NCBI GenBank assembly: GCA_949293335.1
Contig: CASFDA010000013.1
Span: forward strand, 62,001 to 126,000
Source of the DNA: an uncultured Spirochaetales bacterium
GTDB lineage: Bacteria; Spirochaetota; Spirochaetia; Sphaerochaetales; Sphaerochaetaceae
DNA length: 64,000 nucleotides
Direction: 5' to 3'
Within the stretch, counting starts at the first letter, position 1; every line of letters starts with the position of its first letter. Made by a program: the position numbers and the translations under genes. Positions 1 through 64,000 of the stretch are shown piece by piece. The notes under the pieces were generated by a model that had not been told where the DNA came from, searched no databases, and saw only the letters and a program-made list of their open reading frames with translations.

Positions 1-1
1 A

Positions 2-145
2 ATTTTCAGGGTAAAGGAGAAGAATATAGATATCGGTAGCAATAAGAAGGGACCTTATGTGAAAATAAAGTTTCCGCAAGAAAAATTCTCGATAAAACTC
101 AACAGGCAGGAATTAGTACTCGAGTTTCGCATGGAATTTCCCTAA
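2..145 (+). CDS. C-terminal fragment of an unidentified protein
   Basis: An open frame enters from the left edge and runs about 47 codons to a TAA at 143-145. The visible tail is rich in Lys and Phe and alternates hydrophobic and charged residues (GPYVKIKF, KFSIKL, LVLEFRMEFP), which looks like beta-strand protein rather than noise. It converges on the MurB-like gene and overlaps its 3' end by about 33 bases. No family is recognised from so short a piece, and it could still be a chance open frame. Confidence 0.4.
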   Translation: MFRVKEKNIDIGSNKKGPYVKIKFPQEKFSIKLNRQELVLEFRMEFP

Positions 146-1021
146 TAGCGATACAGAGAGGCGCAGGCGTATCCCTGTCAGTTTCTCCACCTCATCTCTG
201 ACATCTGAAATAAGGGAGATTACATCGTTAGAGCTTGCGTTCATGCTGGCGAATATGCAGTTGCTCTGGAACGATGAGAACTCGGCGTTGTATCCGAAAT
301 CTTTATCGAGATGGCAAGCCTTTATTATGTCTTTTGCACTCATCCCTTCCGGATCCTTGAAGACCTGTCCGATAAAGTTTGCAGTAGGCGGGATGAACAT
401 CAGTTCGACGAATTTCTCTTTCTTGAGCCGCGCTTCAGCCGTTCTTTTCGATGGCTCCAGCCTCAGCGTGACAGAAAGCACGATCTCATCGTCTGAAATA
501 GGACTTGTCTGATGTCCGAACAGGTCGATGTAGTCGGGACGGCGGTGAATCTTCCCATCTTTTGTCATGTAATCAGAGTAGAAATGGTAATCTGAAAGGT
601 TTTTCCCGTTTGCGCTTGCATTTACTTTCAATGCTGCTGCTATCGTACCAGGAATGCCTCCAAGCTCCTCAAGTCCTACGAGGTTATGTTCAATCGCTGT
701 GTTTATTATCCCGTCAAGGCTCTCTCCCGATGCGGCTGTGATGAGGTTTCCTTTGATCGTTATCCCCTTCATCTTCTTCATCGAGATCAAGAGGCCCTCA
801 ATTCCCTCGTCAGAGATTATTACATGCGTACCACTTCCGAGCAGACTTGTACTGAGGTTCATCTTGTAGGCCTTTTCCAGTGCCTCGATGAGCATTTCAC
901 TGCTTTCTGGTTCAACAAAGTATTCTGCCTTTCCTTTTGTCTTGAAGAAAGAAAGTCCGGACAGGTTCTTGTCTCTCTCGAAGTTGACTTTGCTGTTTCC
1001 GACTCTGACGAGAATTTCCAT
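113..1021 (-). CDS. murB: MurB-family (UDP-N-acetylenolpyruvoylglucosamine reductase) homologue lacking catalytic residues
   Basis: The 302-residue protein has the MurB layout. An N-terminal FAD-binding half carries LLGSGTHVIISDEG (about 60-73) and a GGIPGTIAAAL segment (121-131) in place of the usual GGIPGTVGGA. The C-terminal half carries VFKDPEG (220-226) and the final LxxxVxLLG strand. In working MurB a Ser of the GSxF motif and a late Glu act in catalysis, and a YRxS motif binds substrate. Here these positions read GQVF (Gln219), LSVSLLG (Ser289) and HQTS (170-173). It is therefore clearly homologous but probably not an active reductase, or has a changed chemistry. The Met codon at 1021 is preferred because it opens the conserved fold; an upstream TTG at 1072 is also in frame. 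No strong ribosome site is seen. Confidence 0.8.
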   Translation of the reverse strand: MEILVRVGNSKVNFERDKNLSGLSFFKTKGKAEYFVEPESSEMLIEALEKAYKMNLSTSLLGSGTHVIISDEGIEGLLISMKKMKGITIKGNLITAASGESLDGIINTAIEHNLVGLEELGGIPGTIAAALKVNASANGKNLSDYHFYSDYMTKDGKIHRRPDYIDLFGHQTSPISDDEIVLSVTLRLEPSKRTAEARLKKEKFVELMFIPPTANFIGQVFKDPEGMSAKDIIKACHLDKDFGYNAEFSSFQSNCIFASMNASSNDVISLISDVRDEVEKLTGIRLRLSVSLLGKFHAKLEY

Positions 1022-1199
1022 ATTGGTAATAATAGACGAGTCTTGATTTGCAAACAATGGAAAACATAGCAAATGAAGTTAGCAATGGTATTTTTGCTTT
1101 AAGTACAATACCCTTGCATAAGGTTCCCTGAATTGCTGGCCTTTAATGACAAGGCAACGCTTAAGTGTTATTTTACCATATATAGATAAGGTATTTGAA

Positions 1200-2603
1200 A
1201 TGAGAATATACAATACGATGACAAGGAAGGTTGAGGAATTCGTTCCAATTGAGGAAAAAAAGGTTGGAATGTATTGCTGCGGACCTACTGTCTACAATTA
1301 TGCGCATATAGGGAATTTGAGAACATACATCTTTGAGGATCTTCTCCGCAGAACTCTTGAGCATGAGGGTTACAAAGTCAAGCACGTGATGAACATCACG
1401 GATGTCGGTCATCTTACGGGTGATGGAGATGATGGAGAGGACAAGCTTGAAAAGAGGGGAAGGGAGACCGGAAAGAGCGTATGGGAGATTGCGGACTTCT
1501 ACACAAAGGCATTTTTCCTAGATGAGGAAAGACTTAACATCAAGAGGCCTACAGTCGTTTGCAAGGCAACCGATCATATAAAGGAGATGATTGCTCTTGT
1601 AGAGACGCTCGAGAAGAAAGGGCATACATATATCGCAAATGGCAATGTTTATTTCTCGATAGACACAATTGATGATTACGGAAAGCTTGCCCGTCTCAAT
1701 CTTGATGAGCTGAAGGAAGGGGCGAGAATTGAAGTAGATAGCGGAAAAAAGAATCCTAAGGACTTTGTTCTCTGGTTCACAAACAGCAAGTTCAAGAATC
1801 AGGCGATGGTATGGCCAAGTCCGTGGGGAGTGGGTTATCCAGGATGGCATCTTGAGTGCAGTGCCATGAGCATGAAATACCTTGGTGCACATTTTGATAT
1901 CCATTGCGGCGGGATAGATGCTATTCCAGTGCATCATACGAATGAAATTGCCCAGAGCGAGGCTGCAAATGGAATCAAAAACTGGGTAAATTACTGGTGC
2001 CACGGTGAATTCCTGCTCAATGACAGCGGAAAAATGAGCAAGAGTTCAGGGGAGTTCATGACCCTTTCTCTCTTGATTGACAAAGGATATGATCCGCTTG
2101 ACTGGAGATATTTCTGCCTTACAGGACACTATAGAAGCCAGCTCAGGTTCAGTTATGAATCTCTTGATAGTGCCCGTAGTGCACGTCTTTCCCTCGTAAA
2201 GAAGGTCGCTGAGATGCTCGGTTCTGGAAAAGCTGCAGATACTCTTTCTGAAAAAGGTGCGGGCTATGAGAATGAATTCTTCTCTTATATGACGAATGAT
2301 CTCAGGGCACCTCAGGCTCTCGCATCTCTCTGGTCGATGCTCAAGGATAGTTCATTGAAGGATAATGAAAAAGTCAGGATCCTGTACGACGCTGATGAGA
2401 TTCTCGGTCTGCGGCTCAGTGAGATCGAACCTCTTAAAGAGGAGAAGGTCGGAGGCGAAGAGGAAGAGAAACTCCTACAGGAAAGAGCTGATGCGAAGAA
2501 GAACAAAGATTACAAGAGGGCTGATGAGATCAGGGCTATTCTTCTTGAACGTGGATACAAAGTCGTGGACACTCCGAAGGGAAGTGTTCTTGAGCATGTG
2601 TAA
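1200..2603 (+). CDS. cysS: Cysteinyl-tRNA synthetase
   Basis: Cytoplasmic class I synthetase that charges tRNA-Cys. The 467-residue product starts MRIYNTMT and has the expected length. Zinc-binding Cys lies in YCCGPTVY (25-32), with CSAMS (near 219) and the HCGGID plus HHTNE block (near 234-245). The HIGH motif is HIGN (36-39) and KMSKS is intact (near 277). The C-terminus has the usual helical tRNA-binding tail ending in a region that recalls RADEIR. An upstream in-frame ATG at 1146 would add 18 residues not typical of the family, so 1200 is chosen; the ribosome site is weak. The ECF sigma gene follows after 27 bases and may be co-transcribed. Confidence 0.97.
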   Translation: MRIYNTMTRKVEEFVPIEEKKVGMYCCGPTVYNYAHIGNLRTYIFEDLLRRTLEHEGYKVKHVMNITDVGHLTGDGDDGEDKLEKRGRETGKSVWEIADFYTKAFFLDEERLNIKRPTVVCKATDHIKEMIALVETLEKKGHTYIANGNVYFSIDTIDDYGKLARLNLDELKEGARIEVDSGKKNPKDFVLWFTNSKFKNQAMVWPSPWGVGYPGWHLECSAMSMKYLGAHFDIHCGGIDAIPVHHTNEIAQSEAANGIKNWVNYWCHGEFLLNDSGKMSKSSGEFMTLSLLIDKGYDPLDWRYFCLTGHYRSQLRFSYESLDSARSARLSLVKKVAEMLGSGKAADTLSEKGAGYENEFFSYMTNDLRAPQALASLWSMLKDSSLKDNEKVRILYDADEILGLRLSEIEPLKEEKVGGEEEEKLLQERADAKKNKDYKRADEIRAILLERGYKVVDTPKGSVLEHV

Positions 2604-2630
2604 CTTTTGTCTTCCGGAAGGTTTTAGAAG

Positions 2631-3158
2631 ATGGATATCAGAAGCACTGACAAGGACGACTTCAAGCTGGTTTTCGACAGGAATTACTCGCTCTTGGTCG
2701 ATGTTGCGTACCATATAGTATGGGATATCGACATTGCAGAGGATCTGTCGGAAGAGGCTTTTGAGCGTTTCTTCATGCGGAATCTTACTCTTCCAAGCGA
2801 GGAAGATGCCAGATACTGGCTGTTGAGAGTTGTGAAGAATCTTGCTCTCAATTATCTCAGGAAGAACAAGAGGGATATTGACCTTATTTCCTCTGTCAAG
2901 AGAGAAGCTGAGATCTCTTCTGACAGTGGAGAAGGGGATGTCATCCGCGAAGAGGAACGGCAAGAGGTACGCAAGGCGATTGAAAGCCTTCCTGAGAACC
3001 TTCGCCTGGTTATCCAGCTGAAGGAGTTTACTTCTTTGGATTACAAGGCAATCGGAAGGATCCTCGGAATCAGTGAATCCAATGTCAAAGTCAGGGTCCA
3101 CAGGGCGAGGAAGAAGCTTGAGGAGATCCTTTCGAAGGAGTATAGGGATGTGTATTGA
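2631..3158 (+). CDS. ECF-type RNA polymerase sigma factor (sigma-70 family)
   Basis: A 175-residue protein with sigma-70 region 2 (about 10-85, including AEDLSEEAFERFF and YWLLRVVKNLALNYLRKNKR) and region 4 (about 115-170, with LPENLRLVIQLKEF and the helix-turn-helix YKAIGRILGISESNVKVRVHRARKKL). It has no regions 1 or 3, as is typical of the extracytoplasmic-function group. The next gene overlaps its 3' end by 11 bases and encodes a zinc-finger, single-span membrane protein, so the pair reads as a sigma factor and its membrane anti-sigma. What stress is sensed cannot be told from the sequence. Confidence 0.93.
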   Translation: MDIRSTDKDDFKLVFDRNYSLLVDVAYHIVWDIDIAEDLSEEAFERFFMRNLTLPSEEDARYWLLRVVKNLALNYLRKNKRDIDLISSVKREAEISSDSGEGDVIREEERQEVRKAIESLPENLRLVIQLKEFTSLDYKAIGRILGISESNVKVRVHRARKKLEEILSKEYRDVY

Positions 3159-3678
3159 TGATCAGTTGATTTCAGCGTACTTGGATGGCGAGCTTAAGGA
3201 ACCATACCTTTCCGAAGTGAGAGAACATCTTTCCTATTGTCAGGCATGTCGCGACAGACTGGAAGATTTCAGACATCTGGATGATAAGATCAAATCATAC
3301 CTATCCCTTTCTGAAGAAGAGAAGAACCGGAACAGGGATAAGATTTCTTCTCTTCTTGAAGAAAAGTGCTTCAGTGGAGGAAAACGTTCTCTCCTGAGAA
3401 GGAAGATCGAGCTGAGTGTCTCCGGACTTGTTACAGCCGCGGCTGCACTCGTGTTTGTCTTCATCGGTGGTTTCATGTTCTTTGGTTCTGATGCGCGCCA
3501 GACTAGTGAGATCCTTCCTGCGTATTCACTCGATGCCCACAGGGAAAGCGTTGCGTTTGTCTCCAATGATCAGCCTTCTCTGGATGACTTTACCCTTGAG
3601 GAGATACTTGCATATCTTGATCAGAGAGGGTATGTCGTGGATGTCTCCCTGAAGGGAATCGAACCACTTCAAGAGTGA
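3148..3678 (+). CDS. Zinc-finger membrane anti-sigma factor
   Basis: Starting at ATG 3148, behind AAGGAG at 3135-3140, the product is 176 residues. It opens with the anti-sigma zinc-finger pattern: YLDGEL, then HLSYCQACRD (HxxxCxxC, about residues 27-36). A single membrane segment (LVTAAAALVFVFIGGFMFF, about 93-111) follows, then a short outer domain of about 60 residues. The arrangement is a cytoplasmic sigma-binding zinc domain tethered to the inner membrane. The start overlaps the ECF sigma stop by 11 bases, so the two are translationally coupled. The periplasmic end is too short to suggest a ligand. Confidence 0.85.
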   Translation: MCIDDQLISAYLDGELKEPYLSEVREHLSYCQACRDRLEDFRHLDDKIKSYLSLSEEEKNRNRDKISSLLEEKCFSGGKRSLLRRKIELSVSGLVTAAAALVFVFIGGFMFFGSDARQTSEILPAYSLDAHRESVAFVSNDQPSLDDFTLEEILAYLDQRGYVVDVSLKGIEPLQE

Positions 3679-3757
3679 TTTTTCAAAGAAATAAATATAT
3701 AAAGTGAAATATTTTCTGAATAAGAGGAAATTCGAAATAAAATAGCCTCTAATTTTC

Positions 3758-3785
3758 TTGATTTTCAAAACTTAAATGCTACACT
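3758..3785 (+). promoter_or_regulatory. Putative sigma-70 promoter of the histone H1-like gene
   Basis: TTGATT at 3758-3763 and TACACT at 3780-3785 are separated by 16 bases, close to the sigma-70 consensus. A small hairpin, TGGCA-TTTT-TGCCA (3799-3812), lies in the predicted leader just before the ribosome site AAGGTGG (3818-3824). Confidence 0.5.
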
Positions 3786-3828
3786 CTCTTTTGTGAGGTG
3801 GCATTTTTGCCATTGATAAGGTGGGTTT

Positions 3829-4005
3829 ATGGGAATAAGCGAAGAGCTCGTGTCGGCATTCAACACATATTTGGAAGAGAATGCGAAGTTCACTGACAAG
3901 AAAGTGAAGGCGGCTGCTCCGAGAGCTCGAAAAGCGCTCCGGGATGTCATCAGGCTTGCGCATGAACGCCGGCTTGAAATCCAGAAGGAAAAAGAAGTCC
4001 TCTGA
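3829..4005 (+). CDS. Histone H1-like DNA-binding protein (Hc1 type)
   Basis: A 58-codon gene: MGISEELVSAFNTYLEE..., then a Lys/Arg/Ala-rich stretch (KVKAAAPRARKALRDVIRLA) and a basic tail. The pattern of an acidic N-terminal helix followed by KAAAxRARKAL and an xxRRLEIQ helix matches the short histone H1-like proteins seen in Treponema and related spirochaetes. It probably binds and compacts DNA. The ATG at 3829 has AAGGTGG a few bases upstream, and a promoter and a terminator-like hairpin flank it, so it is likely monocistronic. The identification rests on recalled family pattern. Confidence 0.8.
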   Translation: MGISEELVSAFNTYLEENAKFTDKKVKAAAPRARKALRDVIRLAHERRLEIQKEKEVL

Positions 4006-4011
4006 CCTCTT

Positions 4012-4038
4012 CTCTGTCTTCCATAATGGAAGATAGAG
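4012..4038 (+). terminator. Hairpin terminator after the histone H1-like gene
   Basis: Arms at 4012-4023 and 4027-4038 form a 12-bp stem with one G-T pair and a three-base TAA loop, beginning 7 bases after the stop codon. The following DNA is AT-rich (TTAAAATTAT) but lacks a clean T tract, so termination strength is uncertain. The remaining 4039-4267 stretch shows no gene. Confidence 0.5.
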
Positions 4039-4267
4039 TTAAAATTATATCTTTCATGATCATCCGTACAAGCGGACTTTTTGATTTGTGCATATGGAAT
4101 CTTCATATCTTTGAACTGTTTTAGATCGCTTGGTCGCACAGGTATTATCAGCAGGCATTTTGGTCATGAAAGTTTGTCACCAAGCGTTCTTTTTCCAACA
4201 TTTGGTCTATTTCTCTCGAATTGAATCAATCCGGTTTTGTAGGGAAATGACTCTTGCAATTTGATAT

Positions 4268-4317
4268 TGACGCTGTGTCAGAATAGTGGAACAATACAAT
4301 TGTTGACACTCTGTCAA
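4268..4317. promoter_or_regulatory. Cluster of three inverted repeats, putative operator for the DUF362-flavodoxin pair
   Basis: Three dyads lie within 50 bases: TGAC-gctgt-GTCA (4268-4280), the perfect AACAAT-ACA-ATTGTT (4290-4304) and the perfect TTGACA-CTC-TGTCAA (4303-4317). The last two share two bases. They sit 35-85 bases before the DUF362 ATG. Promoter elements may be embedded, since TTGACG at 4267-4272 and AACAAT at 4290-4295 are 17 bases apart. The arrangement suggests sites for a dimeric repressor, which is not encoded next door. Confidence 0.5.
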
Positions 4318-4352
4318 GAATTCGAGGAATTACCTTCGAAAAGGAGAAGGAC

Positions 4353-5243
4353 ATGAAAGCCAAAGTGTATTTTACCCGGGAGATTACAGAAGAGAATGTA
4401 GTTAAGCTATATAAGGCGCTTGGAATCACGCTTCCTGGCAAGGTCGCTGTAAAGATCCATTCTGGGGAGAAGGGGAATCAGAACTACCTCCATCCGGAGT
4501 TCTGGCGTCCGATGGTCGATGAAGTTGCTGGCACGATAGTAGAATGCAATACCGCTTATGGTGATGCCTCTGGCGGAGTCAGGGACAACACTGATTCGCA
4601 CTGGAAACTTCTAGAGGAACATGGATGGACAAAATATTTTGATGTTGACCTGATGGATGCAGAAGGACCTGATGCAGTTTTCGATATACCGAATGGAAAG
4701 GTTCTGAAAAAGAATCTGGTCGGAAAGAATATCCTGAAATATGATTCGATGCTTGTTCTCGCACATTTCAAGGGACATCCGATGGGCGGTTATGGCGGAG
4801 CGTTGAAACAGCTGTCGATCGGATGCGCATCACGTGCGGGAAAGGCTCTGATCCATTCTGCCGGGAAAACAGATGATCGCTATGAGACATGGAAGCAGCA
4901 TGCTGATAAAGTGCGTTTCCCAGAGGCAATGGCAGATGCTGCTTACAGCGTGGTGGAGCATTTCAAGGGCAAGATTGCATTTGTGAATGTCATGAAGAAT
5001 CTTTCTGTCGACTGTGACTGCTGCATGGTTGCAGAAGATCCTTGCATGAAGGATATCGGAATTCTTTCATCTTTGGATCCTGTTGCTCTTGATCAGGCTT
5101 GTATTGATCTCATCTGGAATTCTGATGATCCAGGACGTGATCATTTTGTGGAGAGGGTGGAAAGCCGGAATGGAATCCATACAATCGAGGCTGCTGCAGA
5201 TCTTGGCCTTGGTGTTAGAAGTTATGATCTGATCGAACTCTGA
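4353..5243 (+). CDS. DUF362 domain-containing protein
   Basis: A 296-residue protein matching the DUF362 family: [19 protein letters not shown] near the start, VECNTAYG (about 63-70), then a central [25 protein letters not shown] block and a later [14 protein letters not shown] block. It lacks the two 4Fe-4S clusters found in many relatives but keeps isolated cysteines ([13 protein letters not shown], about 210-222). The biochemical role of the family is poorly known; a redox role is suspected. AAGGAGAAGG precedes the ATG. The flavodoxin gene begins 5 bases after its stop, so the two are an operon, probably controlled by the palindromes upstream. Confidence 0.9.
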
Positions 5244-5248
5244 TATAT

Positions 5249-5713
5249 ATGAAAACATTAGTAGCTTATTTTTCAGCAAGCGGGGTTACAGAAGAAAAGG
5301 CAATTCAGATTGCCCGTGAAATAAAGGGAGCTGATCTTTACAGGATCGAGCCTGATGTGCCTTATAGTGATAGGGATCTGGACTGGACAGACAAGAAGAG
5401 CAGGAGTTCAGTGGAGATGAGCGACAGATCGTCTCGGCCCAAGATAAAGGAAGACGGGATTGATATCAGCAAGTATGATGTCATCTGCATCGGTTTTCCT
5501 GTCTGGTGGTACAGGGAACCTAGCATAATAGATACATTTCTTGAGAGCCATGACTTTGCAGGAAAGAAGATCGTTCCGTTTGCCACATCTGGTGGAAGCA
5601 GCATCAGCGGGGCAGAGGAGAATATGAAGAAACTGGCCCCTGATGCGGTTTTCCTCCCGGGTAAGCTTCTTAACCGCATAGATGTGGAAAATTGGCTCAA
5701 GGAAATCATCTGA
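5249..5713 (+). CDS. Flavodoxin
   Basis: A 154-residue cytoplasmic electron carrier. The N-terminal strand and FMN-phosphate loop read [15 protein letters not shown] (about 3-17), followed by [19 protein letters not shown] (about 72-90), which carries the aromatic residues that stack on the flavin. A conserved [29 protein letters not shown] stretch then leads to a short C-terminal helix. This is the single-domain flavodoxin_4-like form. It is translated 5 bases after the DUF362 gene, which implies a shared redox function, and the operon ends at a strong hairpin at 5719-5746. Confidence 0.9.
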
Positions 5714-5718
5714 AAAAT

Positions 5719-5746
5719 AATGCCCGAGGCGAAAGCCAAGGGCATT
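5719..5746. terminator. Bidirectional terminator between the flavodoxin gene and valS
   Basis: AATGCCC (5719-5725) pairs with GGGCATT (5740-5746). Nested inside is GGC-GAAA-GCC (5728-5737), giving a two-part stem capped by a stable GAAA tetraloop. It lies between two convergent genes, 6 bases after the flavodoxin stop and 20 bases before the valS stop, so it can serve both. Confidence 0.7.
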
Positions 5747-5766
5747 TGTCATCTTTGCTGAATTTC

Positions 5767-8421
5767 TCAGATTCTCTTCAGAAGTGCGATATGTTCTTCG
5801 CTCTTTCTGATCTTCTCTTCAAATTCATTTTTCTTTGCCATCTCTTTTTCGACAGCTTCCTTCTTTGCATGCGAGAGGAAGTTCTCATTGGAAAGTTTGC
5901 TGTTTGTTCCATCGAGGCTCTTTCTTGCTTTCTCGATCTCTTTCTCAAGTTTCCTGATTTCCTCATCGACATCTATTGCATCGCGGACAAATACGAAAGA
6001 TTCGTACCCGTTTCCGCTTTCAGGAAGTGCGCCGTGGATGTTCTCTTTTCTCTCATCATCGATAACAAGCTCGGAGGCTCCCATCAGTGTGGATATGAAC
6101 TTCTTCTCTTCCCTGATAAGATCAATACCCTGGAATGCTGAATCTGTCCTTATCACCACCTTCACCTTTTTCTCTGGTGGGATCTGTACACTGCTTCTGG
6201 ACCCTCTGACGCTCTTCACGACGTCCTGGAGCGCAAGTACTTTCCTCTTTTCTTCAGGGAATGAAAGTTCCTCTGTGTACTCCGGATACTTGGCTACAAT
6301 GACATCTCCATTGTGGTTTGGAAGCTTCTGATAGATCTCTTCTGTAATGAACGAGAGGAAAGGATGCATCAGACGCATGGATTTTTCAAGGATATCCATC
6401 AGTATGGATACTACCAGATCCTTTTCATCTTCGTCTTCCGAGAAGAGCCGTGACTTGCTCTCTTCGATGTACCAGTCACAGAAGTCATTCCAGAAGAAGG
6501 AATAGACAGCATCGGCAGCATCGTTGAATCTGTAATTCTCCATCGCTTCCTTCACTTCCTTTGCAGCTGTATTGAACTGGTGATATATCCACTTGTCAAA
6601 CGTCGTGAGTTTCTCTCTCTTGATCTCTACAAGCTTTCTTCCCTCCAGATTCAGAAGGAGGTATCTCGTGGCATTCCAGATCTTGTTTGCGAAACGCGAA
6701 CCCATCTTGAATGAGTTCATGTCAATCAGGACATCCTGTCCCTGAGCAGCCATGTAGCAGAGTGTGAACTTCATGGCATCCGCACCATAAAGATCAATGA
6801 CCTGGATTGGATCTATTCCGTTGCCGAGGCTCTTGCTCATCTTCCTTCCCTGTATATCCCTTACAAGGCCAGTGATTACAATGTCTCTGAATGGTGCTTT
6901 ATTAAGGAACTCCTCGCTGCTCATTATCATTCTTGAAATCCAGAAGAAGATGATGTCATACGCGCTGACAAGTGTACTTGTCGGGAAGAAATTCTTCATA
7001 TCTTCTGTATCGTCAGGCCAGCCAAGTGTGGAGAATGGCCAGAGCCATGAACTGAACCAAGTATCGAGGACATCGCTTTCCTGCCTGATGTTCTTCGAGT
7101 GGCAATGCGGACACTCTGTTACATCTTCACGGGATACGATTTCCTTCTTGCAGTCCTCACAGTACCAGACAGGGATTCTGTGACCCCACCAGAGCTGGCG
7201 TGATATGCACCAGTCCTTTATTGTCTCCATCCAATGGGTGTATGTATTTTCCCATCTCTTCGGATAAAAGACTATATCTTCTTTCTTCAATGCATCCAAT
7301 GCGAGTTCTGCCATCTTCTTCATTTTCACGAACCACTGATCTGACAAATATGGCTCAATGATGGTGTTGCAGCGGTAACAATGCCCTACATCATGGTCAT
7401 AAGCTTCCTCTTTGATGAGATATCCACCTTTCTCAAGATCATCCCTGACCATCTTTCTGGCAGTAATTGCATCCATTCCCCTGTACTTCTCCGGACAGTT
7501 CTCATTAAGTGTCCCGTCGGGATTGAGTATATTGATTACCTCAAGGTTGTTTCTCTTTCCGCATTCCCAGTCGTTGGGGTCATGCGCAGGAGTGATTTTT
7601 ACCATACCAGTTCCGAATTCCCTGTCAACGAACTGGTCTGCGATTATCTTGATCTTCCTGTCTGTCAGAGGTAGCAAAAGTTCCTTGCCGACAACGTTTT
7701 TGTATCTCTCATCGTCTGGGTGTACTGCGACAGCAGTATCTCCGAACATTGTCTCAGGTCGTGTTGTTGCGATTGTTATATATCCACTTCCATCTGCATA
7801 AGGATATTTTACCTGATAGAACTTACCGGGTGTTTTCTCGTATTCGACCTCATCATCACTGAGTGCAGTCCCGCACTTCGGGCAATAGTTCACAAGATAT
7901 TTTCCCTTGTAAATTAGACCGCGTTCATAGAGTGTTACGAATGCCTCCCTGACTGCTCTGGAGAGTCCTTCATCCATTGTGAATCTCTCGTGTTCCCAGT
8001 CACAGGAACATCCCATCTTCTCAAGCTGTTTCTTGATGATGTCGTGATGCTTTTCCTTGACTTTCCAAGTACGCTCAAGGAACTTCTCCCTACCCAGATC
8101 TTGTCTTCTCAGTCCCTCTTTCTTCAGTTCCCGTTCAACTACATTCTGAGTTGCTATGCCTGCGTGGTCTGTTCCTGGAACCCAGAGAGTAGGGCGTCCA
8201 AGCATCCTATAGTATCTGACGATGATATCCTGGAGGCTGTTGTTGAGAGCATGCCCCATATGGAGAATACCAGTAACGTTCGGTGGTGGCATAACAACTG
8301 AAAAATGTTCGCCTTTCGCGTTCTTCTGTGGTCCGAACTCACCTTTTTCTTTCCATTCCTGATAGATCCGCTCTTCAAAATCTTTTGGATTGTAAGCCTT
8401 CTCTAGTTCAACAGCTTTCAT
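5767..8421 (-). CDS. valS: Valyl-tRNA synthetase
   Basis: Class I synthetase that charges tRNA-Val; 884 residues, normal length. The N-terminal HIGH region reads PPPNVTGILHMGHALNNS (about 46-63). The editing (CP1) domain follows, with the usual TTRPETMFGDTAVAVHP stretch. Zinc-like cysteine pairs lie in YCPKCG (about 182) and WYCEDCKKE...CPHCHSKN. KMSKS is intact (near 526). The C-terminus is a charged coiled coil (about 810-884) that contacts the tRNA. GGAGG lies a few bases before the ATG. It is the last gene of a minus-strand group after lon, U32 and the unknown 303-residue protein. Confidence 0.98.
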   Translation of the reverse strand: MKAVELEKAYNPKDFEERIYQEWKEKGEFGPQKNAKGEHFSVVMPPPNVTGILHMGHALNNSLQDIIVRYYRMLGRPTLWVPGTDHAGIATQNVVERELKKEGLRRQDLGREKFLERTWKVKEKHHDIIKKQLEKMGCSCDWEHERFTMDEGLSRAVREAFVTLYERGLIYKGKYLVNYCPKCGTALSDDEVEYEKTPGKFYQVKYPYADGSGYITIATTRPETMFGDTAVAVHPDDERYKNVVGKELLLPLTDRKIKIIADQFVDREFGTGMVKITPAHDPNDWECGKRNNLEVINILNPDGTLNENCPEKYRGMDAITARKMVRDDLEKGGYLIKEEAYDHDVGHCYRCNTIIEPYLSDQWFVKMKKMAELALDALKKEDIVFYPKRWENTYTHWMETIKDWCISRQLWWGHRIPVWYCEDCKKEIVSREDVTECPHCHSKNIRQESDVLDTWFSSWLWPFSTLGWPDDTEDMKNFFPTSTLVSAYDIIFFWISRMIMSSEEFLNKAPFRDIVITGLVRDIQGRKMSKSLGNGIDPIQVIDLYGADAMKFTLCYMAAQGQDVLIDMNSFKMGSRFANKIWNATRYLLLNLEGRKLVEIKREKLTTFDKWIYHQFNTAAKEVKEAMENYRFNDAADAVYSFFWNDFCDWYIEESKSRLFSEDEDEKDLVVSILMDILEKSMRLMHPFLSFITEEIYQKLPNHNGDVIVAKYPEYTEELSFPEEKRKVLALQDVVKSVRGSRSSVQIPPEKKVKVVIRTDSAFQGIDLIREEKKFISTLMGASELVIDDERKENIHGALPESGNGYESFVFVRDAIDVDEEIRKLEKEIEKARKSLDGTNSKLSNENFLSHAKKEAVEKEMAKKNEFEEKIRKSEEHIALLKRI

Positions 8422-8475
8422 AAAGCCTCCGTATAAATCAACACGGATGAACTATATCAGAGAATAGAGAATGCC

Positions 8476-9387
8476 TCAATCAGCGATGAGGGAATAGAGG
8501 GAGCTTCCGTTCTCTTCCTTTGCAGTCTCAACCAACAGCTCATCTGATGACATTGCAGGAATGAGTATGAGATTGAGGAATGTGTCTGTTTCCATTCCAA
8601 AAAGATCTGCAAGCTCATTCTCTGTATATTTTTTTCCTCTTTCCATTCTCGTCTTCAGATAATTTGCAGCTTGGGAGGATACTGTGTCATATATGCTTTT
8701 GCAGTCTGCGGCATTGTATAGCGCGAGGATGAGCGATTCCATCAGGAACTTCACCATGTCGTATGTGTTCTTGCTTTCGACGATCCTGTTGTGATCCTCT
8801 CTGTGGATCAGGAATGCCTCTTCAAAATTGACCCCTGCGAATCTTGGATCATAGATCATGAGATCGTGATAGAGCTCGATACGTGCAGCGATATCTGAAA
8901 ATGGAAAATCGAAGTTTTCCTTGTCTGATAAGCGGAGATACTTGTCAGCCATCATGAAAAATTCCTGATTGCTGCTTTCTTTTGAATATGTTCTCCGTGC
9001 ATCGCGAAGTGCGTTGCTTCGTTTCTGGATATATACATTCGCTTCATCAGGTTCAAGTCCGCAACTTTCCCTCACAAAGTCCTGATATGATGTGTATCTC
9101 TTCTTGTCGAGTACCTGATCTTCGGTATCCCTTATGTTCTTTGTAAGCGAGAACTGTAGGGGACCGATTCCCCCTTCCTTCATCGGCGTTATGATAAGGG
9201 TGCCACTTGAATCGTACCCCCGGAACTGGTAAAGACGTACACTCGCATTTGCCTTTCCTTCCAGATTTATGAATATCAGCGACTCGTTATTGAAGCTCTC
9301 TCCGATGGTGTTATTTAATGTCTCCCGGATCCTCAGCCGGAGATTGTCCAATTCGATCGTATTGTTGCTTTTTCTTATCCTTGCCAT
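8476..9387 (-). CDS. Conserved-looking hypothetical protein, 303 residues
   Basis: No family is recognised. The product is soluble, with no signal peptide or membrane segment. It opens with a basic MARIRKSNN and has a beta-rich N-terminal half (LIFINLEGKANASVRLYQF, then TLIITPMKEGGIGPLQFSL). A mostly helical, charged C-terminal half follows (for example YDMVKFLMESLILALYNAADCKSIYD). It lies 37 bases downstream of the U32 peptidase gene and 54 bases before valS on the same strand, so it is probably co-transcribed. No clear ribosome site precedes the ATG. Codon use and composition match the neighbours. Confidence 0.75.
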   Translation of the reverse strand: MARIRKSNNTIELDNLRLRIRETLNNTIGESFNNESLIFINLEGKANASVRLYQFRGYDSSGTLIITPMKEGGIGPLQFSLTKNIRDTEDQVLDKKRYTSYQDFVRESCGLEPDEANVYIQKRSNALRDARRTYSKESSNQEFFMMADKYLRLSDKENFDFPFSDIAARIELYHDLMIYDPRFAGVNFEEAFLIHREDHNRIVESKNTYDMVKFLMESLILALYNAADCKSIYDTVSSQAANYLKTRMERGKKYTENELADLFGMETDTFLNLILIPAMSSDELLVETAKEENGSSLYSLIAD

Positions 9388-9424
9388 GTGAAAAAGATAA
9401 TAAATCCTCCCGTCAGGGACAACA

Positions 9425-10639
9425 TCACCTGAGGATCTTGTCCTTGTTTTCTTTCCTCATCAGATACCCTTTCCTGAGAGGCAGGCTGCTTCTGATGTAT
9501 GCGACCTTGCCATGGTCTGTCTTCTCAATTTGGACCATGTTCTCATCGAGAAGAGCGAGTGGCCTTTCTCTCATGAGATGGATATTCGGAGCGATATACT
9601 CAATCTCATCATCAGCTCTTATCTGATTCTTCACATCCAGCTGGAACACATTCTCTCCGACTTGTTCTCCGACTTTTCCAAGGTACAGGTATGAGCGTTC
9701 ATATCCATAGCTTGTCGGTCGTGAGACATCGTCTGTATCCGTGAAGAAGAACCCTGTAGTGAATTCCCTGTGCGATACATCATAAAGGTCACTTCTGTAT
9801 TCGTCCTTGTCCGGGGAATCATCGAGCGCTTTGCGGTATGCACGGGTCACAAGTGCGACATAGTATTCGGATTTCATCCTACCCTCGATCTTGAAGCTTG
9901 ATATCCCAGCCATTTCCAGCTCCTTGATATGGTCGTACATCATCAGATCTTTGGAACTGAGGATAGTTGTGAAACCATCGTGCTCTTCGATTGGATAATA
10001 CTTTCCAGGCCTTTCTTCTTCCTCGAGCGCGTAGCTGAGGCGGTAGTTCCATCTGCAGGTATGACTGCAATCCCCCTGATTCGCACTTCGTCCTGTAAGG
10101 GCCTTGGACAGAATGCATCTTCCTGAGTATGCCATGCACATTGCGCCATGGACAAAACACTCGAGATCGAGAGATGGGACATAATCCTTGATCATCTTGA
10201 TCTCGTCAATTGATGTTTCCCTTCCTAGTATTACCCTCTTGAAACCCATGTCATGGTACATCTTTGCACTTTCTCTGTTGATGCATGAAGCCTGGGTCGA
10301 AAGGTGTAGCTCCCTTTCTGGAAAATTCTTTTGCAGGAATGGCACGAGCCCGATATCGCTGATGATGAACGCATCGATAGGCCAGGATGAAAGCTCATCC
10401 TTCATCGAGTAGAGCAGATCGAGATCTTTTTGGTGGAAAAGTATATTCAGTGCGAGGTATAGCCTCTTATTGTTCTTACTCTTGATCTGTTTTACTTCTG
10501 TTATGTCTTTTTCACTGAAGTTGTCTGCATTGGCCCTGAGTGAGAAATGCTCAAGGCCCATGTAACATGCATCTGCACCATAGCTATATGCAGTTTTAAG
10601 TTTCTCCAGATTTCCTGCTGGGGATAAAAGTTCACTCAT
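9425..10639 (-). CDS. U32 family peptidase (RlhA/TrhP-like)
   Basis: A 404-residue protein that starts MSELLSPAGNLEKLKTAYSYGADACYMG, the standard U32 opening. The signature ECFVHGAMCMAYSGRC lies at about 160-175, followed by the QGDCSHTCRW block (about 188-197); Cys168, Cys175, Cys191 and Cys195 are the likely Fe-S ligands. Characterised relatives act in tRNA and rRNA hydroxylation (TrhP, RlhA) or ubiquinone synthesis, so an RNA-modifying role is likelier than proteolysis. The start at 10639 overlaps the lon stop by 8 bases, which indicates coupling. An upstream in-frame ATG at 10696 would lie inside lon and add a low-complexity basic stretch, so it was rejected. Confidence 0.9.
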   Translation of the reverse strand: MSELLSPAGNLEKLKTAYSYGADACYMGLEHFSLRANADNFSEKDITEVKQIKSKNNKRLYLALNILFHQKDLDLLYSMKDELSSWPIDAFIISDIGLVPFLQKNFPERELHLSTQASCINRESAKMYHDMGFKRVILGRETSIDEIKMIKDYVPSLDLECFVHGAMCMAYSGRCILSKALTGRSANQGDCSHTCRWNYRLSYALEEEERPGKYYPIEEHDGFTTILSSKDLMMYDHIKELEMAGISSFKIEGRMKSEYYVALVTRAYRKALDDSPDKDEYRSDLYDVSHREFTTGFFFTDTDDVSRPTSYGYERSYLYLGKVGEQVGENVFQLDVKNQIRADDEIEYIAPNIHLMRERPLALLDENMVQIEKTDHGKVAYIRSSLPLRKGYLMRKENKDKILR

Positions 10640-13094
10640 TCTTCTTCTTCTCCAGACCCTTCTGCCATTCTTCTTCTTTCTTCTTGAGTTCTTCATCTGA
10701 AAGACGGACTGTGCTCTCGTTTGGGAATGCGATGCTCAGTACTTCCGAAATGTCAGAAACGAGGTGGAACACAACATCTCCCTTCACTTCGGCGTCTAAA
10801 AGTTCGAGATCTCTCTGGTTCCTTTTTGGAATAATGATCTCCTTGATTCCATTTCGTCTTGCAGCGAGTATCTTTTCCTTCAGACCTCCGATAGGCATAA
10901 CCTTTCCTGTGAGCGTGAGCTCTCCTGTCATAGCAAGATCGCTTTTCTCCGTTATTCCTCTTATCATCGACCAAAGGGCGACAAAGAGTGTGATTCCAGC
11001 AGACGGACCATCTTTGGGCGTTGCGCCTTCTGGAATGTGGATATGTATAGAATGGCATTTGAACCAAGATGGATCAAAACCACGGAGCATGTACTCTTTC
11101 TTAAGCGTTGATAGTGCGATGTTGCACGACTCTTTCATGACATCTCCGAGCTGTCCTGTGATCTTGAAATCCTCATGCCCGAAGATTGCCTCTGCCTCAA
11201 TCAGGAGGGTATCTCCACCAAGGCTTGTCCATGCAAGTCCTATCGCTGTCCCTGGTGTAGATGCCGTTACTTTGTCATCTAGATCAAAAATCGGCTTTCC
11301 GAGATCGCTTGCAATCTTTTCTTTGTCGACAGTAATCTCATCAAGGGAATTGTCTTCAATGACAGAGAGTGCTATCTTCCTGAGCACTTTGTCGATGTTC
11401 TTCTCGTAGTTCCTCACCCCGGCTTCGCGAGAGTATTCTTCTGCAATTGAAAGCAGCGCATCGTCTGTGAAGTTGATCTTCTTTCCCTCAAGTCCGTTAA
11501 CCTTCATCAGTCTTGGAAGAAGGTAATTCTTTGCAATCTTGAGTTTTTCTTCTGGGGTATACCCTGAGAGTTCTATGATCTCCATACGGTCAAGAAGAGC
11601 GTATGGAATCGTCTCAAGCGTATTTGCAGTCACGATGAAAAGAACTTTTGAGAGATCGTATGGAATGTCAACATAGAGATCCTGGAAGTGACTGTTCTGC
11701 TCAGGGTCAAGCGCTTCCAAGAGGGCAGCAGCTGGATCTCCTTTGTAATCAGTTCCGATCTTGTCTATCTCATCGATCAGGAATAGAGGGTCAGTCTCGC
11801 CAGACTCGATCATTCCCTTGATCAGCTTTCCAGGCATTGCGCCGACATAAGTTCTTCTGTGTCCCTTGATCTCTGCCTCGTCGTGCATGCCTCCTACACT
11901 GAAACGGTAGTATTTCCGTCCAAGTGCTTCCGCAATTGATTTACCGACGCTTGTCTTTCCAACTCCGGGAGGACCGACAAGACAGATGATTGCGCCTTGG
12001 GTGGACATTGAGAGAGAACGGGATGCGAGGAACTCGACGATCCTGTCCTTGACATCTTTCATCCCGTAGTGATCTCGGTCGAGTACTTCACGCACATGTG
12101 TGATATCGTATTTCGGTTTCTCGTTCCCGTCACTGAAGGGGAGGGACAGCAATGTCTCCAAATAGCTTCTTATGAGAAGATATTCAGGACTCATCTGATC
12201 TGTGAATCCAAGTCTCTTGAGTTCCTTGTCAAAAGCTTCACGATATTCAGGTGGAAAGTTCTTCTCGTTTCCTTTCTTTGTTATTTCAGCAATATCAGCT
12301 TCCTTGCCACTTGTGTACGGTGCACCCTGCATTCCCCCGAGCTTTTCCTGGAGGATTTTGATCTGCTGCCTGATCACCTGTTCCTGATTGCGTTTGTTCA
12401 TAGTTTCGAACAACTCATTCCGGATTTGGTTTTCAGTAGTGATTATCTCCTTCTCGTTCTCAAGATACGAAAGGAGCTTCTCGTACTTTTCCTTAAGATC
12501 GAAAGTCTCTAGCAGATCCTGAAGAAACTCCCTGGGTGCAGAGATGGATGATGCCACGTAATTCAGCAACATAAGAGGATCTTTGATATTTGCGATGTTC
12601 ACATCTGCCGCGAAAGAGAAGATTGGCGATTGCGGAACGAGTTCTGAGAGGACTTTCCTCAAAAGCCTGTCGTATGGAGCCAGAAATCTTTCTGACTGTT
12701 TTTCTGGCTTTATGATGCTTACATCGGCCACTAGGAATTCTGTATCTGATCTGATCTCATCAATGTGTATTACATCGATTGTCTCGACAAATGCATGTAT
12801 GGACTTGTTTGGCAGGCGTACAAAGCGCGTTACCCTTGCAAGTGTTCCATATTCATATGTGAGAGGCTGCTTCCTGTTCTGTTCTTCAAGCCTCTCTCTG
12901 AGGGAGAGGTTTGCCTTGTCTCCTAGTGAGAGTACGACGCCAAATAGAGTAGAGTCCTTGCTGGCGTCTTCTATCATGTTTATTTCTTCCGCACGCTGGA
13001 TCACCAATGTTGTCATACCGCCTGGAAATAGCGGTTTCTGGTCAAGGACCAGCATGCGCAGGTTTGTTATTTTTCCTTCTTCGATTTCTGTCAT
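10632..13094 (-). CDS. lon: ATP-dependent Lon protease
   Basis: An 820-residue AAA+ serine protease that degrades damaged and regulatory proteins in the cytoplasm. In order: an N-terminal substrate domain (LVLDQKPLFPGGMTTLVI near the start) and a coiled middle. The ATPase carries Walker A GPPGVGKTSVGKS (about 373-385) and Walker B LFLIDEIDK (about 434-442). The protease domain holds the catalytic Ser in PKDGPSAGIT (about 697) and the Lys in GGLKEKILAA (about 740), with the family spacing of about 43. ATG 13094 is chosen over an upstream in-frame start at 13133. No clear ribosome site is visible. It is the first gene of a minus-strand group and diverges from arcC. Confidence 0.97.
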   Translation of the reverse strand: MTEIEEGKITNLRMLVLDQKPLFPGGMTTLVIQRAEEINMIEDASKDSTLFGVVLSLGDKANLSLRERLEEQNRKQPLTYEYGTLARVTRFVRLPNKSIHAFVETIDVIHIDEIRSDTEFLVADVSIIKPEKQSERFLAPYDRLLRKVLSELVPQSPIFSFAADVNIANIKDPLMLLNYVASSISAPREFLQDLLETFDLKEKYEKLLSYLENEKEIITTENQIRNELFETMNKRNQEQVIRQQIKILQEKLGGMQGAPYTSGKEADIAEITKKGNEKNFPPEYREAFDKELKRLGFTDQMSPEYLLIRSYLETLLSLPFSDGNEKPKYDITHVREVLDRDHYGMKDVKDRIVEFLASRSLSMSTQGAIICLVGPPGVGKTSVGKSIAEALGRKYYRFSVGGMHDEAEIKGHRRTYVGAMPGKLIKGMIESGETDPLFLIDEIDKIGTDYKGDPAAALLEALDPEQNSHFQDLYVDIPYDLSKVLFIVTANTLETIPYALLDRMEIIELSGYTPEEKLKIAKNYLLPRLMKVNGLEGKKINFTDDALLSIAEEYSREAGVRNYEKNIDKVLRKIALSVIEDNSLDEITVDKEKIASDLGKPIFDLDDKVTASTPGTAIGLAWTSLGGDTLLIEAEAIFGHEDFKITGQLGDVMKESCNIALSTLKKEYMLRGFDPSWFKCHSIHIHIPEGATPKDGPSAGITLFVALWSMIRGITEKSDLAMTGELTLTGKVMPIGGLKEKILAARRNGIKEIIIPKRNQRDLELLDAEVKGDVVFHLVSDISEVLSIAFPNESTVRLSDEELKKKEEEWQKGLEKKKNE

Positions 13095-13172
13095 GTGACT
13101 AAAATAATATTGATGAAAAGCTCTGGCAAGCAATTGAGTTGCATTCTACTTGCCCTGTGATATCCTTTTTCT

Positions 13173-14114
13173 ATGGATTCCAGACTGATCGTCATAGCAA
13201 TAGGGGGAAACTCCCTTATTGAGGATAAAAATCATGTAACGGTGGCAGCTCAGTACGAAGCTGCGCGAAAGACGGCTCATCACATTGCGAAGCTCATAGA
13301 GCGTGGGCATAAGGTAGTGATCGTCCATGGAAATGGTCCGCAAGTCGGCTATATACTCCTTCGCGCGGAGTATGCGCGAAAGATTCTCCATACAGTTCCT
13401 CTTGACTCATGTGTCGCTGATACTCAAGGCGCGATCGGCTATCAGCTCCAGAGAGCCTTTTACAATGAATTCAGGGAACTCGGGATAGAAAAGGATGTGG
13501 TTACTCTCGTCACTGAGGTTGAAGTCGACGATGATGATCCATCCTTTGAGAATCCGACAAAGCCGATAGGTTCCTTCATGACAGAAGAGGATGCTCTTTT
13601 CCACCAGAAGGAGAATGGCTGGTCTGTTATTGAGGATGCCGGAAGGGGTTGGAGGCGGGTTGTTCCTTCTCCAAAGCCGAAAAGAATAATAGAGCTCAAT
13701 ACAATAAAAAAGCTTGTTGCGTCAGATACGTTGGTAATTGCCGCAGGGGGCGGAGGCATTCCTGTTGTCATTGGAAAGGATGGAATTGAAGGACGTGAGG
13801 CTGTGATAGACAAAGATCTCGCTGCTTCTATTCTTGCAACAAGCCTCAACGCAGATCTTTTCCTGATAAGCACTGCCGTCGAGAAGGTCTATCTCAACTG
13901 GGGAAAGAGTGATATGAAGGCTTTGGACCTGATAAGCAAGGCCGAGGCTGAAAAGTATATGGGGGAGGATCATTTCAAGAAAGGTTCAATGCTTCCTAAA
14001 GTGGAAGCGATCGTCAACTATCTTTCAAAAGGCGGGAAAATGGGAATAATCACAGATCCGGAACATATTCTGGATGCTGTGGACGGTAAAGGTGGAACGG
14101 TCATCGTTCCTTGA
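13173..14114 (+). CDS. arcC: Carbamate kinase
   Basis: A 313-residue enzyme that transfers phosphate between carbamoyl phosphate and ADP, yielding ATP, ammonia and CO2. Family blocks: VIAIGGNSLI (7-16), VVIVHGNGPQVGYIL (about 48-62), CVADTQGAIGYQLQRA (about 79-94), VIAAGGGGIPV (about 189-199) and GSMLPKVEAIVNYL near the C-terminus. No arginine deiminase or ornithine carbamoyltransferase is adjacent. The only carbamoyltransferase in the window is the YgeW-type protein at 59.9-61.1 kb, a plausible source of its carbamoyl phosphate. Its last 14 bases overlap the convergent DUF4105 gene. Confidence 0.96.
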   Translation: MDSRLIVIAIGGNSLIEDKNHVTVAAQYEAARKTAHHIAKLIERGHKVVIVHGNGPQVGYILLRAEYARKILHTVPLDSCVADTQGAIGYQLQRAFYNEFRELGIEKDVVTLVTEVEVDDDDPSFENPTKPIGSFMTEEDALFHQKENGWSVIEDAGRGWRRVVPSPKPKRIIELNTIKKLVASDTLVIAAGGGGIPVVIGKDGIEGREAVIDKDLAASILATSLNADLFLISTAVEKVYLNWGKSDMKALDLISKAEAEKYMGEDHFKKGSMLPKVEAIVNYLSKGGKMGIITDPEHILDAVDGKGGTVIVP

Positions 14115-15330
14115 GCGAGACTAGAAAATACGGGAGCGCAAACAGGGCAGAGAGGAGAATATATGGTATATTGTCCTGGATGAAAAGATCGATATAGATT
14201 CCCTTTGCGGCCATTGTAAGGAAAGAGAGGATGAGGATGAGTTTTGAGAACCTTATCCTCTTTTTCATGCCTTTCCCCCTCAGTCCCTCGACCGTATAGA
14301 TAAGATATAGAGGATTGATAAGTATCAGGTTTGCATTGAAGTACGTGACATCATGGTTTGTTGCGCACATCATGAAAAGAAGTACTGCGCTCACAATCGA
14401 GAGAATAAGAGCGATTGAGCTTGAGATCAGATCTGCAATGCGCATCGCAGCGCGTTTGCCAGACAGATAGAGAATGGATATCAGGAGTGAGTAGGAAGAA
14501 AAGCATATGAACGATTTAAACAACAGGCTTGGGCCATTGTAATGTGTCCGTGATTCACTTTCATAGTAGATTATGCTTTCATTGTTCTGATATTTTGCTA
14601 TTGCCTCTTCCAGCACCTCTGGAAGGAATGTCTCGTCGTAATAATCTATCTTCCTGTCGATTTCAGGTCCTTCTAGAAAGTTTAGGAGAAGTGACATCAG
14701 GAAATTCTTATCAAGGTATCTGGATGCGCTTTTACGATAACTTTCACCTCTTGAAATGCCTCTTGCCCATGTTTCGAATTTCCCTTCGGTTGCGGCATTG
14801 TACAAATCCCTTATCCTTGTCGCGCAATTGTCCTTGTAATAGTGATATAGGTAGCTTCTGTTCTCTGGCCTGAGATTGTATGAGATGAAGGACGCCATCT
14901 CTTCTTTTTTTCCTTCGGATAGTAAGAGGGGAAGTATCCTTATTGTCCTGTCTGTCGATGAGAAATGGCTGAGTCTCCACTCAGTGGGGGCATCTGAAGC
15001 GCTGTAATACAGGAGCCCCATGATGAAATTTCTATAAAACCCATCCTGAAAAGAGAAGTTGCCCCAGTCTGTGAAGTGACTTTTCCCTCCTTGTTCTATT
15101 ATGAGTCCAGAGTGTCCGAAATAAGAGTATACTTCGCTTCCTCCTTCCACCGTGACAAGATAGATATTCACATCATCACCCTCATCGTTTGAGAAATCAA
15201 ACTTGAGAAGGTTTTCTTTGATGGGAAAAGGATTTTCGACTATTTCCCCGTTCATGGATGCGGCGTTCAGAGAAAAAGCCAGAAGAAGCAGGGGATATAG
15301 TATACGATGTGTTGACACTCTTTTGATCAC
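14101..15330 (-). CDS. DUF4105 (Lnb N-terminal-like) integral membrane protein
   Basis: A 409-residue protein with an N-terminal signal segment (MIKRVSTHRILYPLLLLAFSLNAASM). The outer domain matches DUF4105: VYSYFGHSGLIIEQGG, FTDWGNFSFQDGFYRNFIMG, then YHYYKDNCATRIRDLYN, whose Cys/His pair suggests a cysteine hydrolase-like fold. The C-terminal third (about 265-405) has several membrane segments (FICFSSYSLLISILYL, SSSIALILSIVSAVLLFMM and others). Biochemical function is unknown. It is divergent from recO with only 18 bases between starts, so its promoter must lie inside recO. Confidence 0.85.
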   Translation of the reverse strand: MIKRVSTHRILYPLLLLAFSLNAASMNGEIVENPFPIKENLLKFDFSNDEGDDVNIYLVTVEGGSEVYSYFGHSGLIIEQGGKSHFTDWGNFSFQDGFYRNFIMGLLYYSASDAPTEWRLSHFSSTDRTIRILPLLLSEGKKEEMASFISYNLRPENRSYLYHYYKDNCATRIRDLYNAATEGKFETWARGISRGESYRKSASRYLDKNFLMSLLLNFLEGPEIDRKIDYYDETFLPEVLEEAIAKYQNNESIIYYESESRTHYNGPSLLFKSFICFSSYSLLISILYLSGKRAAMRIADLISSSIALILSIVSAVLLFMMCATNHDVTYFNANLILINPLYLIYTVEGLRGKGMKKRIRFSKLILILSFLTMAAKGIYIDLFIQDNIPYILLSALFALPYFLVSLKER

Positions 15331-15348
15331 AAAAGTATCTTCAGCTAC

Positions 15349-16086
15349 ATGGAAAGGGACGTCAAGGGGCTTGGAGTTGTACTTGCTAAGAGGGAAGTTG
15401 GGGAAGGAAATGTGCTTCTTTCTCTTTTTTCTCCATCTTTATCCCTTGTGGAAGTCAAGGAGTTTGGGGCACGAAAAGGTAAGAAAGCTCTAAGGGTTCC
15501 TCTTTATTCTGAGGGAAATTTTTCTCTTTATCGCAAAGGAGAGAACTCTTATATCCTGAAAGATGTAGATTTTATCACTATCAGACATGAAATAATGTCA
15601 TCATATGAACGTATGATTTTCTCTTCACTGATGGCTGAGATGACATTGAAGGGAAAAGATTATTCAGAGAACATATATAATCTCATTTCATCGTCTTTGG
15701 ACAGAATGACAGAAACGTATGATGAGAAGAGAGTACTGATCTATTTCATATCACATTACCTTGACTTTTTTGGCTCATTGGGGGATTTTACAACGTGTCC
15801 GGTTTGTCATAGGAAATACAGGGACGATGAGGTCCTTGGATTCAATGAGAGCTTTCGAGTAGCAAGTTGTTCCTCTTGCAGCGATCGGGAGGGGATGATC
15901 CTTCCACCATCGGCAAGGGCATTCCTGGCACGGACGCTTGAGCTTGATATGGATGATGCCCTTTCTCTCGGCATAAGCGAGATGATGCGTGACAGGATCC
16001 TGAGTTATCTTTTGCGTACTCTTTCCCTCGTTTGGCCTTCCAAGCTCTCTCTGTTTGAAGGGCAACTTATGAAAGATTGGATATAG
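15349..16086 (+). CDS. recO: DNA repair protein RecO
   Basis: A 245-residue RecFOR-pathway protein that helps load RecA on gapped DNA. The N-terminal OB-fold opens GLGVVLAKREVGEGNVLLSLFSPSLSLVEV with a following FGARKGKKALRVPL stretch, typical of RecO. The helical C-terminal domain contains a four-Cys zinc site (CPVC near 150-153 and CSSC near 174-177). It is followed after 3 bases by recJ, a rational pairing of recombination genes. The divergent DUF4105 gene starts only 18 bases away. Confidence 0.9.
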   Translation: MERDVKGLGVVLAKREVGEGNVLLSLFSPSLSLVEVKEFGARKGKKALRVPLYSEGNFSLYRKGENSYILKDVDFITIRHEIMSSYERMIFSSLMAEMTLKGKDYSENIYNLISSSLDRMTETYDEKRVLIYFISHYLDFFGSLGDFTTCPVCHRKYRDDEVLGFNESFRVASCSSCSDREGMILPPSARAFLARTLELDMDDALSLGISEMMRDRILSYLLRTLSLVWPSKLSLFEGQLMKDWI

Positions 16087-16089
16087 ATT

Positions 16090-18234
16090 ATGGAATATAG
16101 AGTAAAGACATATTCTTCAGAGACAGTTTTTTCCCTGATGGAAAGATTTGGCCTGGACAGCCTTACCAGTACTATTCTTGCACAGCGTGGCTATGACTGG
16201 AAGAAGATGGCCTATTTCTTTGAAGAGGATATGATATTCCAGCATTCTCCGTTTCTTTTCCAGGATTCATTCGACGCTGTTGAGAGAATAAGTGATGCTC
16301 TCGATGAAAATGAGAAGATCATGGTATATGGTGACAGGGATTGTGATGGAATCACCTCCAGTGCGATAGTCATCCGTGAGCTCAGGCGCCTTGGAGCAAA
16401 GGATAATCTTGTCTATCGCCTTCCTCTGGACGATGAACCTTATGGCTTGACTATGGAAATTGTCAAGGAAGTCATTGATAAGGATGTGAAGCTGCTTATC
16501 ACAGTGGATAATGGTATTACGGCAGTTGAGGAAATAAGGGCGTTGAGAAAGAAAGGGGTTGATGTCATCGTCCTCGATCACCACCTCTCCGGAGAAGATT
16601 TTCCCCCTGCTTATGCCATTCTCGATCCGAAAGTTGAGGGTTCGGGTTATCCATTTTCAGATCCTGCCGCGTGCCTTGTATCCTTCAAGACGATGTTTGC
16701 TCTCCGTTTCCAGCGCAGCCCTTTATACATGAGTCAGTGTATTCTTCTTCACGCTAGTCCGGAAAATGACGGAATACGGGTTGAGGCATACCGGCTTGAG
16801 AATCTGATGCTGACATCAAGTATTGCAGAGAGCATATCTTCAGGTGGATATTACTCTCTCCAGGAAAGCAAACTGATGAAATTTCTCTCTGTCAATCTTC
16901 CGATCATTGTCTATGACAGGGAAAGCGAACTTAGGTTGTTGAGAAAAGCCTTCGGAAACTCTGTTGATATTTCCATTGAGGAACTGCGCCCACGGCTTGA
17001 AAAGCTGATTCCCCAAGTGAAGGGAAAGAGCCTGTATGAACTCTCACTTGTTTCAAAGACAGTTCGCTACAGTGACAGGAGTGCTGAGATGGAGACTCTT
17101 CTGTCGCTATTCAATTCTTATTCCCTTTACAGTACAAAGGGCCTTATGGATGATCTTGATGATAGTCTGGAGCTGGTTGCCATCGGCACAATAGCCGACA
17201 TGATGAACCTTGTCGACGAAAACAGGCTGTTTGTGAAACTTGGGCTCAAAAAACTGAAAAGTCATCCTATGAAGGCGCTTTCGTACCTTATGGCAAGATT
17301 AGATCTTCTGGGACGCAAGCTCAGGGCAAGGGACATTTCTTTCAATCTCTCTCCTGTAATAAACGCAGCAGGAAGAATGGGCTCTCCGGATGTGGCTCTT
17401 TCCCTCCTTCTTTCAGATGATGAGAAAGAGATAGAAACTCTTTCAGAGGAACTTTTGGCTCTGAACAAGGACAGGCAGAGAAGCAGTGATGAGGCATTGT
17501 CTCTTACTGAAGGCATAGCGGAAAGTTCCTATGAACATTTTGCCCATAAGTTCGTGCTTGTATCTGACTCTTCAATTCCTCGTGGCCTTACCGGTGCACT
17601 AGCATCCAGATATCTGAAGAACTACCATGTGCCATCAATTGTGATAGCAGAAACCGAGGATGGAAAGATGGTCGCTTCAATGCGTTCTACGCCATCTTTC
17701 AATTCAAAAGCATTCTTGTCGCGTTTCGAGAACTATTTCTTGTATTATGGCGGGCATAGTGCTGCTGCGGGATTCACTCTGGAAAAGGATAATTTTTTCT
17801 CATTCCTTTCAGATCTTGAGGAACATGTCTTTTCCGATGAAGGTGAGGAAGAGGGAGAGGAAATAGAGATCGAGGCTGTTCTGAACGATGGATACAAGAT
17901 TGATGATCTATGGAAAGTAAAGGAGAGTTTTGAGCCTTTCGGGCAAGGAAATCCTCCGCTTCTCTTCCTTGTGAAGAATGCAAAGATCGTTGATATTGCC
18001 CAAAACAGGAATAACGCAAAGTACTTGCGGTTCTCGATTGAGATACATAACGAAGTCTGGCCTGCAGTATTCTGGGAAAACGATAGGGATGAAGGTTATT
18101 ACTCACCTGGAGATGAAGTAACTCTCATATTCTCTCCCGATATAAATTACTGGAAAGGATTTGAAAAGAAACAGATCCTTGTGAAGGCAATGGAAAAGTG
18201 CGTTTCCCAATTGACAGAGGATTATGTTTTCTGA
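16090..18234 (+). CDS. recJ: Single-stranded-DNA-specific exonuclease RecJ
   Basis: A 714-residue DHH-family 5'-3' exonuclease. Metal-binding motifs: YGDRDCDGITSSA (about 79-91), the DHH triad in VLDHHLSG (about 160-167), and the DHHA1 motif GGHSAAAGF (about 553-561). Also visible are NAAGRMGSPDVAL in the middle and an OB-like C-terminal domain (FEPFGQGNPPLLFLV then FSIEIHNEVWPAVFWEN). It is longer than E. coli RecJ (577 residues). The insertion lies roughly at 205-330, where the sequence departs from the common core. It starts 3 bases after recO. Confidence 0.93.
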   Translation: MEYRVKTYSSETVFSLMERFGLDSLTSTILAQRGYDWKKMAYFFEEDMIFQHSPFLFQDSFDAVERISDALDENEKIMVYGDRDCDGITSSAIVIRELRRLGAKDNLVYRLPLDDEPYGLTMEIVKEVIDKDVKLLITVDNGITAVEEIRALRKKGVDVIVLDHHLSGEDFPPAYAILDPKVEGSGYPFSDPAACLVSFKTMFALRFQRSPLYMSQCILLHASPENDGIRVEAYRLENLMLTSSIAESISSGGYYSLQESKLMKFLSVNLPIIVYDRESELRLLRKAFGNSVDISIEELRPRLEKLIPQVKGKSLYELSLVSKTVRYSDRSAEMETLLSLFNSYSLYSTKGLMDDLDDSLELVAIGTIADMMNLVDENRLFVKLGLKKLKSHPMKALSYLMARLDLLGRKLRARDISFNLSPVINAAGRMGSPDVALSLLLSDDEKEIETLSEELLALNKDRQRSSDEALSLTEGIAESSYEHFAHKFVLVSDSSIPRGLTGALASRYLKNYHVPSIVIAETEDGKMVASMRSTPSFNSKAFLSRFENYFLYYGGHSAAAGFTLEKDNFFSFLSDLEEHVFSDEGEEEGEEIEIEAVLNDGYKIDDLWKVKESFEPFGQGNPPLLFLVKNAKIVDIAQNRNNAKYLRFSIEIHNEVWPAVFWENDRDEGYYSPGDEVTLIFSPDINYWKGFEKKQILVKAMEKCVSQLTEDYVF

Positions 18235-18245
18235 AAAGATAACAG

Positions 18246-18261
18246 AGCATGTTTTCATGCT
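18246..18261 (+). terminator. Short hairpin between recJ and rpsU
   Basis: AGCATG-TTTT-CATGCT followed by TTTC, 12 bases after the recJ stop. The 6-bp stem and weak T tract suggest at most partial termination, so rpsU may receive some read-through from recO-recJ. Confidence 0.35.
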
Positions 18262-18298
18262 TTCATTCTGACCCGGAAGGGAAAGGGGGTGATTATCA

Positions 18299-18508
18299 AT
18301 GGCATACGTAAGAGTAGATGACAACGAGCCTTTGGAAAAGTCAATCAAGCGTTTCAAGCGCATGGTTGAGAAGGAAGGCATCATCCGCGAATGGAAGAAG
18401 CGTGAGTTCTACGAGAAGCCCTCTACAATCAAGAACCGCAAGAACAAAGCACTTGCAAGGAAGCAGATGAAGAAGGTCAGGAAGATGCACGCATCGAAGG
18501 CCTATTGA
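18299..18508 (+). CDS. rpsU: 30S ribosomal protein S21
   Basis: A 69-residue basic ribosomal protein of the small subunit. The opening [26 protein letters not shown] and the [11 protein letters not shown] block are the standard S21 signature; the tail is strongly basic ([17 protein letters not shown]). A rich purine stretch (GGAAGGGAAAGGGGG) precedes the ATG by about ten bases. A strong intrinsic terminator follows at 18519-18543. Confidence 0.97.
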
Positions 18509-18518
18509 TAATGCCTAC

Positions 18519-18543
18519 AGCACCTGGATTCAGGTGCTTTTTT
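18519..18543 (+). terminator. Rho-independent terminator of rpsU
   Basis: AGCACCTG (18519-18526), loop GATT, CAGGTGCT (18531-18538), then a run of six T. A perfect 8-bp stem with a U tract, 11 bases after the rpsU stop. Confidence 0.92.
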
Positions 18544-18591
18544 AGTTCTAAATTTTTTGTAAAACGCTGAAAACAGAGCTGTTTTGAGGCT

Positions 18592-18620
18592 TTGAGTCAA
18601 AAAAAGTAGCCAACTGCAAT
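18592..18620 (+). promoter_or_regulatory. Putative promoter of serA-serC
   Basis: TTGAGT (18592-18597) and TGCAAT (18615-18620) are spaced by 17 bases. The serA ribosome site GAGGAG lies at 18643-18648. Confidence 0.45.
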
Positions 18621-18656
18621 CTACCGTGTCATACTTGAATGAAGAGGAGTTTTCAG

Positions 18657-19538
18657 ATGGTCATACTAATCAAAGATGCGTTTGATGATTCACTTCCGAC
18701 TAAGCTAGAGAAGTTCGGAGAAGTTACTTCTGATGAGAATAGGCTGAAGGATGCCGATGTTCTCCTGATAAGGAGCAAGACGAAGTGTACGAGAGAGTTT
18801 CTTGAGCCTCTCGACAAGCTGAAAGTAATAATCCGGGGTGGTGTCGGTATGGACAATATCGACAGGAATGCGTGTGCGGAAAAGGGAATTTTAGCTTTAA
18901 ATACTCCAAAATCAAGTGCCATTGCTGTTGCTGAGCTGGCATTCTCGCTCATGCTCTCTGTTCCAAATAATCTTGTGTTCTATGACAATACCATGAAAAA
19001 AGGTGAGTGGAACAAGAAGACGAAAAGACATGAGCTATATGGAAAAAGGCTCGCCCTTCTTGGCTACGGAAACATCGCAAGAGAGGTGTCCAAAAGGGCC
19101 CAGGCATTTGGAATGGATGTTGTTGCGTATGATAAATACGTAAAGGAAGGTGATGTTCCCCTTATGGATACGATGGAGGATGCAGTAAAGGATGCAGACT
19201 ATATTTCGATGCATCTTCCTCTCACAGATGAGACGAGGGGCGTTATGGGTTCTCTGCTCATTTCTCACATGACGAAGAAACCTGTAGTGATCAATACAGG
19301 ACGGGGTGGCTGTGTCGATGAGAAAGCAGTTAGAGAAGCGCTTGATGAAGGAAAGCTTTCATGGTTTGCAACCGATGTATATTCTTCTGAACCCCCAGAA
19401 GCGGCAAATCCTGTCTTATCCTCTGATAAGGTCACACTTACTCCGCATGTTGGTGCAAACAGCGTAGAGAACCTTAACAGGATTGGGGATGAGGTAGTTG
19501 CAACTATTGAGAAACTGATCGAGGAGAAGAAGATATGA
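18657..19538 (+). CDS. serA: D-3-phosphoglycerate dehydrogenase-type NAD-dependent 2-hydroxyacid dehydrogenase
   Basis: A 293-residue cytoplasmic dehydrogenase, probably the first step of serine synthesis (3-phosphoglycerate to 3-phosphohydroxypyruvate). NAD-binding loop LLGYGNIAREV (about 133-143); active-site Arg in NTGRGGCVDEKAV and His in LTPHVGANSVEN near the C-terminus. It lacks the C-terminal ACT domain of long SerA, so feedback by serine is not expected through that route. The ATG at 18657 follows GAGGAG by 8 bases; the ATG at 18639 overlaps that ribosome site and was rejected. Its stop overlaps the serC start by 4 bases, which supports the serine assignment. Confidence 0.9.
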   Translation: MVILIKDAFDDSLPTKLEKFGEVTSDENRLKDADVLLIRSKTKCTREFLEPLDKLKVIIRGGVGMDNIDRNACAEKGILALNTPKSSAIAVAELAFSLMLSVPNNLVFYDNTMKKGEWNKKTKRHELYGKRLALLGYGNIAREVSKRAQAFGMDVVAYDKYVKEGDVPLMDTMEDAVKDADYISMHLPLTDETRGVMGSLLISHMTKKPVVINTGRGGCVDEKAVREALDEGKLSWFATDVYSSEPPEAANPVLSSDKVTLTPHVGANSVENLNRIGDEVVATIEKLIEEKKI

Positions 19539-20614
19539 GAAAGAAAAATTTCTTTGCAGGTCCTTCAGTGCTTCCTGTTGAGGTGCTTGAAAGGCTTTCT
19601 GAAGAGATAGTTGATTATCATGGACAGGGACTGTCAATGATCGAGGCATCCCATCGAGGTGGAATGTTTGAAGAGATGTATGATGAGTGCCTTGCTCTCT
19701 TCAGAGAATTACTTGGTATCACGGATGACTACGATGTCTATTTTCTCGGAGGCGGCGCAACATTGCAGTTCACCATGATACCTGTGAATTTCCTTAGGGA
19801 AGGAACTGTAGCAGACTATGCAAAGACTGGTACCTGGAGCAACAAGGCAACATCTGATGCCCAGAAACTCGGGAAAGTAAATGTGTTCTATGATGGAAAG
19901 GATAACAACTATACAAGCCTTCCTGATGTAGAGAAGATCGTGCCGAGTGCAAACAGTGCATATGTCTACCTTTGTGCGAATGAGACTATCGGAGGAATAG
20001 AATGGAAGAGCTTCCCGGATACGGGGGATGTTCCTCTAATCGCAGATATGTCATCAGATATTTTCTCCCGTCCTGTTGATGTGAAGAAGTTTGGAATGAT
20101 CTACGGAGGAGTCCAGAAGAATCTTGGACCGGCAGGTGCCACATTCATAATTATGCGAAAGGATATGCTCTCAAGGAGGAATGAAAACCTTACCGCATAC
20201 ATGGATTATGCCCTGCATTCGAAGGATAAGGGACTTTACAATACACCACCTGTATTCTCAATTTGGGCTGTGAAGCTTGTCCTCGAATGGATCAAGAAGA
20301 ACGGGGGAGTGGAAGGTATGGACAAGAGAGCAGAAGAAAAGAGCTCTCTGATTTACAGTGTCCTCGATTCCTCTTCCTTCTATCGTTCCCCTGTAGACAA
20401 GAGATACAGAAGCAGAATGAACATTGTATTCCGTCTTCCGAGTGAGGAACTTGAGAAGAAATTCATTTCCGAATCTCAGAAGGAAGGAATGCTTGGACTG
20501 AAAGGGCATAGAAGCGTAGGAGGCCTGAGAGCTAGCCTTTATAACGCTCTTCCATATGAGGATGTTGTGGCCTTGAGGGATTTCATGCTGGAGTTCGAGA
20601 AAAGGAATAGCTGA
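19535..20614 (+). CDS. serC: Phosphoserine aminotransferase
   Basis: A 359-residue PLP enzyme converting 3-phosphohydroxypyruvate and glutamate to phosphoserine. It opens KNFFAGPSVLPVEVLERL, the classic SerC start. Then come SHRGGMFEEMY (about 45), FLGGGATLQFTMIPVNFL (about 70), CANETIGGIEW (about 147) and the PLP lysine in YGGVQKNLGPAGATF (Lys near 194). The C-terminus has HRSVGGLRASLYNALP. It is coupled to serA by a 4-base overlap. Only the phosphatase SerB is missing from the window. Confidence 0.96.
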   Translation: MRKKNFFAGPSVLPVEVLERLSEEIVDYHGQGLSMIEASHRGGMFEEMYDECLALFRELLGITDDYDVYFLGGGATLQFTMIPVNFLREGTVADYAKTGTWSNKATSDAQKLGKVNVFYDGKDNNYTSLPDVEKIVPSANSAYVYLCANETIGGIEWKSFPDTGDVPLIADMSSDIFSRPVDVKKFGMIYGGVQKNLGPAGATFIIMRKDMLSRRNENLTAYMDYALHSKDKGLYNTPPVFSIWAVKLVLEWIKKNGGVEGMDKRAEEKSSLIYSVLDSSSFYRSPVDKRYRSRMNIVFRLPSEELEKKFISESQKEGMLGLKGHRSVGGLRASLYNALPYEDVVALRDFMLEFEKRNS

Positions 20615-20622
20615 GTTTAGTA

Positions 20623-21087
20623 ATGATCAGACAGATTGATGAGACTAACAAGGAGATAATGCGGAAGATGAGCGACGGAAAGAGAACCTTTTCTTCTGTC
20701 GCATCTGAATTGGGTATTACGGAAAATACGGTGAGAAACCGTATCAACAAGATGAATGAGGATGGCCTTTTCTTTATAAAGGGTTTGGCCAATCCAGATA
20801 AGATTGACTGGCTTGATGTCATGTTCGTTGGTCTTTCGCTCGATAAGCATGCTCTTGGAAATATCGATGTTAAGCTCAAGGAGTTATCTGCACTTAAGGG
20901 TGTTGTCAGCGCATCTCTGGTCTCTGGCCGTTATGATGTCCTTCTACTAGTGACAGTTGCATCTCAGGAGAGTCATTCTTTCATGTCTTTCCTGACGGCA
21001 GAGCTTGCTAAAGTGGAAGGCGTAATGGATATGGAGACGTTCGTGGTATTCAAGTCAGAGAATCTGCTTGTTCCATATATCCTTTGA
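20623..21087 (+). CDS. Lrp/AsnC family transcriptional regulator
   Basis: A 154-residue regulator with an N-terminal winged helix-turn-helix (RTFSSVASELGITENTVRNRINKMNEDGLF, about 20-49) and a C-terminal RAM ligand domain (about 65-145, with LSALKGVVSASLVSGRYDVLLLV). The family senses amino acids or related ligands. It lies 8 bases after serC on the same strand, so it may control the serine operon, its own expression or both. The ribosome site is weak. A terminator at 21110-21138 closes the unit. Confidence 0.88.
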   Translation: MIRQIDETNKEIMRKMSDGKRTFSSVASELGITENTVRNRINKMNEDGLFFIKGLANPDKIDWLDVMFVGLSLDKHALGNIDVKLKELSALKGVVSASLVSGRYDVLLLVTVASQESHSFMSFLTAELAKVEGVMDMETFVVFKSENLLVPYIL

Positions 21088-21109
21088 TTAGTTGCTCTGT
21101 TTTTCTAGT

Positions 21110-21138
21110 GGGGGAGAGCTTGTCTTTCCCCTTTTTTT
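21110..21138 (+). terminator. Intrinsic terminator after the AsnC-type gene
   Basis: GGGGGAGA (from 21110) pairs with TCTTTCCCC (ending 21131), followed by seven T (21132-21138). It separates the serA-serC-regulator unit from the DHOD-like gene. Confidence 0.8.
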
Positions 21139-21226
21139 CATGCATTTCCAAAATGGCAATGTACTTTCGGGAAGTATATCTAATTGGAGGATTTTGGATT
21201 ATACTAAAAGCCAATGGAGGGATAAA

Positions 21227-22201
21227 ATGGCTAATTTGGAAACAAAATATATGGGTCTTGAGCTGAAAAGCCCTGTAATAGTCGGATCCGGGCCACTCAC
21301 GATCAAGGTCAGTGATATGGTCGAATGTGAAAAGAATGGGGCAGGTGCAGTTGTCCTGAAATCCATTTTTGAAGAACAGATTGATAAAGAGACTGACAGA
21401 GGTTTTGAGGAATACGGGGATTTTCTTACTCACACGGAGAGCCATTCATACTTTGAGTCCCTGTCCAAGGATTACCACATAGATAAATATCTTGAGATGC
21501 TTGAGGAGACTAAGAAGAATCTCACAATTCCTGTAATAGCGAGCATAAACTGCCGGAAGATGAGTTCTTGGATTGAGTATGCTGATCGCTTCATCCGCTC
21601 AGGGGCAGACGGTATAGAACTTAATTATTACCCGCTGATATCTGATTATCGTGTTAGCGGAAGCGAAGTTGATAAAGCTATTCTTTCTTTTGCTAAAGAG
21701 GCGAGGAAGAAGATAAATTGCCCGCTCTCCCTCAAGATTGGCAACAGATATTCTTCTCTTTCGTATATTATCCACGAGCTTGACGAGATTGGAATTGATG
21801 GTTTGGTCCTCTTCAACAGGCCTTTCAGACCTGATGTGAATCTGACTGATCTCTCTGTCGGGGTAGGGTCTGTCGTTTCTTCAAAAGATGAGTATTCGGA
21901 AACTCTCAGATGGACTGCGCTGATGAGTGGGGAAGTTGATCTGGACATTGCATCGAATACAGGGATCTACGATGGGAAGACAGTTGCAAAACTGATTCTG
22001 GCTGGTGCTTCAGCTGTCGAGGTTCTCTCTGTCCTCATGAGGGAAGGTATTGGATCGATAAAGAAGATAAACGAAGAGCTTTCAGCCTTTATGGACGAAA
22101 AGGGTTATAAGTCCATCTCTTCTTTCAAAGGACTTCTTGCCCAGGAGAACCATGAAGGAGATGCCTGGGAGAGAGTACAGTTCTTGAGAACTATCGGATA
22201 A
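21227..22201 (+). CDS. Dihydroorotate dehydrogenase-like FMN oxidoreductase
   Basis: A 324-residue TIM-barrel protein of the DHOD family: LETKYMGLELKSPVIVGSGPLT at the start, GAVVLKSIFEEQI (about 39), PVIASINCRKMSSW (about 101), ADGIELNYYPL (about 127), LSLKIGNRYSSL and the phosphate-binding SNTGIYDGKTVAKLILAGASAVEV near the end. Where true DHODs have the ELNxSCPN catalytic loop, this one has ELNYYPL, so it belongs with the uncharacterised dihydroorotate dehydrogenase-like group rather than pyrD proper. GGAGGG precedes ATG 21227. Earlier in-frame starts run back through the upstream terminator. An acyltransferase gene follows after 3 bases. Confidence 0.82.
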   Translation: MANLETKYMGLELKSPVIVGSGPLTIKVSDMVECEKNGAGAVVLKSIFEEQIDKETDRGFEEYGDFLTHTESHSYFESLSKDYHIDKYLEMLEETKKNLTIPVIASINCRKMSSWIEYADRFIRSGADGIELNYYPLISDYRVSGSEVDKAILSFAKEARKKINCPLSLKIGNRYSSLSYIIHELDEIGIDGLVLFNRPFRPDVNLTDLSVGVGSVVSSKDEYSETLRWTALMSGEVDLDIASNTGIYDGKTVAKLILAGASAVEVLSVLMREGIGSIKKINEELSAFMDEKGYKSISSFKGLLAQENHEGDAWERVQFLRTIG

Positions 22202-22204
22202 GTT

Positions 22205-23326
22205 ATGGATTACGAGAAATATAAAGATATTGCCCCTTACCGGGGAGATGATTTTATTGCCGCACGTCAACGCTTCCTGAATAGCCAGAAAGCAATCGAT
22301 AAGTTCTTTTCTAGCGTCTTCTCTCCCGGAGATCCTCGGAAAGATCAGTTCATATCTGCTCTTCCTTCTGTCTTTTCAAATGTATCTGATTATCAGGGAT
22401 TTCTGACAATTACTGTCGGTACTCTTCTTCCTCCTGTGATGGAGAGGACCATGGATGGCTTCACATTCAGCGGAGGAGAGAATCTTGATAAGGACGAGAA
22501 ATATCTTTTCGTGTCTACTCATAGGGATATCATTCTTGATTGTGCTTTGCTTGATTATGTGATGATCAAGAAGAAGCTCCCTCTTGTGGAGATGGCCTTT
22601 GGTGATAATCTCATTTCAAGCAAATTTGTTGAGGATCTTTTCCGCCTTGATGGTGGAATACTTGTCAGAAGGGATCTTCCTGTGAGAGAAAAGTACAAGG
22701 AGACAGTACTTCTTTCAGAATATATGGTCGAGTCAGTTACAGAGAAGAATGCCTCTATCTGGGTTGCGCAGAGAAGTGGAAGAAGCAAGGACGGAATTGA
22801 CGAGACGCAGCCTGCGATCATCAAGATGCTTTATGTCTCCCAGAAGAGCAAAGGGATAAAATTCCAAGATCTTATCAAAAATATGCATATAGTCCCTGTC
22901 TCCATTTCCTATCAGTACAATCCAAATGATGTGATGATGAGCCGGGAAGAGGTCGGGAAGCTGGAAAATGGGGCATACGCGAAGAAGAAATATGAAGATA
23001 CGGTTTCAATGATGAAAGGTATCAAGGAATTCAAAGGGAAGGCTCATCTTGCTTTCTCATCTCCTCTTGATGGCGATTACGAGACACCAGATGATGTTGC
23101 AAAGGCAATTGACAAGGCGATCCATCTTTCATACAGACTTTGGAACACGAACTACTTTGCATATGATTATCTTTCAGGTGGAAAGAGGTTTGAAAAAGAG
23201 TATCAGGATCTCGATATAGAGAAATTCCTCGATCGTTTTACGCATGTCTCTCCGAAAGTAAGGGAGTATGCGCTTTCCTCATATGCGAATCCTGTGAGGA
23301 AATACCTTGAGGCAGTTGAAGCTTAA
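22205..23326 (+). CDS. Glycerol-phosphate acyltransferase-like protein (PlsC superfamily)
   Basis: A 373-residue protein with the acyltransferase core: YLFVSTHRDIILDCALLDY (about 96-114) supplies the His-Asp pair (H-R-D-I-I-L-D, a spacing variant of HX4D). FRLDGGILVRRDLP (about 149) supplies the acceptor-binding Arg, and NASIWVAQRSGRSKDG (about 182) replaces the usual FPEGTRS block. It probably acylates a glycerophospholipid precursor at the inner membrane, although no clear membrane span is visible. It lies 3 bases after the DHOD-like gene; the following lipoprotein gene overlaps its end. Confidence 0.82.
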   Translation: MDYEKYKDIAPYRGDDFIAARQRFLNSQKAIDKFFSSVFSPGDPRKDQFISALPSVFSNVSDYQGFLTITVGTLLPPVMERTMDGFTFSGGENLDKDEKYLFVSTHRDIILDCALLDYVMIKKKLPLVEMAFGDNLISSKFVEDLFRLDGGILVRRDLPVREKYKETVLLSEYMVESVTEKNASIWVAQRSGRSKDGIDETQPAIIKMLYVSQKSKGIKFQDLIKNMHIVPVSISYQYNPNDVMMSREEVGKLENGAYAKKKYEDTVSMMKGIKEFKGKAHLAFSSPLDGDYETPDDVAKAIDKAIHLSYRLWNTNYFAYDYLSGGKRFEKEYQDLDIEKFLDRFTHVSPKVREYALSSYANPVRKYLEAVEA

Positions 23327-23897
23327 TTTCCTCATCTTCCTTTCCATAGCACTTCTTTTCTCATGTGAAAGAAGTGCTTTTTCCCTTTTTTCCGTCTCAC
23401 TCAATTCCGACAATATGGAAGATCGGTCATCCCTTGTCCTTTCTCTTGCTACTGATGATATTGAAAGCGAATACACATACAGGCTTACTTCTCCTTCTTC
23501 ACTCCTGTATTGGGAAGGGAATCTGGCTGTTGATGAATCTGGAAAGATGACATCGCCTGAAATGGATATAACAAAGGGAGCAAGATTTGAAAGGGGAGAG
23601 TATTCGCTTATTGTTTACTCCTCAGGAGGAACAGAGATAAGTACATCTGTCATTTATAGTGAAAGTGATGTAAGTTCATATCCGTTTGTACAGGATGGGC
23701 TTCTCTATTCTCCTGAAGGGTCATCAGGAATGTTCGTTACATTTTCTAATGGCGAGACTGCAGAAGTCACTTCTCCATATGCCCTTACGGGGAATGAAGT
23801 ATCAGCCTATGCTGAAGATGCGTATTTCAATCGTTATAGAATTGTTGCGAAAAACACATTGCTTGCCTATGGGATGAAAGCGACGGAATCAGAATGA
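23307..23897 (+). CDS. Predicted lipoprotein of unknown function
   Basis: A 196-residue protein with a lipoprotein signal: basic start, hydrophobic LNFLIFLSIALLF, then the lipobox FSC with Cys20. The mature part is rich in Ser, Thr and Tyr with beta-strand character (ESEYTYRLTSPSSLLYWEG, GEYSLIVYSSGGTEISTSV) and no recognised domain. The start appears to be TTG at 23307, overlapping the acyltransferase gene by 20 bases; a second TTG lies at 23316. The cluster position suggests a cell-envelope role. Its stop overlaps the convergent PPOX remnant by 9 bases. Confidence 0.7.
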   Translation: MRQLKLNFLIFLSIALLFSCERSAFSLFSVSLNSDNMEDRSSLVLSLATDDIESEYTYRLTSPSSLLYWEGNLAVDESGKMTSPEMDITKGARFERGEYSLIVYSSGGTEISTSVIYSESDVSSYPFVQDGLLYSPEGSSGMFVTFSNGETAEVTSPYALTGNEVSAYAEDAYFNRYRIVAKNTLLAYGMKATESE

Positions 23898-24145
23898 GAT
23901 GACGGAAGAATTACCGTCAATCCAGAGTATAGCCTTCTTAATGGAAAACTTGATGAGACAGTAGTTTTCACCATCCACTTCATCCGGATAGTAGTGGATG
24001 AAGAATCCTTCCTGAATCGTTTGGGCATATCCTTTTTCGTAATGACTTCAGCTGTCCCTGTGAAGCTCATGCTGTCAGCTTCCCTGACGAAGGAGATGCC
24101 TTGTTTTGTCGAGCTCAGGGCTCGCCTGTGGGAGAGCCTGACCAT
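23889..24145 (-). pseudogene. Frameshifted, N-truncated remnant of a PPOX-type (pyridoxamine 5'-phosphate oxidase-like) split-barrel protein
   Basis: From 24145 one frame reads ISFVREADSMSFTGTAEVITKK, typical of the middle of a PPOX barrel. The family match then breaks off, and a second frame continues it with GYAQTIQEGFFIHYYPDEVD, a CLIKFSIKKAILWID strand and a TGA at 23889-23891. The break lies beside a run of five T (24033-24037). The N-terminal third of the family is missing and the remnant begins right after the mutL stop, in the same frame. The joined frames look like a family member, so decay, or less likely a sequencing error plus a short protein, is inferred. Confidence 0.7.
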
Positions 24146-24151
24146 TGAACT

Positions 24152-25915
24152 CTAAAGCGTTCTTCCAACCATTTTCAGCAATTCTTTTTCAGTGATCTTC
24201 ACAAGGAACGTTCTTCCATGCGGACAAACCGGCTCATCCATGGAAAATACTTTCTTCAGTATTTCGATCGCGCTGTAGCTGTCAATCCTGTCTCCCCTCT
24301 TGATGGCTTTCTTGCATGCCATGATGGCAAAGATCTCACTTTCGAGCTCGCTTGTACTTCCTACACTATTCTCAATAAAAGATACGATCTGGCTTTCAAC
24401 GTCTTTTGCGATTGCTGGGAGCGCAATTATTTCCCATTTCCCGTTTCCTGCATCTGTGAGCATTATCCCGAGTTTTGTATAGATTTCCGAGTGCTCTTTG
24501 AGAAAACTGTCCACATCACTTTCAACATTGAGGGAGATAGGAGTTAGAAGCTTCTGCACAGATACTTGGGAAAGAAGTTCATCGTAAAGTATCCTCTCAT
24601 GTGCTGCATGCTGATCGACAAGATAAAGTGTATCGTCCATTTCTGCCAGAAGAAAAAGGGAGAAGCATTGCCCGATGTAAGTAAAGGAAATTACTTCCTG
24701 CTTTTCTTCTTTTTCCTCTTCTTTCTCTCTTCTTCCTTCCCTTAGCTTCTTTAATTCCTTTGCTTTTTCAAGCCATGTACTGTTCTTTGGTTTTTCGCTT
24801 TCTCTGTATGTATATATTTTCTCAAGAAGAAAATTGCTTTCTGTTGTCTTTTTAGCATTTGCCCTGATTTCATTCTCAGTAAAGAGACTTGAAGTATTCT
24901 CCTCTCTCTTGATTTCCGGAATCTTTCGTTCCAGTCCGTTCTGAATCAGGAGGACGATTGCATGATGTATTTCCTTTGAATTCCTCAGTTTCACTTCTTT
25001 CTTTGTTGGGTGGATGTTGAAGTCTGTAAGAGCTGCATCATTTTCAATAAATAGAACTGAATAGGGATATGATCCTCCTGGAAGCAGTTCTCCATAGCCG
25101 TAGCTCACAGCTTGCTGGAGAGAGAAGTCTTCAACAGCTCTTCCATTCACATAGATTCTAATTTCTTTTCTGTCTGTCCTGTGAATGTCCTGTCTGGTCC
25201 CTATGAACGTGATTGAGAATTCTTCTCCGTGTGTCTTCAATACAACTACTTCGTCATCTGGTATCCCCATCGGACGATAGAGCATCATCACTCGTTCCTT
25301 AAGGTCCTTTGCCTTCTCATAACTGAGTTTCAATGCTCCGTCCTGATAATATCTGAATGAAATCTGTGGATAGCAGAGTGCTTTCTTTATGATCATTGAT
25401 CTGTTTTGGAGATTTTCTGTCTGTGCTCTTTTCAGGAAAGCCCTACGTGCTGGTATTTCCTGGAAAAGTCCCTCTGCTGTGATTATCGTTCCCTTTTCAG
25501 GCCCGCCTCTGAATATCGGCAGGCGTTTTCCATTGTCGATTACAAGGGTGTATGCTTCGTCATCATCCTGCGCTTTGCTTTTTATGGTAAGCTTTGAGAC
25601 TGCGGATATTGAATATAGTGCTTCACCCCGGAACCCGAGTGTGTGAATGTTGTATAAATCATCTTCCACCCTGATCTTGCTGGTTGCATGTCTTTCTCCG
25701 ATGAGTGCAAGATCATCTTTTCCGATTCCGCATCCGTTATCGATACATGTAAGGCGATCTATTCCGCCTCCATCAGCTTCAATGACGATTTCATCGCCGC
25801 CTGAATCTATGGCATTATCTAAAAATTCCCGTAATACAGACTCGGGACGCTCAACAACCTCCCCGGCTGCAATACGGGACGAAAGCAGATGTGGTAATAA
25901 ATTTATTCTATTCAC
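24152..25915 (-). CDS. mutL: DNA mismatch repair protein MutL
   Basis: A 587-residue GHKL ATPase that links MutS to downstream repair. N-terminal motifs: AAGEVVERPESVLREFLDNAID (about 16-37), DNGCGIGKDDL, HATSKI and LGFRGEALYSIS. After a variable Lys/Glu-rich linker (about 335-400) the C-terminal domain has DQHAAHERILYDEL (near 432), ACKKAIKRGD (near 533) and CPHGRTF (near 562), the set found in endonuclease-type MutL. The last acidic position of DQHA(X)2E(X)4E is Asp rather than Glu. The PPOX remnant lies directly downstream. Confidence 0.96.
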   Translation of the reverse strand: MNRINLLPHLLSSRIAAGEVVERPESVLREFLDNAIDSGGDEIVIEADGGGIDRLTCIDNGCGIGKDDLALIGERHATSKIRVEDDLYNIHTLGFRGEALYSISAVSKLTIKSKAQDDDEAYTLVIDNGKRLPIFRGGPEKGTIITAEGLFQEIPARRAFLKRAQTENLQNRSMIIKKALCYPQISFRYYQDGALKLSYEKAKDLKERVMMLYRPMGIPDDEVVVLKTHGEEFSITFIGTRQDIHRTDRKEIRIYVNGRAVEDFSLQQAVSYGYGELLPGGSYPYSVLFIENDAALTDFNIHPTKKEVKLRNSKEIHHAIVLLIQNGLERKIPEIKREENTSSLFTENEIRANAKKTTESNFLLEKIYTYRESEKPKNSTWLEKAKELKKLREGRREKEEEKEEKQEVISFTYIGQCFSLFLLAEMDDTLYLVDQHAAHERILYDELLSQVSVQKLLTPISLNVESDVDSFLKEHSEIYTKLGIMLTDAGNGKWEIIALPAIAKDVESQIVSFIENSVGSTSELESEIFAIMACKKAIKRGDRIDSYSAIEILKKVFSMDEPVCPHGRTFLVKITEKELLKMVGRTL

Positions 25916-25923
25916 TTATTTCT

Positions 25924-26883
25924 TCAATCAATTCTAGTCACTACTGGAGGAAACAGATCCTCATCAATGTTCTCTCCATAAACAGATACCAAAGGTGAAG
26001 AAACAACAGGCGCCTGAGGAATATCCTGTGCTTCTTCTGCTGTTGCTGCTTCGTCAGGAATTCCTGTAAGCATACTTTCAGAGAGGACAACGCTTGGAGC
26101 TGCTGGAAGCACTTCAACAGCTTCCGGTCCGGTTTCTGGCTCGTCGACAATTACTTCAACTATTTCCACCTCTCCAGTCAGATAGCTGTCAGAAAGATAC
26201 ACTTGTGGGCTTTCTGGAATAGCTGGAACCTCTGTCTCTGGAATGGTAACACTTGGCATATCTGGAGTTGCTGGTGACTCAAGAGAGGAACTCACACTTA
26301 CTCTAGGTACATCAGGAATCATCAGATCAAGTACTGTAAGTTCGTTATAGCGGTTAGGGGAGAGCTGATCCATGATTCCAGAGAAAGCAGAGACATAGCT
26401 CATATTCCTGATAGAACCGCTGCGTCCGAGGATACTGTCATAATACTCTGCTGAAGAAGACCCTGAAAGGTTGTATAGGGCTTCTTCATCGTCGGTTGAG
26501 ACGAATAGATATTCACCTGCGCCTGAAATAGAGAAGGAACTGGTAGGAGTAAAGACTTCTACGGGGAGTTCTGCGCTGAGCACGATATCCATCATTCCTG
26601 AAACCAGATAGAAACTAGAACCTTCCTCTGAAAGTCCAGTTACAGCCAAAATGGAATCAGGGAAGAGGTATACGTTCCCGAAAGGACTGGTAAAAACAGC
26701 CCTCTCTGCTTTTGTAAGGATTATAAACGTCCCTTCATTCATCTCGCTGTCGCTTGGAATCATGACACCTATTTCATTGTATAGGGTCAGACCTTCGACA
26801 TCCTGATCAAGTTTCAGACCGCTAGAGAAGAGCAAACAAGATGACAGGAGCATGACAAAGGCAAACAGTATTGTTCTTTTCAT
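25924..26883 (-). CDS. Secreted FecR-like protein with a Pro/Glu-rich tail
   Basis: A 319-residue protein that starts MKRTILFAFVMLLSSCLLFSSG, a signal peptide with a possible lipoprotein cysteine. Residues about 50-135 follow the FecR pattern (AVFTSPFGNVYLFPDSILAV, then FYLVSGMMDIVLSAELPVEVFTPTSSFSISGAGEYLFV). The C-terminal half is low in complexity, rich in Pro, Glu, Val and Ser, with two copies of a VxLSxSxLTG motif. It probably extends across the periplasm or cell surface; no catalytic site is seen. ATG 26883 is preceded by AGAGG; a start 12 codons upstream lacks a ribosome site. It lies 32 bases after the TtcA-like gene. Confidence 0.72.
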   Translation of the reverse strand: MKRTILFAFVMLLSSCLLFSSGLKLDQDVEGLTLYNEIGVMIPSDSEMNEGTFIILTKAERAVFTSPFGNVYLFPDSILAVTGLSEEGSSFYLVSGMMDIVLSAELPVEVFTPTSSFSISGAGEYLFVSTDDEEALYNLSGSSSAEYYDSILGRSGSIRNMSYVSAFSGIMDQLSPNRYNELTVLDLMIPDVPRVSVSSSLESPATPDMPSVTIPETEVPAIPESPQVYLSDSYLTGEVEIVEVIVDEPETGPEAVEVLPAAPSVVLSESMLTGIPDEAATAEEAQDIPQAPVVSSPLVSVYGENIDEDLFPPVVTRID

Positions 26884-26915
26884 CGGGAACCTCTTGGAAG
26901 TAAGTTTAACATATA

Positions 26916-27716
26916 TCATTCTCCGTTTGCCACAATATTTGTTTCATGTTTTTCTTCCCTGACCAGAGGATGGTCATATGTGTGTGAGGCATAAATATGT
27001 TCTCGTGCAAGCTTATCAATATGGCAGAGCTCTGAAACGATCGGTTTGAGTCGCGCCCTGACGTTTGTCTGATCATAAGGACAGACAGGTTTTATAGTTG
27101 GAAGATCATAGATTTCCTTCAGTCTTGATGTGACTGTCTCATGTACGAGAATCATCGGTCTGATGACATAAATCTTTCCTGAAAAGAATTCTTGTACTGG
27201 CTGCATAGTGGAGAACGATGCCCTAAATGCAAGATTCATGAGTGATGTTTCGACTAGATCATCCAGATGATGTCCCATCGCTATTAGTTTTGTGCCTGTT
27301 GCCGATGCTTTTTCAAATAAGATCCTCCGTCTGTTTCTTGCACAGAGGTAACAGTTGAAGTCTCCTTTGAAAGATGGGGGGAATTGTTTTTCCTTCAATA
27401 CTTCCAAGGGGATTCCAAGGGCGTCATAATATTCTTTGAGCCTATCTAGGTTATCATCTCCGATCGGGTGTTCTATCCAGTCGATCATCAGTGCAGACAG
27501 GGAGTATGATATGGGAAGCCATTTCTTGCGAAGACTCAATGCAAGAGAAAGGGCAAGAGAGTCTTTTCCGCCAGATGCAGCAATAAGGACCTTATCCCCA
27601 TCATTTATCATTGAGTAGTCGTTTATACCTTTTCCGACGAGTTTGATGAATCTCATTACCCATGGTGGAATATCTCCATCGAGTAGTGTTTTGTAGCTTA
27701 TCTTTTCTCCGTTCAT
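26916..27716 (-). CDS. TtcA-family tRNA thiolation protein
   Basis: A 266-residue ATP-pyrophosphatase of the TtcA/TilS superfamily. The PP-loop SGGKDS lies at 48-53, CYLCARNRR (Cys122, Cys125) and a third Cys212 in KPVCPYD supply the cluster ligands of TtcA, and GHHLDDLVETSLMNLAF (about 148-164) is the conserved core. TtcA makes 2-thiocytidine at position 32 of some tRNAs using an Fe-S cluster, which is the likely role here. The start overlaps the upstream HD gene stop by 4 bases. TilS is less likely because of the CxxC. Confidence 0.85.
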   Translation of the reverse strand: MNGEKISYKTLLDGDIPPWVMRFIKLVGKGINDYSMINDGDKVLIAASGGKDSLALSLALSLRKKWLPISYSLSALMIDWIEHPIGDDNLDRLKEYYDALGIPLEVLKEKQFPPSFKGDFNCYLCARNRRRILFEKASATGTKLIAMGHHLDDLVETSLMNLAFRASFSTMQPVQEFFSGKIYVIRPMILVHETVTSRLKEIYDLPTIKPVCPYDQTNVRARLKPIVSELCHIDKLAREHIYASHTYDHPLVREEKHETNIVANGE

Positions 27717-28987
27717 AGTTCTCTCTCAAGCTTTTCAAGTGAAGAAAGGAGATGCTCTTCGCTGACGTTTTCAGGGAGGAATATGGATAGTCTCCTCAGA
27801 TTCTCTGAAAACAGTTTTCCATTTTCCCCGAAGAAGATGCTCTCTCCTTCTCTCGGCAAGCTTATGCTTCCATCATGTCTGAGTATGTGCATGTCATTCT
27901 CAAATTTGATAGGTTCCGGAATATCTATTATAACTTCATAACTCTTGATTTCTTCCCCTTGTTCCTTCAGCAATGCAAATAGCATGTCTTCTATAGCAAG
28001 CCGTTTTTCAAGATTCTTGGAGTTTTCACTGATCTTTTTGAATCTTGAAAGTGGATGTGAGCATTTTCTTTCGAACAGGTGGCCCATTTCTGCATTGATG
28101 ATAAGGGAAAAAGGTGGAAAGCTTTTTTTCTCTTCTGCAATTCTCAGGAATTCCTTGTCGTCCTTGAAATAGAGATCTTCAATTTTGATGACATTGTCTC
28201 TGATGGCCAGAAGAAGTGCTTTCTTGATCATTGCTGTCGCACTTCTCGTTCCTTTATGCCAGTAGATCGATTTATACATCATATACTTACTGAACAGAAT
28301 GTGCTCCACAGATAGCAGGGCATCCTCTTCAAGCACTAGCTTTCCTCCCTTCAAGTCAAGAGAAGAGATTATGTATCCCGTGTTCTGTATGCCATAGGGA
28401 ACTCCTGAAAAGTATGCGTCTCTCGAGAGATAGTCAAGTTTATCAGGGTCAAGTGTGCCTGAAAGTATCTTTCGGTATATTTCTACTTCAGGATCATCGT
28501 TTTCTTTCTTGCTGTCGATTATCAATGCGACATTTTCTGGCTTTCCACCAGCTTTTTCTATTGCGGCTCTCAGCTTCTCATCATCTTTTATGATCTCATA
28601 GGCAAGCTCCTCATGCTCCATGATTGCAAGTTCTTTGAGGGAGTGCGCATATGGAAAGTGTCCGATATCGTGAAGTAGGGAGGCAATGAGAAATGACCAT
28701 ATACCTTCTTCTGTAAGCGGACATTCCTCATTTTTCTTCCCTATGGATAACAATATGTCCCTTGAGAGCGCATATACTCCGATTGAATGGTTCAATCTCG
28801 TGTGTACGCTTCCTGGATAGATATGATAAGTCGGCCCGTTCTGTTTAATTCCGGAAAGTTTGCTAACGCTTTTGACATCGAGAATGTCTTTCATCTCTTT
28901 TGTGAACGGGATGTTCCCCCAGAGCACATCCTTTACAGAATGCGTGTGTCCTTTGAATAGAAGTTCAAGTATTTCTGATCTGGTCAA
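27713..28987 (-). CDS. HD-domain phosphohydrolase (COG1078/dGTPase-like)
   Basis: A 424-residue metal-dependent hydrolase. The HD site is His62 and His67 (HTRLNH), His106-Asp107 (LLHDIGHFPYAHSLKE), and a later Asp in SGTLDPDKLDYLSRDAYFSGV (about 176-196), the layout of dGTPase-like and COG1078 proteins. It may hydrolyse deoxynucleoside triphosphates or other phosphate esters. The C-terminal 150 residues form a mixed domain without a recognised motif. It is the first gene of a minus-strand group that continues into the TtcA-like and FecR-like genes. Confidence 0.85.
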   Translation of the reverse strand: MTRSEILELLFKGHTHSVKDVLWGNIPFTKEMKDILDVKSVSKLSGIKQNGPTYHIYPGSVHTRLNHSIGVYALSRDILLSIGKKNEECPLTEEGIWSFLIASLLHDIGHFPYAHSLKELAIMEHEELAYEIIKDDEKLRAAIEKAGGKPENVALIIDSKKENDDPEVEIYRKILSGTLDPDKLDYLSRDAYFSGVPYGIQNTGYIISSLDLKGGKLVLEEDALLSVEHILFSKYMMYKSIYWHKGTRSATAMIKKALLLAIRDNVIKIEDLYFKDDKEFLRIAEEKKSFPPFSLIINAEMGHLFERKCSHPLSRFKKISENSKNLEKRLAIEDMLFALLKEQGEEIKSYEVIIDIPEPIKFENDMHILRHDGSISLPREGESIFFGENGKLFSENLRRLSIFLPENVSEEHLLSSLEKLEREL

Positions 28988-29029
28988 AAGGGATCTCCTT
29001 TGAATTCAGTTTTGTAGTATCATTCTGCT

Positions 29030-29386
29030 ATGCGCATCGTGACTATCTTTCTTATAGCTCTTTTTCCGCTCTTTTCAATATTTTCGATCCCGCCGATCTC
29101 GGAGAAAATAGGCTTGATCGAAATTGGAGAGTTGGATGAGAACGCGCGTCTTGCCCTCTCTGCAAGTCAAAGAGAGCCAAGTGTTGAGTGGTTTGAAGAG
29201 TATGCAGGTGGAGATGTGATGCTAACCAGCACATATCTGTCCTCCATTATGGAAAAACTTCCACTTGAGAATGCTGTTCTGTCCAAAAGCGGGGAGAATG
29301 TATATAACGTCCTTTCTCTTGAAAGCGGAGATGCTGTGACTTTCTACATCGAGGATGGAAAGATCGCAGCACTCCGTTTCTTCTAA
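29030..29386 (+). CDS. Small secreted protein of unknown function
   Basis: A 118-residue protein with a signal peptide (MRIVTIFLIALFPLFSIFSIPPIS). The short mature domain is acidic, with SLESGDAVTFYIEDGKIAALRFF at the C-terminus, reminiscent of a single beta-hairpin repeat. No family is recognised. It is divergent from the HD gene (42 bases between starts) and its stop overlaps the convergent pepF stop by 4 bases. Confidence 0.65.
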   Translation: MRIVTIFLIALFPLFSIFSIPPISEKIGLIEIGELDENARLALSASQREPSVEWFEEYAGGDVMLTSTYLSSIMEKLPLENAVLSKSGENVYNVLSLESGDAVTFYIEDGKIAALRFF

Positions 29387-31155
29387 AGAAGAGACTCGAA
29401 TTCATCAAGACAGCGGGCAAAGTGCTTTGTCGCATCTTTAACAGCCTCTCCCGATGCCATGTCTACTCCTGCTTTCTTCAATGCTTCCAGAGGGTATCTT
29501 GATCCTCCAGACTTGAGGAAAGAAAGGTAGTCGTTCCTTTCTTTTTCTCCTCCATTGAGAACTTTTTCAGAGAGAGATATCGCAGCAGAGATCCCCGTTG
29601 CATATTTGTAGACATAGAATGCCCTGTAGAAGTGGGGAATCCTCATAGCTTCAAGATCGCTGATCGTCTCAAAGTTCATTTCAGGACCGAAGTAGTCTTC
29701 TAGCAGTTTCCTGTACACTTCCCTTATATGTGCTGCTGTCACAGGTATTCCATTTTCAGCATCCATATGCATCTTCAGCTCATACTCTGCAAACATGGTC
29801 TGCCTGAATAGTGTTGCCACTATATCATCAAGTTCTTTTGAAAGAATGAACTTCCTCTTTTCCTTCTCATGTTCATTTGCGAGAAGATGCTCAGTGAGCA
29901 ATCTTTCGTTGAATGTTGATGCTACTTCGGCTTCGAATATTGTATATGAATAGCACATGAACGGATTATTCTTTGATGAATAGTATGAGTGCATGCTGTG
30001 TCCACCTTCGTGGATGAGGGTGAATACGCTGGAAATCAGAGTGTCCTCATAGTTGGTGAGTATGTATGGGTTTCCTTTGTATCCTCCACTGCTGAATGCA
30101 CCGCTCTGCTTTCCTTTGTTCTCATATCTGTCGACCCATCGTTCTGTTGTAAGTCCTTTTGTAAGTACTTCAACATATTCTTTTCCAAGAGGACTCAACG
30201 CCTCGCTGATCATCTTCACACCTTCTTCGTATGGGTAGAAGCCTTTTTCCTCTTTTGCCATTGGCACATAAACGTCATAGTGACGAAGATCATCAACACC
30301 TAGCACTTTCTTTTTTATGCTGTAGTAACGATGGAGGTGAGGAAATGCGTTGTGTATTTGCTCTATGAGATTGTAGTAGAGTCTGATTGGAATTCTGTCT
30401 GGGGAAAGCGCGCGCTCGAGAGAACTCTTGTATCCTCTTGCCTTGGCTTTGAATATGTCGCTCTTTACAGATCCTGCGTAAAGACGTGAGATGATGTGCT
30501 GGTGATCTTCATACTCTTTATAAAGTTTTTCGTATGCTTCTTTCCTTATACTCCTATCTTCCGAACGCAGGAATTTAGGAAATGTTGAGTGTGTAAGTTT
30601 TTCACCATTTACCCACCCGAAGTCCAGATCGATATCATTCAGGTCTCCGAATGCATCATCAAACTGAGATGAGAGAGGAGAGTAGTAACTCATGAGTTTT
30701 TCCTCTTTTTCGCTGAGGATATGCTTCTTCTCATTCAGAGTCTTTTTTATGAATACCCTGTATGGTGCGCTTCTTTTTTCTTTCAAATATGCGCTGATTT
30801 CATTTTCATTCATCTCGAGAAGCTCTGGCTCGAAAAAACTCAATGCGCTCTGGAGGCGGGATGTGAGGCTTTCTATTCTTCCCAGACGGAGCTGGTTCTC
30901 CTCATCTGTGCCATCAGCTGCATAGGAAAGGAATGCATATGAAGAGAGGCTCTCGGCTTTCTTGTATGCACTTTCAAGAGATTCCAGTACAAAATGGAAA
31001 TCATCAAGAGACAACTTCATTCGTCCCCTGAGCTTTTCGCATTTCTTTATCTCCTTATTCAGTTTCTGAAAGTCCCTTTCCCATTCTTTCTGGCTCTCAT
31101 ATATGCTGCCAAGATCCCAGATGTCCCTTTTTTTCTGTTCGTTTCTTGCTATCAT
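29383..31155 (-). CDS. pepF: Oligoendopeptidase F (M3 family)
   Basis: A 590-residue cytoplasmic zinc peptidase that cuts oligopeptides. The zinc motif HEGGHSMHSYYS lies at about 379-390 (HExxH), with the third ligand Glu in YTIFEAEVASTFNERL shortly after. The N-terminal helical half (RDIWDLGSIYESQKEWERDFQKL) and GAFSSGGYKGNPYILTNYEDT are typical of PepF. It follows rdgB by one base on the same strand and ends the group that begins with the HTH protein at 33144. Confidence 0.95.
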   Translation of the reverse strand: MIARNEQKKRDIWDLGSIYESQKEWERDFQKLNKEIKKCEKLRGRMKLSLDDFHFVLESLESAYKKAESLSSYAFLSYAADGTDEENQLRLGRIESLTSRLQSALSFFEPELLEMNENEISAYLKEKRSAPYRVFIKKTLNEKKHILSEKEEKLMSYYSPLSSQFDDAFGDLNDIDLDFGWVNGEKLTHSTFPKFLRSEDRSIRKEAYEKLYKEYEDHQHIISRLYAGSVKSDIFKAKARGYKSSLERALSPDRIPIRLYYNLIEQIHNAFPHLHRYYSIKKKVLGVDDLRHYDVYVPMAKEEKGFYPYEEGVKMISEALSPLGKEYVEVLTKGLTTERWVDRYENKGKQSGAFSSGGYKGNPYILTNYEDTLISSVFTLIHEGGHSMHSYYSSKNNPFMCYSYTIFEAEVASTFNERLLTEHLLANEHEKEKRKFILSKELDDIVATLFRQTMFAEYELKMHMDAENGIPVTAAHIREVYRKLLEDYFGPEMNFETISDLEAMRIPHFYRAFYVYKYATGISAAISLSEKVLNGGEKERNDYLSFLKSGGSRYPLEALKKAGVDMASGEAVKDATKHFARCLDEFESLL

Positions 31156-31156
31156 G

Positions 31157-31750
31157 TTACCTCCAGATGTTCTTCATGATGATGTTCATCAGAGCACTGC
31201 TTTTTGCTCTGTGAGAGTATATGTTCTTCTCTTCGTCAGAAAGTTCAGCCATATTTCTTTCTATTCCGTCGATTATGAATATCGGATCGTATCCAAAGCC
31301 ATGTGAGCCTGATGGGACATATGCAATCTTCCCGTCAACCCTTTCTTCAATGGAATAGGTCCTGTTCTCATCAAATATGAATACAAGTGCTGATACAAAA
31401 TGTGCGCTTCTATCTTGCACATCCCTTAGTTCACTGAGCAGAAGCTTGTTCCTTTCGGAATCTTCCAATCTTTTTCCGTCCTTTTCCCCATAGCGCGCAG
31501 AATAGATGCCAGGGCGTCCGGAGAGTGCATCGACCGATAGGCCCGAATCATCTGCCAAGGTAGGCGCGTGCACTATGTTCCAAAGCGCTTTTGCTTTTAT
31601 ACTCGCGTTTTCGACAAAGCTCATTCCGTCTTCCACTGGATTGAATTCAATTCCCTCGTCTTTAGGTAGTACGATCTCATAAGATGGAAACAATGCTTCT
31701 ATTTCTTTCCTCTTGTGGTCATTCCCGGATGCGAAATAAATCTTCTTCAT
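31157..31750 (-). CDS. rdgB: Non-canonical purine NTP pyrophosphatase (RdgB/HAM1)
   Basis: A 197-residue enzyme that removes dITP, ITP and XTP from the nucleotide pool. Motifs: FASGNDHKRKEIEALF (6-21), FVENASIKAKAL (about 45), the substrate block LADDSGLSVDALSGRPGIYSARY (about 65-87) and FGYDPIF (about 152). The length is normal. Its ATG overlaps the stop of the upstream lipoprotein gene by 4 bases and the pepF start lies one base after its stop. Confidence 0.95.
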   Translation of the reverse strand: MKKIYFASGNDHKRKEIEALFPSYEIVLPKDEGIEFNPVEDGMSFVENASIKAKALWNIVHAPTLADDSGLSVDALSGRPGIYSARYGEKDGKRLEDSERNKLLLSELRDVQDRSAHFVSALVFIFDENRTYSIEERVDGKIAYVPSGSHGFGYDPIFIIDGIERNMAELSDEEKNIYSHRAKSSALMNIIMKNIWR

Positions 31751-32112
31751 GCTAGATCCCTCAAGTCAAGATAACTCTTGTTTATATCGATTACCCTGAC
31801 TACTTTCAATTTATTCTGGTAATTTACATTTGCCCATTCACCTTTTTTACGGATATTTATCTGAAAGCGCGTGTTCCACAGATAAATGCTTCCATCTTCC
31901 CCTGTTGCATGATTGAGTGGCAGAAAGGAAAAAAGTGTAGGAGAAGACAAGGTATATATTTCTCCTTCCTTCTCGATAAGTACTGAATGATACTCATCAA
32001 GAAGAAAAGAAAACCCTTCCCGTTCTTCCTTCTCATAAGTGATCTCTTCTCCTTGCATGGTTGCGCAGGAAGGAAAGAAAAGAAGGAAGATCAGAAGGAC
32101 ATAGATGAACAT
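31747..32112 (-). CDS. Small predicted lipoprotein
   Basis: A 121-residue protein with a lipoprotein signal: MFIYVLLIFLLFFPSCATM, with Cys16 in the lipobox. The mature part is beta-rich (FSFLLDEYHSVLIEKEGEIYTL, TRFQINIRKKGEW). No domain is recognised. It starts 9 bases after the HTH gene and overlaps rdgB by 4 bases. Confidence 0.7.
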   Translation of the reverse strand: MFIYVLLIFLLFFPSCATMQGEEITYEKEEREGFSFLLDEYHSVLIEKEGEIYTLSSPTLFSFLPLNHATGEDGSIYLWNTRFQINIRKKGEWANVNYQNKLKVVRVIDINKSYLDLRDLA

Positions 32113-32121
32113 ACTTATGAT

Positions 32122-33144
32122 TTAGTCATATTGGTCATCTAAAAGCAAGTATTGCTGATTCAGCTCTTCAAGAAGCTTCCTTATTGCTCTTATGTTGATG
32201 CTTACAAGAGCTGGAGATATGTCAAGTATTTTCGCAATGTCCCTTTGTGATATTCCACGCTGGGCATTCTTGATCTGGACATTTCTTTTCTCAAAGGCCC
32301 TTCTCAGTTTCTCGTATGCTGAGAGTATGCACTTCCGTTCATTCTCATCATCTGTCTTGTTGTAAGAATCTTCCAGTCTCAGCAGGATACGGTAATGTCT
32401 GTTCCTTATTGCCCTGCTGTTTTCAGCATCTTCTTTTTTAGTCATCTTAATCTGATCTTTCAGCTCGAAAAATCTGGCGAAGAGTTCAGGGATAGTCTGG
32501 AAGACAGATGCAAGGTGATCGATGAACTGACTGCAGTCTGTTATCGGCAGATTCAGAAGCATCGTGAGAAATTGTTTTCTCTTTCGCTTGTCCAGTAGTT
32601 TTTCTCTGAGCATATCTTCTTTGCTGTTTATTTTCCCAGCAGACGAGATAGTAGGGGAGTTGATGATATATTCAATCACTTCTGCAAGCGATAATGAACT
32701 TATATCAACACTGAGAGGATACACAGGACGATATTTCTGCTTATCCTCCATAACGAATTGATCGCTCTCTTTTTCTACAATGGCTTCTTCTCCGAGTTCT
32801 GCAGAGAGTCGTAGCTGATCGCTTTCCTTCGCCTTTTCCCTGAGCACGAAAGTGACACATCGCTTTCTCAGAACCTGTGCAATGTACTCATTGTACGGTA
32901 TCTTTGAAATCGTGTAGGCCGAAAGGAGCTTGTCGGCATTTGCCCGTTGCTCCAAAAAGAATGACGCAAGCTCCTCTTCCTTGAGATAGCTTCTCTCGAG
33001 AGGAAGCAGATAGATCAGAGTTTCTGTGATTTTCACCAGCTCTGCTCTTTCAGCTTCTTTTTCCTCTCCCTCTTCCATGAGATTGAAGGCAATGACCCTT
33101 TTTGACAGGAGATCAAAGTCCCACCCCTGCGAAATATATCGCAT
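32122..33144 (-). CDS. Protein with C-terminal sigma-region-4-like helix-turn-helix
   Basis: A 340-residue soluble protein. Residues about 300-332 (RGISQRDIAKILDISPALVSINIRAIRKLLEEL) form a clear helix-turn-helix of sigma-70 region 4 or LuxR type. The rest is helical and charged (for example LLDKRKRKQFLTMLLNLP and RKCILSAYEKLRRAFEKRN) and not recognised; sigma region 2 is not visible. It may be a transcription factor. ATG 33144 follows GGAGGAGGA, so the in-frame start 17 codons upstream was rejected. The ribosome site lies in a hairpin. It begins a four-gene minus-strand group with the lipoprotein, rdgB and pepF. Confidence 0.7.
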   Translation of the reverse strand: MRYISQGWDFDLLSKRVIAFNLMEEGEEKEAERAELVKITETLIYLLPLERSYLKEEELASFFLEQRANADKLLSAYTISKIPYNEYIAQVLRKRCVTFVLREKAKESDQLRLSAELGEEAIVEKESDQFVMEDKQKYRPVYPLSVDISSLSLAEVIEYIINSPTISSAGKINSKEDMLREKLLDKRKRKQFLTMLLNLPITDCSQFIDHLASVFQTIPELFARFFELKDQIKMTKKEDAENSRAIRNRHYRILLRLEDSYNKTDDENERKCILSAYEKLRRAFEKRNVQIKNAQRGISQRDIAKILDISPALVSINIRAIRKLLEELNQQYLLLDDQYD

Positions 33145-33164
33145 TCCTCCTCCTTTTGGAGGGG
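33128..33164 (-). promoter_or_regulatory. Ribosome-site hairpin at the start of the HTH gene
   Basis: On the minus strand CCTCC-AAAA-GGAGG (33162-33149) pairs the only well-spaced Shine-Dalgarno, which ends 4 bases before the ATG at 33144. A second hairpin, TGCGA-TATATT-TCGCA (33143-33128), begins within the start codon. Together they would hide the ribosome site unless opened. Confidence 0.55.
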
Positions 33165-33278
33165 AACAATATCCATACACCCCTTTTGTATGCACGTTTA
33201 GAATACATACTTTTGGAAAGAAAAAAAGGGGTAAAAAGTGGCCATGAGTGAAAATTTTTCCAAATAAATATTTAATCT

Positions 33279-33301
33279 AGCAAAAATTTTTCTTTTTTGC
33301 T
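33279..33301 (-). terminator. Terminator of the tig-clpP-clpX-phosphoesterase operon
   Basis: AGCAAAAA (33279-33286) and TTTTTGCT (33294-33301) form an 8-bp AT-rich stem, 25 bases after the phosphoesterase stop on the minus strand. The T-rich nature of both arms makes strength uncertain. Confidence 0.5.
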
Positions 33302-33325
33302 TAAAAATACCTAAAGATGTGGATT

Positions 33326-34312
33326 TTATGACAGAAACGGAAAGAGTGCGAGTAGCATTTCCTTTCCTTCTTCTGGGGTAATATTTGAGACAGTCGCTCC
33401 TGCTGCGAGGCGATGTCCTCCTCCGCCTAATGAGGATGCAAGCTTCCCGACATCTATTCCTGCTTTTTCTTTTGCCCTGAATCCAAACTCTATATCATTT
33501 CCTCTCTTTTTCAGAATAGAAACCACCTTGACTCCATCAACTTCAAGAAGGTTTGGATAGATCATGAAACTTGGACGTTCGACAAAATCGATGTCGTCTG
33601 GCTCATAACAAATGAGAAGTTCTCCATCAAAATAACTTTCAGTTCCAGATATGATTCTGGAAATATTTTTGATGTCGTTCAAACTTCTCCCGTCGTTTAT
33701 GTAGTCAAATATTTCATATGGGGAAAGTCCTGTCGAGACAAACGATGTTACCTTTTCAAGCGATGGTCCTGCCTGTTTCTCTGAAAGGAAGTGAAAGAAG
33801 CCGCTATCTGTCAGGAATCCAATGAACAGATATCTTGCAGTTTCTTTGTCCAAGGGGATAGAGAGTGCCTCTCGTACAGAGTCAACAAGCAGAGTAGTGG
33901 ATGGACTTTCTGGAACGATGTATGAAAGCTCCTCTTTGTAAAACGGAGATCCTGACGAATGATGATCTATTACGATAGTCTCTTTATCAGCAAGTTGGAA
34001 TATGCTCTTTCCTGGCCTGTCTTTTGTTGAACAGTCAAGTACGATTACTGCATCTATCTCTTTTTTCGCAACTTCCGTCACATCCTTTTCAAAAAGAGGT
34101 TCTTTTTCTCTGACTTCCTTGCTTATGAAAGGGCCTTCGCTATATAGATAAACCTTCTTGCCAAGGATATTGAGGATATTTTTCATAGCAAGGGATGAAT
34201 AGACAGCATCGCCATCCGGTTTCATGTGCGAAAGGATGGCGAATGTATTGCTGTTTCTGATGGTGCTGACAATATTGTCAGACACTTTCGGGAAGAAAGT
34301 CTTGTTTTCCAT
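33326..34312 (-). CDS. DHH/DHHA1 phosphoesterase (NrnA-like)
   Basis: A 328-residue protein with the DHH site spread over [18 protein letters not shown] (about 28-45), [13 protein letters not shown] (about 88) and IDHHSSGSP (about 113), and the DHHA1 motif [15 protein letters not shown] near the C-terminus. NrnA relatives degrade short RNA oligomers and pAp or cyclic dinucleotides; the exact substrate cannot be told. The first 35 bases overlap the 3' end of clpX and no good later start exists, so translation is probably coupled. It is the last gene of the tig operon. Confidence 0.88.
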
Positions 34313-35537
34313 TGATCCAGATCACAGGCTTCTTTCCTGAGCGTACTGTGTCCTCATTGATTGTTACTTTTGTAACCCCTTCCATGCTGGGAAGGTCATA
34401 AGAGATGTCCAGCATCAGATTCTCAACGATGCTTCTCAGTCCTCTGGCTCCGGTTTTTTGCCTGTATGCCTCTTCTGCAATAGCAGATATTGCGCCATCT
34501 TCAAATTCAAGATCGATTCCATCGAGTTTGAGTGACACTTGATATTGCTTGATTATTGAGTTCTTGGGTTCGATTATGATCCTTTTAAGATCATCCAGCG
34601 AAAGATCATCCAACGTAACGTGTATTGGAAGGCGACCAATGAATTCTGGAATTAGTCCGAACTTCACCAGATCATCAGGATGCAACTGTGCATAAAGATC
34701 TCTGATCGTATTTTTACTCTTTTTCTCTACACTTGCTCCAAATCCAAGGGAAGATGTAGCTGTGCGGCGTTCGATGATCTTATCAAGGCCAACGAATGCA
34801 CCACCACAAATGAAAAGTATGTTCTTCGTATCGATCTTTAGCATTTCCTGATTCGGATGCTTCCTTCCTCCTTGCGGAGGAACTGACGCAACAGTCCCCT
34901 CTATGATTTTCAGCAGAGCCTGCTGTACGCCTTCTCCTGATACATCTCGCGTGATGGAAACATTCTCACCCTTCTTTGCAATCTTGTCGATCTCATCAAC
35001 GAAGACTATTCCTTTTTCAGCTTTGGATATGTCGTAATCCGCTGCCTCAATCAATTTCAGGAGAATGTTCTCAACGTCTTCACCGACATACCCTGCCTCT
35101 GTGAGCGTAGTTGCGTCGGCAATGGCAAATGGAACATCTAGTTTTTTCGCAAGGGTTCTGGCCAAAAGAGTCTTTCCTGTTCCAGTAGGACCAATCAGGA
35201 GAATATTTGACTTGTCTAGCTCGACGCCCTCCTGCTGTATTCTTGTCTGGTTGAGAACCCTCTTGTAGTGGTTGTATACAGCAACGGAGAGGACACGCTT
35301 TGCACTGTCTTGTCCTATGACATATTCGTCAAGATATTCCTTGATCTCCTTTGGAGTAGGGATTTCCTTCGGTGAGTCATCGTCTTCTTTCTGGCTTCCT
35401 GTGTCGTTTCTCTTGTAGATGTCGAGACATGCATTTACGCAGTTTCTGCATATCGAGACACCGCTGGCGGAGATGAGGGGTCCTACTTCGTCCTGACTCC
35501 TGCCGCAGAATGAACAGTATTTACCTCTTCCCATCAT
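34278..35537 (-). CDS. clpX: ATP-dependent Clp protease ATP-binding subunit ClpX
   Basis: A 419-residue AAA+ unfoldase that feeds ClpP. The N-terminal zinc domain has Cys8, Cys11, Cys30 and Cys33. Walker A is GPTGTGKT (about 116-123) and Walker [11 protein letters not shown] (about 178). The ClpP-contacting loop region LGFGA follows later ([16 protein letters not shown]). The C-terminal AAA subdomain includes [15 protein letters not shown]. Its ATG overlaps the clpP stop (ATGA). Its 3' end overlaps the phosphoesterase gene by 35 bases. Confidence 0.97.
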
Positions 35538-36130
35538 CTTTTCTCCACCTTGTCGACAATTCCGTAGAGGACAGCCTCCTCAGCGTCCATATACCGGTCC
35601 CTCTCGATATCTCTGAAGATCTCCTCGATATTCTTTCCTGTGTGATATGAAAGTATTTCACTTGTGATCTTCTTGATCCTCTGGAGTTCTTTGTTCTGCA
35701 CGATGATGTCACTTGCCTGTCCGGAAGCTCCCCCGTATGGCTGGTGTATCATTACTCGGGCATGAGGAAGAATACCTCTTTTTCCGTTTTCCCCTGCAGC
35801 GAGAAGCAATGCTGCCATGGAACAGGCCTGTCCCATGCAGATTGTCTTTACAGGAGAAGACACATACTGCATTGTGTCATAGATAGCTAGTCCTGCCGTC
35901 ACACTCCCGCCAGGACTGTTGATGTACATATTGATATCCTTTTCTGGGTTTTCTGCTTCCAGAAAAAGGAGTTGAGCAACGACAAGGTCTGCCGTTGCGT
36001 CATTTATTTCCCCATCTACGAAAATGATCCTGTCCTTCAATAGACGGGAGAAGATATCATACTGTCTTTCTCCTGTCCCTGATTGTTCGACAACGTAAGG
36101 GACAAGAGAATGCAATCTGATGTTGTCCAA
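35534..36130 (-). CDS. clpP: ATP-dependent Clp protease proteolytic subunit ClpP
   Basis: A 198-residue serine peptidase forming the proteolytic barrel. The catalytic triad is visible: Ser in [14 protein letters not shown] (near 102), His in [15 protein letters not shown] (near 127) and Asp in [15 protein letters not shown] (near 176). The N-terminal [28 protein letters not shown] is typical. It lies between tig and clpX in the common bacterial order. Confidence 0.97.
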
Positions 36131-36150
36131 TGCTACTCCTCTGGAAAAGA

Positions 36151-37488
36151 TCAGGTCCTTTCCATGAAATCCTTATAGCTCTTTTTCTCCTTTACTGTGA
36201 ACGTGTTGTTCTCGAGGAGGAACGGAACTACCTTAGAAAACTGCATGTCGTCCTTGATCATGTTTTTATAGTACTCAAGGTCCTTCTCGTCTGTGACAGA
36301 CGAGAATCTCTCTTTGAGGATCTTGTCCACTTCTTCTTCAGAAACAGGGAAATCCTCTTTCTTCTTGATATCCTCAAGTACAAGCTGGTTGCGTACATTC
36401 TGCTCCGCAGATGGCTTCCATGTCTCAAAGATAGAGGCCTTACTCTGATCCTGCATATTCATGAACTTCTCAAGAACGCTCTCTTCTAGTCCGCTCTGCT
36501 GGACAAAGCGTCTCCAGGAATTCTCGAGTTCGATGCGGACCATACTCTCCGGAAGAGAGAACTCCGTTTCGCTTTCAAGGAGTGTAAGGAGGGCAGTCAT
36601 CTTATCTTCCATGAAGATATTCTCTGCGTCCTTCTCAAGTTTTTCCTTGCACCCATTCTTGAGATCCTCGACAGTTTTGTACTCTTCCTTCACGTCCTGT
36701 GCAAACTCATCATCAAGAGCTGGAAGTTCCTTTACCTTGATCTCTGTGACTTTGACCTTGATGGTCTTTGTCTGGCCTGCAAGCACATCATCGTTTTCAG
36801 GATATGTTTTTGTAACGTTCTTCTCTTCGTCTTTCTTCATCCCGATGATGTCGTCATCAAGTTCATAGTAGTTGTACCCTGAACCGACAGTGAACGTGAA
36901 ACCGTTTCGTTTTGTTGCCTCGACCTCTTTGCCGTCATTGTCAAGCTCAACATAATCAAGGGTTACTATGTCTCCCTTCTCGACTGTTCCATTTTCTTTT
37001 GTCTTCACAATAGCGTTCTGGTCCAGGAGCTTGTCGATCTCTTTCTGAATGTCCTCATCCTTGATCTCGTAGCCAGTTACCTCAATTTCTCTGTTCTTGT
37101 AGTTCTTGACATCAAGATCTGGATATACGTCGTACTTGACGGTGAATGTAATGTCTTCACCCTTCTTGAACGGAAGAAGTTTTTCCTCATCCTGCAGTTC
37201 CGGTGTGGAGTAGGAAAGGGGCTTTTCCTTATCGCTGAGAGTATCAATGACTTCCATCAAGTGCTTTTCAAGTGTATTGAAAGTGCTTTCTTCTCTTACG
37301 ATATCTCCCACTTTCCTCTCAATGAGGTTCAGCGGTGCCTTACCTTTTCTAAATCCATCAAGCTGGATCGTCTTCTGATAATCTTGCAGCTTCTTTCTGT
37401 ATGCATCCTCAACAGATTCGGCATCTACCTTAATTGTCAGGCTTGCCTGGGAGTTATCAAGGAATTTGATGCTCTTCTCAATAACCAT
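36151..37488 (-). CDS. tig: Trigger factor (peptidyl-prolyl isomerase chaperone)
   Basis: A 445-residue ribosome-associated chaperone. The ribosome-binding domain includes [16 protein letters not shown] (about 46-61). The FKBP-type isomerase domain (about 155-240) contains [20 protein letters not shown] and [27 protein letters not shown]. The helical C-terminal arms follow (to about 430). GGAAGGATATT precedes the ATG. It is the first gene of tig-clpP-clpX-phosphoesterase on the minus strand, with 20 bases before clpP. Confidence 0.95.
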
Positions 37489-37674
37489 AATATCCTTCCT
37501 TAAAATTTAGTTGGCTTCACTCAATGTATGAATCTATATGAATATAATCCAAAACGTGATAGTTGTCACCACCATAGGAAAAGCATTGTTTTTCCTTCTT
37601 TGAAAGCTTTTTGGGTAAGTCCTCTAATTGTTTGCCATTTTTGTGGCTCGTTTCGCGATAAGCTGAAAAATTTT

Positions 37675-37710
37675 CACACTGACACTATATGTCATAGTGA
37701 GTGTGTTTTT
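37675..37710 (+). terminator. Terminator-like hairpin directly before the sigma-70 family gene
   Basis: The arm at 37675-37688 (CACACT-GA-CACTAT) pairs with 37694-37705 (ATAGTGAGTGTG) apart from a two-base bulge, with a 5-base loop, and is followed by five T (37706-37710). The sigma ORF starts 9 bases later. It could act as an attenuator, as the end of an upstream transcript, or as a repressor site. Confidence 0.5.
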
Positions 37711-37718
37711 ATAGAAAT

Positions 37719-38471
37719 ATGAAAAACAGCACGGAGAAAGCACTGGCCTTGGTGAAGGCATACAAGGATGGGGATAGGATGGCACTTGATGAGCTATTTG
37801 CCATCTACGAGCCACTTGCCAGAAAAGTAGTTGCATATTATACCAAAAGGGTATATTCCTCTCCGATGGTATCGGAAGAAGATATGATGCAGGAGGCTGC
37901 CATTGGGATGATTGAGGCCTTGGACAAGTTCTCGTTTGAAAAAGGTTGTGCGCTCAGTTCCTATCTTGAGGAGGGGATGAAAATAGCGATAAGAAGATAT
38001 TTGTCTTCAAATATCCGAATAGTTCGAATTCCGAAGCATATAATCGAGAAACTTAGCAAAGTCGAGAAGGTGATATCTTCATCAAATGATATGGATTTTG
38101 AGCAAGCCTGTCTGTTTTTAGGTTTTTCAGGACGTGATATGAAGAACATCGCCATGGCGTACTCTTCTCAGTTTCCGACATCCCTTGACACTGCCATTTC
38201 TGAAGAAGGGGATGAAACTATTTGTGATCTTCTGTCTGTCGATTCTTTTGAGGATAACTTTCTTAGGGACGATGAGATGAGAAGCTTGCTTGAGTGTATT
38301 GAATCTTTGGGAGAGGGAGAAAAAATACTGTTTACTTCTTTTTATGGCCTGTTTGGCAAAGAAAAGAAGACAGTGGAGGAGCTCTCCCTCTCCCTTTCCC
38401 TTTCTGATGCTACAATCATGAGACGTATTTCAGAAATAAAGAAGGGAATAAGGAAGAGCTTTGTAGCTTAG
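37719..38471 (+). CDS. Alternative sigma-70 family sigma factor
   Basis: A 250-residue sigma factor. Region 2: EEDMMQEAAIGMIEALDKFSFEKGCALSSYLEEGMKIAIRRYL (about 49-91), then the RIVRIPKHI start of region 3. Region 4 is at about 195-245, where EKILFTSFYGLFGKEKKTVEELSLSLSLSDATIMRRISEIKKGIRKSF carries the helix-turn-helix. It is larger than the ECF class and lacks region 1, like group 3 factors or a divergent RpoD paralogue. ATG 37719 is used; no Shine-Dalgarno is seen, and a T-tailed hairpin lies just upstream. It converges on nrdB with one base between stops. Confidence 0.88.
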   Translation: MKNSTEKALALVKAYKDGDRMALDELFAIYEPLARKVVAYYTKRVYSSPMVSEEDMMQEAAIGMIEALDKFSFEKGCALSSYLEEGMKIAIRRYLSSNIRIVRIPKHIIEKLSKVEKVISSSNDMDFEQACLFLGFSGRDMKNIAMAYSSQFPTSLDTAISEEGDETICDLLSVDSFEDNFLRDDEMRSLLECIESLGEGEKILFTSFYGLFGKEKKTVEELSLSLSLSDATIMRRISEIKKGIRKSFVA

Positions 38472-38472
38472 C

Positions 38473-39516
38473 TTAAAGATCGTCGACGAGGGCCGTGGAC
38501 TTTGCATATGCTGTGCTGCGGGCCTCGAAGAAATCTGTCTTCACCATATTTGCATTGGAGTACTGGGATACCCATTCCATCTCGGAAGGCTCTTTCTCGT
38601 ATCCAGGATAGAGCACATCATATCCGAGTGACGTCCAGCGGAGGTTGCCAAGATAGAGGATATAGGACTTCACCATTTCTTTTGTCAGACCTGTAATATT
38701 GTCCCCGATTGCATAACACCCCCATTCGATTTCTTGCCTTACACCTTCTTCCAACATGCTTCTGTAGACTTCAACTTTCTCCGGAGTAAAAAGTTCAGGC
38801 TCTTCTTTCCTGAGTTCGAGAATTATGCTTCTGAATAACCAGAGATGTGTGTTCTCATCTCTGTTGATGTATCTTATCTCTTGTGCAGAACCGGGCATTT
38901 TGCCAATTCTTGAGAGATTATAGAAGAACATGAAGCCTGAGTAGAAATAAATGCCCTCCAGAATGTAGTTTGCAATCATGACTTTCATCAGATGGAAAGC
39001 ATCTCTATGTTCCAGAAAATCGTTGTAGCAGTTTCCGATGAATGTGTTTCTCTTGAGAAGGTGTTCGTCGGTCTTCCACTGATAAAGGATGTCGTCTCGT
39101 TCGTTAGGATTGCAGATTGTGTCAAGCATATATGAGTATGCCTGAGAGTGGATACATTCCTGATAAGTCTGTATATGAAGGCATAGATTCACTTCATTTG
39201 CAGTGATGTACTCACCGACATTCGGAAGATTTGCTGTCTGCAGGGAATCAAGAAAGACGAGGAAGGAGAGAATTTTATCATATGCTCTTTTTTCGCTTTC
39301 TGTAAGTTTGTGATAGTCCTTCAGGTCCTGATTTAGGTTGATCTCTTCTGGAATCCAGAAGTTGTTCATTGCCTGCCGGTACCAGGAGGATACCCATTGG
39401 TATTTGAGATTGTTGAAATCGTTCAGATTTGTTGTATTTCCACCAATCATCCTTCGTTTGTTCGTTTCCCGGTCTCCTTCCGGGTTGAATAGCATTTTCT
39501 CTTTTAGTTCTGTCAT
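38473..39516 (-). CDS. nrdB: Class I ribonucleoside-diphosphate reductase, beta subunit
   Basis: A 347-residue di-iron protein. Iron ligands Asp90, Glu120 and His123 and the radical Tyr127 are all present (QECIHSQAYSY), followed by EGIYFYSGF and INRDENTHLWLF with the second pair of ligands. The start at 39516 follows AGGAAG and lies 10 bases after nrdA; an in-frame ATG at 39579 lies inside nrdA. The enzyme makes deoxynucleotides and needs oxygen or another oxidant to form its radical. Confidence 0.96.
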   Translation of the reverse strand: MTELKEKMLFNPEGDRETNKRRMIGGNTTNLNDFNNLKYQWVSSWYRQAMNNFWIPEEINLNQDLKDYHKLTESEKRAYDKILSFLVFLDSLQTANLPNVGEYITANEVNLCLHIQTYQECIHSQAYSYMLDTICNPNERDDILYQWKTDEHLLKRNTFIGNCYNDFLEHRDAFHLMKVMIANYILEGIYFYSGFMFFYNLSRIGKMPGSAQEIRYINRDENTHLWLFRSIILELRKEEPELFTPEKVEVYRSMLEEGVRQEIEWGCYAIGDNITGLTKEMVKSYILYLGNLRWTSLGYDVLYPGYEKEPSEMEWVSQYSNANMVKTDFFEARSTAYAKSTALVDDL

Positions 39517-39526
39517 AAACACTTCC

Positions 39527-42046
39527 TTATGATGAGCAGGATTCGCACTCTTCGACTTCAAGGGACTTGCTTCTGACATAATATAGAGTCTTCACGCCAA
39601 GTTCCCACGCAAGGATATAGAGATTGAGTACCTGTCGCATTGTAAAATCATTGGTAATATAGAGATTTACAGATTGTGCCTGATCTATGTGGCGTTGCCT
39701 GATCGCAGCGGCCTTTATGGACCATGTCTGATCAATTTCGTGTGCATTTTTATAGTACCACCACGTCTTTTCAGATAGTTCCGGAGCAAGCCGAGGCAAC
39801 ATCGAGCCCTTCTTTTCTTCATAGAAGAATCTCTTCATGACAGGATCGATACCGGCACTTGTTCCTGCAATTATGCTAGTACTGGATGTCGGGGCAATGG
39901 CAAGCAGATAACTATTGCGCATTCCGCTTTCCATGACTTCTTTCTTAAGCTTTTCCCATCTCTGACTTGTATAATTTCTTTTTTCGAAGAATTTGCCATT
40001 TTCCCAATCAGAACCTGCAAAGAGAGCATACTTTCCTTTTTCCTTTGCAATGTCTTTTGATGCTTCAACAGCAAAGTAGGAGATGTTTTCAAAGATCTTG
40101 TCTACAAAAGCAAGATGCTCCTCACTTTCCCAGACGATACCGTTCTTTGCAAGCATATGATGATAACCAGAGACCCCAAGTCCTATAGCCCTCATCCTCT
40201 TATTCGTATACTTTGCGTATTCCAGAGGATGGAAATTGAGATCAATGACATTATCCAGAGCTCTTACAGCAAGGCGTACGATCTTCCTCATGTATTCTTC
40301 GTTTTTCACAGGGAGGTTCCCCAGAGAAAGAGATGCTAGATTGCAAACTACGAAATTCCCGGGTTTCGTAGTTGTGACCATCACAGTCTCTCCATCAATT
40401 TCTTTGGTTTCGATCGAGACTTCCTCGATTTCTGCCATGCTTTGGGCAATTTCTGTACAGAGATTGGAGGAATAGATCATGCCGAGATTCGGATTTGTAT
40501 TCATCCTGTTCACGCTGTCGCGGTTGAACGTGAAGGGTGTTCCTGTCTCAACTGCAGATTTCAGAACGAGTTTTATTATGTCCTTCACAGACATAACGCG
40601 TTTTGTGATCCTTTCGTCATTTACGGCATCAAGATATTTCTTCTCCCATTCTTCTCCATAATAATCTTCGAGTGCGTATCCCTTTTTCGTAAGGATTTCA
40701 TGTGGACACATCATGTACCACGGTGCGTTTATGTCGTTTTTGGCAAGACGCCAGAAATAATCCGGATAACAGACAGCTGGAAATACGTCGTGGGCCTTCA
40801 TCCGTTCATCGCCGTTATTTGTTCTGAGGGAAAGGAATTCAGGAAGGTCTTTGTGCCAGACATCCAGATAGACGGCTACAGCTCCACTGCGTACGCCGAG
40901 CTGATCGACAGCAACTGCTGTATCGTTTACAAGTCTGATCCACCTGATGACACCGCCAGCAGCCCCCTCGAAGCCACGTATTGAGGAGCCATTTGCTCTT
41001 ACTTTCCCGAAATATAGCCCCATGCCTCCTCCGAACTTGGAAACCTTTGCAAAATTGTCGAGGCTTCGGTATATTCCATTGAGACTGTCTGGAACAGTGT
41101 CGATGAAGCAGCTTGAAAGCTGATGATATGGTTTTCTCGCGTTTGCAAGGGTAGGGGTTGCCATCGTAACTTCTAGTTTTGATAGCATGTCGTAGAATCC
41201 TTTGACATACTGCATCCTCACATCTTTTTTCTCTTTCAAGGCAAGATGCAATGCGATTCCCAGAAACATTTCCTCCGGACTTTCGAGGGCAACATGGCTA
41301 TGGCTCCGGATGATATAGCGCTTGAGAAGAAGATCCAGTCCGGCATATGTGAACAGTTCCATTCTTGATTCGTCTATGAAAGAATATGCCTCTTCGATCT
41401 CACTTTTTTCATACCCGTTCAATATGTATCGTCCATAAAGTTCTTCTGATGTAAGGTATATAAGTTTTTCATAGAATGATGATATCTTCAGCTCCATCTC
41501 TGTTTTCTGAAGTTCCTTAGAGAAGGAATATGACAAAAAGCGTGCAGCGATGTAATCCCATTTCGGACTTTCTGGTTTTGAAAGTTCTACAGAGGCTTTT
41601 ATAAGAGCATCAAGTCTTTCCTTTTCGTCCATTCCTTCTTTAATAAATGAATCGAATTTGACAAATAGGATTGAGAGAGAGTATTTGCTATCTGGAAAAT
41701 CTATCTGTATCTTCTCCAGTACTTTAGCAATATCCTCATCATTCGTAAGTTTGATGATTGCATTTCTCTCTTCTCGCAGCTTTGTGCGGTTATTTCGGAA
41801 TAGAATGTATGCCTTGGCTTCTTTGTAGTGTCCATGTTCCATCAATGTCTCTTCAACGCGGTCCTGTATGTGTTCGACGTCAAATGTGGAATCTTTTATT
41901 ATCCTTGCTTCAACGCAAAGCGCCATATTGGCAATCTCTTCTTCTGAAATGGTTTCCTTTGTACTTAGGAATGCCTTTCTGATTGCATTCTCTATCTTTT
42001 TCTTGTCATACGCTTCGGCTTTGCCATTACGTTTTATGATATTCAT
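39527..42046 (-). CDS. nrdA: Class I ribonucleoside-diphosphate reductase, alpha subunit
   Basis: An 839-residue catalytic subunit. It opens with an ATP-cone (MNIIKRNGKAEAYDKKKIENAIRKAFL), the allosteric activity domain. The catalytic core has the reducible Cys in QLSSCFIDTV, the active-site NLCTEI with its Cys and Glu, and the loop APTSSTSIIAGTSAGIDP. The C-terminal tail ends VEECESCSS, the shuttle Cys pair. It is followed after 10 bases by nrdB. No clear NrdR box or Shine-Dalgarno was seen upstream. Confidence 0.97.
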   Translation of the reverse strand: MNIIKRNGKAEAYDKKKIENAIRKAFLSTKETISEEEIANMALCVEARIIKDSTFDVEHIQDRVEETLMEHGHYKEAKAYILFRNNRTKLREERNAIIKLTNDEDIAKVLEKIQIDFPDSKYSLSILFVKFDSFIKEGMDEKERLDALIKASVELSKPESPKWDYIAARFLSYSFSKELQKTEMELKISSFYEKLIYLTSEELYGRYILNGYEKSEIEEAYSFIDESRMELFTYAGLDLLLKRYIIRSHSHVALESPEEMFLGIALHLALKEKKDVRMQYVKGFYDMLSKLEVTMATPTLANARKPYHQLSSCFIDTVPDSLNGIYRSLDNFAKVSKFGGGMGLYFGKVRANGSSIRGFEGAAGGVIRWIRLVNDTAVAVDQLGVRSGAVAVYLDVWHKDLPEFLSLRTNNGDERMKAHDVFPAVCYPDYFWRLAKNDINAPWYMMCPHEILTKKGYALEDYYGEEWEKKYLDAVNDERITKRVMSVKDIIKLVLKSAVETGTPFTFNRDSVNRMNTNPNLGMIYSSNLCTEIAQSMAEIEEVSIETKEIDGETVMVTTTKPGNFVVCNLASLSLGNLPVKNEEYMRKIVRLAVRALDNVIDLNFHPLEYAKYTNKRMRAIGLGVSGYHHMLAKNGIVWESEEHLAFVDKIFENISYFAVEASKDIAKEKGKYALFAGSDWENGKFFEKRNYTSQRWEKLKKEVMESGMRNSYLLAIAPTSSTSIIAGTSAGIDPVMKRFFYEEKKGSMLPRLAPELSEKTWWYYKNAHEIDQTWSIKAAAIRQRHIDQAQSVNLYITNDFTMRQVLNLYILAWELGVKTLYYVRSKSLEVEECESCSS

Positions 42047-42159
42047 GAGGGGAATACTAAAGGAAAGGAAAAAGGAAGAAAAGGGGATATGTTAAATTAA
42101 TCATCATATCTTTTACGAATAGTAATTTTATGTTTTGAAGAGGGTAGTTCATCGAATTA

Positions 42160-43497
42160 CTAATTTGCATTATCCCTGAGTTTCTTCCTTCTGTTGAAGT
42201 AGGAACATATGACGATCAGATCTGCTCCAAGCCAGGCAAGAGGACTTGACAGCACAATGCCGATATATCCTATAACAGAACCGAGAATGACGGATGCAAA
42301 AGATCTTGCAAAAAGCTCCACAATGCAGGCAATGAATGGCACTTTTGTATTTCCAACAGCCTGTACTGTTGTTCTGAAGACGATCAGGAGGCCCAGAAGA
42401 GGGTAGAAGGGGATCGTAAAATAGAAGAATAATTTTGCATAGTTGAATACCTCTGATGATGCATCACTGACGAATAATGGAACAACATAAGGTTCGAGCA
42501 ATAGTATTGTCAACATCATTGCAAGATTTGTCATTTCGACTATGAATATCGATGCCTTTACTCCACTTGAGATCCTGTCTTCCTGTCCTGCCCCGTAGTT
42601 CTGTGCCATATAAGCTGCGATAGCAGTTAGAAAAGCGTTGTTCACAAGTACAGAAAGCTGGTCTACTTTCGTTGCTGCAGTATAACCTGCAATTGCTTCG
42701 GTTCCGAGCTTGTTCACAGAGGCTTGCATCACAAGTTGTCCGATACACATTACAGACATCTGGAACCCCATGATGAAACCAAGTGAGAAATTTGCAAAAA
42801 GTATGTTCCTATCAATCTCCCAGTCATTTTTCTTTAGTCGCATTAGGGGATATTTCTTTATAGCAGAATAAAAAGACAGTATTGCAGACAAAAGCTGTGA
42901 AAGTACTGTCGCAAGGGCTGCCCCCATCACTCCCCAGCCGAAAGGAACTATAAATACAATATCAAGTACAATATTTAGCAGGGATGAAAATACAAGATAT
43001 ACTAGTGGTGTCTTGCTGTCTCCAAGGGCTCTAAGGATATTTGAAATGAGATTGTAGAATATGGTTGCGCCTGTCCCTAGAAGAATGACAAAAAGATATG
43101 TTGTCGAATCTTTACTGATTTGTTCTGGTACTGATATTGCCTTAATGATCAAAGGACATAGAGGGCATGTGATTACAGTTATGATAAGAGTGTAAAAGAC
43201 AGATATGTATATTGATGATGCTATGTTCTTTTTTGCTCTTTCTTTGGAACCAGAGCCTATACTCTTTGCAAGCAGTATTGAAAATCCATTCGTGAATCCC
43301 TGGATGAAACAGAGAATGAAATAAACTACTATGGTTGTCGATCCGACAGCAGCAAGTGCTTCTTCTCCGATTGTTTGCCCTACGATTATTGAGTCTGCGA
43401 GTGTATAGAAAAGCTGGAATAGGCTTCCTCCTAGAATTGGAAGAGAGAAACGGAAAATTACAGAAAGGGGTTTTCCTTCAGTCAGAGACATTGTCAT
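42160..43497 (-). CDS. MATE family efflux transporter
   Basis: A 445-residue inner-membrane antiporter with about 12 membrane segments. The N-terminal LTEGKPLSVIFRFSLPILGGSLFQLFYTLADSIIVGQTIGEEALAAVG is the classic MATE start; the second half repeats the fold (GFQMSVMCIGQLVMQASVNKLGTEAIAGYTAATKVDQLS). It exports cationic drugs or metabolites using Na+ or H+. GAGG lies 8 bases before the first ATG. It stands alone, 113 bases before nrdA on the same strand. Confidence 0.93.
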   Translation of the reverse strand: MTMSLTEGKPLSVIFRFSLPILGGSLFQLFYTLADSIIVGQTIGEEALAAVGSTTIVVYFILCFIQGFTNGFSILLAKSIGSGSKERAKKNIASSIYISVFYTLIITVITCPLCPLIIKAISVPEQISKDSTTYLFVILLGTGATIFYNLISNILRALGDSKTPLVYLVFSSLLNIVLDIVFIVPFGWGVMGAALATVLSQLLSAILSFYSAIKKYPLMRLKKNDWEIDRNILFANFSLGFIMGFQMSVMCIGQLVMQASVNKLGTEAIAGYTAATKVDQLSVLVNNAFLTAIAAYMAQNYGAGQEDRISSGVKASIFIVEMTNLAMMLTILLLEPYVVPLFVSDASSEVFNYAKLFFYFTIPFYPLLGLLIVFRTTVQAVGNTKVPFIACIVELFARSFASVILGSVIGYIGIVLSSPLAWLGADLIVICSYFNRRKKLRDNAN

Positions 43498-43673
43498 AGT
43501 AGATATCCTCAGAATTGAAGAAAATATTAATTTCTATATTTTTGTGTCAATAGTATTTTTCGGGTATGAGTTCGTATATATAAAACTTTTTCTCATTGTA
43601 TAAGTTCTTAATAAGATTGGCACGTTCAGTGTGAATATCAAGTTCCTAACAACAAAAAAAAATAGGGGCTACA

Positions 43674-44062
43674 TCAAAAGCCTAGACTTTTGCAACACCT
43701 CCTCTCCATCTCTCGGCTCAACATACGCGCATTGCTTCCAGTCACGAACACATGCAACTTCGAATCGGCAATACGGCAGCAGAAATTCTCCCAAAGCGGC
43801 ACGTTCTGTATCTCACCGAAGAAGAACCATCCTTCCTTATCCGTGAGCTCTGCTTTGACTGCAAGAATATCATCAAAATCATCAGCAGAGTCTTGTCTTC
43901 AAAATTTATGGTTCTCTGCGATGTAGTAATCTTTTTTTCTAGTGTTGCTTCTAGCTCAACTTCCTCTAAGGTATTCGATAAAGTTTTCTCTGCCTTTTTC
44001 AATAGGCGTGCGATGAGGTTTTGCATGGGAAAATCAAGTTTGATGTTGCAATCAGTCATCAT
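43674..44062 (-). pseudogene. Decayed AAA_14/COG1373-type ATPase
   Basis: Two overlapping frames carry pieces of one family. One frame gives TTSQRTINFEDKTL; after a shift near 43870-43885 the other gives ADDFDDILAVKAEL, WFFFGEIQNVPLWENF and a KLHVFVTGSNARMLSRE stretch before a TGA at 43674-43676. This is the Walker B, EIQ and TGSN core of the COG1373 ATP-binding proteins. The Walker A segment is missing, the Walker B Asp is Gly, the frame is broken and the C-terminal DUF4143 half is absent. Sequence beyond 44062 in the same frame (KAEKTLSNTLEEVELEATL and upstream) is not part of the usual family. Confidence 0.72.
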
Positions 44063-44470
44063 CTGCTTGGCCGCATTGAATTCTTGTCAGATTCATTTTC
44101 TGAATGTTTTGTGGAATCTTGAGGATATATATCCGTCTTCTGCTATTGCAGATTTTCTACCAGACGTACCACACAATAGAATTTATTTGAACTTGGAAAT
44201 TTGTCAAAATCATATATCTCAAACTCATCAAGTAGTCTGATCCTTATTTTTAAATAGTTTAGCAATAGTTTATGTATGACGACCAGTATCCTCTATGAAG
44301 AGGGGATTACGTGTTAAATTCCATTTTTTCCACTCTCCAATCCACTTCATGTCAATAAAAGAAAAAGAAGGAGATAGCTGGAAAGAAACATCAGCTATCT
44401 GACCTTTAGTATTTGATTAAGAAAAATCTAAACATAGATTTCCATACATTTACAAAAATGAAGGCAAAAT
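44063..44470. other. AT-rich decayed stretch without a supported gene
   Basis: Only short frames broken by stops occur. On the minus strand near 44165-44235 a fragment reads LLDEFEIYDFDKFPSSNKFYCV before stops, which looks like former protein but was not assigned. A plus-strand open frame (43752-44240) is only the complement of the pseudogene. Confidence 0.5.
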
Positions 44471-44506
44471 AAAAAAGGTAAGCCTTTATGCCTAAAGACT
44501 TACCTT
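44471..44506 (-). terminator. Terminator of the tRNA array
   Basis: AAGGTAAG (44475-44482) pairs with CTTACCTT (44499-44506) and is followed, on the minus strand, by a T run opposite the A run at 44471-44476. It begins 3 bases after the tRNA-Gly gene. Confidence 0.8.
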
Positions 44507-44508
44507 AG

Positions 44509-44580
44509 AGCGAAAGACGGGACTTGAACCCGCGACATCCACCTTGGCAAGGTGGAGCTCTACCACTGAGCTACTTTCGC
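44509..44580 (-). tRNA. tRNA-Gly (GCC)
   Basis: A 72-base cloverleaf read on the minus strand. The acceptor GCGAAAG pairs with CTTTCGC, the anticodon loop is TTGCCAA giving GCC, and the T arm GCGGG-TTCAAGT-CCCGT is intact. CCA is not encoded. Last gene of the four-tRNA array. Confidence 0.96.
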
Positions 44581-44593
44581 ATTTTTCTCTTCT

Positions 44594-44673
44594 TGCGAGA
44601 GGCGGGACTCGAACCCGCAAGCCGAAGCACTAGTTCCTAAGACTAGCGTGTATACCAATTCCACCACTCTCGC
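44594..44673 (-). tRNA. tRNA-Leu (TAG)
   Basis: An 80-base minus-strand cloverleaf with a long variable arm (GCTTCGGC type), as expected for Leu. The acceptor GCGAGAG pairs with CTCTCGC and the anticodon loop CTTAGGA gives TAG. CCA is not encoded. An extra copy of part of its sequence (CCACTC) appears just upstream at 44680-44688. Confidence 0.93.
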
Positions 44674-44706
44674 AGTTTCCACCACTCACGTAGTGATTTT
44701 GGTATA

Positions 44707-44779
44707 TGAGCCGCAAAGGGATCGAACCTTTGACCCGCAGATTAAGAGTCTGCTGCTCTACCAGCTGAGCTAGCGGCCC
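44707..44779 (-). tRNA. tRNA-Lys (CTT)
   Basis: A 73-base minus-strand cloverleaf. The acceptor GGGCCGC pairs with GCGGCTC (one G-T pair), the D arm is GCTCAGCTGGTAGAGC and the anticodon loop CTCTTAA gives CTT. It reads AAG codons and complements the TTT isoacceptor at 61200. Confidence 0.95.
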
Positions 44780-44797
44780 GTGCTTTGGTGTCTTTAT

Positions 44798-44871
44798 CGC
44801 GTCCTGTAGGATTCGAACCTACGACCTGCGGATTCGAAGTCCGACGCTCTGTCCAGCTGAGCTAAGAACGC
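44798..44871 (-). tRNA. tRNA-Arg (TCG)
   Basis: A 74-base minus-strand cloverleaf, first of the array. The acceptor GCGTTCT pairs with AGGACGC (one T-G pair), the anticodon loop CTTCGAA gives TCG and the T arm is GTAGG-TTCGAAT-CCTAC. The promoter lies 25-53 bases upstream. Confidence 0.95.
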
Positions 44872-44895
44872 AACTTAAACATCACAAACAGCGAT

Positions 44896-44924
44896 ATATT
44901 AGCGTTAATAGATTCCTTGTTCAA
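44896..44924 (-). promoter_or_regulatory. Promoter of the four-tRNA array
   Basis: On the minus strand TTGAAC (44924-44919) and TAATAT (44901-44896) are spaced by 17 bases, near-consensus sigma-70, upstream of tRNA-Arg at 44871. The surrounding 44872-45155 stretch holds no gene. Confidence 0.75.
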
Positions 44925-45155
44925 GTACTTTCTAACATTAATTTGACTTTTTTGAGATATTATGATTTTAGATGAATAGCAAAGAATAAAATTGAGCCTC
45001 TATTCCTCACATATTTATTATGATTTTGCCTTTTACGCTTGTTATTTATCACTTCCTGTTTTGTTCGCTTGTGGTTGTGGGGTTGTTCTTGTTTTAAACT
45101 GTTTTAATTTTCAAATGAGGTCAGATATAAAAATAAAACAAAGTGAAAATCTACC

Positions 45156-45184
45156 TTTACATTATCTCCTATTTCAAGCATAAT
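45156..45184 (+). promoter_or_regulatory. Promoter of tRNA-Val
   Basis: TTTACA (45156-45161) and CATAAT (45179-45184) are spaced by 17 bases; the tRNA starts 33 bases after the -10. Confidence 0.6.
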
Positions 45185-45216
45185 GGAACAGCGCAAAAGA
45201 AATTTGCTGTGTTTTT

Positions 45217-45288
45217 GGGCGGTTAACTCAGCGGGAGAGTGTCACGTTGACATCGTGGAAGTCGGCAGTTCGATCCTGCCATCGCCCA
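45217..45288 (+). tRNA. tRNA-Val (GAC)
   Basis: A 72-base plus-strand cloverleaf. The acceptor GGGCGGT pairs with ATCGCCC (one G-T pair), the anticodon loop TTGACAT gives GAC and the T arm is GGCAG-TTCGATC-CTGCC. It is transcribed opposite to the array, with its own promoter and terminator. Confidence 0.95.
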
Positions 45289-45290
45289 CT

Positions 45291-45333
45291 AAGGCTTATT
45301 CTATTCCAAATAAGGAATTGGATAAGCCTTTTT
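45291..45333 (+). terminator. Terminator of tRNA-Val
   Basis: AAGGCTTAT (45291-45299) pairs with ATAAGCCTT (45322-45330), with an inner ATTCC/GGAAT stem and a T run to 45333. The 45334-45700 stretch after it holds no gene that can be supported. Confidence 0.85.
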
Positions 45334-45700
45334 CCTTTATCTAACATTTTCAAAAACAGAGATGGCACTAAAGATTCTGAAATTTCTTCTACGGAATGTA
45401 TTAACTTCTGTATTATCAGATTTCTGTAACTTTCCTGTTGTTGCACCATGCTCCTTTAATCAACTTTTTGATTAGGTAGTATAGTTTTTATTATGACAAT
45501 AGGGGTAAAATGGCAAATGCCTTTTATCATAGTTAGGGTTGCCTTAAAACCATAAGGTTATGTTCTGAATATATGGTAGATATGATGATGGTAGCTCCTA
45601 ATTTTTATAACTGTTTGTAAGTACTTTTTTTATAAATTAACCTCTGGTACCAATAGAGTTCACATTCATGTGGGACTATCTATGCGGAGGATTGTGTCAA

Positions 45701-47356
45701 ATGAATGGAAAGATAAGAAATACTTGTATGGCACTGTTTCTTTCTGCAGCGGCTCTTATGCCTCTTTCTGCTGTGACTATGCATAAGAGTGCATCATACA
45801 GTAGTGGGGAATATAATGTTGATGGTGGGGTGATGGAAATCATTGCCTATAACAGTGCAAACAGTCATGCCTATTCGGTCAATGGACTGAGCGGAGTCCT
45901 CGCGGATTTGGATCTGGCTGTTCTAGAAGGCAATGGAAGCGGTATTGTCCTTTCTGGTGAGGATATCGATATCAAGTCACTTGTTGAAAATGAAGATCCA
46001 TCATTCAGCTATGGCGACATGACATCTGTTGCAGTGAGTCCCGATGGAAATCTTCTTGCACTGGCTCTTCAGGCAGAGGCATACAACAAACCTGGTCGCA
46101 TTGCAATTTTCAGTTGCAATGAAGATGGTTCGATCAGTTTTGAAGGCCTTGTTGTGAGTGGAATTCAGCCTGATATGGTCATCTTTGCTGACAATAATAC
46201 AGTACTTACAGCTGATGAGGGAGAACCCAGAGCTGGCTATGGAAAAGCAATCGATGATCCTGAAGGATCAGTAACAATTGCCTACGTTGATTCAATGACA
46301 TCTGTTCAGGTTAGATTTGATGCCTATAATGTACCTTCCATGCGTTCTGCTTTAGTTGACGGGCATATAGTGCTCATGAAAGGCCGTCTTCCTTCCGAAG
46401 ATTTTGAACCAGAATATATTGCTGTTTCGGGTACGAAGGCCTATGTAACGCTTCAGGAAGCCAATGCAATTGCAGTCCTTGATATCCCTTCAGCAACCTT
46501 TACTGGCATTTATAGTGCTGGTTTTGAGGATTATTCGAAGACGGTGATTGATATCGATAAGAAGGATGAAGCTTATCGTCCAGCAAACTATGACAGTCTG
46601 ATGGGCATCAGAATGCCTGATGGTATTGCTGCCTTCTGCGTTGATGGAAGGACATACCTTGTCACAGCCAACGAAGGAGATGCAAGAGAGTGGGGTGATG
46701 AGGAGGAAGGTACATTCTACCTCAATGAGGATGAGCGTGATTTCGGAGATGGAGATACATCGCCGACAGGGGAAATTACTGTTGATAGTGGCCTCAAGGG
46801 AAAGGTTGTCTTCTTCGCTTCTTCTGATTTTGATGGACTGGATCCTGAGAAAGACTATATTTTTGGTGGACGTTCATTCACTGTTTATGAAGTTAAAGAA
46901 GACGGACTATATGAAGTATTCACAAGTGGTGATGACTTTGAGGCTATTACAGCTGAATTCTATCCGGACTTCTACAACGCATCAAATGATAATTCAGTGT
47001 TAGATGATAGGTCCGGAAAGAAGGGGCCAGAGGCCGAAAGTGTTACAACTGGTATTGTTGATGGGCGCATATATTCTTTCATTGCACTAGAACGTACAGG
47101 TGGCGTGATGATGTATGATGTCACAGATCCGAATAATCCGGTTTTGGAGGATTATCTCAACACAAGAGATTTTCGTTCTATCATTTCAGGTTCTGAAGAG
47201 TATGATGACGGAGAACTCGATAAGTGGGTCACCGGCGGTGATGTCGCTCCGGAAGGTCTTGCCTTCATCAATGCAGAGAAAAGCGTGACTGGAAGAGCTA
47301 TGTTGCTTGTTGCAAATGAAGTATCAGGGACTGTAGCTGTGTACGAGATTTATTGA
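45701..47356 (+). CDS. Secreted choice-of-anchor-I type beta-propeller protein
   Basis: A 551-residue protein with a signal peptide (MNGKIRNTCMALFLSAAALMPLSAV). The mature part is a propeller-like chain of short beta repeats: DMTSVAVSPDGNLLALALQ, NNTVLTADEGEPR, EPEYIAVSGTKAYVTLQEANAIAVLDI, YLVTANEGDAREW and the C-terminal YSFIALERTGGVMMYDVTDP plus LLVANEVSGTVAVYEI. These are the hallmarks of choice-of-anchor-I proteins, related to secreted phytase/esterase-like propellers; its substrate is unknown. No C-terminal anchor is seen. ATG 45701 follows GCGGAGG by 10 bases; an in-frame start 11 codons upstream lacks a ribosome site. Confidence 0.82.
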   Translation: MNGKIRNTCMALFLSAAALMPLSAVTMHKSASYSSGEYNVDGGVMEIIAYNSANSHAYSVNGLSGVLADLDLAVLEGNGSGIVLSGEDIDIKSLVENEDPSFSYGDMTSVAVSPDGNLLALALQAEAYNKPGRIAIFSCNEDGSISFEGLVVSGIQPDMVIFADNNTVLTADEGEPRAGYGKAIDDPEGSVTIAYVDSMTSVQVRFDAYNVPSMRSALVDGHIVLMKGRLPSEDFEPEYIAVSGTKAYVTLQEANAIAVLDIPSATFTGIYSAGFEDYSKTVIDIDKKDEAYRPANYDSLMGIRMPDGIAAFCVDGRTYLVTANEGDAREWGDEEEGTFYLNEDERDFGDGDTSPTGEITVDSGLKGKVVFFASSDFDGLDPEKDYIFGGRSFTVYEVKEDGLYEVFTSGDDFEAITAEFYPDFYNASNDNSVLDDRSGKKGPEAESVTTGIVDGRIYSFIALERTGGVMMYDVTDPNNPVLEDYLNTRDFRSIISGSEEYDDGELDKWVTGGDVAPEGLAFINAEKSVTGRAMLLVANEVSGTVAVYEIY

Positions 47357-47387
47357 AAAATTGCAATTCAAAGAATATTGGGCTGGT

Positions 47388-47408
47388 GGCAATGGCTTCC
47401 ATGCCCAA
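47388..47408 (+). terminator. Hairpin after the choice-of-anchor-I gene
   Basis: TTGGGC (47388-47393) pairs with GCCCAA (47403-47408) about 30 bases after the stop. No T tract follows, so termination is doubtful. Confidence 0.35.
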
Positions 47409-47542
47409 ATGATATCATAGACGTGTAATATTACTTAAAAATAGGAAAAGGTAGTCCCGCTCTGAAAGTTTTGTCTTTTTGAACAGATCTTTGTCGTTTT
47501 GTACACAAAATCATCAACTAAAAATTTCTTTATGATGATAGT

Positions 47543-47656
47543 CAATCGATCAGTTCACAGATGAAGTTGATACATATATTCACTGGTACAACGAGAAGAT
47601 GATCAAGATGTCGCTTGGTGGGAAAAGTCATCTTGGTTCAGAAAAGAAAATTTAAT
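47543..47656 (+). pseudogene. C-terminal scrap of an IS3-family (rve_2-type) transposase
   Basis: A frame ending in TAA at 47654-47656 reads FTDEVDTYIHWYNEKMIKMSLGGKS, matching the C-terminus of IS150/IS3-type DDE integrases, whose consensus is YIxWYNxKRIKxSLGGxSPxEYR. The final block is altered (HLGSEKKI instead of PLEYR), and nothing of the catalytic core remains. The rest of 47409-47794 shows no gene. Confidence 0.7.
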
Positions 47657-47794
47657 TAGTTTTAATGTAGTCTAAGCCCTCCAAAAACATCCACATTCCC
47701 GATTGGCGTTTTCATATTGATCCCACCAATAATATTTAATCAGTTGAGTTTTTGGATAAATTCTATATTTACATCGAAATTAATATTGCTTCAT

Positions 47795-48841
47795 TTAGTA
47801 TAAATTCTTTAGTCGTCTTTTCCCATTTGGATTGAATCTGCCTGTTGATTCCCTTTTGACCAATGAAACATCAATTGTAATGTTTTGTTTTTGCACATTC
47901 TCTTCAGCTATCTCTCTGATCATATTTGCAATTTGAATGCCGATTTCCTGACATTTGACATCTACTGTGGTCAATGGTACCCATAAACAATCAGAAAGAA
48001 GTAGATTGTCGATTCCTGCAATGGAAATATCTTCAGGAACTTTAAAATTATATTCTCGTAATGCTTGCATGATGCCAACAGCTATTAGATCGTTACCACA
48101 GACAAAAGCTGAAGGTAATTCTTCTTCTTCGGCCAGAAGTCTTTTTACTGCATCATATCCAAATATTGGAAGGTATTCACACTTGATCAACCTGCTTTCT
48201 GCTTGATCTATTCCTGCCTTAGATAGGGCTTTTTTAAATCCTTCAAGACGTTTTTCAGATGTTATGACACCTGGTAAATATCCGGCATATGCAATTCTTC
48301 TATGGCCAAGATCAATCATATGACTTGTTATTAGTTCCATTGCTTCAACATTATCAAATGAAACGGAATAGACATTGTTTCCTATGGAAGAAGATTTATT
48401 GAAAAATATAGCTGGAATATTACCAATTAATTGTTTTGTAAAACTAATTGAAAGTCTTGTTCCTATAAATACAAAAGCTAATGGTTTTTCTGAATTTGCG
48501 ATTTGGGCTATGTCTTCAGCTTCTTTATCAATTGTTGATATGCGGGTAATTAGGAAGTAGTCATTATTTATGCTTTGTGAAATTGCGCTGAGTATGCTGA
48601 AGTAAAATGAACTATCAAAAAATTGAAAGTTCACAGCAGAAATAAATAAAACCACATTACGTGATTTTTTTGTACATAATGACAATGCTGTGAAATTTGG
48701 TTGGTAATTCAATTCAGATGCAATATCAAAGATCATGGCTCGAGTTTTTTCACTTACCCCTTTTTTGTTGTTGAGTGCCATTGATACGGCGGCAGGTGAT
48801 ACTCCAGCTTTTTTTGCGATGTCATAAATTGTAGCGCTCAT
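47795..48841 (-). CDS. LacI family transcriptional regulator
   Basis: A 348-residue repressor. The N-terminal helix-turn-helix and hinge (TIYDIAKKAGVSPAAVSMALNNKKGVSEKTRAMI, about 4-37) lead into a periplasmic-binding-type sensor domain with GHRRIAYAGYLPG (about 172) and FVCGNDLIAVGIMQALRE (about 233). It is divergent from the sugar-acid gene cluster, and dyads related to each other lie before both genes, so it probably represses the cluster and itself. The inducer is likely the imported acid or a keto-deoxy intermediate. Confidence 0.92.
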   Translation of the reverse strand: MSATIYDIAKKAGVSPAAVSMALNNKKGVSEKTRAMIFDIASELNYQPNFTALSLCTKKSRNVVLFISAVNFQFFDSSFYFSILSAISQSINNDYFLITRISTIDKEAEDIAQIANSEKPLAFVFIGTRLSISFTKQLIGNIPAIFFNKSSSIGNNVYSVSFDNVEAMELITSHMIDLGHRRIAYAGYLPGVITSEKRLEGFKKALSKAGIDQAESRLIKCEYLPIFGYDAVKRLLAEEEELPSAFVCGNDLIAVGIMQALREYNFKVPEDISIAGIDNLLLSDCLWVPLTTVDVKCQEIGIQIANMIREIAEENVQKQNITIDVSLVKRESTGRFNPNGKRRLKNLY

Positions 48842-48851
48842 TATTTGATTC

Positions 48852-48886
48852 CTTAATAAGATTATAATTTACTTAATAAGATTAAG
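48852..48886. promoter_or_regulatory. Repeated operator-like dyads near the LacI-type gene
   Basis: CTTAATAAGATTA occurs at 48852-48864 and 48872-48884, exactly 20 bases apart, about two helix turns. The second copy extends to the inverted repeat CTTAA-TAAGA-TTAAG (48872-48886). It lies 10-45 bases upstream of the regulator start codon. Confidence 0.55.
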
Positions 48887-49018
48887 TTAAAGCAATGATT
48901 GCATATTGGGTGTTTCTTTATTTTGCAAACAGTATTTTTATTGTAAACAACAATATTTTTTCTTGTATTATATTAAATAATTAAAAACTTTAAGGCAAAT
49001 TGAAGACATAAATTTATA

Positions 49019-49048
49019 TTGACAAATAGTGGAAAGCATGTCTTAAAA
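49019..49048 (+). promoter_or_regulatory. Putative promoter of the sugar-acid cluster
   Basis: A consensus TTGACA (49019-49024) and TTAAAA (49043-49048) are spaced by 18 bases. The expected transcription start falls inside the dyad at 49053-49066. Confidence 0.6.
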
Positions 49049-49052
49049 TTAA

Positions 49053-49066
49053 CTTAAGCGATTAAG
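49053..49066. promoter_or_regulatory. Putative LacI-family operator
   Basis: CTTAA-GCGA-TTAAG is an inverted repeat with a central CG, as in many LacI-family operators. It shares the CTTAA/TTAAG arms with the dyads at 48852-48886 and overlaps the expected transcription start, just before the ribosome site GGAGGG (49069-49074). Confidence 0.6.
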
Positions 49067-49079
49067 CTGGAGGGTGAAT

Positions 49080-50273
49080 TTGAAAATTATAGGTATTAAT
49101 GCTTATCCGTTGAATGCAACATGGGCAAAATATTTTGGTGGAGAAGAAAATGTTCCGCTAAGTCTTCTTAAACCTTCTTCAAATTTCAAGTATTCAAGGC
49201 GGTTAGGGCAACATACAACTTTGGTGGAAGTTGTTGGAGAGAACGGAATAAATGGTTATGGTGAGTGCTTTGGATTGCCTGATGCCATTTATTCATCACT
49301 TTTTGTTGAAAAATACTTTGAGCCAATGCTTCGTGGTCTTGATACTGATGATCCTATCAAAATTTGGAAAATCATGATGCATGCAGCAAATGGAATAGGT
49401 AATACAGCTGGGCCTATGATGGAGGCCATCAGTGGTATAGATACAGCAATATGGGACTTGAAGGGTAAGGAATATCATATCCCTGTATATTCTTTGTTGG
49501 GGGGCCGAACTAATGGGCTGATTGGATGTTATGGTACTCCTATCATGTTGTTTTCAGATATTGAACAGACAAAGGCCCGAACAAAGGAACTTCTAGATAT
49601 GGGGTTCACGTCAATTAAGTTAAAAATAGGACGTAATGCGGAGACAGATATCAAGAATATACAGGCTGTTCGAGAAGTGGCTGGTAAAGAAATTAATCTC
49701 TTGCTTGATATGAATTGTGGCTACGAAGGAAGGATCAGTGAAGTAATGAGACTGATACGTCATCTTTCTGATTATGATATCTATTGGATAGAAGAACCGT
49801 TTTCTCCTGAGAATATTGAAGCATATAGACGTGTGCGCGAGATGACTGATCTGACAATTGCGGCTGGAGAAAATAATTTTACGTTGAATCAGTTCAAACG
49901 GCTTATTGATGCAGGCGTGGTTGACATTGTTATGCCTAACATTGGACGTGCTGGAGGTATTACAGGAATGCATCAAATTGCCCAATATGCATGTACTAAA
50001 AATGTTTTGTTATCCCCGCATGGAGTTGGTTCAGGAGTCAGTATAATTGCAGCACTGAATGTGATGGCAGCAATTGAAAATCCATCATTATATGAATATA
50101 ACCAATTACTTAATCCGCTGCGACATGGAATATTGAAGAACCCGATATTGTTTGAAGGAAGCCATATGAAACTACCTGAAAACGAAGGATTGGGAATCGA
50201 AATCAATTGGGAATGCGTCAACAAATATATCGATGACTCATGGAGGGATACACATCATGACTGTAAGAAATAA
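49080..50273 (+). CDS. Enolase-superfamily (mandelate racemase-like) sugar-acid dehydratase
   Basis: A 397-residue protein of the mandelate racemase/muconate lactonizing group. Visible active-site parts: Lys-x-Lys in TSIKLKIGRN, metal ligands in LLLDMNCGY, YWIEEPF and IAAGENNF, and the general base His in LLSPHGVGSGVS. The order matches aldonate dehydratases such as galactonate or gluconate dehydratase, which give 2-keto-3-deoxy acids, so that role is inferred from the KDG kinase and KDPG aldolase downstream. GGAGGG lies 5 bases before TTG 49080; the in-frame GTG at 49074 overlaps it. First gene of the transporter and catabolic unit. Confidence 0.85.
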   Translation: MKIIGINAYPLNATWAKYFGGEENVPLSLLKPSSNFKYSRRLGQHTTLVEVVGENGINGYGECFGLPDAIYSSLFVEKYFEPMLRGLDTDDPIKIWKIMMHAANGIGNTAGPMMEAISGIDTAIWDLKGKEYHIPVYSLLGGRTNGLIGCYGTPIMLFSDIEQTKARTKELLDMGFTSIKLKIGRNAETDIKNIQAVREVAGKEINLLLDMNCGYEGRISEVMRLIRHLSDYDIYWIEEPFSPENIEAYRRVREMTDLTIAAGENNFTLNQFKRLIDAGVVDIVMPNIGRAGGITGMHQIAQYACTKNVLLSPHGVGSGVSIIAALNVMAAIENPSLYEYNQLLNPLRHGILKNPILFEGSHMKLPENEGLGIEINWECVNKYIDDSWRDTHHDCKK

Positions 50274-50712
50274 AAACATATCAATAGGCGTGGTCATGAT
50301 CCTTGTGGCAGTAGTGTTCTTGTTTGCTACGGGGTTTTCTAACAATGACATGTACTATATGTCATATTTAGCCCTGACTGTAATGATTATATCGGGAGTG
50401 TTGTATTTATTTCGAAGTTTAAAAATAGACTCAAAGAAAGAAGTGGAAGTAGATGCAGATGCTCTTTCTTTTAAGGAATGGGTCTGTATCATCATCTTTT
50501 TCATTATAAGTTTATTGATGTTCTCATATGTCGGTTTTTATACCACTTTATTTCTAATGTTTATTACAATGCATTCATTTGTTAGTAAAAGAAATAATCG
50601 GTTTAAATTTAGTAATACTCTGGTATTTTCGATAGTTGGTGTTATTTGTATTTATTTGGTTTTTGGGTTGGTCTTAAAGATAAATTTTCCAGAAAATGTC
50701 TTGTTGATATGA
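50257..50712 (+). CDS. tctB: Tripartite tricarboxylate-type transporter, small membrane subunit TctB
   Basis: A 151-residue membrane protein with four predicted spans (ISIGVVMILVAVVFLFATGF, YMSYLALTVMIISGVLYLF, WVCIIIFFIISLLMFSYVGFY, TLVFSIVGVICIYLVFGLVL), the TctB layout. ATG 50257 follows GGAGGG by 9 bases and lies within the dehydratase gene, overlapping its end by 17 bases. TctC and TctA genes follow directly, forming a complete transporter. Confidence 0.85.
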   Translation: MTVRNKNISIGVVMILVAVVFLFATGFSNNDMYYMSYLALTVMIISGVLYLFRSLKIDSKKEVEVDADALSFKEWVCIIIFFIISLLMFSYVGFYTTLFLMFITMHSFVSKRNNRFKFSNTLVFSIVGVICIYLVFGLVLKINFPENVLLI

Positions 50713-50737
50713 GGTTTGATATCTAAAGGAGGAAAAA

Positions 50738-51700
50738 ATGAGAAAGTTTTTTACATTTATAATTATTATTGGTTTTGCAATGTGCTATGCATTTGGTGCA
50801 GGTAATAATGATGGAGATTCAATATATCCATCAAAAAATATTGAAATGATTGTTCCATATGGTGCAGGAGGAGGAACAGACAATGCTGCAAGAATAATAG
50901 CTGAAGCTTTAAGTACAGAATTAGGTCAGCAAGTTAATGTAGTCAATAGAGCAGGAGCAGGTGGAGAGATCGGGTTTGAGGAGATTGCAACATCTCCTGC
51001 AGATGGTTATACCATCGGTATATTGGGAGGTCCTGATCATTCTTATCTTGTAAATATCAAAGATACAAATTATGTACTTGAGGATTTTGATTACTTAGCT
51101 GTTTATAATCTCAGTTTACCTATTCTTGTTGCAAGAAAAGGTAGCTTCTCAAATTGGGATGAACTAATTGAGTATGCAAAAGCTAATCCTGGGGCTGTGA
51201 CGATTGGATGCAGTGGAGGAGGCCCAATTACAGAAGCAGCAATTGCGATGACTTGTGGAGATTTCGATGCAACAATTGTCAAGTTTAGCGGTTCTGCAGA
51301 TGTTTCAAGCTCTCTATTGGGAGGCCACATTGATTTAGCTTGTTTGACACCATCTTATCTTCCAACATTAGAAGCAAACGGCTGTGTTCCACTTATTTAT
51401 TTTTCAAAAGAAAAAGTTCCTGGATATGAGAATATTCCTTCATTAACCGAATTGGGTTTTGATGTTGATATTGCGCACAATCCAATAGTTGTTTTACCAA
51501 AGGGTTGTTCAGAAGAAGTAAGATCAACATTAATACGGGCATTGGAAAAAATTGGTGCCGATCCAAAAATAAAAGAGAAGTTTGAGAACCTAAATACAGT
51601 GTATTCATTCAAAACTGGAGAAGATCTGACATCTTACCTTTCTGATATGGATGCATTGATTGCTGAAATGGTTGGGCAATATCCAACTTTGTTCTTATAG
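50738..51700 (+). CDS. tctC: Tripartite tricarboxylate-type transporter substrate-binding protein (Bug/TctC)
   Basis: A 320-residue periplasmic binding protein with a signal peptide (MRKFFTFIIIIGFAMCYAFGAG). The Bug family blocks are clear: IEMIVPYGAGGGTDNAARIIAEALS (about 36-60), VNRAGAGGEIGFEEIATSPADGYTIGIL (about 69-96) and the VPGYENIPSLTELGFD motif (about 225-240). GGAGG precedes the ATG. The ligand is probably the acid used by the neighbouring dehydratase, although Bug proteins bind many carboxylates. Confidence 0.92.
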   Translation: MRKFFTFIIIIGFAMCYAFGAGNNDGDSIYPSKNIEMIVPYGAGGGTDNAARIIAEALSTELGQQVNVVNRAGAGGEIGFEEIATSPADGYTIGILGGPDHSYLVNIKDTNYVLEDFDYLAVYNLSLPILVARKGSFSNWDELIEYAKANPGAVTIGCSGGGPITEAAIAMTCGDFDATIVKFSGSADVSSSLLGGHIDLACLTPSYLPTLEANGCVPLIYFSKEKVPGYENIPSLTELGFDVDIAHNPIVVLPKGCSEEVRSTLIRALEKIGADPKIKEKFENLNTVYSFKTGEDLTSYLSDMDALIAEMVGQYPTLFL

Positions 51701-51726
51701 AACATTTATCTGTTGGAGGATGATTT

Positions 51727-53238
51727 ATGTTGGAAATTCTTAGTCAATTATTCAGCCCATTAATGCTCGGAATGATTGTCCTCGGATCCGTAATTGGCGT
51801 CGTTTTCGGCGCCATACCTGGATTGACAGGAACGATAGGTGTCAGCTTGCTGTTGCCCATATCTTTTACTCTTCCTCCGCAGGCTGGATTGTTATTGCTT
51901 GGGGGAATTTATATGGGAGCTATGTTTGGGGGATCAATAACAGGAGTATTATTGCACATCCCTGGAGCTCCTGAAGCGACTTTTACTGCGGTTGAAGGGT
52001 TTCCCATGACCAAAAGAGGTGAATCTGAACGGGCCTTGTATCTTGCGGTCTTGGCGTCGGGCTTTGGCGGAATTATTGGCGTTTTGGCCTTGATCTTTTT
52101 TACTCCTTCTATTGCTAGAATTGCAGTGGCCTTTGGCCCACCAGAAATGTTTTTACTTGGTATCGCCGGGTTGACTGTAATTGGGGCCCTAGCAGGTGGT
52201 TCAGATCTTCCGAAGTCCTTTTTTTCAGCTGCTTTTGGGATTGTTTTAAGTGCCATTGGGGTTGATAACATGACGGCAGGCAACAGATTTACATTTGGAA
52301 TATCAAATTTGAAAATGGGTTTTGACATAATTGCTGTTGTTCTTGGTATGTTTGCTATTTCTGAAATGCTATTGAATGTCACAATTCGAGAAGGAAAGAT
52401 TACGAATATCAAGCAGAAGAAAATATCTAGGATTTCTGTTGTTAAAGAAATCATACGAAATAAGGGGATGGCAATTCGTTCTACTCTTATTGGTGTATTG
52501 ATTGGGGCTTTGCCAGGAGTAGGAGCAACAACAGCCAGCTTTGTTGCATATGGGAATGCCAAGACTCTTTCTAAACATCCAGAAGAATATGGTAATGGTT
52601 CTGGTGAGGGCATTATTGCGAATGAATGTGCAAACAATGCAGTAGTTGGCAGTTGTCTTATTCCGTTACTTTCTTTGGGAATTCCAGGCTCTGGTACTGC
52701 TGCAATCATGCTTGGCGCATTAACGGTTCATGGGATTATTCCAGGTCCAGAGCTTTTTACAAAGCATGCAACTGTTGCATATACATTTATGTATGGGATG
52801 TTGTTGACAGTTGTTGTAATGCTTGTCATAGGTCTTTTTGGCGTGAATCTTTTCAAGAATGTCGTCAAGATTGATCTGTCGTATATCATTCCGTTAACAA
52901 TTGCATTCTCATTGATGGGCGCATATGCAAATAGAAATAGTGTCTATGATATGTGTTGTGCAATCATTATGGCATTAGTTGCTGTTCTGATGAAAAAGAA
53001 TGGTTTTCCAATAGCTCCAATGGTGCTGGGTGTGGTATTGGGTCCAATCATAGAAACGAATTTACGGACGAGTATTGTTTTGGCAAGTGCTGCGAAATCG
53101 AACATCGTATTTTTCTTGCTTAAGCGTCCCATATGCATTGTTCTTTTGATTTTGGTTGGATTGCTTCTATTTTTTATGGTCAGAGTTAACAAAAGGCTTG
53201 GACTTGCAAAAACAAAAGCACTGTCGTCTGAGGATTAG
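51727..53238 (+). CDS. tctA: Tripartite tricarboxylate-type transporter, large permease TctA
   Basis: A 503-residue permease with about 11-12 membrane spans. It has the TctA signatures GVVFGAIPGLTGTIGVSLLLPISF (about 24-47), GGIYMGAMFGGSITGVLLHIPGAPE (about 59-83) and the repeat GALPGVGATTASFVAYGNAK with LGIPGSGTAAIMLGALTVHGI. GGAGG lies 9 bases before the ATG. It imports the ligand delivered by TctC using an ion gradient. Its stop is followed by a hairpin before the aldolase gene. Confidence 0.94.
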   Translation: MLEILSQLFSPLMLGMIVLGSVIGVVFGAIPGLTGTIGVSLLLPISFTLPPQAGLLLLGGIYMGAMFGGSITGVLLHIPGAPEATFTAVEGFPMTKRGESERALYLAVLASGFGGIIGVLALIFFTPSIARIAVAFGPPEMFLLGIAGLTVIGALAGGSDLPKSFFSAAFGIVLSAIGVDNMTAGNRFTFGISNLKMGFDIIAVVLGMFAISEMLLNVTIREGKITNIKQKKISRISVVKEIIRNKGMAIRSTLIGVLIGALPGVGATTASFVAYGNAKTLSKHPEEYGNGSGEGIIANECANNAVVGSCLIPLLSLGIPGSGTAAIMLGALTVHGIIPGPELFTKHATVAYTFMYGMLLTVVVMLVIGLFGVNLFKNVVKIDLSYIIPLTIAFSLMGAYANRNSVYDMCCAIIMALVAVLMKKNGFPIAPMVLGVVLGPIIETNLRTSIVLASAAKSNIVFFLLKRPICIVLLILVGLLLFFMVRVNKRLGLAKTKALSSED

Positions 53239-53247
53239 AGTGACACT

Positions 53248-53275
53248 ACTTCCCGATATTTTTATGTCGGGAAGT
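53248..53275. terminator. Hairpin between tctA and the aldolase gene
   Basis: ACTTCCCGA (53248-53256) pairs with TCGGGAAGT (53267-53275), a perfect 9-bp stem followed by six A. On the plus strand no T tract follows, so it may stabilise or process the transporter mRNA rather than end it. The 84 bases after it hold no gene. Confidence 0.5.
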
Positions 53276-53359
53276 AAAAAAGCTTTGTAAACATATGGGC
53301 ATCTAAATTCTATGTGCATATAGTGGAAGTTTTTAAATAAAACTTAGTAAGGTTGAAAT

Positions 53360-54034
53360 ATGGAAAAAGTTGTTTCTGATGGAATCATTGATTTTGTTTC
53401 ACAAAAAGGTATATTTGCAGTATTGGAAATAGAAAGGTTAGAAGATGCTTTACCTGTTTCCAGTGTTCTCATTGAAAATGGAATTTCTGCAATAGAACTT
53501 GCTTTACGTACAGAGGTTTCTATGCCTGCAATGAAAATAATACACGATGAATTTCCTGAAATGTTCATCACTGCTGGAACAGTTCTTTTTCCTGAACAAT
53601 TGGAAAATATTATTATCGCAGGTGCATCCATGGCAGTAGCTCCTGGATTCAATCCGAGTGTTGTGCGTAAAGCCATAGAACTTTCTTTTCCTTTTGCCCC
53701 AGGTGTTTCTACTGCTAGCGAAGTTGAATCAGCGTATGAAATGGGATGTAATCTCATAAAATTATTTCCTGCAGAACCTTTGGGAGGTATTAAATACATG
53801 AAATCGATGATGGGCCCTTACTCGTATTTAGGCATAAAAATTTTTCCCTTAGGAGGGATCAATGCCTTAAATCTGGCACAGTGGGCAGCAGAGCCAAATG
53901 TATTGGCCATTGGCGGATCATGGATTGCAACTAAAGAACTTATTAGAAACCGAGATTATATAGAAATTGGAAAGCGAGCAAAGTTTGCTATTGATTGCTG
54001 GAAACACGTAAAGGAGGAGCAACAACACCTATGA
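53360..54034 (+). CDS. eda: 2-dehydro-3-deoxy-6-phosphogluconate aldolase (KDPG/KHG aldolase)
   Basis: A 224-residue class I aldolase of the Entner-Doudoroff route, cutting KDPG (or its galactose analogue) to pyruvate and glyceraldehyde 3-phosphate. Active-site Glu46 lies in AIELALRT, the Schiff-base Lys134 in CNLIKLFPAE, and FITAGTVL, APGFNPSVV, PFAPGVSTASE and IFPLGGINALN are the usual barrel strands. The stop overlaps the kinase start (ATGA), so the last two steps are coupled. Confidence 0.94.
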   Translation: MEKVVSDGIIDFVSQKGIFAVLEIERLEDALPVSSVLIENGISAIELALRTEVSMPAMKIIHDEFPEMFITAGTVLFPEQLENIIIAGASMAVAPGFNPSVVRKAIELSFPFAPGVSTASEVESAYEMGCNLIKLFPAEPLGGIKYMKSMMGPYSYLGIKIFPLGGINALNLAQWAAEPNVLAIGGSWIATKELIRNRDYIEIGKRAKFAIDCWKHVKEEQQHL

Positions 54035-55053
54035 AGGAAATTGTAACTTTTGGTGAAATCATGATGCGATTGAATCCTCCAGGATATTCTAGGCTCTTAC
54101 AGGCATCTTCTCTTGATCTTTCATTTGCTGGAGGGGAAGCAAATGTTGCTGTTTCATTAGCTAATTTTGGAATGGATGTATCTTTCGTATCCAAGTTGCC
54201 GTCAAATACATTGGGAAATTGTGTGATAAATGACCTTCGAAAGTTTGGAGTTGATACAAACAAAATTATATTTGGTGGTGACCGTTTAGGGATATATTTT
54301 GTTGAAAAGGGTGCGAGCCAAAGAGCATCTACTGTTCTTTATGATAGAGCACATTCGGCAATTGCGGAATCAAACATATCTGATTTTGATTGGAGTGAGA
54401 TTTTAAAAAACTCCATGTGGTTTCATTTTACAGGAATAACCCCTGCAATTGGCCCCAATTTACCACAGATTTGTGAATGTGCCTGTAAAGAGGCTAAAAG
54501 ACGCGGAATAACTATAAGTTGTGATCTCAATTATCGGAAAAAGCTGTGGAGTAGGGAACAGGCAGGAAAGATAATGAGTAAATTAATACCTTATGTTGAT
54601 CTTTGCATTGCCAATGAAGAAGATATTTCTGATGTATTTGGTATTACTCCACAAAATTGCAATCCATCATGTGGGAAAATTGATAAAGAAAGTTATGTGG
54701 ATGTTGCTATGCAACTTAGTAAAAAGTTTGGATGCAAACAGGTTGCGATAACACTTCGTACAAGTATTTCAGCCTCGATTAATAATTGGAGTGGTTTGCT
54801 TTATATGGATGGACATGCATATTTTGCTCCTGAATATACAATTCAAATTGTTGACAGGGTAGGTGGAGGCGATTCATTTGGGGCTGGTTTGATTTATGCC
54901 TTGTGCAATGGTTTTGAACCCCAAAAAGCAATCGATTTTGCGGTTGCTGCATCTTGTCTAAAACATTCCATTGAACATGATTACAATCTTGTCTCTGTAT
55001 ATGAAGTTGAAAATCTGGTCGCTGGAAATACTTCTGGTCGGGTCCAGCGTTGA
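54031..55053 (+). CDS. kdgK: 2-dehydro-3-deoxygluconokinase (PfkB family)
   Basis: A 340-residue sugar kinase. N-terminal VTFGEIMMRLNPPG and LSFAGGEANVAVSLANFGMDVSFVSKL are typical of KdgK. The middle has FHFTGITPAIG and SCDLNYRKKLW (about 166-176), and the PfkB catalytic motif VDRVGGGDSFGAGLIYAL lies near 274-291. It phosphorylates KDG, the presumed product of the dehydratase, to give the substrate of the upstream aldolase. ATG 54031 follows AAGGAGG; an in-frame start 12 codons upstream lies in the aldolase gene. Last gene of the catabolic unit. Confidence 0.93.
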   Translation: MKEIVTFGEIMMRLNPPGYSRLLQASSLDLSFAGGEANVAVSLANFGMDVSFVSKLPSNTLGNCVINDLRKFGVDTNKIIFGGDRLGIYFVEKGASQRASTVLYDRAHSAIAESNISDFDWSEILKNSMWFHFTGITPAIGPNLPQICECACKEAKRRGITISCDLNYRKKLWSREQAGKIMSKLIPYVDLCIANEEDISDVFGITPQNCNPSCGKIDKESYVDVAMQLSKKFGCKQVAITLRTSISASINNWSGLLYMDGHAYFAPEYTIQIVDRVGGGDSFGAGLIYALCNGFEPQKAIDFAVAASCLKHSIEHDYNLVSVYEVENLVAGNTSGRVQR

Positions 55054-55160
55054 TCAGTGTTTATATATGTGGGTTATCTAACCTAACATATATGTTAGAT
55101 TCAATTCGAAGCTAAACAAAATGATGTAGTAGCAGTTTGTAGAAATTTTCTTTACAGCTA

Positions 55161-55189
55161 TTGACGTAAGCTTGTATTTTCGTCATACT
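55161..55189 (+). promoter_or_regulatory. Promoter of the isolated 5S rRNA gene
   Basis: TTGACG (55161-55166) and CATACT (55184-55189) are spaced by 17 bases, and the 5S gene begins 8 bases after the -10, so transcription should start at or next to the mature 5' end. Confidence 0.7.
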
Positions 55190-55196
55190 ACAAAAG

Positions 55197-55309
55197 CTTG
55201 GTGACCATAGCAGGTTGGAAACACCCGTTCCCATCCCGAACACGGAAGTGAAACGACCTTACGCCGATGGTACTGCAGTTCGTCTGTGGGAGAGTAGGTC
55301 GTTGCCAAG
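55197..55309 (+). rRNA. rrf: 5S ribosomal RNA, isolated copy
   Basis: A 113-base gene whose ends pair (CTTGG at the 5' end, CCAAG at the 3' end). It contains the conserved CCCATCCCGAACACGGAAGT stretch of loop C and stem III and the GGGAGAGTAGGTC stretch near the 3' end. A run of T from 55310 to 55317 directly after the terminal stem makes an intrinsic terminator. No 16S or 23S gene occurs within 55 kb upstream or 9 kb downstream. Confidence 0.95.
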
Positions 55310-55340
55310 TTTTTTTATGCCTTTTCATTTAAGTTGAAAA

Positions 55341-55387
55341 TAAAAATCCTCATCATTCGACTTTGTTATGGTCAGAAAGATGAGGAT
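55341..55387 (-). terminator. Terminator of the amino acid ABC transporter operon
   Basis: ATCCTCATC (55346-55354) and GATGAGGAT (55379-55387) form a perfect 9-bp stem; on the minus strand it is followed by a T-rich stretch opposite 55341-55345. It lies 137 bases after the binding-protein stop. The intervening DNA shows no gene. Confidence 0.65.
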
Positions 55388-55523
55388 AATATTTTTGTGA
55401 TTCTCAGTTATTCGATTGATATTTTTTCAGTTCTCTTTGGACAACCATTTGAAATCATTATTGTTGCTCATTCTGTTTCCATAACATATTTTTCAGCTAA
55501 AGAGACAGAAAGAGCAAAGAATG

Positions 55524-56336
55524 CTAGTTTTCTCTTCCGGAAAGATCTATTCCAAAGTATTTCATCGACAGTTCGCTAAGTTCCCCAGATGCTCTCATTT
55601 CCTCGATAGCTTTGTTGATTGCACTGAGAAAAGCAGCGTTCTCTTCTCCTTTTCTCACAGGGATGGAGATTTCTGATGCATCTTCTGTAAGAACTGCGAT
55701 CTTGATAGGTGCATCAGGATGCTGGGAGAGATAATCATTGTACGTTACCTCTGCATTGAGTGTAGCATCAACTCTTCCAGCGAGTAGTAGCTCGATTGTC
55801 TGGGCAAGATCATCTACTCCTATTGTTGTCGCACCGTAGCTTTCTGCCAGTGTTGCATATGTGCTTGAAATTGTATTTGCAGTAACTTTCCCATCAAGAT
55901 CTTCGAATGATTTGATATCCTCATTGTCACTACGGACTATTACAGCAGTTCTGATGTATGCATATGGTAAAGAGAAATCGTATGCTTCCTTTCTTTCATC
56001 TGTGACTTCAACACCATTTGCCACTATGTCATATCTCTTGGCATTGAGACCCGCAAAAAGTCCATCCCACTCTCCTTCGATGAAGTTTGGCTCCACTCCA
56101 AGTTCTCTGGCAATTCCTTTTGCAACCTCGATATCGTATCCGACGAGATTATTATTCTCATCATGATAAGTCCAAGGTGCCCAGGTACCTTCTGTGGCTA
56201 CCGTGATGCTTCCTCTTTCCTTTACAGTTTCAAGAAGGTCGGTTGACTGATTTGAAGAAGCTGAGGATTTCCTGCATGACGTGAATGCCAATACAACAGA
56301 AATAGCAATCATTAGTATTAATAAGTATTTTTTCAT
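55524..56336 (-). CDS. Polar amino acid ABC transporter substrate-binding lipoprotein
   Basis: A 270-residue binding protein with a lipoprotein signal (MKKYLLILMIAISVVLAFTSC, Cys21). Family 3 solute-binding motifs: GSITVATEGTWAPWTYHDENNNLVGYDIEVAKGIA (about 46-80), FIEGEWDGLFAGLNAKRYDIVANGV (about 89), and FGID near the C-terminus. It delivers an amino acid to the permease and ATPase encoded just upstream. Its ATG overlaps the ATPase stop by 4 bases; it is the last gene of the three-gene unit. Confidence 0.93.
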   Translation of the reverse strand: MKKYLLILMIAISVVLAFTSCRKSSASSNQSTDLLETVKERGSITVATEGTWAPWTYHDENNNLVGYDIEVAKGIARELGVEPNFIEGEWDGLFAGLNAKRYDIVANGVEVTDERKEAYDFSLPYAYIRTAVIVRSDNEDIKSFEDLDGKVTANTISSTYATLAESYGATTIGVDDLAQTIELLLAGRVDATLNAEVTYNDYLSQHPDAPIKIAVLTEDASEISIPVRKGEENAAFLSAINKAIEEMRASGELSELSMKYFGIDLSGREN

Positions 56337-57073
56337 TTCATTTCCTCCAAACTTAGGAATTCCTTAGTCCGCTCCATTTGCGGATGGTTGAAGAACGAAT
56401 CTGTCTTTCCCTTTTCAACAATGACACCATGTTCTATGAAGATAGTGTGCTTTGAAAGATGTCTTGCAAACTCAAGTGAGTGTGTAACTACTACCATGGT
56501 CATGCCTTCTTCTGCAAGCATTCTCATCACAGATAGGACTTCCTGTGCAAGCTCTGGATCAAGTGCACTTGTGGGTTCATCAAAATATACGATTGCGGGG
56601 TTATATGCTATTGCTCGTGCAATAGCAACCCTTTGCTGCTGTCCACCAGAAAGTTCAGATGGATATTTTTCCCTGAATTCCTTCATTCCAACCTTTTCTA
56701 GTGTTTCTTCTGCAATTGATATGGCTTCCTTCTTTGCCATTTTCCTTACTGTCACAAGTCCCTCAGTCACATTTTCTAGAGCTGTTTTATTCCTGAAGAG
56801 ATTGAAAGACTGGAACACGAATCCAGTATTCCTCCTTATCTCTAATTTCTCTCTGCTACTTATTTTTGCAAGATCATATGTTTTTGAGAGGAACGTCAGC
56901 TTTCCCTCATCAGGGGTTTCCAGAAGATTCATGCACCTGAGTAGGGTAGTCTTACCTGAGCCTGATGGCCCAAGGATCGCAACTACATCACCTTCCTCGA
57001 CTGAAAGATCTATTCCTTTCAGGACTTCGATGCCTGAAAATGATTTACGTATACCACTGATGGAGAGGATCAT
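56333..57073 (-). CDS. Polar amino acid ABC transporter ATP-binding protein
   Basis: A 246-residue ABC ATPase of the GlnQ/HisP class. Walker A GPSGSGKTTLLRC (about 35-47), Q-loop FVFQSFNLFRNKTALENV (about 86), the signature LSGGQQQRVAIARAI (about 141) and Walker B IVYFDEPTSALDPE (about 160) are intact, with VVVTHSLEFARHLSKH after. It overlaps the permease and the binding-protein genes by 4 bases each. Confidence 0.96.
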   Translation of the reverse strand: MILSISGIRKSFSGIEVLKGIDLSVEEGDVVAILGPSGSGKTTLLRCMNLLETPDEGKLTFLSKTYDLAKISSREKLEIRRNTGFVFQSFNLFRNKTALENVTEGLVTVRKMAKKEAISIAEETLEKVGMKEFREKYPSELSGGQQQRVAIARAIAYNPAIVYFDEPTSALDPELAQEVLSVMRMLAEEGMTMVVVTHSLEFARHLSKHTIFIEHGVIVEKGKTDSFFNHPQMERTKEFLSLEEMK

Positions 57074-57735
57074 ATCTTGTACCTCCCGAGTCTCTTTTCT
57101 CCGAAATGCTGGATTTTTGTAAGGATAGTACAGAAAATAAGATAGATAAGACCGACCTCAATATAAAGTGCAAGTGGCTCGTATGTCCGTGCAACTATCC
57201 TCTGAGTTACCATGAACATCTCTGCAACCGTTATGTTTGCTGCAAGGGATGTGTCCTTTGTCATGGAAATGATTGAATTTGCAAGAGCTGGAAATGAGAT
57301 GCGCAGAGCCTGAGGGAGAAGTATTCTTCGCATTATCTGCATGTAGCTCATTCCAATCACTTCTCCGGCTTCTTTCTGTCCTGATGGAATAGCCTCAAGG
57401 CCCGCTCTTATCGTCTCCGAGCAGTATGCTCCTTCGTTTATCGCAAATACAAGTACTGCTGCAGGGAATGGATCAATGAGAATCCCGATATTAGGAAGTC
57501 CATAAAAAACAATAAACAGTTGTACAAGCAAAGGGGTTCCCCTGACTACCCAGATATAGAACCTTGCTATTTCTTTAAGTCCTTTCACATTGGCAAACTG
57601 AACAAGTGCAACAAATATTGCGATCACCAGCGCAAGGGAAAAAGATATCAGTGTAAGTGGGATTGTGACTGTGAGTCCGGGAATCAGGATTCTGAAAAAT
57701 GAATCTGAAAGAATTCCTAACAATCTCTCGCTCAT
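57070..57735 (-). CDS. Polar amino acid ABC transporter permease
   Basis: A 221-residue permease of the His/Glu/Gln type with about five membrane spans and the EAA-type motif in AGEVIGMSYMQIMRRILLPQALRISFPALANSII (about 128-161). The N-terminal GLTVTIPLTLISFSLALVIAIFVAL is typical. ATG 57735 follows GGAGGTGCC; an in-frame ATG 12 codons upstream has no ribosome site. First gene of the ABC unit. Confidence 0.94.
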   Translation of the reverse strand: MSERLLGILSDSFFRILIPGLTVTIPLTLISFSLALVIAIFVALVQFANVKGLKEIARFYIWVVRGTPLLVQLFIVFYGLPNIGILIDPFPAAVLVFAINEGAYCSETIRAGLEAIPSGQKEAGEVIGMSYMQIMRRILLPQALRISFPALANSIISMTKDTSLAANITVAEMFMVTQRIVARTYEPLALYIEVGLIYLIFCTILTKIQHFGEKRLGRYKI

Positions 57736-57916
57736 GGCACCTCCAAAACTTTCAGAGAAAAGATAATACAAAATAATGATTAAGGAAAATGCAGGATTGA
57801 AAGAAAATAGTACTTTACGAAGAAAGCATGCAATTCATTAAGATCTCTACTAGATTTTTGTGTTTTTTAATGAAAATCAAGTAACGATATGAAAGTTCTT
57901 TGAACAGACTTAACGA

Positions 57917-57951
57917 AAAACGGACAAGAGATGTTGCTCTTCTTGTCCGTT
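57917..57951 (-). terminator. Terminator of the aldo/keto reductase gene
   Basis: AACGGACAAGA (57919-57929) pairs with TCTTGTCCGTT (57941-57951), a perfect 11-bp stem. On the minus strand a T run opposite 57916-57920 follows. It lies 23 bases after the reductase stop. The rest of 57736-57916 holds no gene. Confidence 0.85.
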
Positions 57952-57973
57952 TGTACAATAGCTGTCCTCTAAG

Positions 57974-58822
57974 TCAATGGATGCGCATTGTACTGATCAT
58001 TTTGATGAATTCCGGGTCTGAATGATCCACAATGTAACTCTTTCCGAGATCAAGAGTACTGATCTTTTTCATCTCTGCTTCTGTCAATGCGAAATCCCAA
58101 ATGTCAATGTTCTCTTCCATTCTCTCTTTGTGCGTTGACTTTGGAATGACAACAACACCTCGTTGTACGTTCCATCTGAGGGCAACCTGTGCATTGCTCT
58201 TGTTGTATTTCTTTCCGATTTCGGATAGTACCGGATTTGTGAATATTCCATGCTTTCCTTCAGCAAAAGGGCCCCAAGCCTCAGGCTGGATGCCGAATGC
58301 CTTCATATTTATAAGCGCCTTCTCCTGCTGGAAGAAAGGATGAAGCTCCACCTGATTTACTTGTGGCATGACTGTGGCGTGCAATGCGAGGTCCGTGATT
58401 CTCTCCGGGTAGAAATTGCATACTCCAATAGCTCTTACTCGTCCTTCCTTATAAATTTCCTCCATATACCTGTAAGCGCCATAATAGTCTCCTATCGGCT
58501 GATGGATGAGGTAAAGATCGAGATAATCAAGTCCGAGTTTATTGATCGAAGATTCAAATGCTGCCTTTGCCCCTTCGTATGATGCATCCTGAGTCCATAA
58601 CTTTGTTGTAACAAACAGGTCATTACGGTTGACTCCTGATTCTTTAATTGCTTCTCCTACAGCTTCTTCATTCATATAGGCAGCCGCTGTGTCAATCAAT
58701 CTGTATCCGGAAGCGATAGCATCCAGTACAGACTTTTTGCATACTTCCCCGTCAGGTACCTGAAAAACACCAAATCCTTCAAGTGGCATTTCAACGCCGT
58801 TATTCAATTTTACGCTATCCAT
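57974..58822 (-). CDS. Aldo/keto reductase
   Basis: A 282-residue NADPH-dependent reductase of the 2,5-diketogluconate reductase-like group. The catalytic tetrad is present: Asp44, Tyr49 (YRLIDTAAAYMNE), Lys74 (VTTKLW) and His107 (LYLIHQPIGDYYG). Later blocks are AIGVCNFYPERI and VVVIPKSTHKERMEEN, with the phosphate-binding Lys-Ser. GGAG lies 8 bases before the ATG. It is divergent from the LysR regulator with 98 bases between, so that regulator probably controls it. Confidence 0.94.
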   Translation of the reverse strand: MDSVKLNNGVEMPLEGFGVFQVPDGEVCKKSVLDAIASGYRLIDTAAAYMNEEAVGEAIKESGVNRNDLFVTTKLWTQDASYEGAKAAFESSINKLGLDYLDLYLIHQPIGDYYGAYRYMEEIYKEGRVRAIGVCNFYPERITDLALHATVMPQVNQVELHPFFQQEKALINMKAFGIQPEAWGPFAEGKHGIFTNPVLSEIGKKYNKSNAQVALRWNVQRGVVVIPKSTHKERMEENIDIWDFALTEAEMKKISTLDLGKSYIVDHSDPEFIKMISTMRIH

Positions 58823-58891
58823 TTTATTTCTCCTTGCGACTTGAAAATAATAAATAACAACTGAAAATTACAGTACAAATTCCTGATAGTA

Positions 58892-58910
58892 CTATAAAAT
58901 AATTTTATAG
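58892..58910. promoter_or_regulatory. Perfect 19-base palindrome before the LysR-type gene
   Basis: CTATAAAAT-A-ATTTTATAG is a perfect inverted repeat, ending one base before GGAGG of the LysR ribosome site. It overlaps a second small palindrome, TAGTACTA (58887-58894). It lies in the shared divergent region with the aldo/keto reductase gene. Confidence 0.55.
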
Positions 58911-58920
58911 CGGAGGCATT

Positions 58921-59790
58921 GTGGCATTTGAATTATACCAACTAGAAGAGCTCGTAATTCTGAAAAAAGAGGGAACAATATCTCGGGCAGCAGAGAAATT
59001 CGGAGTATCGCAACCAGCATTTTCCCGTTCGATGAGACTGCTTGAGAAAGAGTTTGCAATTCCAATATTCCACAGGACAAGCAATACCATAAGTCTCAAT
59101 GAAACAGGACAGTTTGCCGCTCTTGAGGCTGAAAAGATTGTAGATGCTGCAAACAGACTTCTTTTTGACGTCCGGCAGTTCGATAGGCGTAAAAGAACAA
59201 TATTTGTAGGGTCTGAAGCACCAGCACCCCTATGGGCTGTTGTTTCGATGCTATCTGAGAAGAATGCTGAAAAAGCAATTTCAGGAGAACTTGCAGAAAG
59301 AAAAGAATTGGTTGATGGTCTTAAAGGTGGCAGTTATAGCTACATAATAACTACAACACCAGTTGCAGAGGATGGATATTCTTCCCTCCATCTGGGAGAA
59401 GAGAACCTTCTATTCCTTCTTCCAGTAACACATCCACTCGCATCTGAAAGCGTACTGAGTTTCTCGGATCTTGATGGTGAGAATATGTTGCTTCTTGAGA
59501 ATATTGGTGTATGGAAAGGTCTGCCTGAGAAGGTGATGCCCAAGTCAAGGTTCTTTGTTCAGGAAGACAACGATGCGTTTTATGAATTTGTAGAGAAGTC
59601 AACACTTCCATCGTTCACATCTGATCTTGTTGAAGATGTAGTAGAAGGGAAGAGAAGTGTGAAGATAAAGGACAAGGAAGCTCATATGGATTATTACATA
59701 ACAGCAGAGAGCAGATTATCTGCCAGTCTTTCTTATCTTGTTAAGAACTTCTCGAGAGAATTTGCAAGACACAAATACATACCAAAGTGA
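58921..59790 (+). CDS. LysR family transcriptional regulator
   Basis: A 289-residue regulator. The winged helix-turn-helix (LYQLEELVILKKEGTISRAAEKFGVSQPAFSRSMRLLEKEFAIPIFHRT, about 4-52) is followed by a helical linker and a periplasmic-binding-like effector domain (about 93-285). The start is GTG at 58921, 4 bases after GGAGG. The neighbouring divergent aldo/keto reductase is its likely target. A shared hairpin (59820-59849) separates it from the convergent carbamoyltransferase gene. Confidence 0.92.
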   Translation: MAFELYQLEELVILKKEGTISRAAEKFGVSQPAFSRSMRLLEKEFAIPIFHRTSNTISLNETGQFAALEAEKIVDAANRLLFDVRQFDRRKRTIFVGSEAPAPLWAVVSMLSEKNAEKAISGELAERKELVDGLKGGSYSYIITTTPVAEDGYSSLHLGEENLLFLLPVTHPLASESVLSFSDLDGENMLLLENIGVWKGLPEKVMPKSRFFVQEDNDAFYEFVEKSTLPSFTSDLVEDVVEGKRSVKIKDKEAHMDYYITAESRLSASLSYLVKNFSREFARHKYIPK

Positions 59791-59819
59791 AAAGCTGTAC
59801 GCTTTAGGTCAAAATTAAA

Positions 59820-59849
59820 CCCTTCAAATTGGAAAAGCAATTTGAAGGG
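59820..59849. terminator. Bidirectional terminator between the LysR-type gene and ygeW
   Basis: CCCTTCAAATTG (59820-59831) pairs with CAATTTGAAGGG (59838-59849), a perfect 12-bp stem with a 6-base loop. On the minus strand it is followed by TTTAAT. It sits between convergent genes. Confidence 0.8.
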
Positions 59850-59864
59850 CAACATCATAAATGG

Positions 59865-61067
59865 TTATTTTATCCTTTTGGTTCCTGCTTCAAGCAACTC
59901 CGTGAGCTTGCTTCCTGGTGTCTTGAACTTGGCAAGGAAAATCATTGCTGCAATGATATAAGGCTTGTAGGATGCCTCTTTGTAAAGGGGTACGAGGTAG
60001 CGGTCGAATACAGATGCATCGACCTCTCCTTCCTTGCAGGAAACGCCGGTGATATCTGCAGGAAGACAGTGAAGGTACAGAGCCTTTCCATCTTTCGTTG
60101 TCTTCATCAACTCCTCTGTACAAGTCCAGTTCTTGTATTTTGCGTTGTTCTCAAGGCATCTCTTTTCAAGAGCTTTCAATTCGTCGAACTTTCCTTCTTC
60201 AACAAGCTTTGTCCTCTCTTCCATGACAGCAAAAGGTGCCCATGACTTCGGGTAGACGATGTCAGCATCCTTGAATGCCTCTTCCATGGAGTTGACCTTT
60301 TTGTATGAACCTCCTCTTTTCTTGGCATTCTCTTCTGCGATCTTCTCGACATCTTCCATTACGTTATAGCCTTCCGGATGAGCGAGGACCACGTCCATAC
60401 CAAATCGTGTGAAAAGCCCGATGACTCCCTGCGGAACGGAAAGTGGCTTTCCATATGATGGCGAATATGCCCACGTCATTGCAACTTTCTTTCCTTTGAG
60501 GTTCTCAACTCCTCCAAAGTAGTTGATTATATGCAGCATGTCTGCCATGACCTGTGTCGGATGATCAATATCGCACTGGAGATTGACCAGGGTTGGACGC
60601 TGTTCCAGAACACCATCCCTGTAACCTTCCTGGACACTTTCGCTGACTGTCTTCATATATGTGTAACCTTTGCCGATGTACATGTCATCTCTTATTCCGA
60701 TTACATCTGCCATGAAGGAAATCATGTTCGCTGTCTCTCTTACAGTCTCTCCGTGTGCAATCTGTGAAACCTTCTCATCAAGATCCTGTACCTCAAGCCC
60801 AAGCAGATTACAGGCCGATGCGAAAGAGAAACGGGTTCTAGTAGAGTTATCCCTGAATATAGATATGCCAAGGCCAGAGTCAAAGACCTTTGCAGATATA
60901 TTGTTCTCCCTCAGGCCACGCAGGATCTCTGCTACTTTGAAAACTGCCTGGATTTCATCATCGCTCTCCTTCCAAGTGTGAAAGAAGTCATTGTTGTACA
61001 TGTTGCTGGTGTCAAGTGTTTGAAGCTCTTTGATCATTGCTTCGATTTCAGCTTTGGTTTTGGCCAT
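59865..61067 (-). CDS. ygeW: YgeW-type knotted carbamoyltransferase
   Basis: A 400-residue protein of the aspartate/ornithine carbamoyltransferase superfamily. Carbamoyl-phosphate binding FRDNSTRTRFSF lies at about 71-82 and HCLPADITG near 330-338. The second domain shows QCDIDHPTQVMADMLHIINYFGG and the long insert of YgeW (VAMTWAYSPSYGKPLSVPQGVIGLF). YgeW of E. coli has no settled substrate; the protein class differs from ArgF and ArgI in length and in the substrate loop. The ATG lies after AGGAGG. The carbamate kinase at 13.2 kb could use its carbamoyl phosphate in the reverse direction to make ATP. Confidence 0.88.
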   Translation of the reverse strand: MAKTKAEIEAMIKELQTLDTSNMYNNDFFHTWKESDDEIQAVFKVAEILRGLRENNISAKVFDSGLGISIFRDNSTRTRFSFASACNLLGLEVQDLDEKVSQIAHGETVRETANMISFMADVIGIRDDMYIGKGYTYMKTVSESVQEGYRDGVLEQRPTLVNLQCDIDHPTQVMADMLHIINYFGGVENLKGKKVAMTWAYSPSYGKPLSVPQGVIGLFTRFGMDVVLAHPEGYNVMEDVEKIAEENAKKRGGSYKKVNSMEEAFKDADIVYPKSWAPFAVMEERTKLVEEGKFDELKALEKRCLENNAKYKNWTCTEELMKTTKDGKALYLHCLPADITGVSCKEGEVDASVFDRYLVPLYKEASYKPYIIAAMIFLAKFKTPGSKLTELLEAGTKRIK

Positions 61068-61154
61068 TGAACTCCTCCTATGTGAGTAAACCTATCAAAG
61101 TCTATCATGATTGCAGAATATGGAGCAAGAAAACATATTTTCAAGCTACATGCG

Positions 61155-61183
61155 TTGACAAGGAGCAAGTGATTCTGATACCT
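61155..61183 (+). promoter_or_regulatory. Promoter of tRNA-Lys/tRNA-Glu
   Basis: A consensus TTGACA (61155-61160) and ATACCT (61178-61183) are spaced by 17 bases; tRNA-Lys starts 17 bases later. Confidence 0.65.
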
Positions 61184-61199
61184 TCAATCTGTTGCACTA

Positions 61200-61272
61200 G
61201 GGCCGCTAGCTCAGCAGGTAGAGCAACGCCCTTTTAAGGCGTGGGTCATTGGTTCGAATCCAATGCGGCTCA
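61200..61272 (+). tRNA. tRNA-Lys (TTT)
   Basis: A 73-base cloverleaf. The acceptor GGGCCGC pairs with GCGGCTC, the anticodon loop CTTTTAA gives TTT and the T arm is ATTGG-TTCGAAT-CCAAT. Its acceptor and D arms are nearly identical to tRNA-Lys (CTT) at 44707, which suggests common descent. Confidence 0.96.
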
Positions 61273-61283
61273 CGTAAGGATTT

Positions 61284-61355
61284 GTCTCCTTCGTCTAGTG
61301 GTTAGGACAACGGGTTTTCATCCCGTCAACGCGGGTTCGATCCCCGCAGGAGATG
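61284..61355 (+). tRNA. tRNA-Glu (TTC)
   Basis: A 72-base cloverleaf, 11 bases after tRNA-Lys. The acceptor GTCTCCT pairs with AGGAGAT (a G-T first pair), the anticodon loop TTTTCAT gives TTC and the D arm GTCTAGTGGTTAGGAC is typical of Glu. Confidence 0.94.
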
Positions 61356-61361
61356 AATTTT

Positions 61362-61390
61362 GGGAAGGCAAGACGCCTTCCCTTATTTTT
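61362..61390 (+). terminator. Terminator of the tRNA-Lys/Glu unit
   Basis: GGGAAGGC (61362-61369) pairs with GCCTTCCC (61375-61382), followed by TTATTTTT. Confidence 0.9.
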
Positions 61391-61829
61391 CATTTAAAAA
61401 CAAAGAAAGTTCGGCATACCAAGAGTAACTATCACCCATATTCAGGCTTTTGAGAACCTGTCTCATTTTTGTCCAGAACCACAGGCGGTAACAAGGACGG
61501 CAGAACCAATGTGCAAGCTGCAAGCAGAAATCTTTTTATGGATCAAGCATGAATCACAAAATATCCATCTGCTTCAGCTATGTAAGCACATGTTTTGCAT
61601 CTGAATTAGAGAAGGAAACACAACGAAACCTCTAATGTCTTTTGTTCTTGTTTTTCTGATTTCCAGTTTCATTACTATTGCAAAGGAAATTGTTTCTGCA
61701 AGTAGCTTTTCTGCCTCTCGATATTGATCTCAGGAGGAATGTTCAGGTATTCCTGTCTTTAAACATGCTCCCCAAGTAGTCCTTTGTTTCTATGTACTAG
61801 GCGTGAGGAGCTTATGTTATCGGTGATGA
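61391..61829. other. Gene-free interval
   Basis: About 440 bases without a convincing gene on either strand. Short minus-strand frames near 61640-61760 (for example EYLNIPPEINIERQKSYLQKQF, broken by stops) look faintly protein-like and may be gene debris. No RNA gene was recognised. Confidence 0.45.
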
Positions 61830-62342
61830 TTATTCTGTTTGCAAGTTATCTGGTGCTATCTCATCAAGTTTGTTCTTGAATTCCCTAGCATAGTTATAGA
61901 CTATCTTGCCGACATACGAAGTGGGCTTGAACTTGTTTTCTGAGAACATATAGGAAAAAGTACCTCTTCCTTTCAGTTTCACAATGACAGATAGTTCATT
62001 CATTTCTTTTCCTTGCCAGTTTTCAAAAAGTTCAACCCTTTCTATATCTGAGGATGGAAATGTCAGTACTTCTCTGTCACATCCGATAGACGCATAGCTC
62101 CCGTCCTTGTTCGTGACGAATATGACAGGTTCTTCCTGCATGGTCAGCATCCTCAGTACATATTCGATCTTTTCTCCTTTCTCATTCATTCCTTTGAGCA
62201 TCCGTTTCTCAATCGGGAGCATCTTTTCATTATATACATTTGCAGCGCTCTTCATCTGCTTTCTATAGTTCTTTATCGCAACGATCACAAACAGGATGAT
62301 TGCTGCAATCACTATGAATAGAACAATTTGGGTGTTAGTCAT
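61830..62342 (-). CDS. Single-span membrane protein of unknown function
   Basis: A 170-residue protein with one N-terminal membrane segment (MTNTQIVLFIVIAAIILFVIVAIKN). The charged soluble domain follows (LTFPSSDIERVELFENW, LSVIVKLKGRGTFSYMFSENKF). No family is recognised. It starts with AAGGAG 8 bases before ATG 62342; an in-frame ATG 10 codons upstream overlaps the ZIP gene. Same strand and 22 bases after the ZIP transporter, so probably co-transcribed. Confidence 0.7.
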   Translation of the reverse strand: MTNTQIVLFIVIAAIILFVIVAIKNYRKQMKSAANVYNEKMLPIEKRMLKGMNEKGEKIEYVLRMLTMQEEPVIFVTNKDGSYASIGCDREVLTFPSSDIERVELFENWQGKEMNELSVIVKLKGRGTFSYMFSENKFKPTSYVGKIVYNYAREFKNKLDEIAPDNLQTE

Positions 62343-62364
62343 TCGTTTTCTCCTTAAATCAAAA

Positions 62365-63126
62365 TCAGGCAAGCATCACATCGAGTATCATCATGACGAG
62401 AAACCCGAAGATCAGGGCAAGTGCCCCCTGATGAGGATGCTCTTCTATCTTGCTCTCTGGTATTAGATCTTCTGCAACGACGAAGATCATCGCGCCAGCA
62501 GAGAAAGACAACATATATGGTGAAAGTCCAAGAAAGAGAGATGAGAGCATCATCCCCAGTAACGCACTTATTGGTTCTACGACAGCACTTAGAGATCCGA
62601 AGAGGAAAGCTTTTAATTTTCCATTTTCCTTTCGCATTGGCAATGATATTGCAGCGCCCTCAGGCATATTCTGTATAGCCATTGCCAGAGCAAGGGTTAG
62701 GGCCGGGGAGTAGCTTCCTCCATCTGAAAGTGCGGCGCCGAGTGCAAACCCGACCCCAAGGCCTTCCGGAAAATTGTGTATGGTCATTGCCAGGAACAAT
62801 CTTGTATTCCTCCCAAGTCTTGTTTGGGGGCCTTCCTCATCTCCGTTCAAATGAAGGTGAGGAACGATGTGATCGATGAGGACAAGGAACAGTGCCCCTA
62901 GAAGAAATCCGATAGAAGGAGGAAGAAAAGATAATTTTCCTAGGCTCTCTGAATATTCAAGAGCTGGAATAAGAAGTGACCAGATTGAGGCTGCGATCAT
63001 CACTCCTGAGGCGAAACCTAGAAACAGCGTTTCCTTCTTTTCTGATAAATCTCCCCTTAGGAAGAAGACGAGAGCAGAACCAAGTGATGTTGAAATTAGT
63101 CCCAGGAAAATTATGAGAAATAACAT
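62365..63126 (-). CDS. ZIP family metal transporter
   Basis: A 253-residue inner-membrane protein with about eight spans. Metal sites: span IV has MTIHNFPEGLGVGFALG (about 114-130) and span V AMAIQNMPEGAAISLPM (about 149-165). In the second the first His of HNxPEG is replaced by Gln, as in many bacterial ZIPs. A His-rich loop (HIVPHLHLNGDEEGP, about 86-100) lies between spans III and IV. It likely imports Zn2+ or Fe2+. It follows the binding-protein gene by 2 bases. Confidence 0.93.
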   Translation of the reverse strand: MLFLIIFLGLISTSLGSALVFFLRGDLSEKKETLFLGFASGVMIAASIWSLLIPALEYSESLGKLSFLPPSIGFLLGALFLVLIDHIVPHLHLNGDEEGPQTRLGRNTRLFLAMTIHNFPEGLGVGFALGAALSDGGSYSPALTLALAMAIQNMPEGAAISLPMRKENGKLKAFLFGSLSAVVEPISALLGMMLSSLFLGLSPYMLSFSAGAMIFVVAEDLIPESKIEEHPHQGALALIFGFLVMMILDVMLA

Positions 63127-63128
63127 GC

Positions 63129-64000
63129 CTATACTCCTGAAAGGTGGAGGATATCAGCTAGTTCACTATCGCTGAGATCCTTGTCATAGAAAAGTGAATA
63201 GAATGTCTTTATTCTTTCCCTGATATTCATATCTTTGTTCAATTCCGGATATAGAAGCTTTGTAAGCCAGTCGATTCCGATTATCCTGTTGTGTGCAGGA
63301 GGTGCATCGATAAAGGAGTAGGGGAGTGTAGGAATAAGATATACTTCATCATTCTTCACAGCTGTGAGATTCTCCCACCTAGGATCTCTTGTGACATTTT
63401 CATACCCACGCTCATTTGATAGGACGATTACATCTGGATCAAGTATGAATAACTCTTCAAGGGATATCTTCCCGCCTCCTGCCTGGAAGCTCTCCGGAAC
63501 TACGTTAGTTCCCCCTGATAACTCAATCGCCTCAGTATGGAAACTTCCGCGCGGAAATGTGAAAAGACCATCTTCGCTAGTGGAATAATATACAGTTTTC
63601 TTCTCGTCGATGAGTTCATTTACCCTCTTTCCATTCTCGAGGGTTGCCCGTGCGAAGTCTGCTAGTTTTTCAGCCTTGTCCGTTTTCCCGATCAGTTCAG
63701 AGATTTTCAGGAAAGCTTCAGGTGTATTCTCCAGATAGCTTTCGATATATACGACAGGAATGCCAGTTTCTTTTTCAAGCTGGTTCAGGTCCTCTTCGAT
63801 ACCTTTTTTCAATTCACCTACGTCAATTATCACATCAGCTCCGGAGAGTATGAGTTCCTCGCGATTGAGATTTGATTTCGAGCCGTAGAATTTTCCGTAA
63901 AGTGGCAGATCCCTGAGATATGGAAAGTATTCAAGCACTTCTTCTGAGGGATTGAATGTCTTGCCGACAAGAAGCTCTGGAGAAAGAGCACTTATCATGA
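63129..64000 (-). CDS. Iron/cobalamin-type ABC transporter substrate-binding protein, partial
   Basis: About 290 residues, without the N-terminus, which lies beyond the window. The fold is that of class III (FepB/BtuF) periplasmic binding proteins: VIIDVGELKKGIEEDLNQLEKETGIPVVYIE, then TNVVPESFQAGGGKISLEELFILDPDVIVLSNE and NDEVYLIPTLPYSFIDAPPAHNRIIGIDWL near the end. It is translated 2 bases before the ZIP transporter gene, which hints at a metal or siderophore substrate. Other subunits must lie outside the window. Confidence 0.85.
   Translation of the reverse strand, partial: MISALSPELLVGKTFNPSEEVLEYFPYLRDLPLYGKFYGSKSNLNREELILSGADVIIDVGELKKGIEEDLNQLEKETGIPVVYIESYLENTPEAFLKISELIGKTDKAEKLADFARATLENGKRVNELIDEKKTVYYSTSEDGLFTFPRGSFHTEAIELSGGTNVVPESFQAGGGKISLEELFILDPDVIVLSNERGYENVTRDPRWENLTAVKNDEVYLIPTLPYSFIDAPPAHNRIIGIDWLTKLLYPELNKDMNIRERIKTFYSLFYDKDLSDSELADILHLSGV

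Follow-up and report, generated by a model that had tools for sequence, protein, structure and literature searches.

Does a homologue of MurB that has lost its catalytic residues still serve peptidoglycan synthesis, is it a gene in decay, or has it been put to another use? The question is raised by a murB-like gene near one edge of the 64,000-nucleotide stretch of DNA analysed here (hereafter "the window"), from an uncultured member of the Sphaerochaetaceae. The gene lies on the minus strand at positions 113–1021 (ATG start at 1021, stop codon at 113–115) and encodes 302 amino acids, which upholds the full-length open frame described in a reading made from the sequence alone. That reading also called the fold plainly MurB, and here too domain and structure matches agree with it. 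A PCMH-type FAD_binding_4 domain (residues 33–160, window 542–925, minus strand; PF01565, 4.7e-15) and a MurB_C domain (residues 215–292, window 146–379, minus strand; PF02873, 2.6e-11) both exceed their Pfam cut-offs, and the AlphaFold2 model (pLDDT 89) matches MurB structures with Z-scores of 29–33, the next fold family reaching only about 16. The agreement with S. aureus and L. monocytogenes MurB (1HSK and 3TX1) covers the full-length fold (Z 33, rmsd 2.5–2.8 Å, 26–27% identity), whereas VAO/PCMH flavoproteins such as DprE1, D-lactate dehydrogenase and EncM, which share the superfamily FAD domain, give a far weaker match (Z about 15). The NCBIfam MurB equivalogs match the protein below their curated cut-offs (161 vs. 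259 bits and 110 vs. 144.5 bits). A second, intact murB, which the same reading had proposed to look for, was not found in a profile search of the source genome, where this protein gave the only MurB_C match.

The sequence-only reading had drawn on Sphaerochaeta; the source genome comes not from that genus itself but from one that includes Candidatus Ornithospirochaeta (hereafter g1) and whose walled sister genus is referred to as g21. In g1 the murB-like gene is found between cysS and an outer-membrane-protein-like (OMP-like) gene, followed by ackA. In the window, the Cys-tRNA synthetase gene cysS is the divergent neighbour (positions 1146–2603, plus strand, likely start at 1200) and marks the ancestral murB locus, while the 3' end of the OMP-like gene (positions 1–145, plus strand), which has no Pfam match and is placed likewise in g21 and most relatives, shares its last 33 nt with the murB-like gene in a tail-to-tail overlap (window 113–145). 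Most relatives, as well as g21, show similar overlaps of 9–18 nt, and in two relatives there is none. The order cysS, murB, OMP-like gene is kept in g21 (its cysS being recognised only via the antisense frame), and cysS also adjoins murB in a class-level relative. In a MurB tree the g1 sequences fall into a single, long-stemmed clade (100/100); named homologues come from uncultured Spirochaetales/Spirochaetaceae and Candidatus Ornithospirochaeta stercoripullorum, and Candidatus Aphodenecus pullistercoris groups with g21. By both locus and tree, the murB-like gene is a vertically inherited murB orthologue.

The loss of catalytic residues was evaluated by aligning the protein with MurB of E. coli, S. 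aureus, L. monocytogenes and about 110 others, and by tabulating residues in about 170 sequences (some loci entered twice), 36 of them from g1. In the alignment, E. coli R159, S229 and E325 correspond to Q171, Q219 and S289: His170-Gln171 replaces the Tyr-Arg of the YRxS motif (E. coli Y158-R159), which reads HQTS (window 509–514, minus strand), Gln219 replaces the catalytic Ser (365–367, minus strand), and Ser289 replaces the catalytic Glu (155–157, minus strand; Ser in 92% of g1). No Ser or Cys and no Glu could be placed at the catalytic positions of this protein. The substitutions named in the sequence-only reading (Gln219, Ser289 and HQTS) are therefore real, save for the small correction that Gln in HQTS is numbered 171, and they extend to the whole genus. 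The triad is missing from every g1 homologue tabulated, the isolated exception being one sequence (G055) with Arg at the first position and neither Ser nor Glu at the other two. Within g1 the Arg position usually carries Gln and the Glu position Ser, and the Ser position varies freely (Q, E, N, A, C, I, K, M, L). Other members of the family retain Arg or Lys (one His), Ser or Cys, and Glu at these positions, and g21 retains Arg, Cys/Ser and Glu; since every g1 homologue lacks the triad while the rest of the family keeps it, neither chance nor sequencing error explains its loss. Incompleteness or contamination of the assembly is likewise ruled out, as the source genome (1.92 Mb) has a completeness of 99.09% and a contamination of 0.45%, and dozens of species are in the same condition.

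Among the columns conserved in canonical MurB, g1 retains the Gly/Pro framework of the FAD domain and has lost Asn51, Tyr158, Arg159, Ser229, Glu325 and a C-domain His (position 252 here). About 12 residues are newly invariant in the genus, including H66, E100, H112, D150, R160, R198, K201, E202 and P211. His66 (window 824–826, minus strand; 36/36 in g1) takes the place of the GxGSN-loop Asn of canonical MurB (N51 in E. coli). In VAO-family enzymes the covalent His of this loop sits one position earlier (GxGH), and a covalent His-FAD bond through His66 was considered and dropped on that ground. Overall, the alignments show that the protein cannot act through the known MurB mechanism. Outside the spirochaetes, MurB-like proteins on three Planctomycetota contigs (L112, L146, L153) have the Arg and lack the catalytic Glu, L112 also lacking Ser/Cys; they may be paralogues, or MurB may have been altered there independently.

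The pathway around MurB was assessed from gene content, so that wall-lessness is used here in a genomic sense, most genomes being metagenome-assembled. Two profile searches found no transpeptidase domain in g1 (0/40 and 0/43 genomes), and no MraY-family protein was found in the 43 g1 genomes. Both searches work, since in the same order-level sample 53 genomes of other genera gave exactly one transpeptidase and 54 gave MraY above the cut-off. MurA was absent from the sampled g1 genomes: the single EPSP-family match per genome was ruled out as MurA, all 40 sequences scoring closer to E. coli AroA. One genome (G014:C148, L154) encodes a second AroA-type protein, adjoining genes for a LacI-type regulator and a TRAP-like solute-binding protein. 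Most g1 genomes have one Mur_ligase_M match, vs. mostly 4–6 in walled genera, and Mur_ligase_C agrees. These matches were ruled out as MurC–F, the sole match of the source genome being FolC and the extras examined in some other g1 genomes being PgsB-like or MurD-like. MurC, MurE and MurF were undetectable in g1, with the proviso that strongly diverged copies may escape, Mur_ligase_M having missed even the MurD-like protein of the source genome. A weak tblastn match to MurG in the window is a chance one inside a frame resembling trigger factor. Separately, the PgsB-like (poly-gamma-glutamate synthase) ligase occurs at five g1 loci (L155, L156, L157, L160, L161), four of which carry a secreted C69-peptidase-like gene nearby. 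With neither MurA upstream nor MraY and recognisable MurC/E/F downstream, the peptidoglycan pathway of g1 is essentially absent rather than relaxed.

The walled members of the family differ. Sphaerochaeta and Bullifex ("Sphaerochaetaceae" by GTDB-Tk) are reported to possess murA–G, murJ and mraY and to lack PBP1a, 2 and C, and murotetrapeptides were detected in them (PMC7738495). The statement that Sphaerochaeta lack penicillin-binding proteins, on which the sequence-only reading had leaned, holds for these three. As a blanket claim it is contradicted by the one transpeptidase reported for S. coccoides (PMC4423922) and by the exactly one transpeptidase-domain protein that most walled family members carry here.

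Selection on the gene is strong. Pairwise dN/dS among g1 copies, a comparison that had been proposed from the sequence alone, is 0.02–0.10 (saturated-dS pairs yield no ratio, among them the source genome and its nearest relative), whereas the catalytic MurB of walled genera gives 0.05–0.11. In two close g1 pairs the ratio is 0.03 and 0.08 vs. 0.05 and 0.03 for cysS. With an intact frame and purifying selection of this strength the gene is not a pseudogene, and with its triad and pathway gone it is not a MurB reductase either.

A second Mur protein has followed a similar course. The source genome carries a MurD-like gene outside the window (G000:C10:75892-77166; L229:8893-10167, minus strand), and MurD-like proteins are present in 36 of the 43 g1 genomes, this one included, and in the wall-less genera g26, g30, g31 and g38. 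They are orthologues of MurD (UDP-MurNAc-L-Ala:D-Glu ligase), judged from their best family match (TIGR01087, 201 bits, slightly below the cut-off of 212), from their best PDB matches, which are MurD with an agreeing fold, and from their position next to metG, as for murD in walled genera. Unlike catalytic MurD, they have lost the catalytic DH...DK segment, which is present in 19/19 walled copies and absent from the 16/16 wall-less copies examined. The P-loop is kept in most wall-less copies and damaged or lost in some, so that catalytic DH...K segment and intact P-loop do not occur together in any of them. The dN/dS of the MurD-like gene is about 0.04 (two pairs). To our reading, this retention of MurD without its catalytic motif is a new observation.

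Across the 43 g1 genomes, 35 have both the MurB-like and the MurD-like protein, six have neither and two are mismatched. The Fisher test (7.9e-6) overstates independence, since co-loss may be one or a few events: in an AroA tree the genomes without both genes cluster closely, and one to three losses suffice. This co-occurrence is suggestive, though not proof, of a functional link. The two genes are non-adjacent (cysS locus vs. metG locus), and the MurD-like protein is kept without MurB in other wall-less genera; the two are therefore not strictly dependent on each other. A single-gene tree of metG places g1 beside walled g21 (100/99), apart from the other wall-less genera, and a topology forced to unite every wall-less genus is rejected (p-AU 0.0015). 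Because this tree separates them, the family seems to have lost peptidoglycan on two or more occasions; each wall-less lineage seems to have retained a disabled MurD, and g1 alone MurB.

What, then, does the protein do? We consider it probable that MurB outlived its pathway in g1 and took on a different function, plausibly alongside the MurD-like protein. In g1, where peptidoglycan synthesis is lost, the murB orthologue lacks the Arg/Ser/Glu machinery for reducing UDP-GlcNAc-enolpyruvate, a substrate left without a detectable source because MurA is gone. Selection has retained the fold and added new invariant residues, so the protein probably does something else. A ligand of the nucleotide type, FAD and/or something UDP-like, may still be bound, and the protein may serve as a partner or sensor, either non-catalytic or with a different catalysis; most plausibly it would form a single functional unit with the MurD-like protein. 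Recruitment to another job had already been suggested from the sequence, and genus-wide triad loss, strong purifying selection and the new invariant residues speak for it. It is tempting to speculate further, if only tentatively, that MurB-like and MurD-like proteins form a conserved functional unit whose second role (e.g., in division or envelope regulation) was already present beside wall synthesis in walled ancestors and was uncovered by peptidoglycan loss at least twice in the family; we regard this broader version as rather doubtful.

The main rival is that the protein is an active FAD oxidoreductase on a different substrate, with H66, H112, D150, R160, R198, K201 and E202 making up an active site newly built into the ancestral flavin scaffold. 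The retained fold and FAD domain, the many genus-specific invariant polar residues and the strong purifying selection would all fit. However, proton donor and orienting residues are gone, the old proton-donor position varies freely where a new catalytic residue should be conserved, and the change of the GxGSN Asn to His makes FAD binding itself only putative; we hold this possible, but on the unlikely side. A UDP-MurNAc-forming reductase working through substitute residues is very improbable: the MurB fold and the FAD-domain Gly/Pro framework are kept, but there is no MurA to supply the substrate, the users of the product are undetectable (MurC/E/F) or absent (MraY), and in E. coli MurB the S229A change by itself (the mutant of PDB 1uxy) severely impairs the reaction. 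Hardly any weight attaches to a decaying relic, or pseudogene in progress, after peptidoglycan loss. The lost pathway and triad, and the absence of the gene from some g1 members, are what such decay would leave, but dN/dS is low, frames are full-length wherever the gene is present, and new invariant residues and a confidently modelled fold accompany them. The related suggestion of a relic of a relaxed peptidoglycan pathway fails as well, since dN/dS is no higher than in catalytic MurB and the pathway is essentially absent. That the frame is conserved only through its OMP-like neighbour can be dismissed, since the convergent 3' overlap, although found in most relatives (9–33 nt), touches only the last few codons, is missing from two relatives, and cannot account for conservation and low dN/dS along the whole gene.

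The MurB-like protein differs in several ways from the known systems closest to it. It shares with MurB the FAD-domain framework and the family's murB locus, but differs in the replaced R/S/E triad, YRxS Tyr and GxGSN Asn, in its sub-threshold equivalog scores, and in its setting, a genus without MurA, MraY or transpeptidase and with undetectable MurC/E/F. Loss of the Mur genes is what one expects once a bacterium has dispensed with peptidoglycan. In Mollicutes, the standard wall-less bacteria, peptidoglycan synthesis is lost as in g1, and murB, murD and the remaining Mur genes are reported to be lost with it (PMC3313985), whereas g1 keeps both, catalytically crippled. The open-access literature yielded nothing relevant on a MurB pseudoenzyme or on Mur genes retained without peptidoglycan.

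A large genus of uncultured gut spirochaetes thus maintains murB and murD without active sites under selection as strong as that on working enzymes. This suggests that Mur proteins have a function other than the synthesis of wall precursors, and provides a natural set of separation-of-function variants for finding such a function. It also adds a genome-based record of a peptidoglycan-less group to a family in which the wall is unusual even where it is present (Sphaerochaeta, Bullifex).
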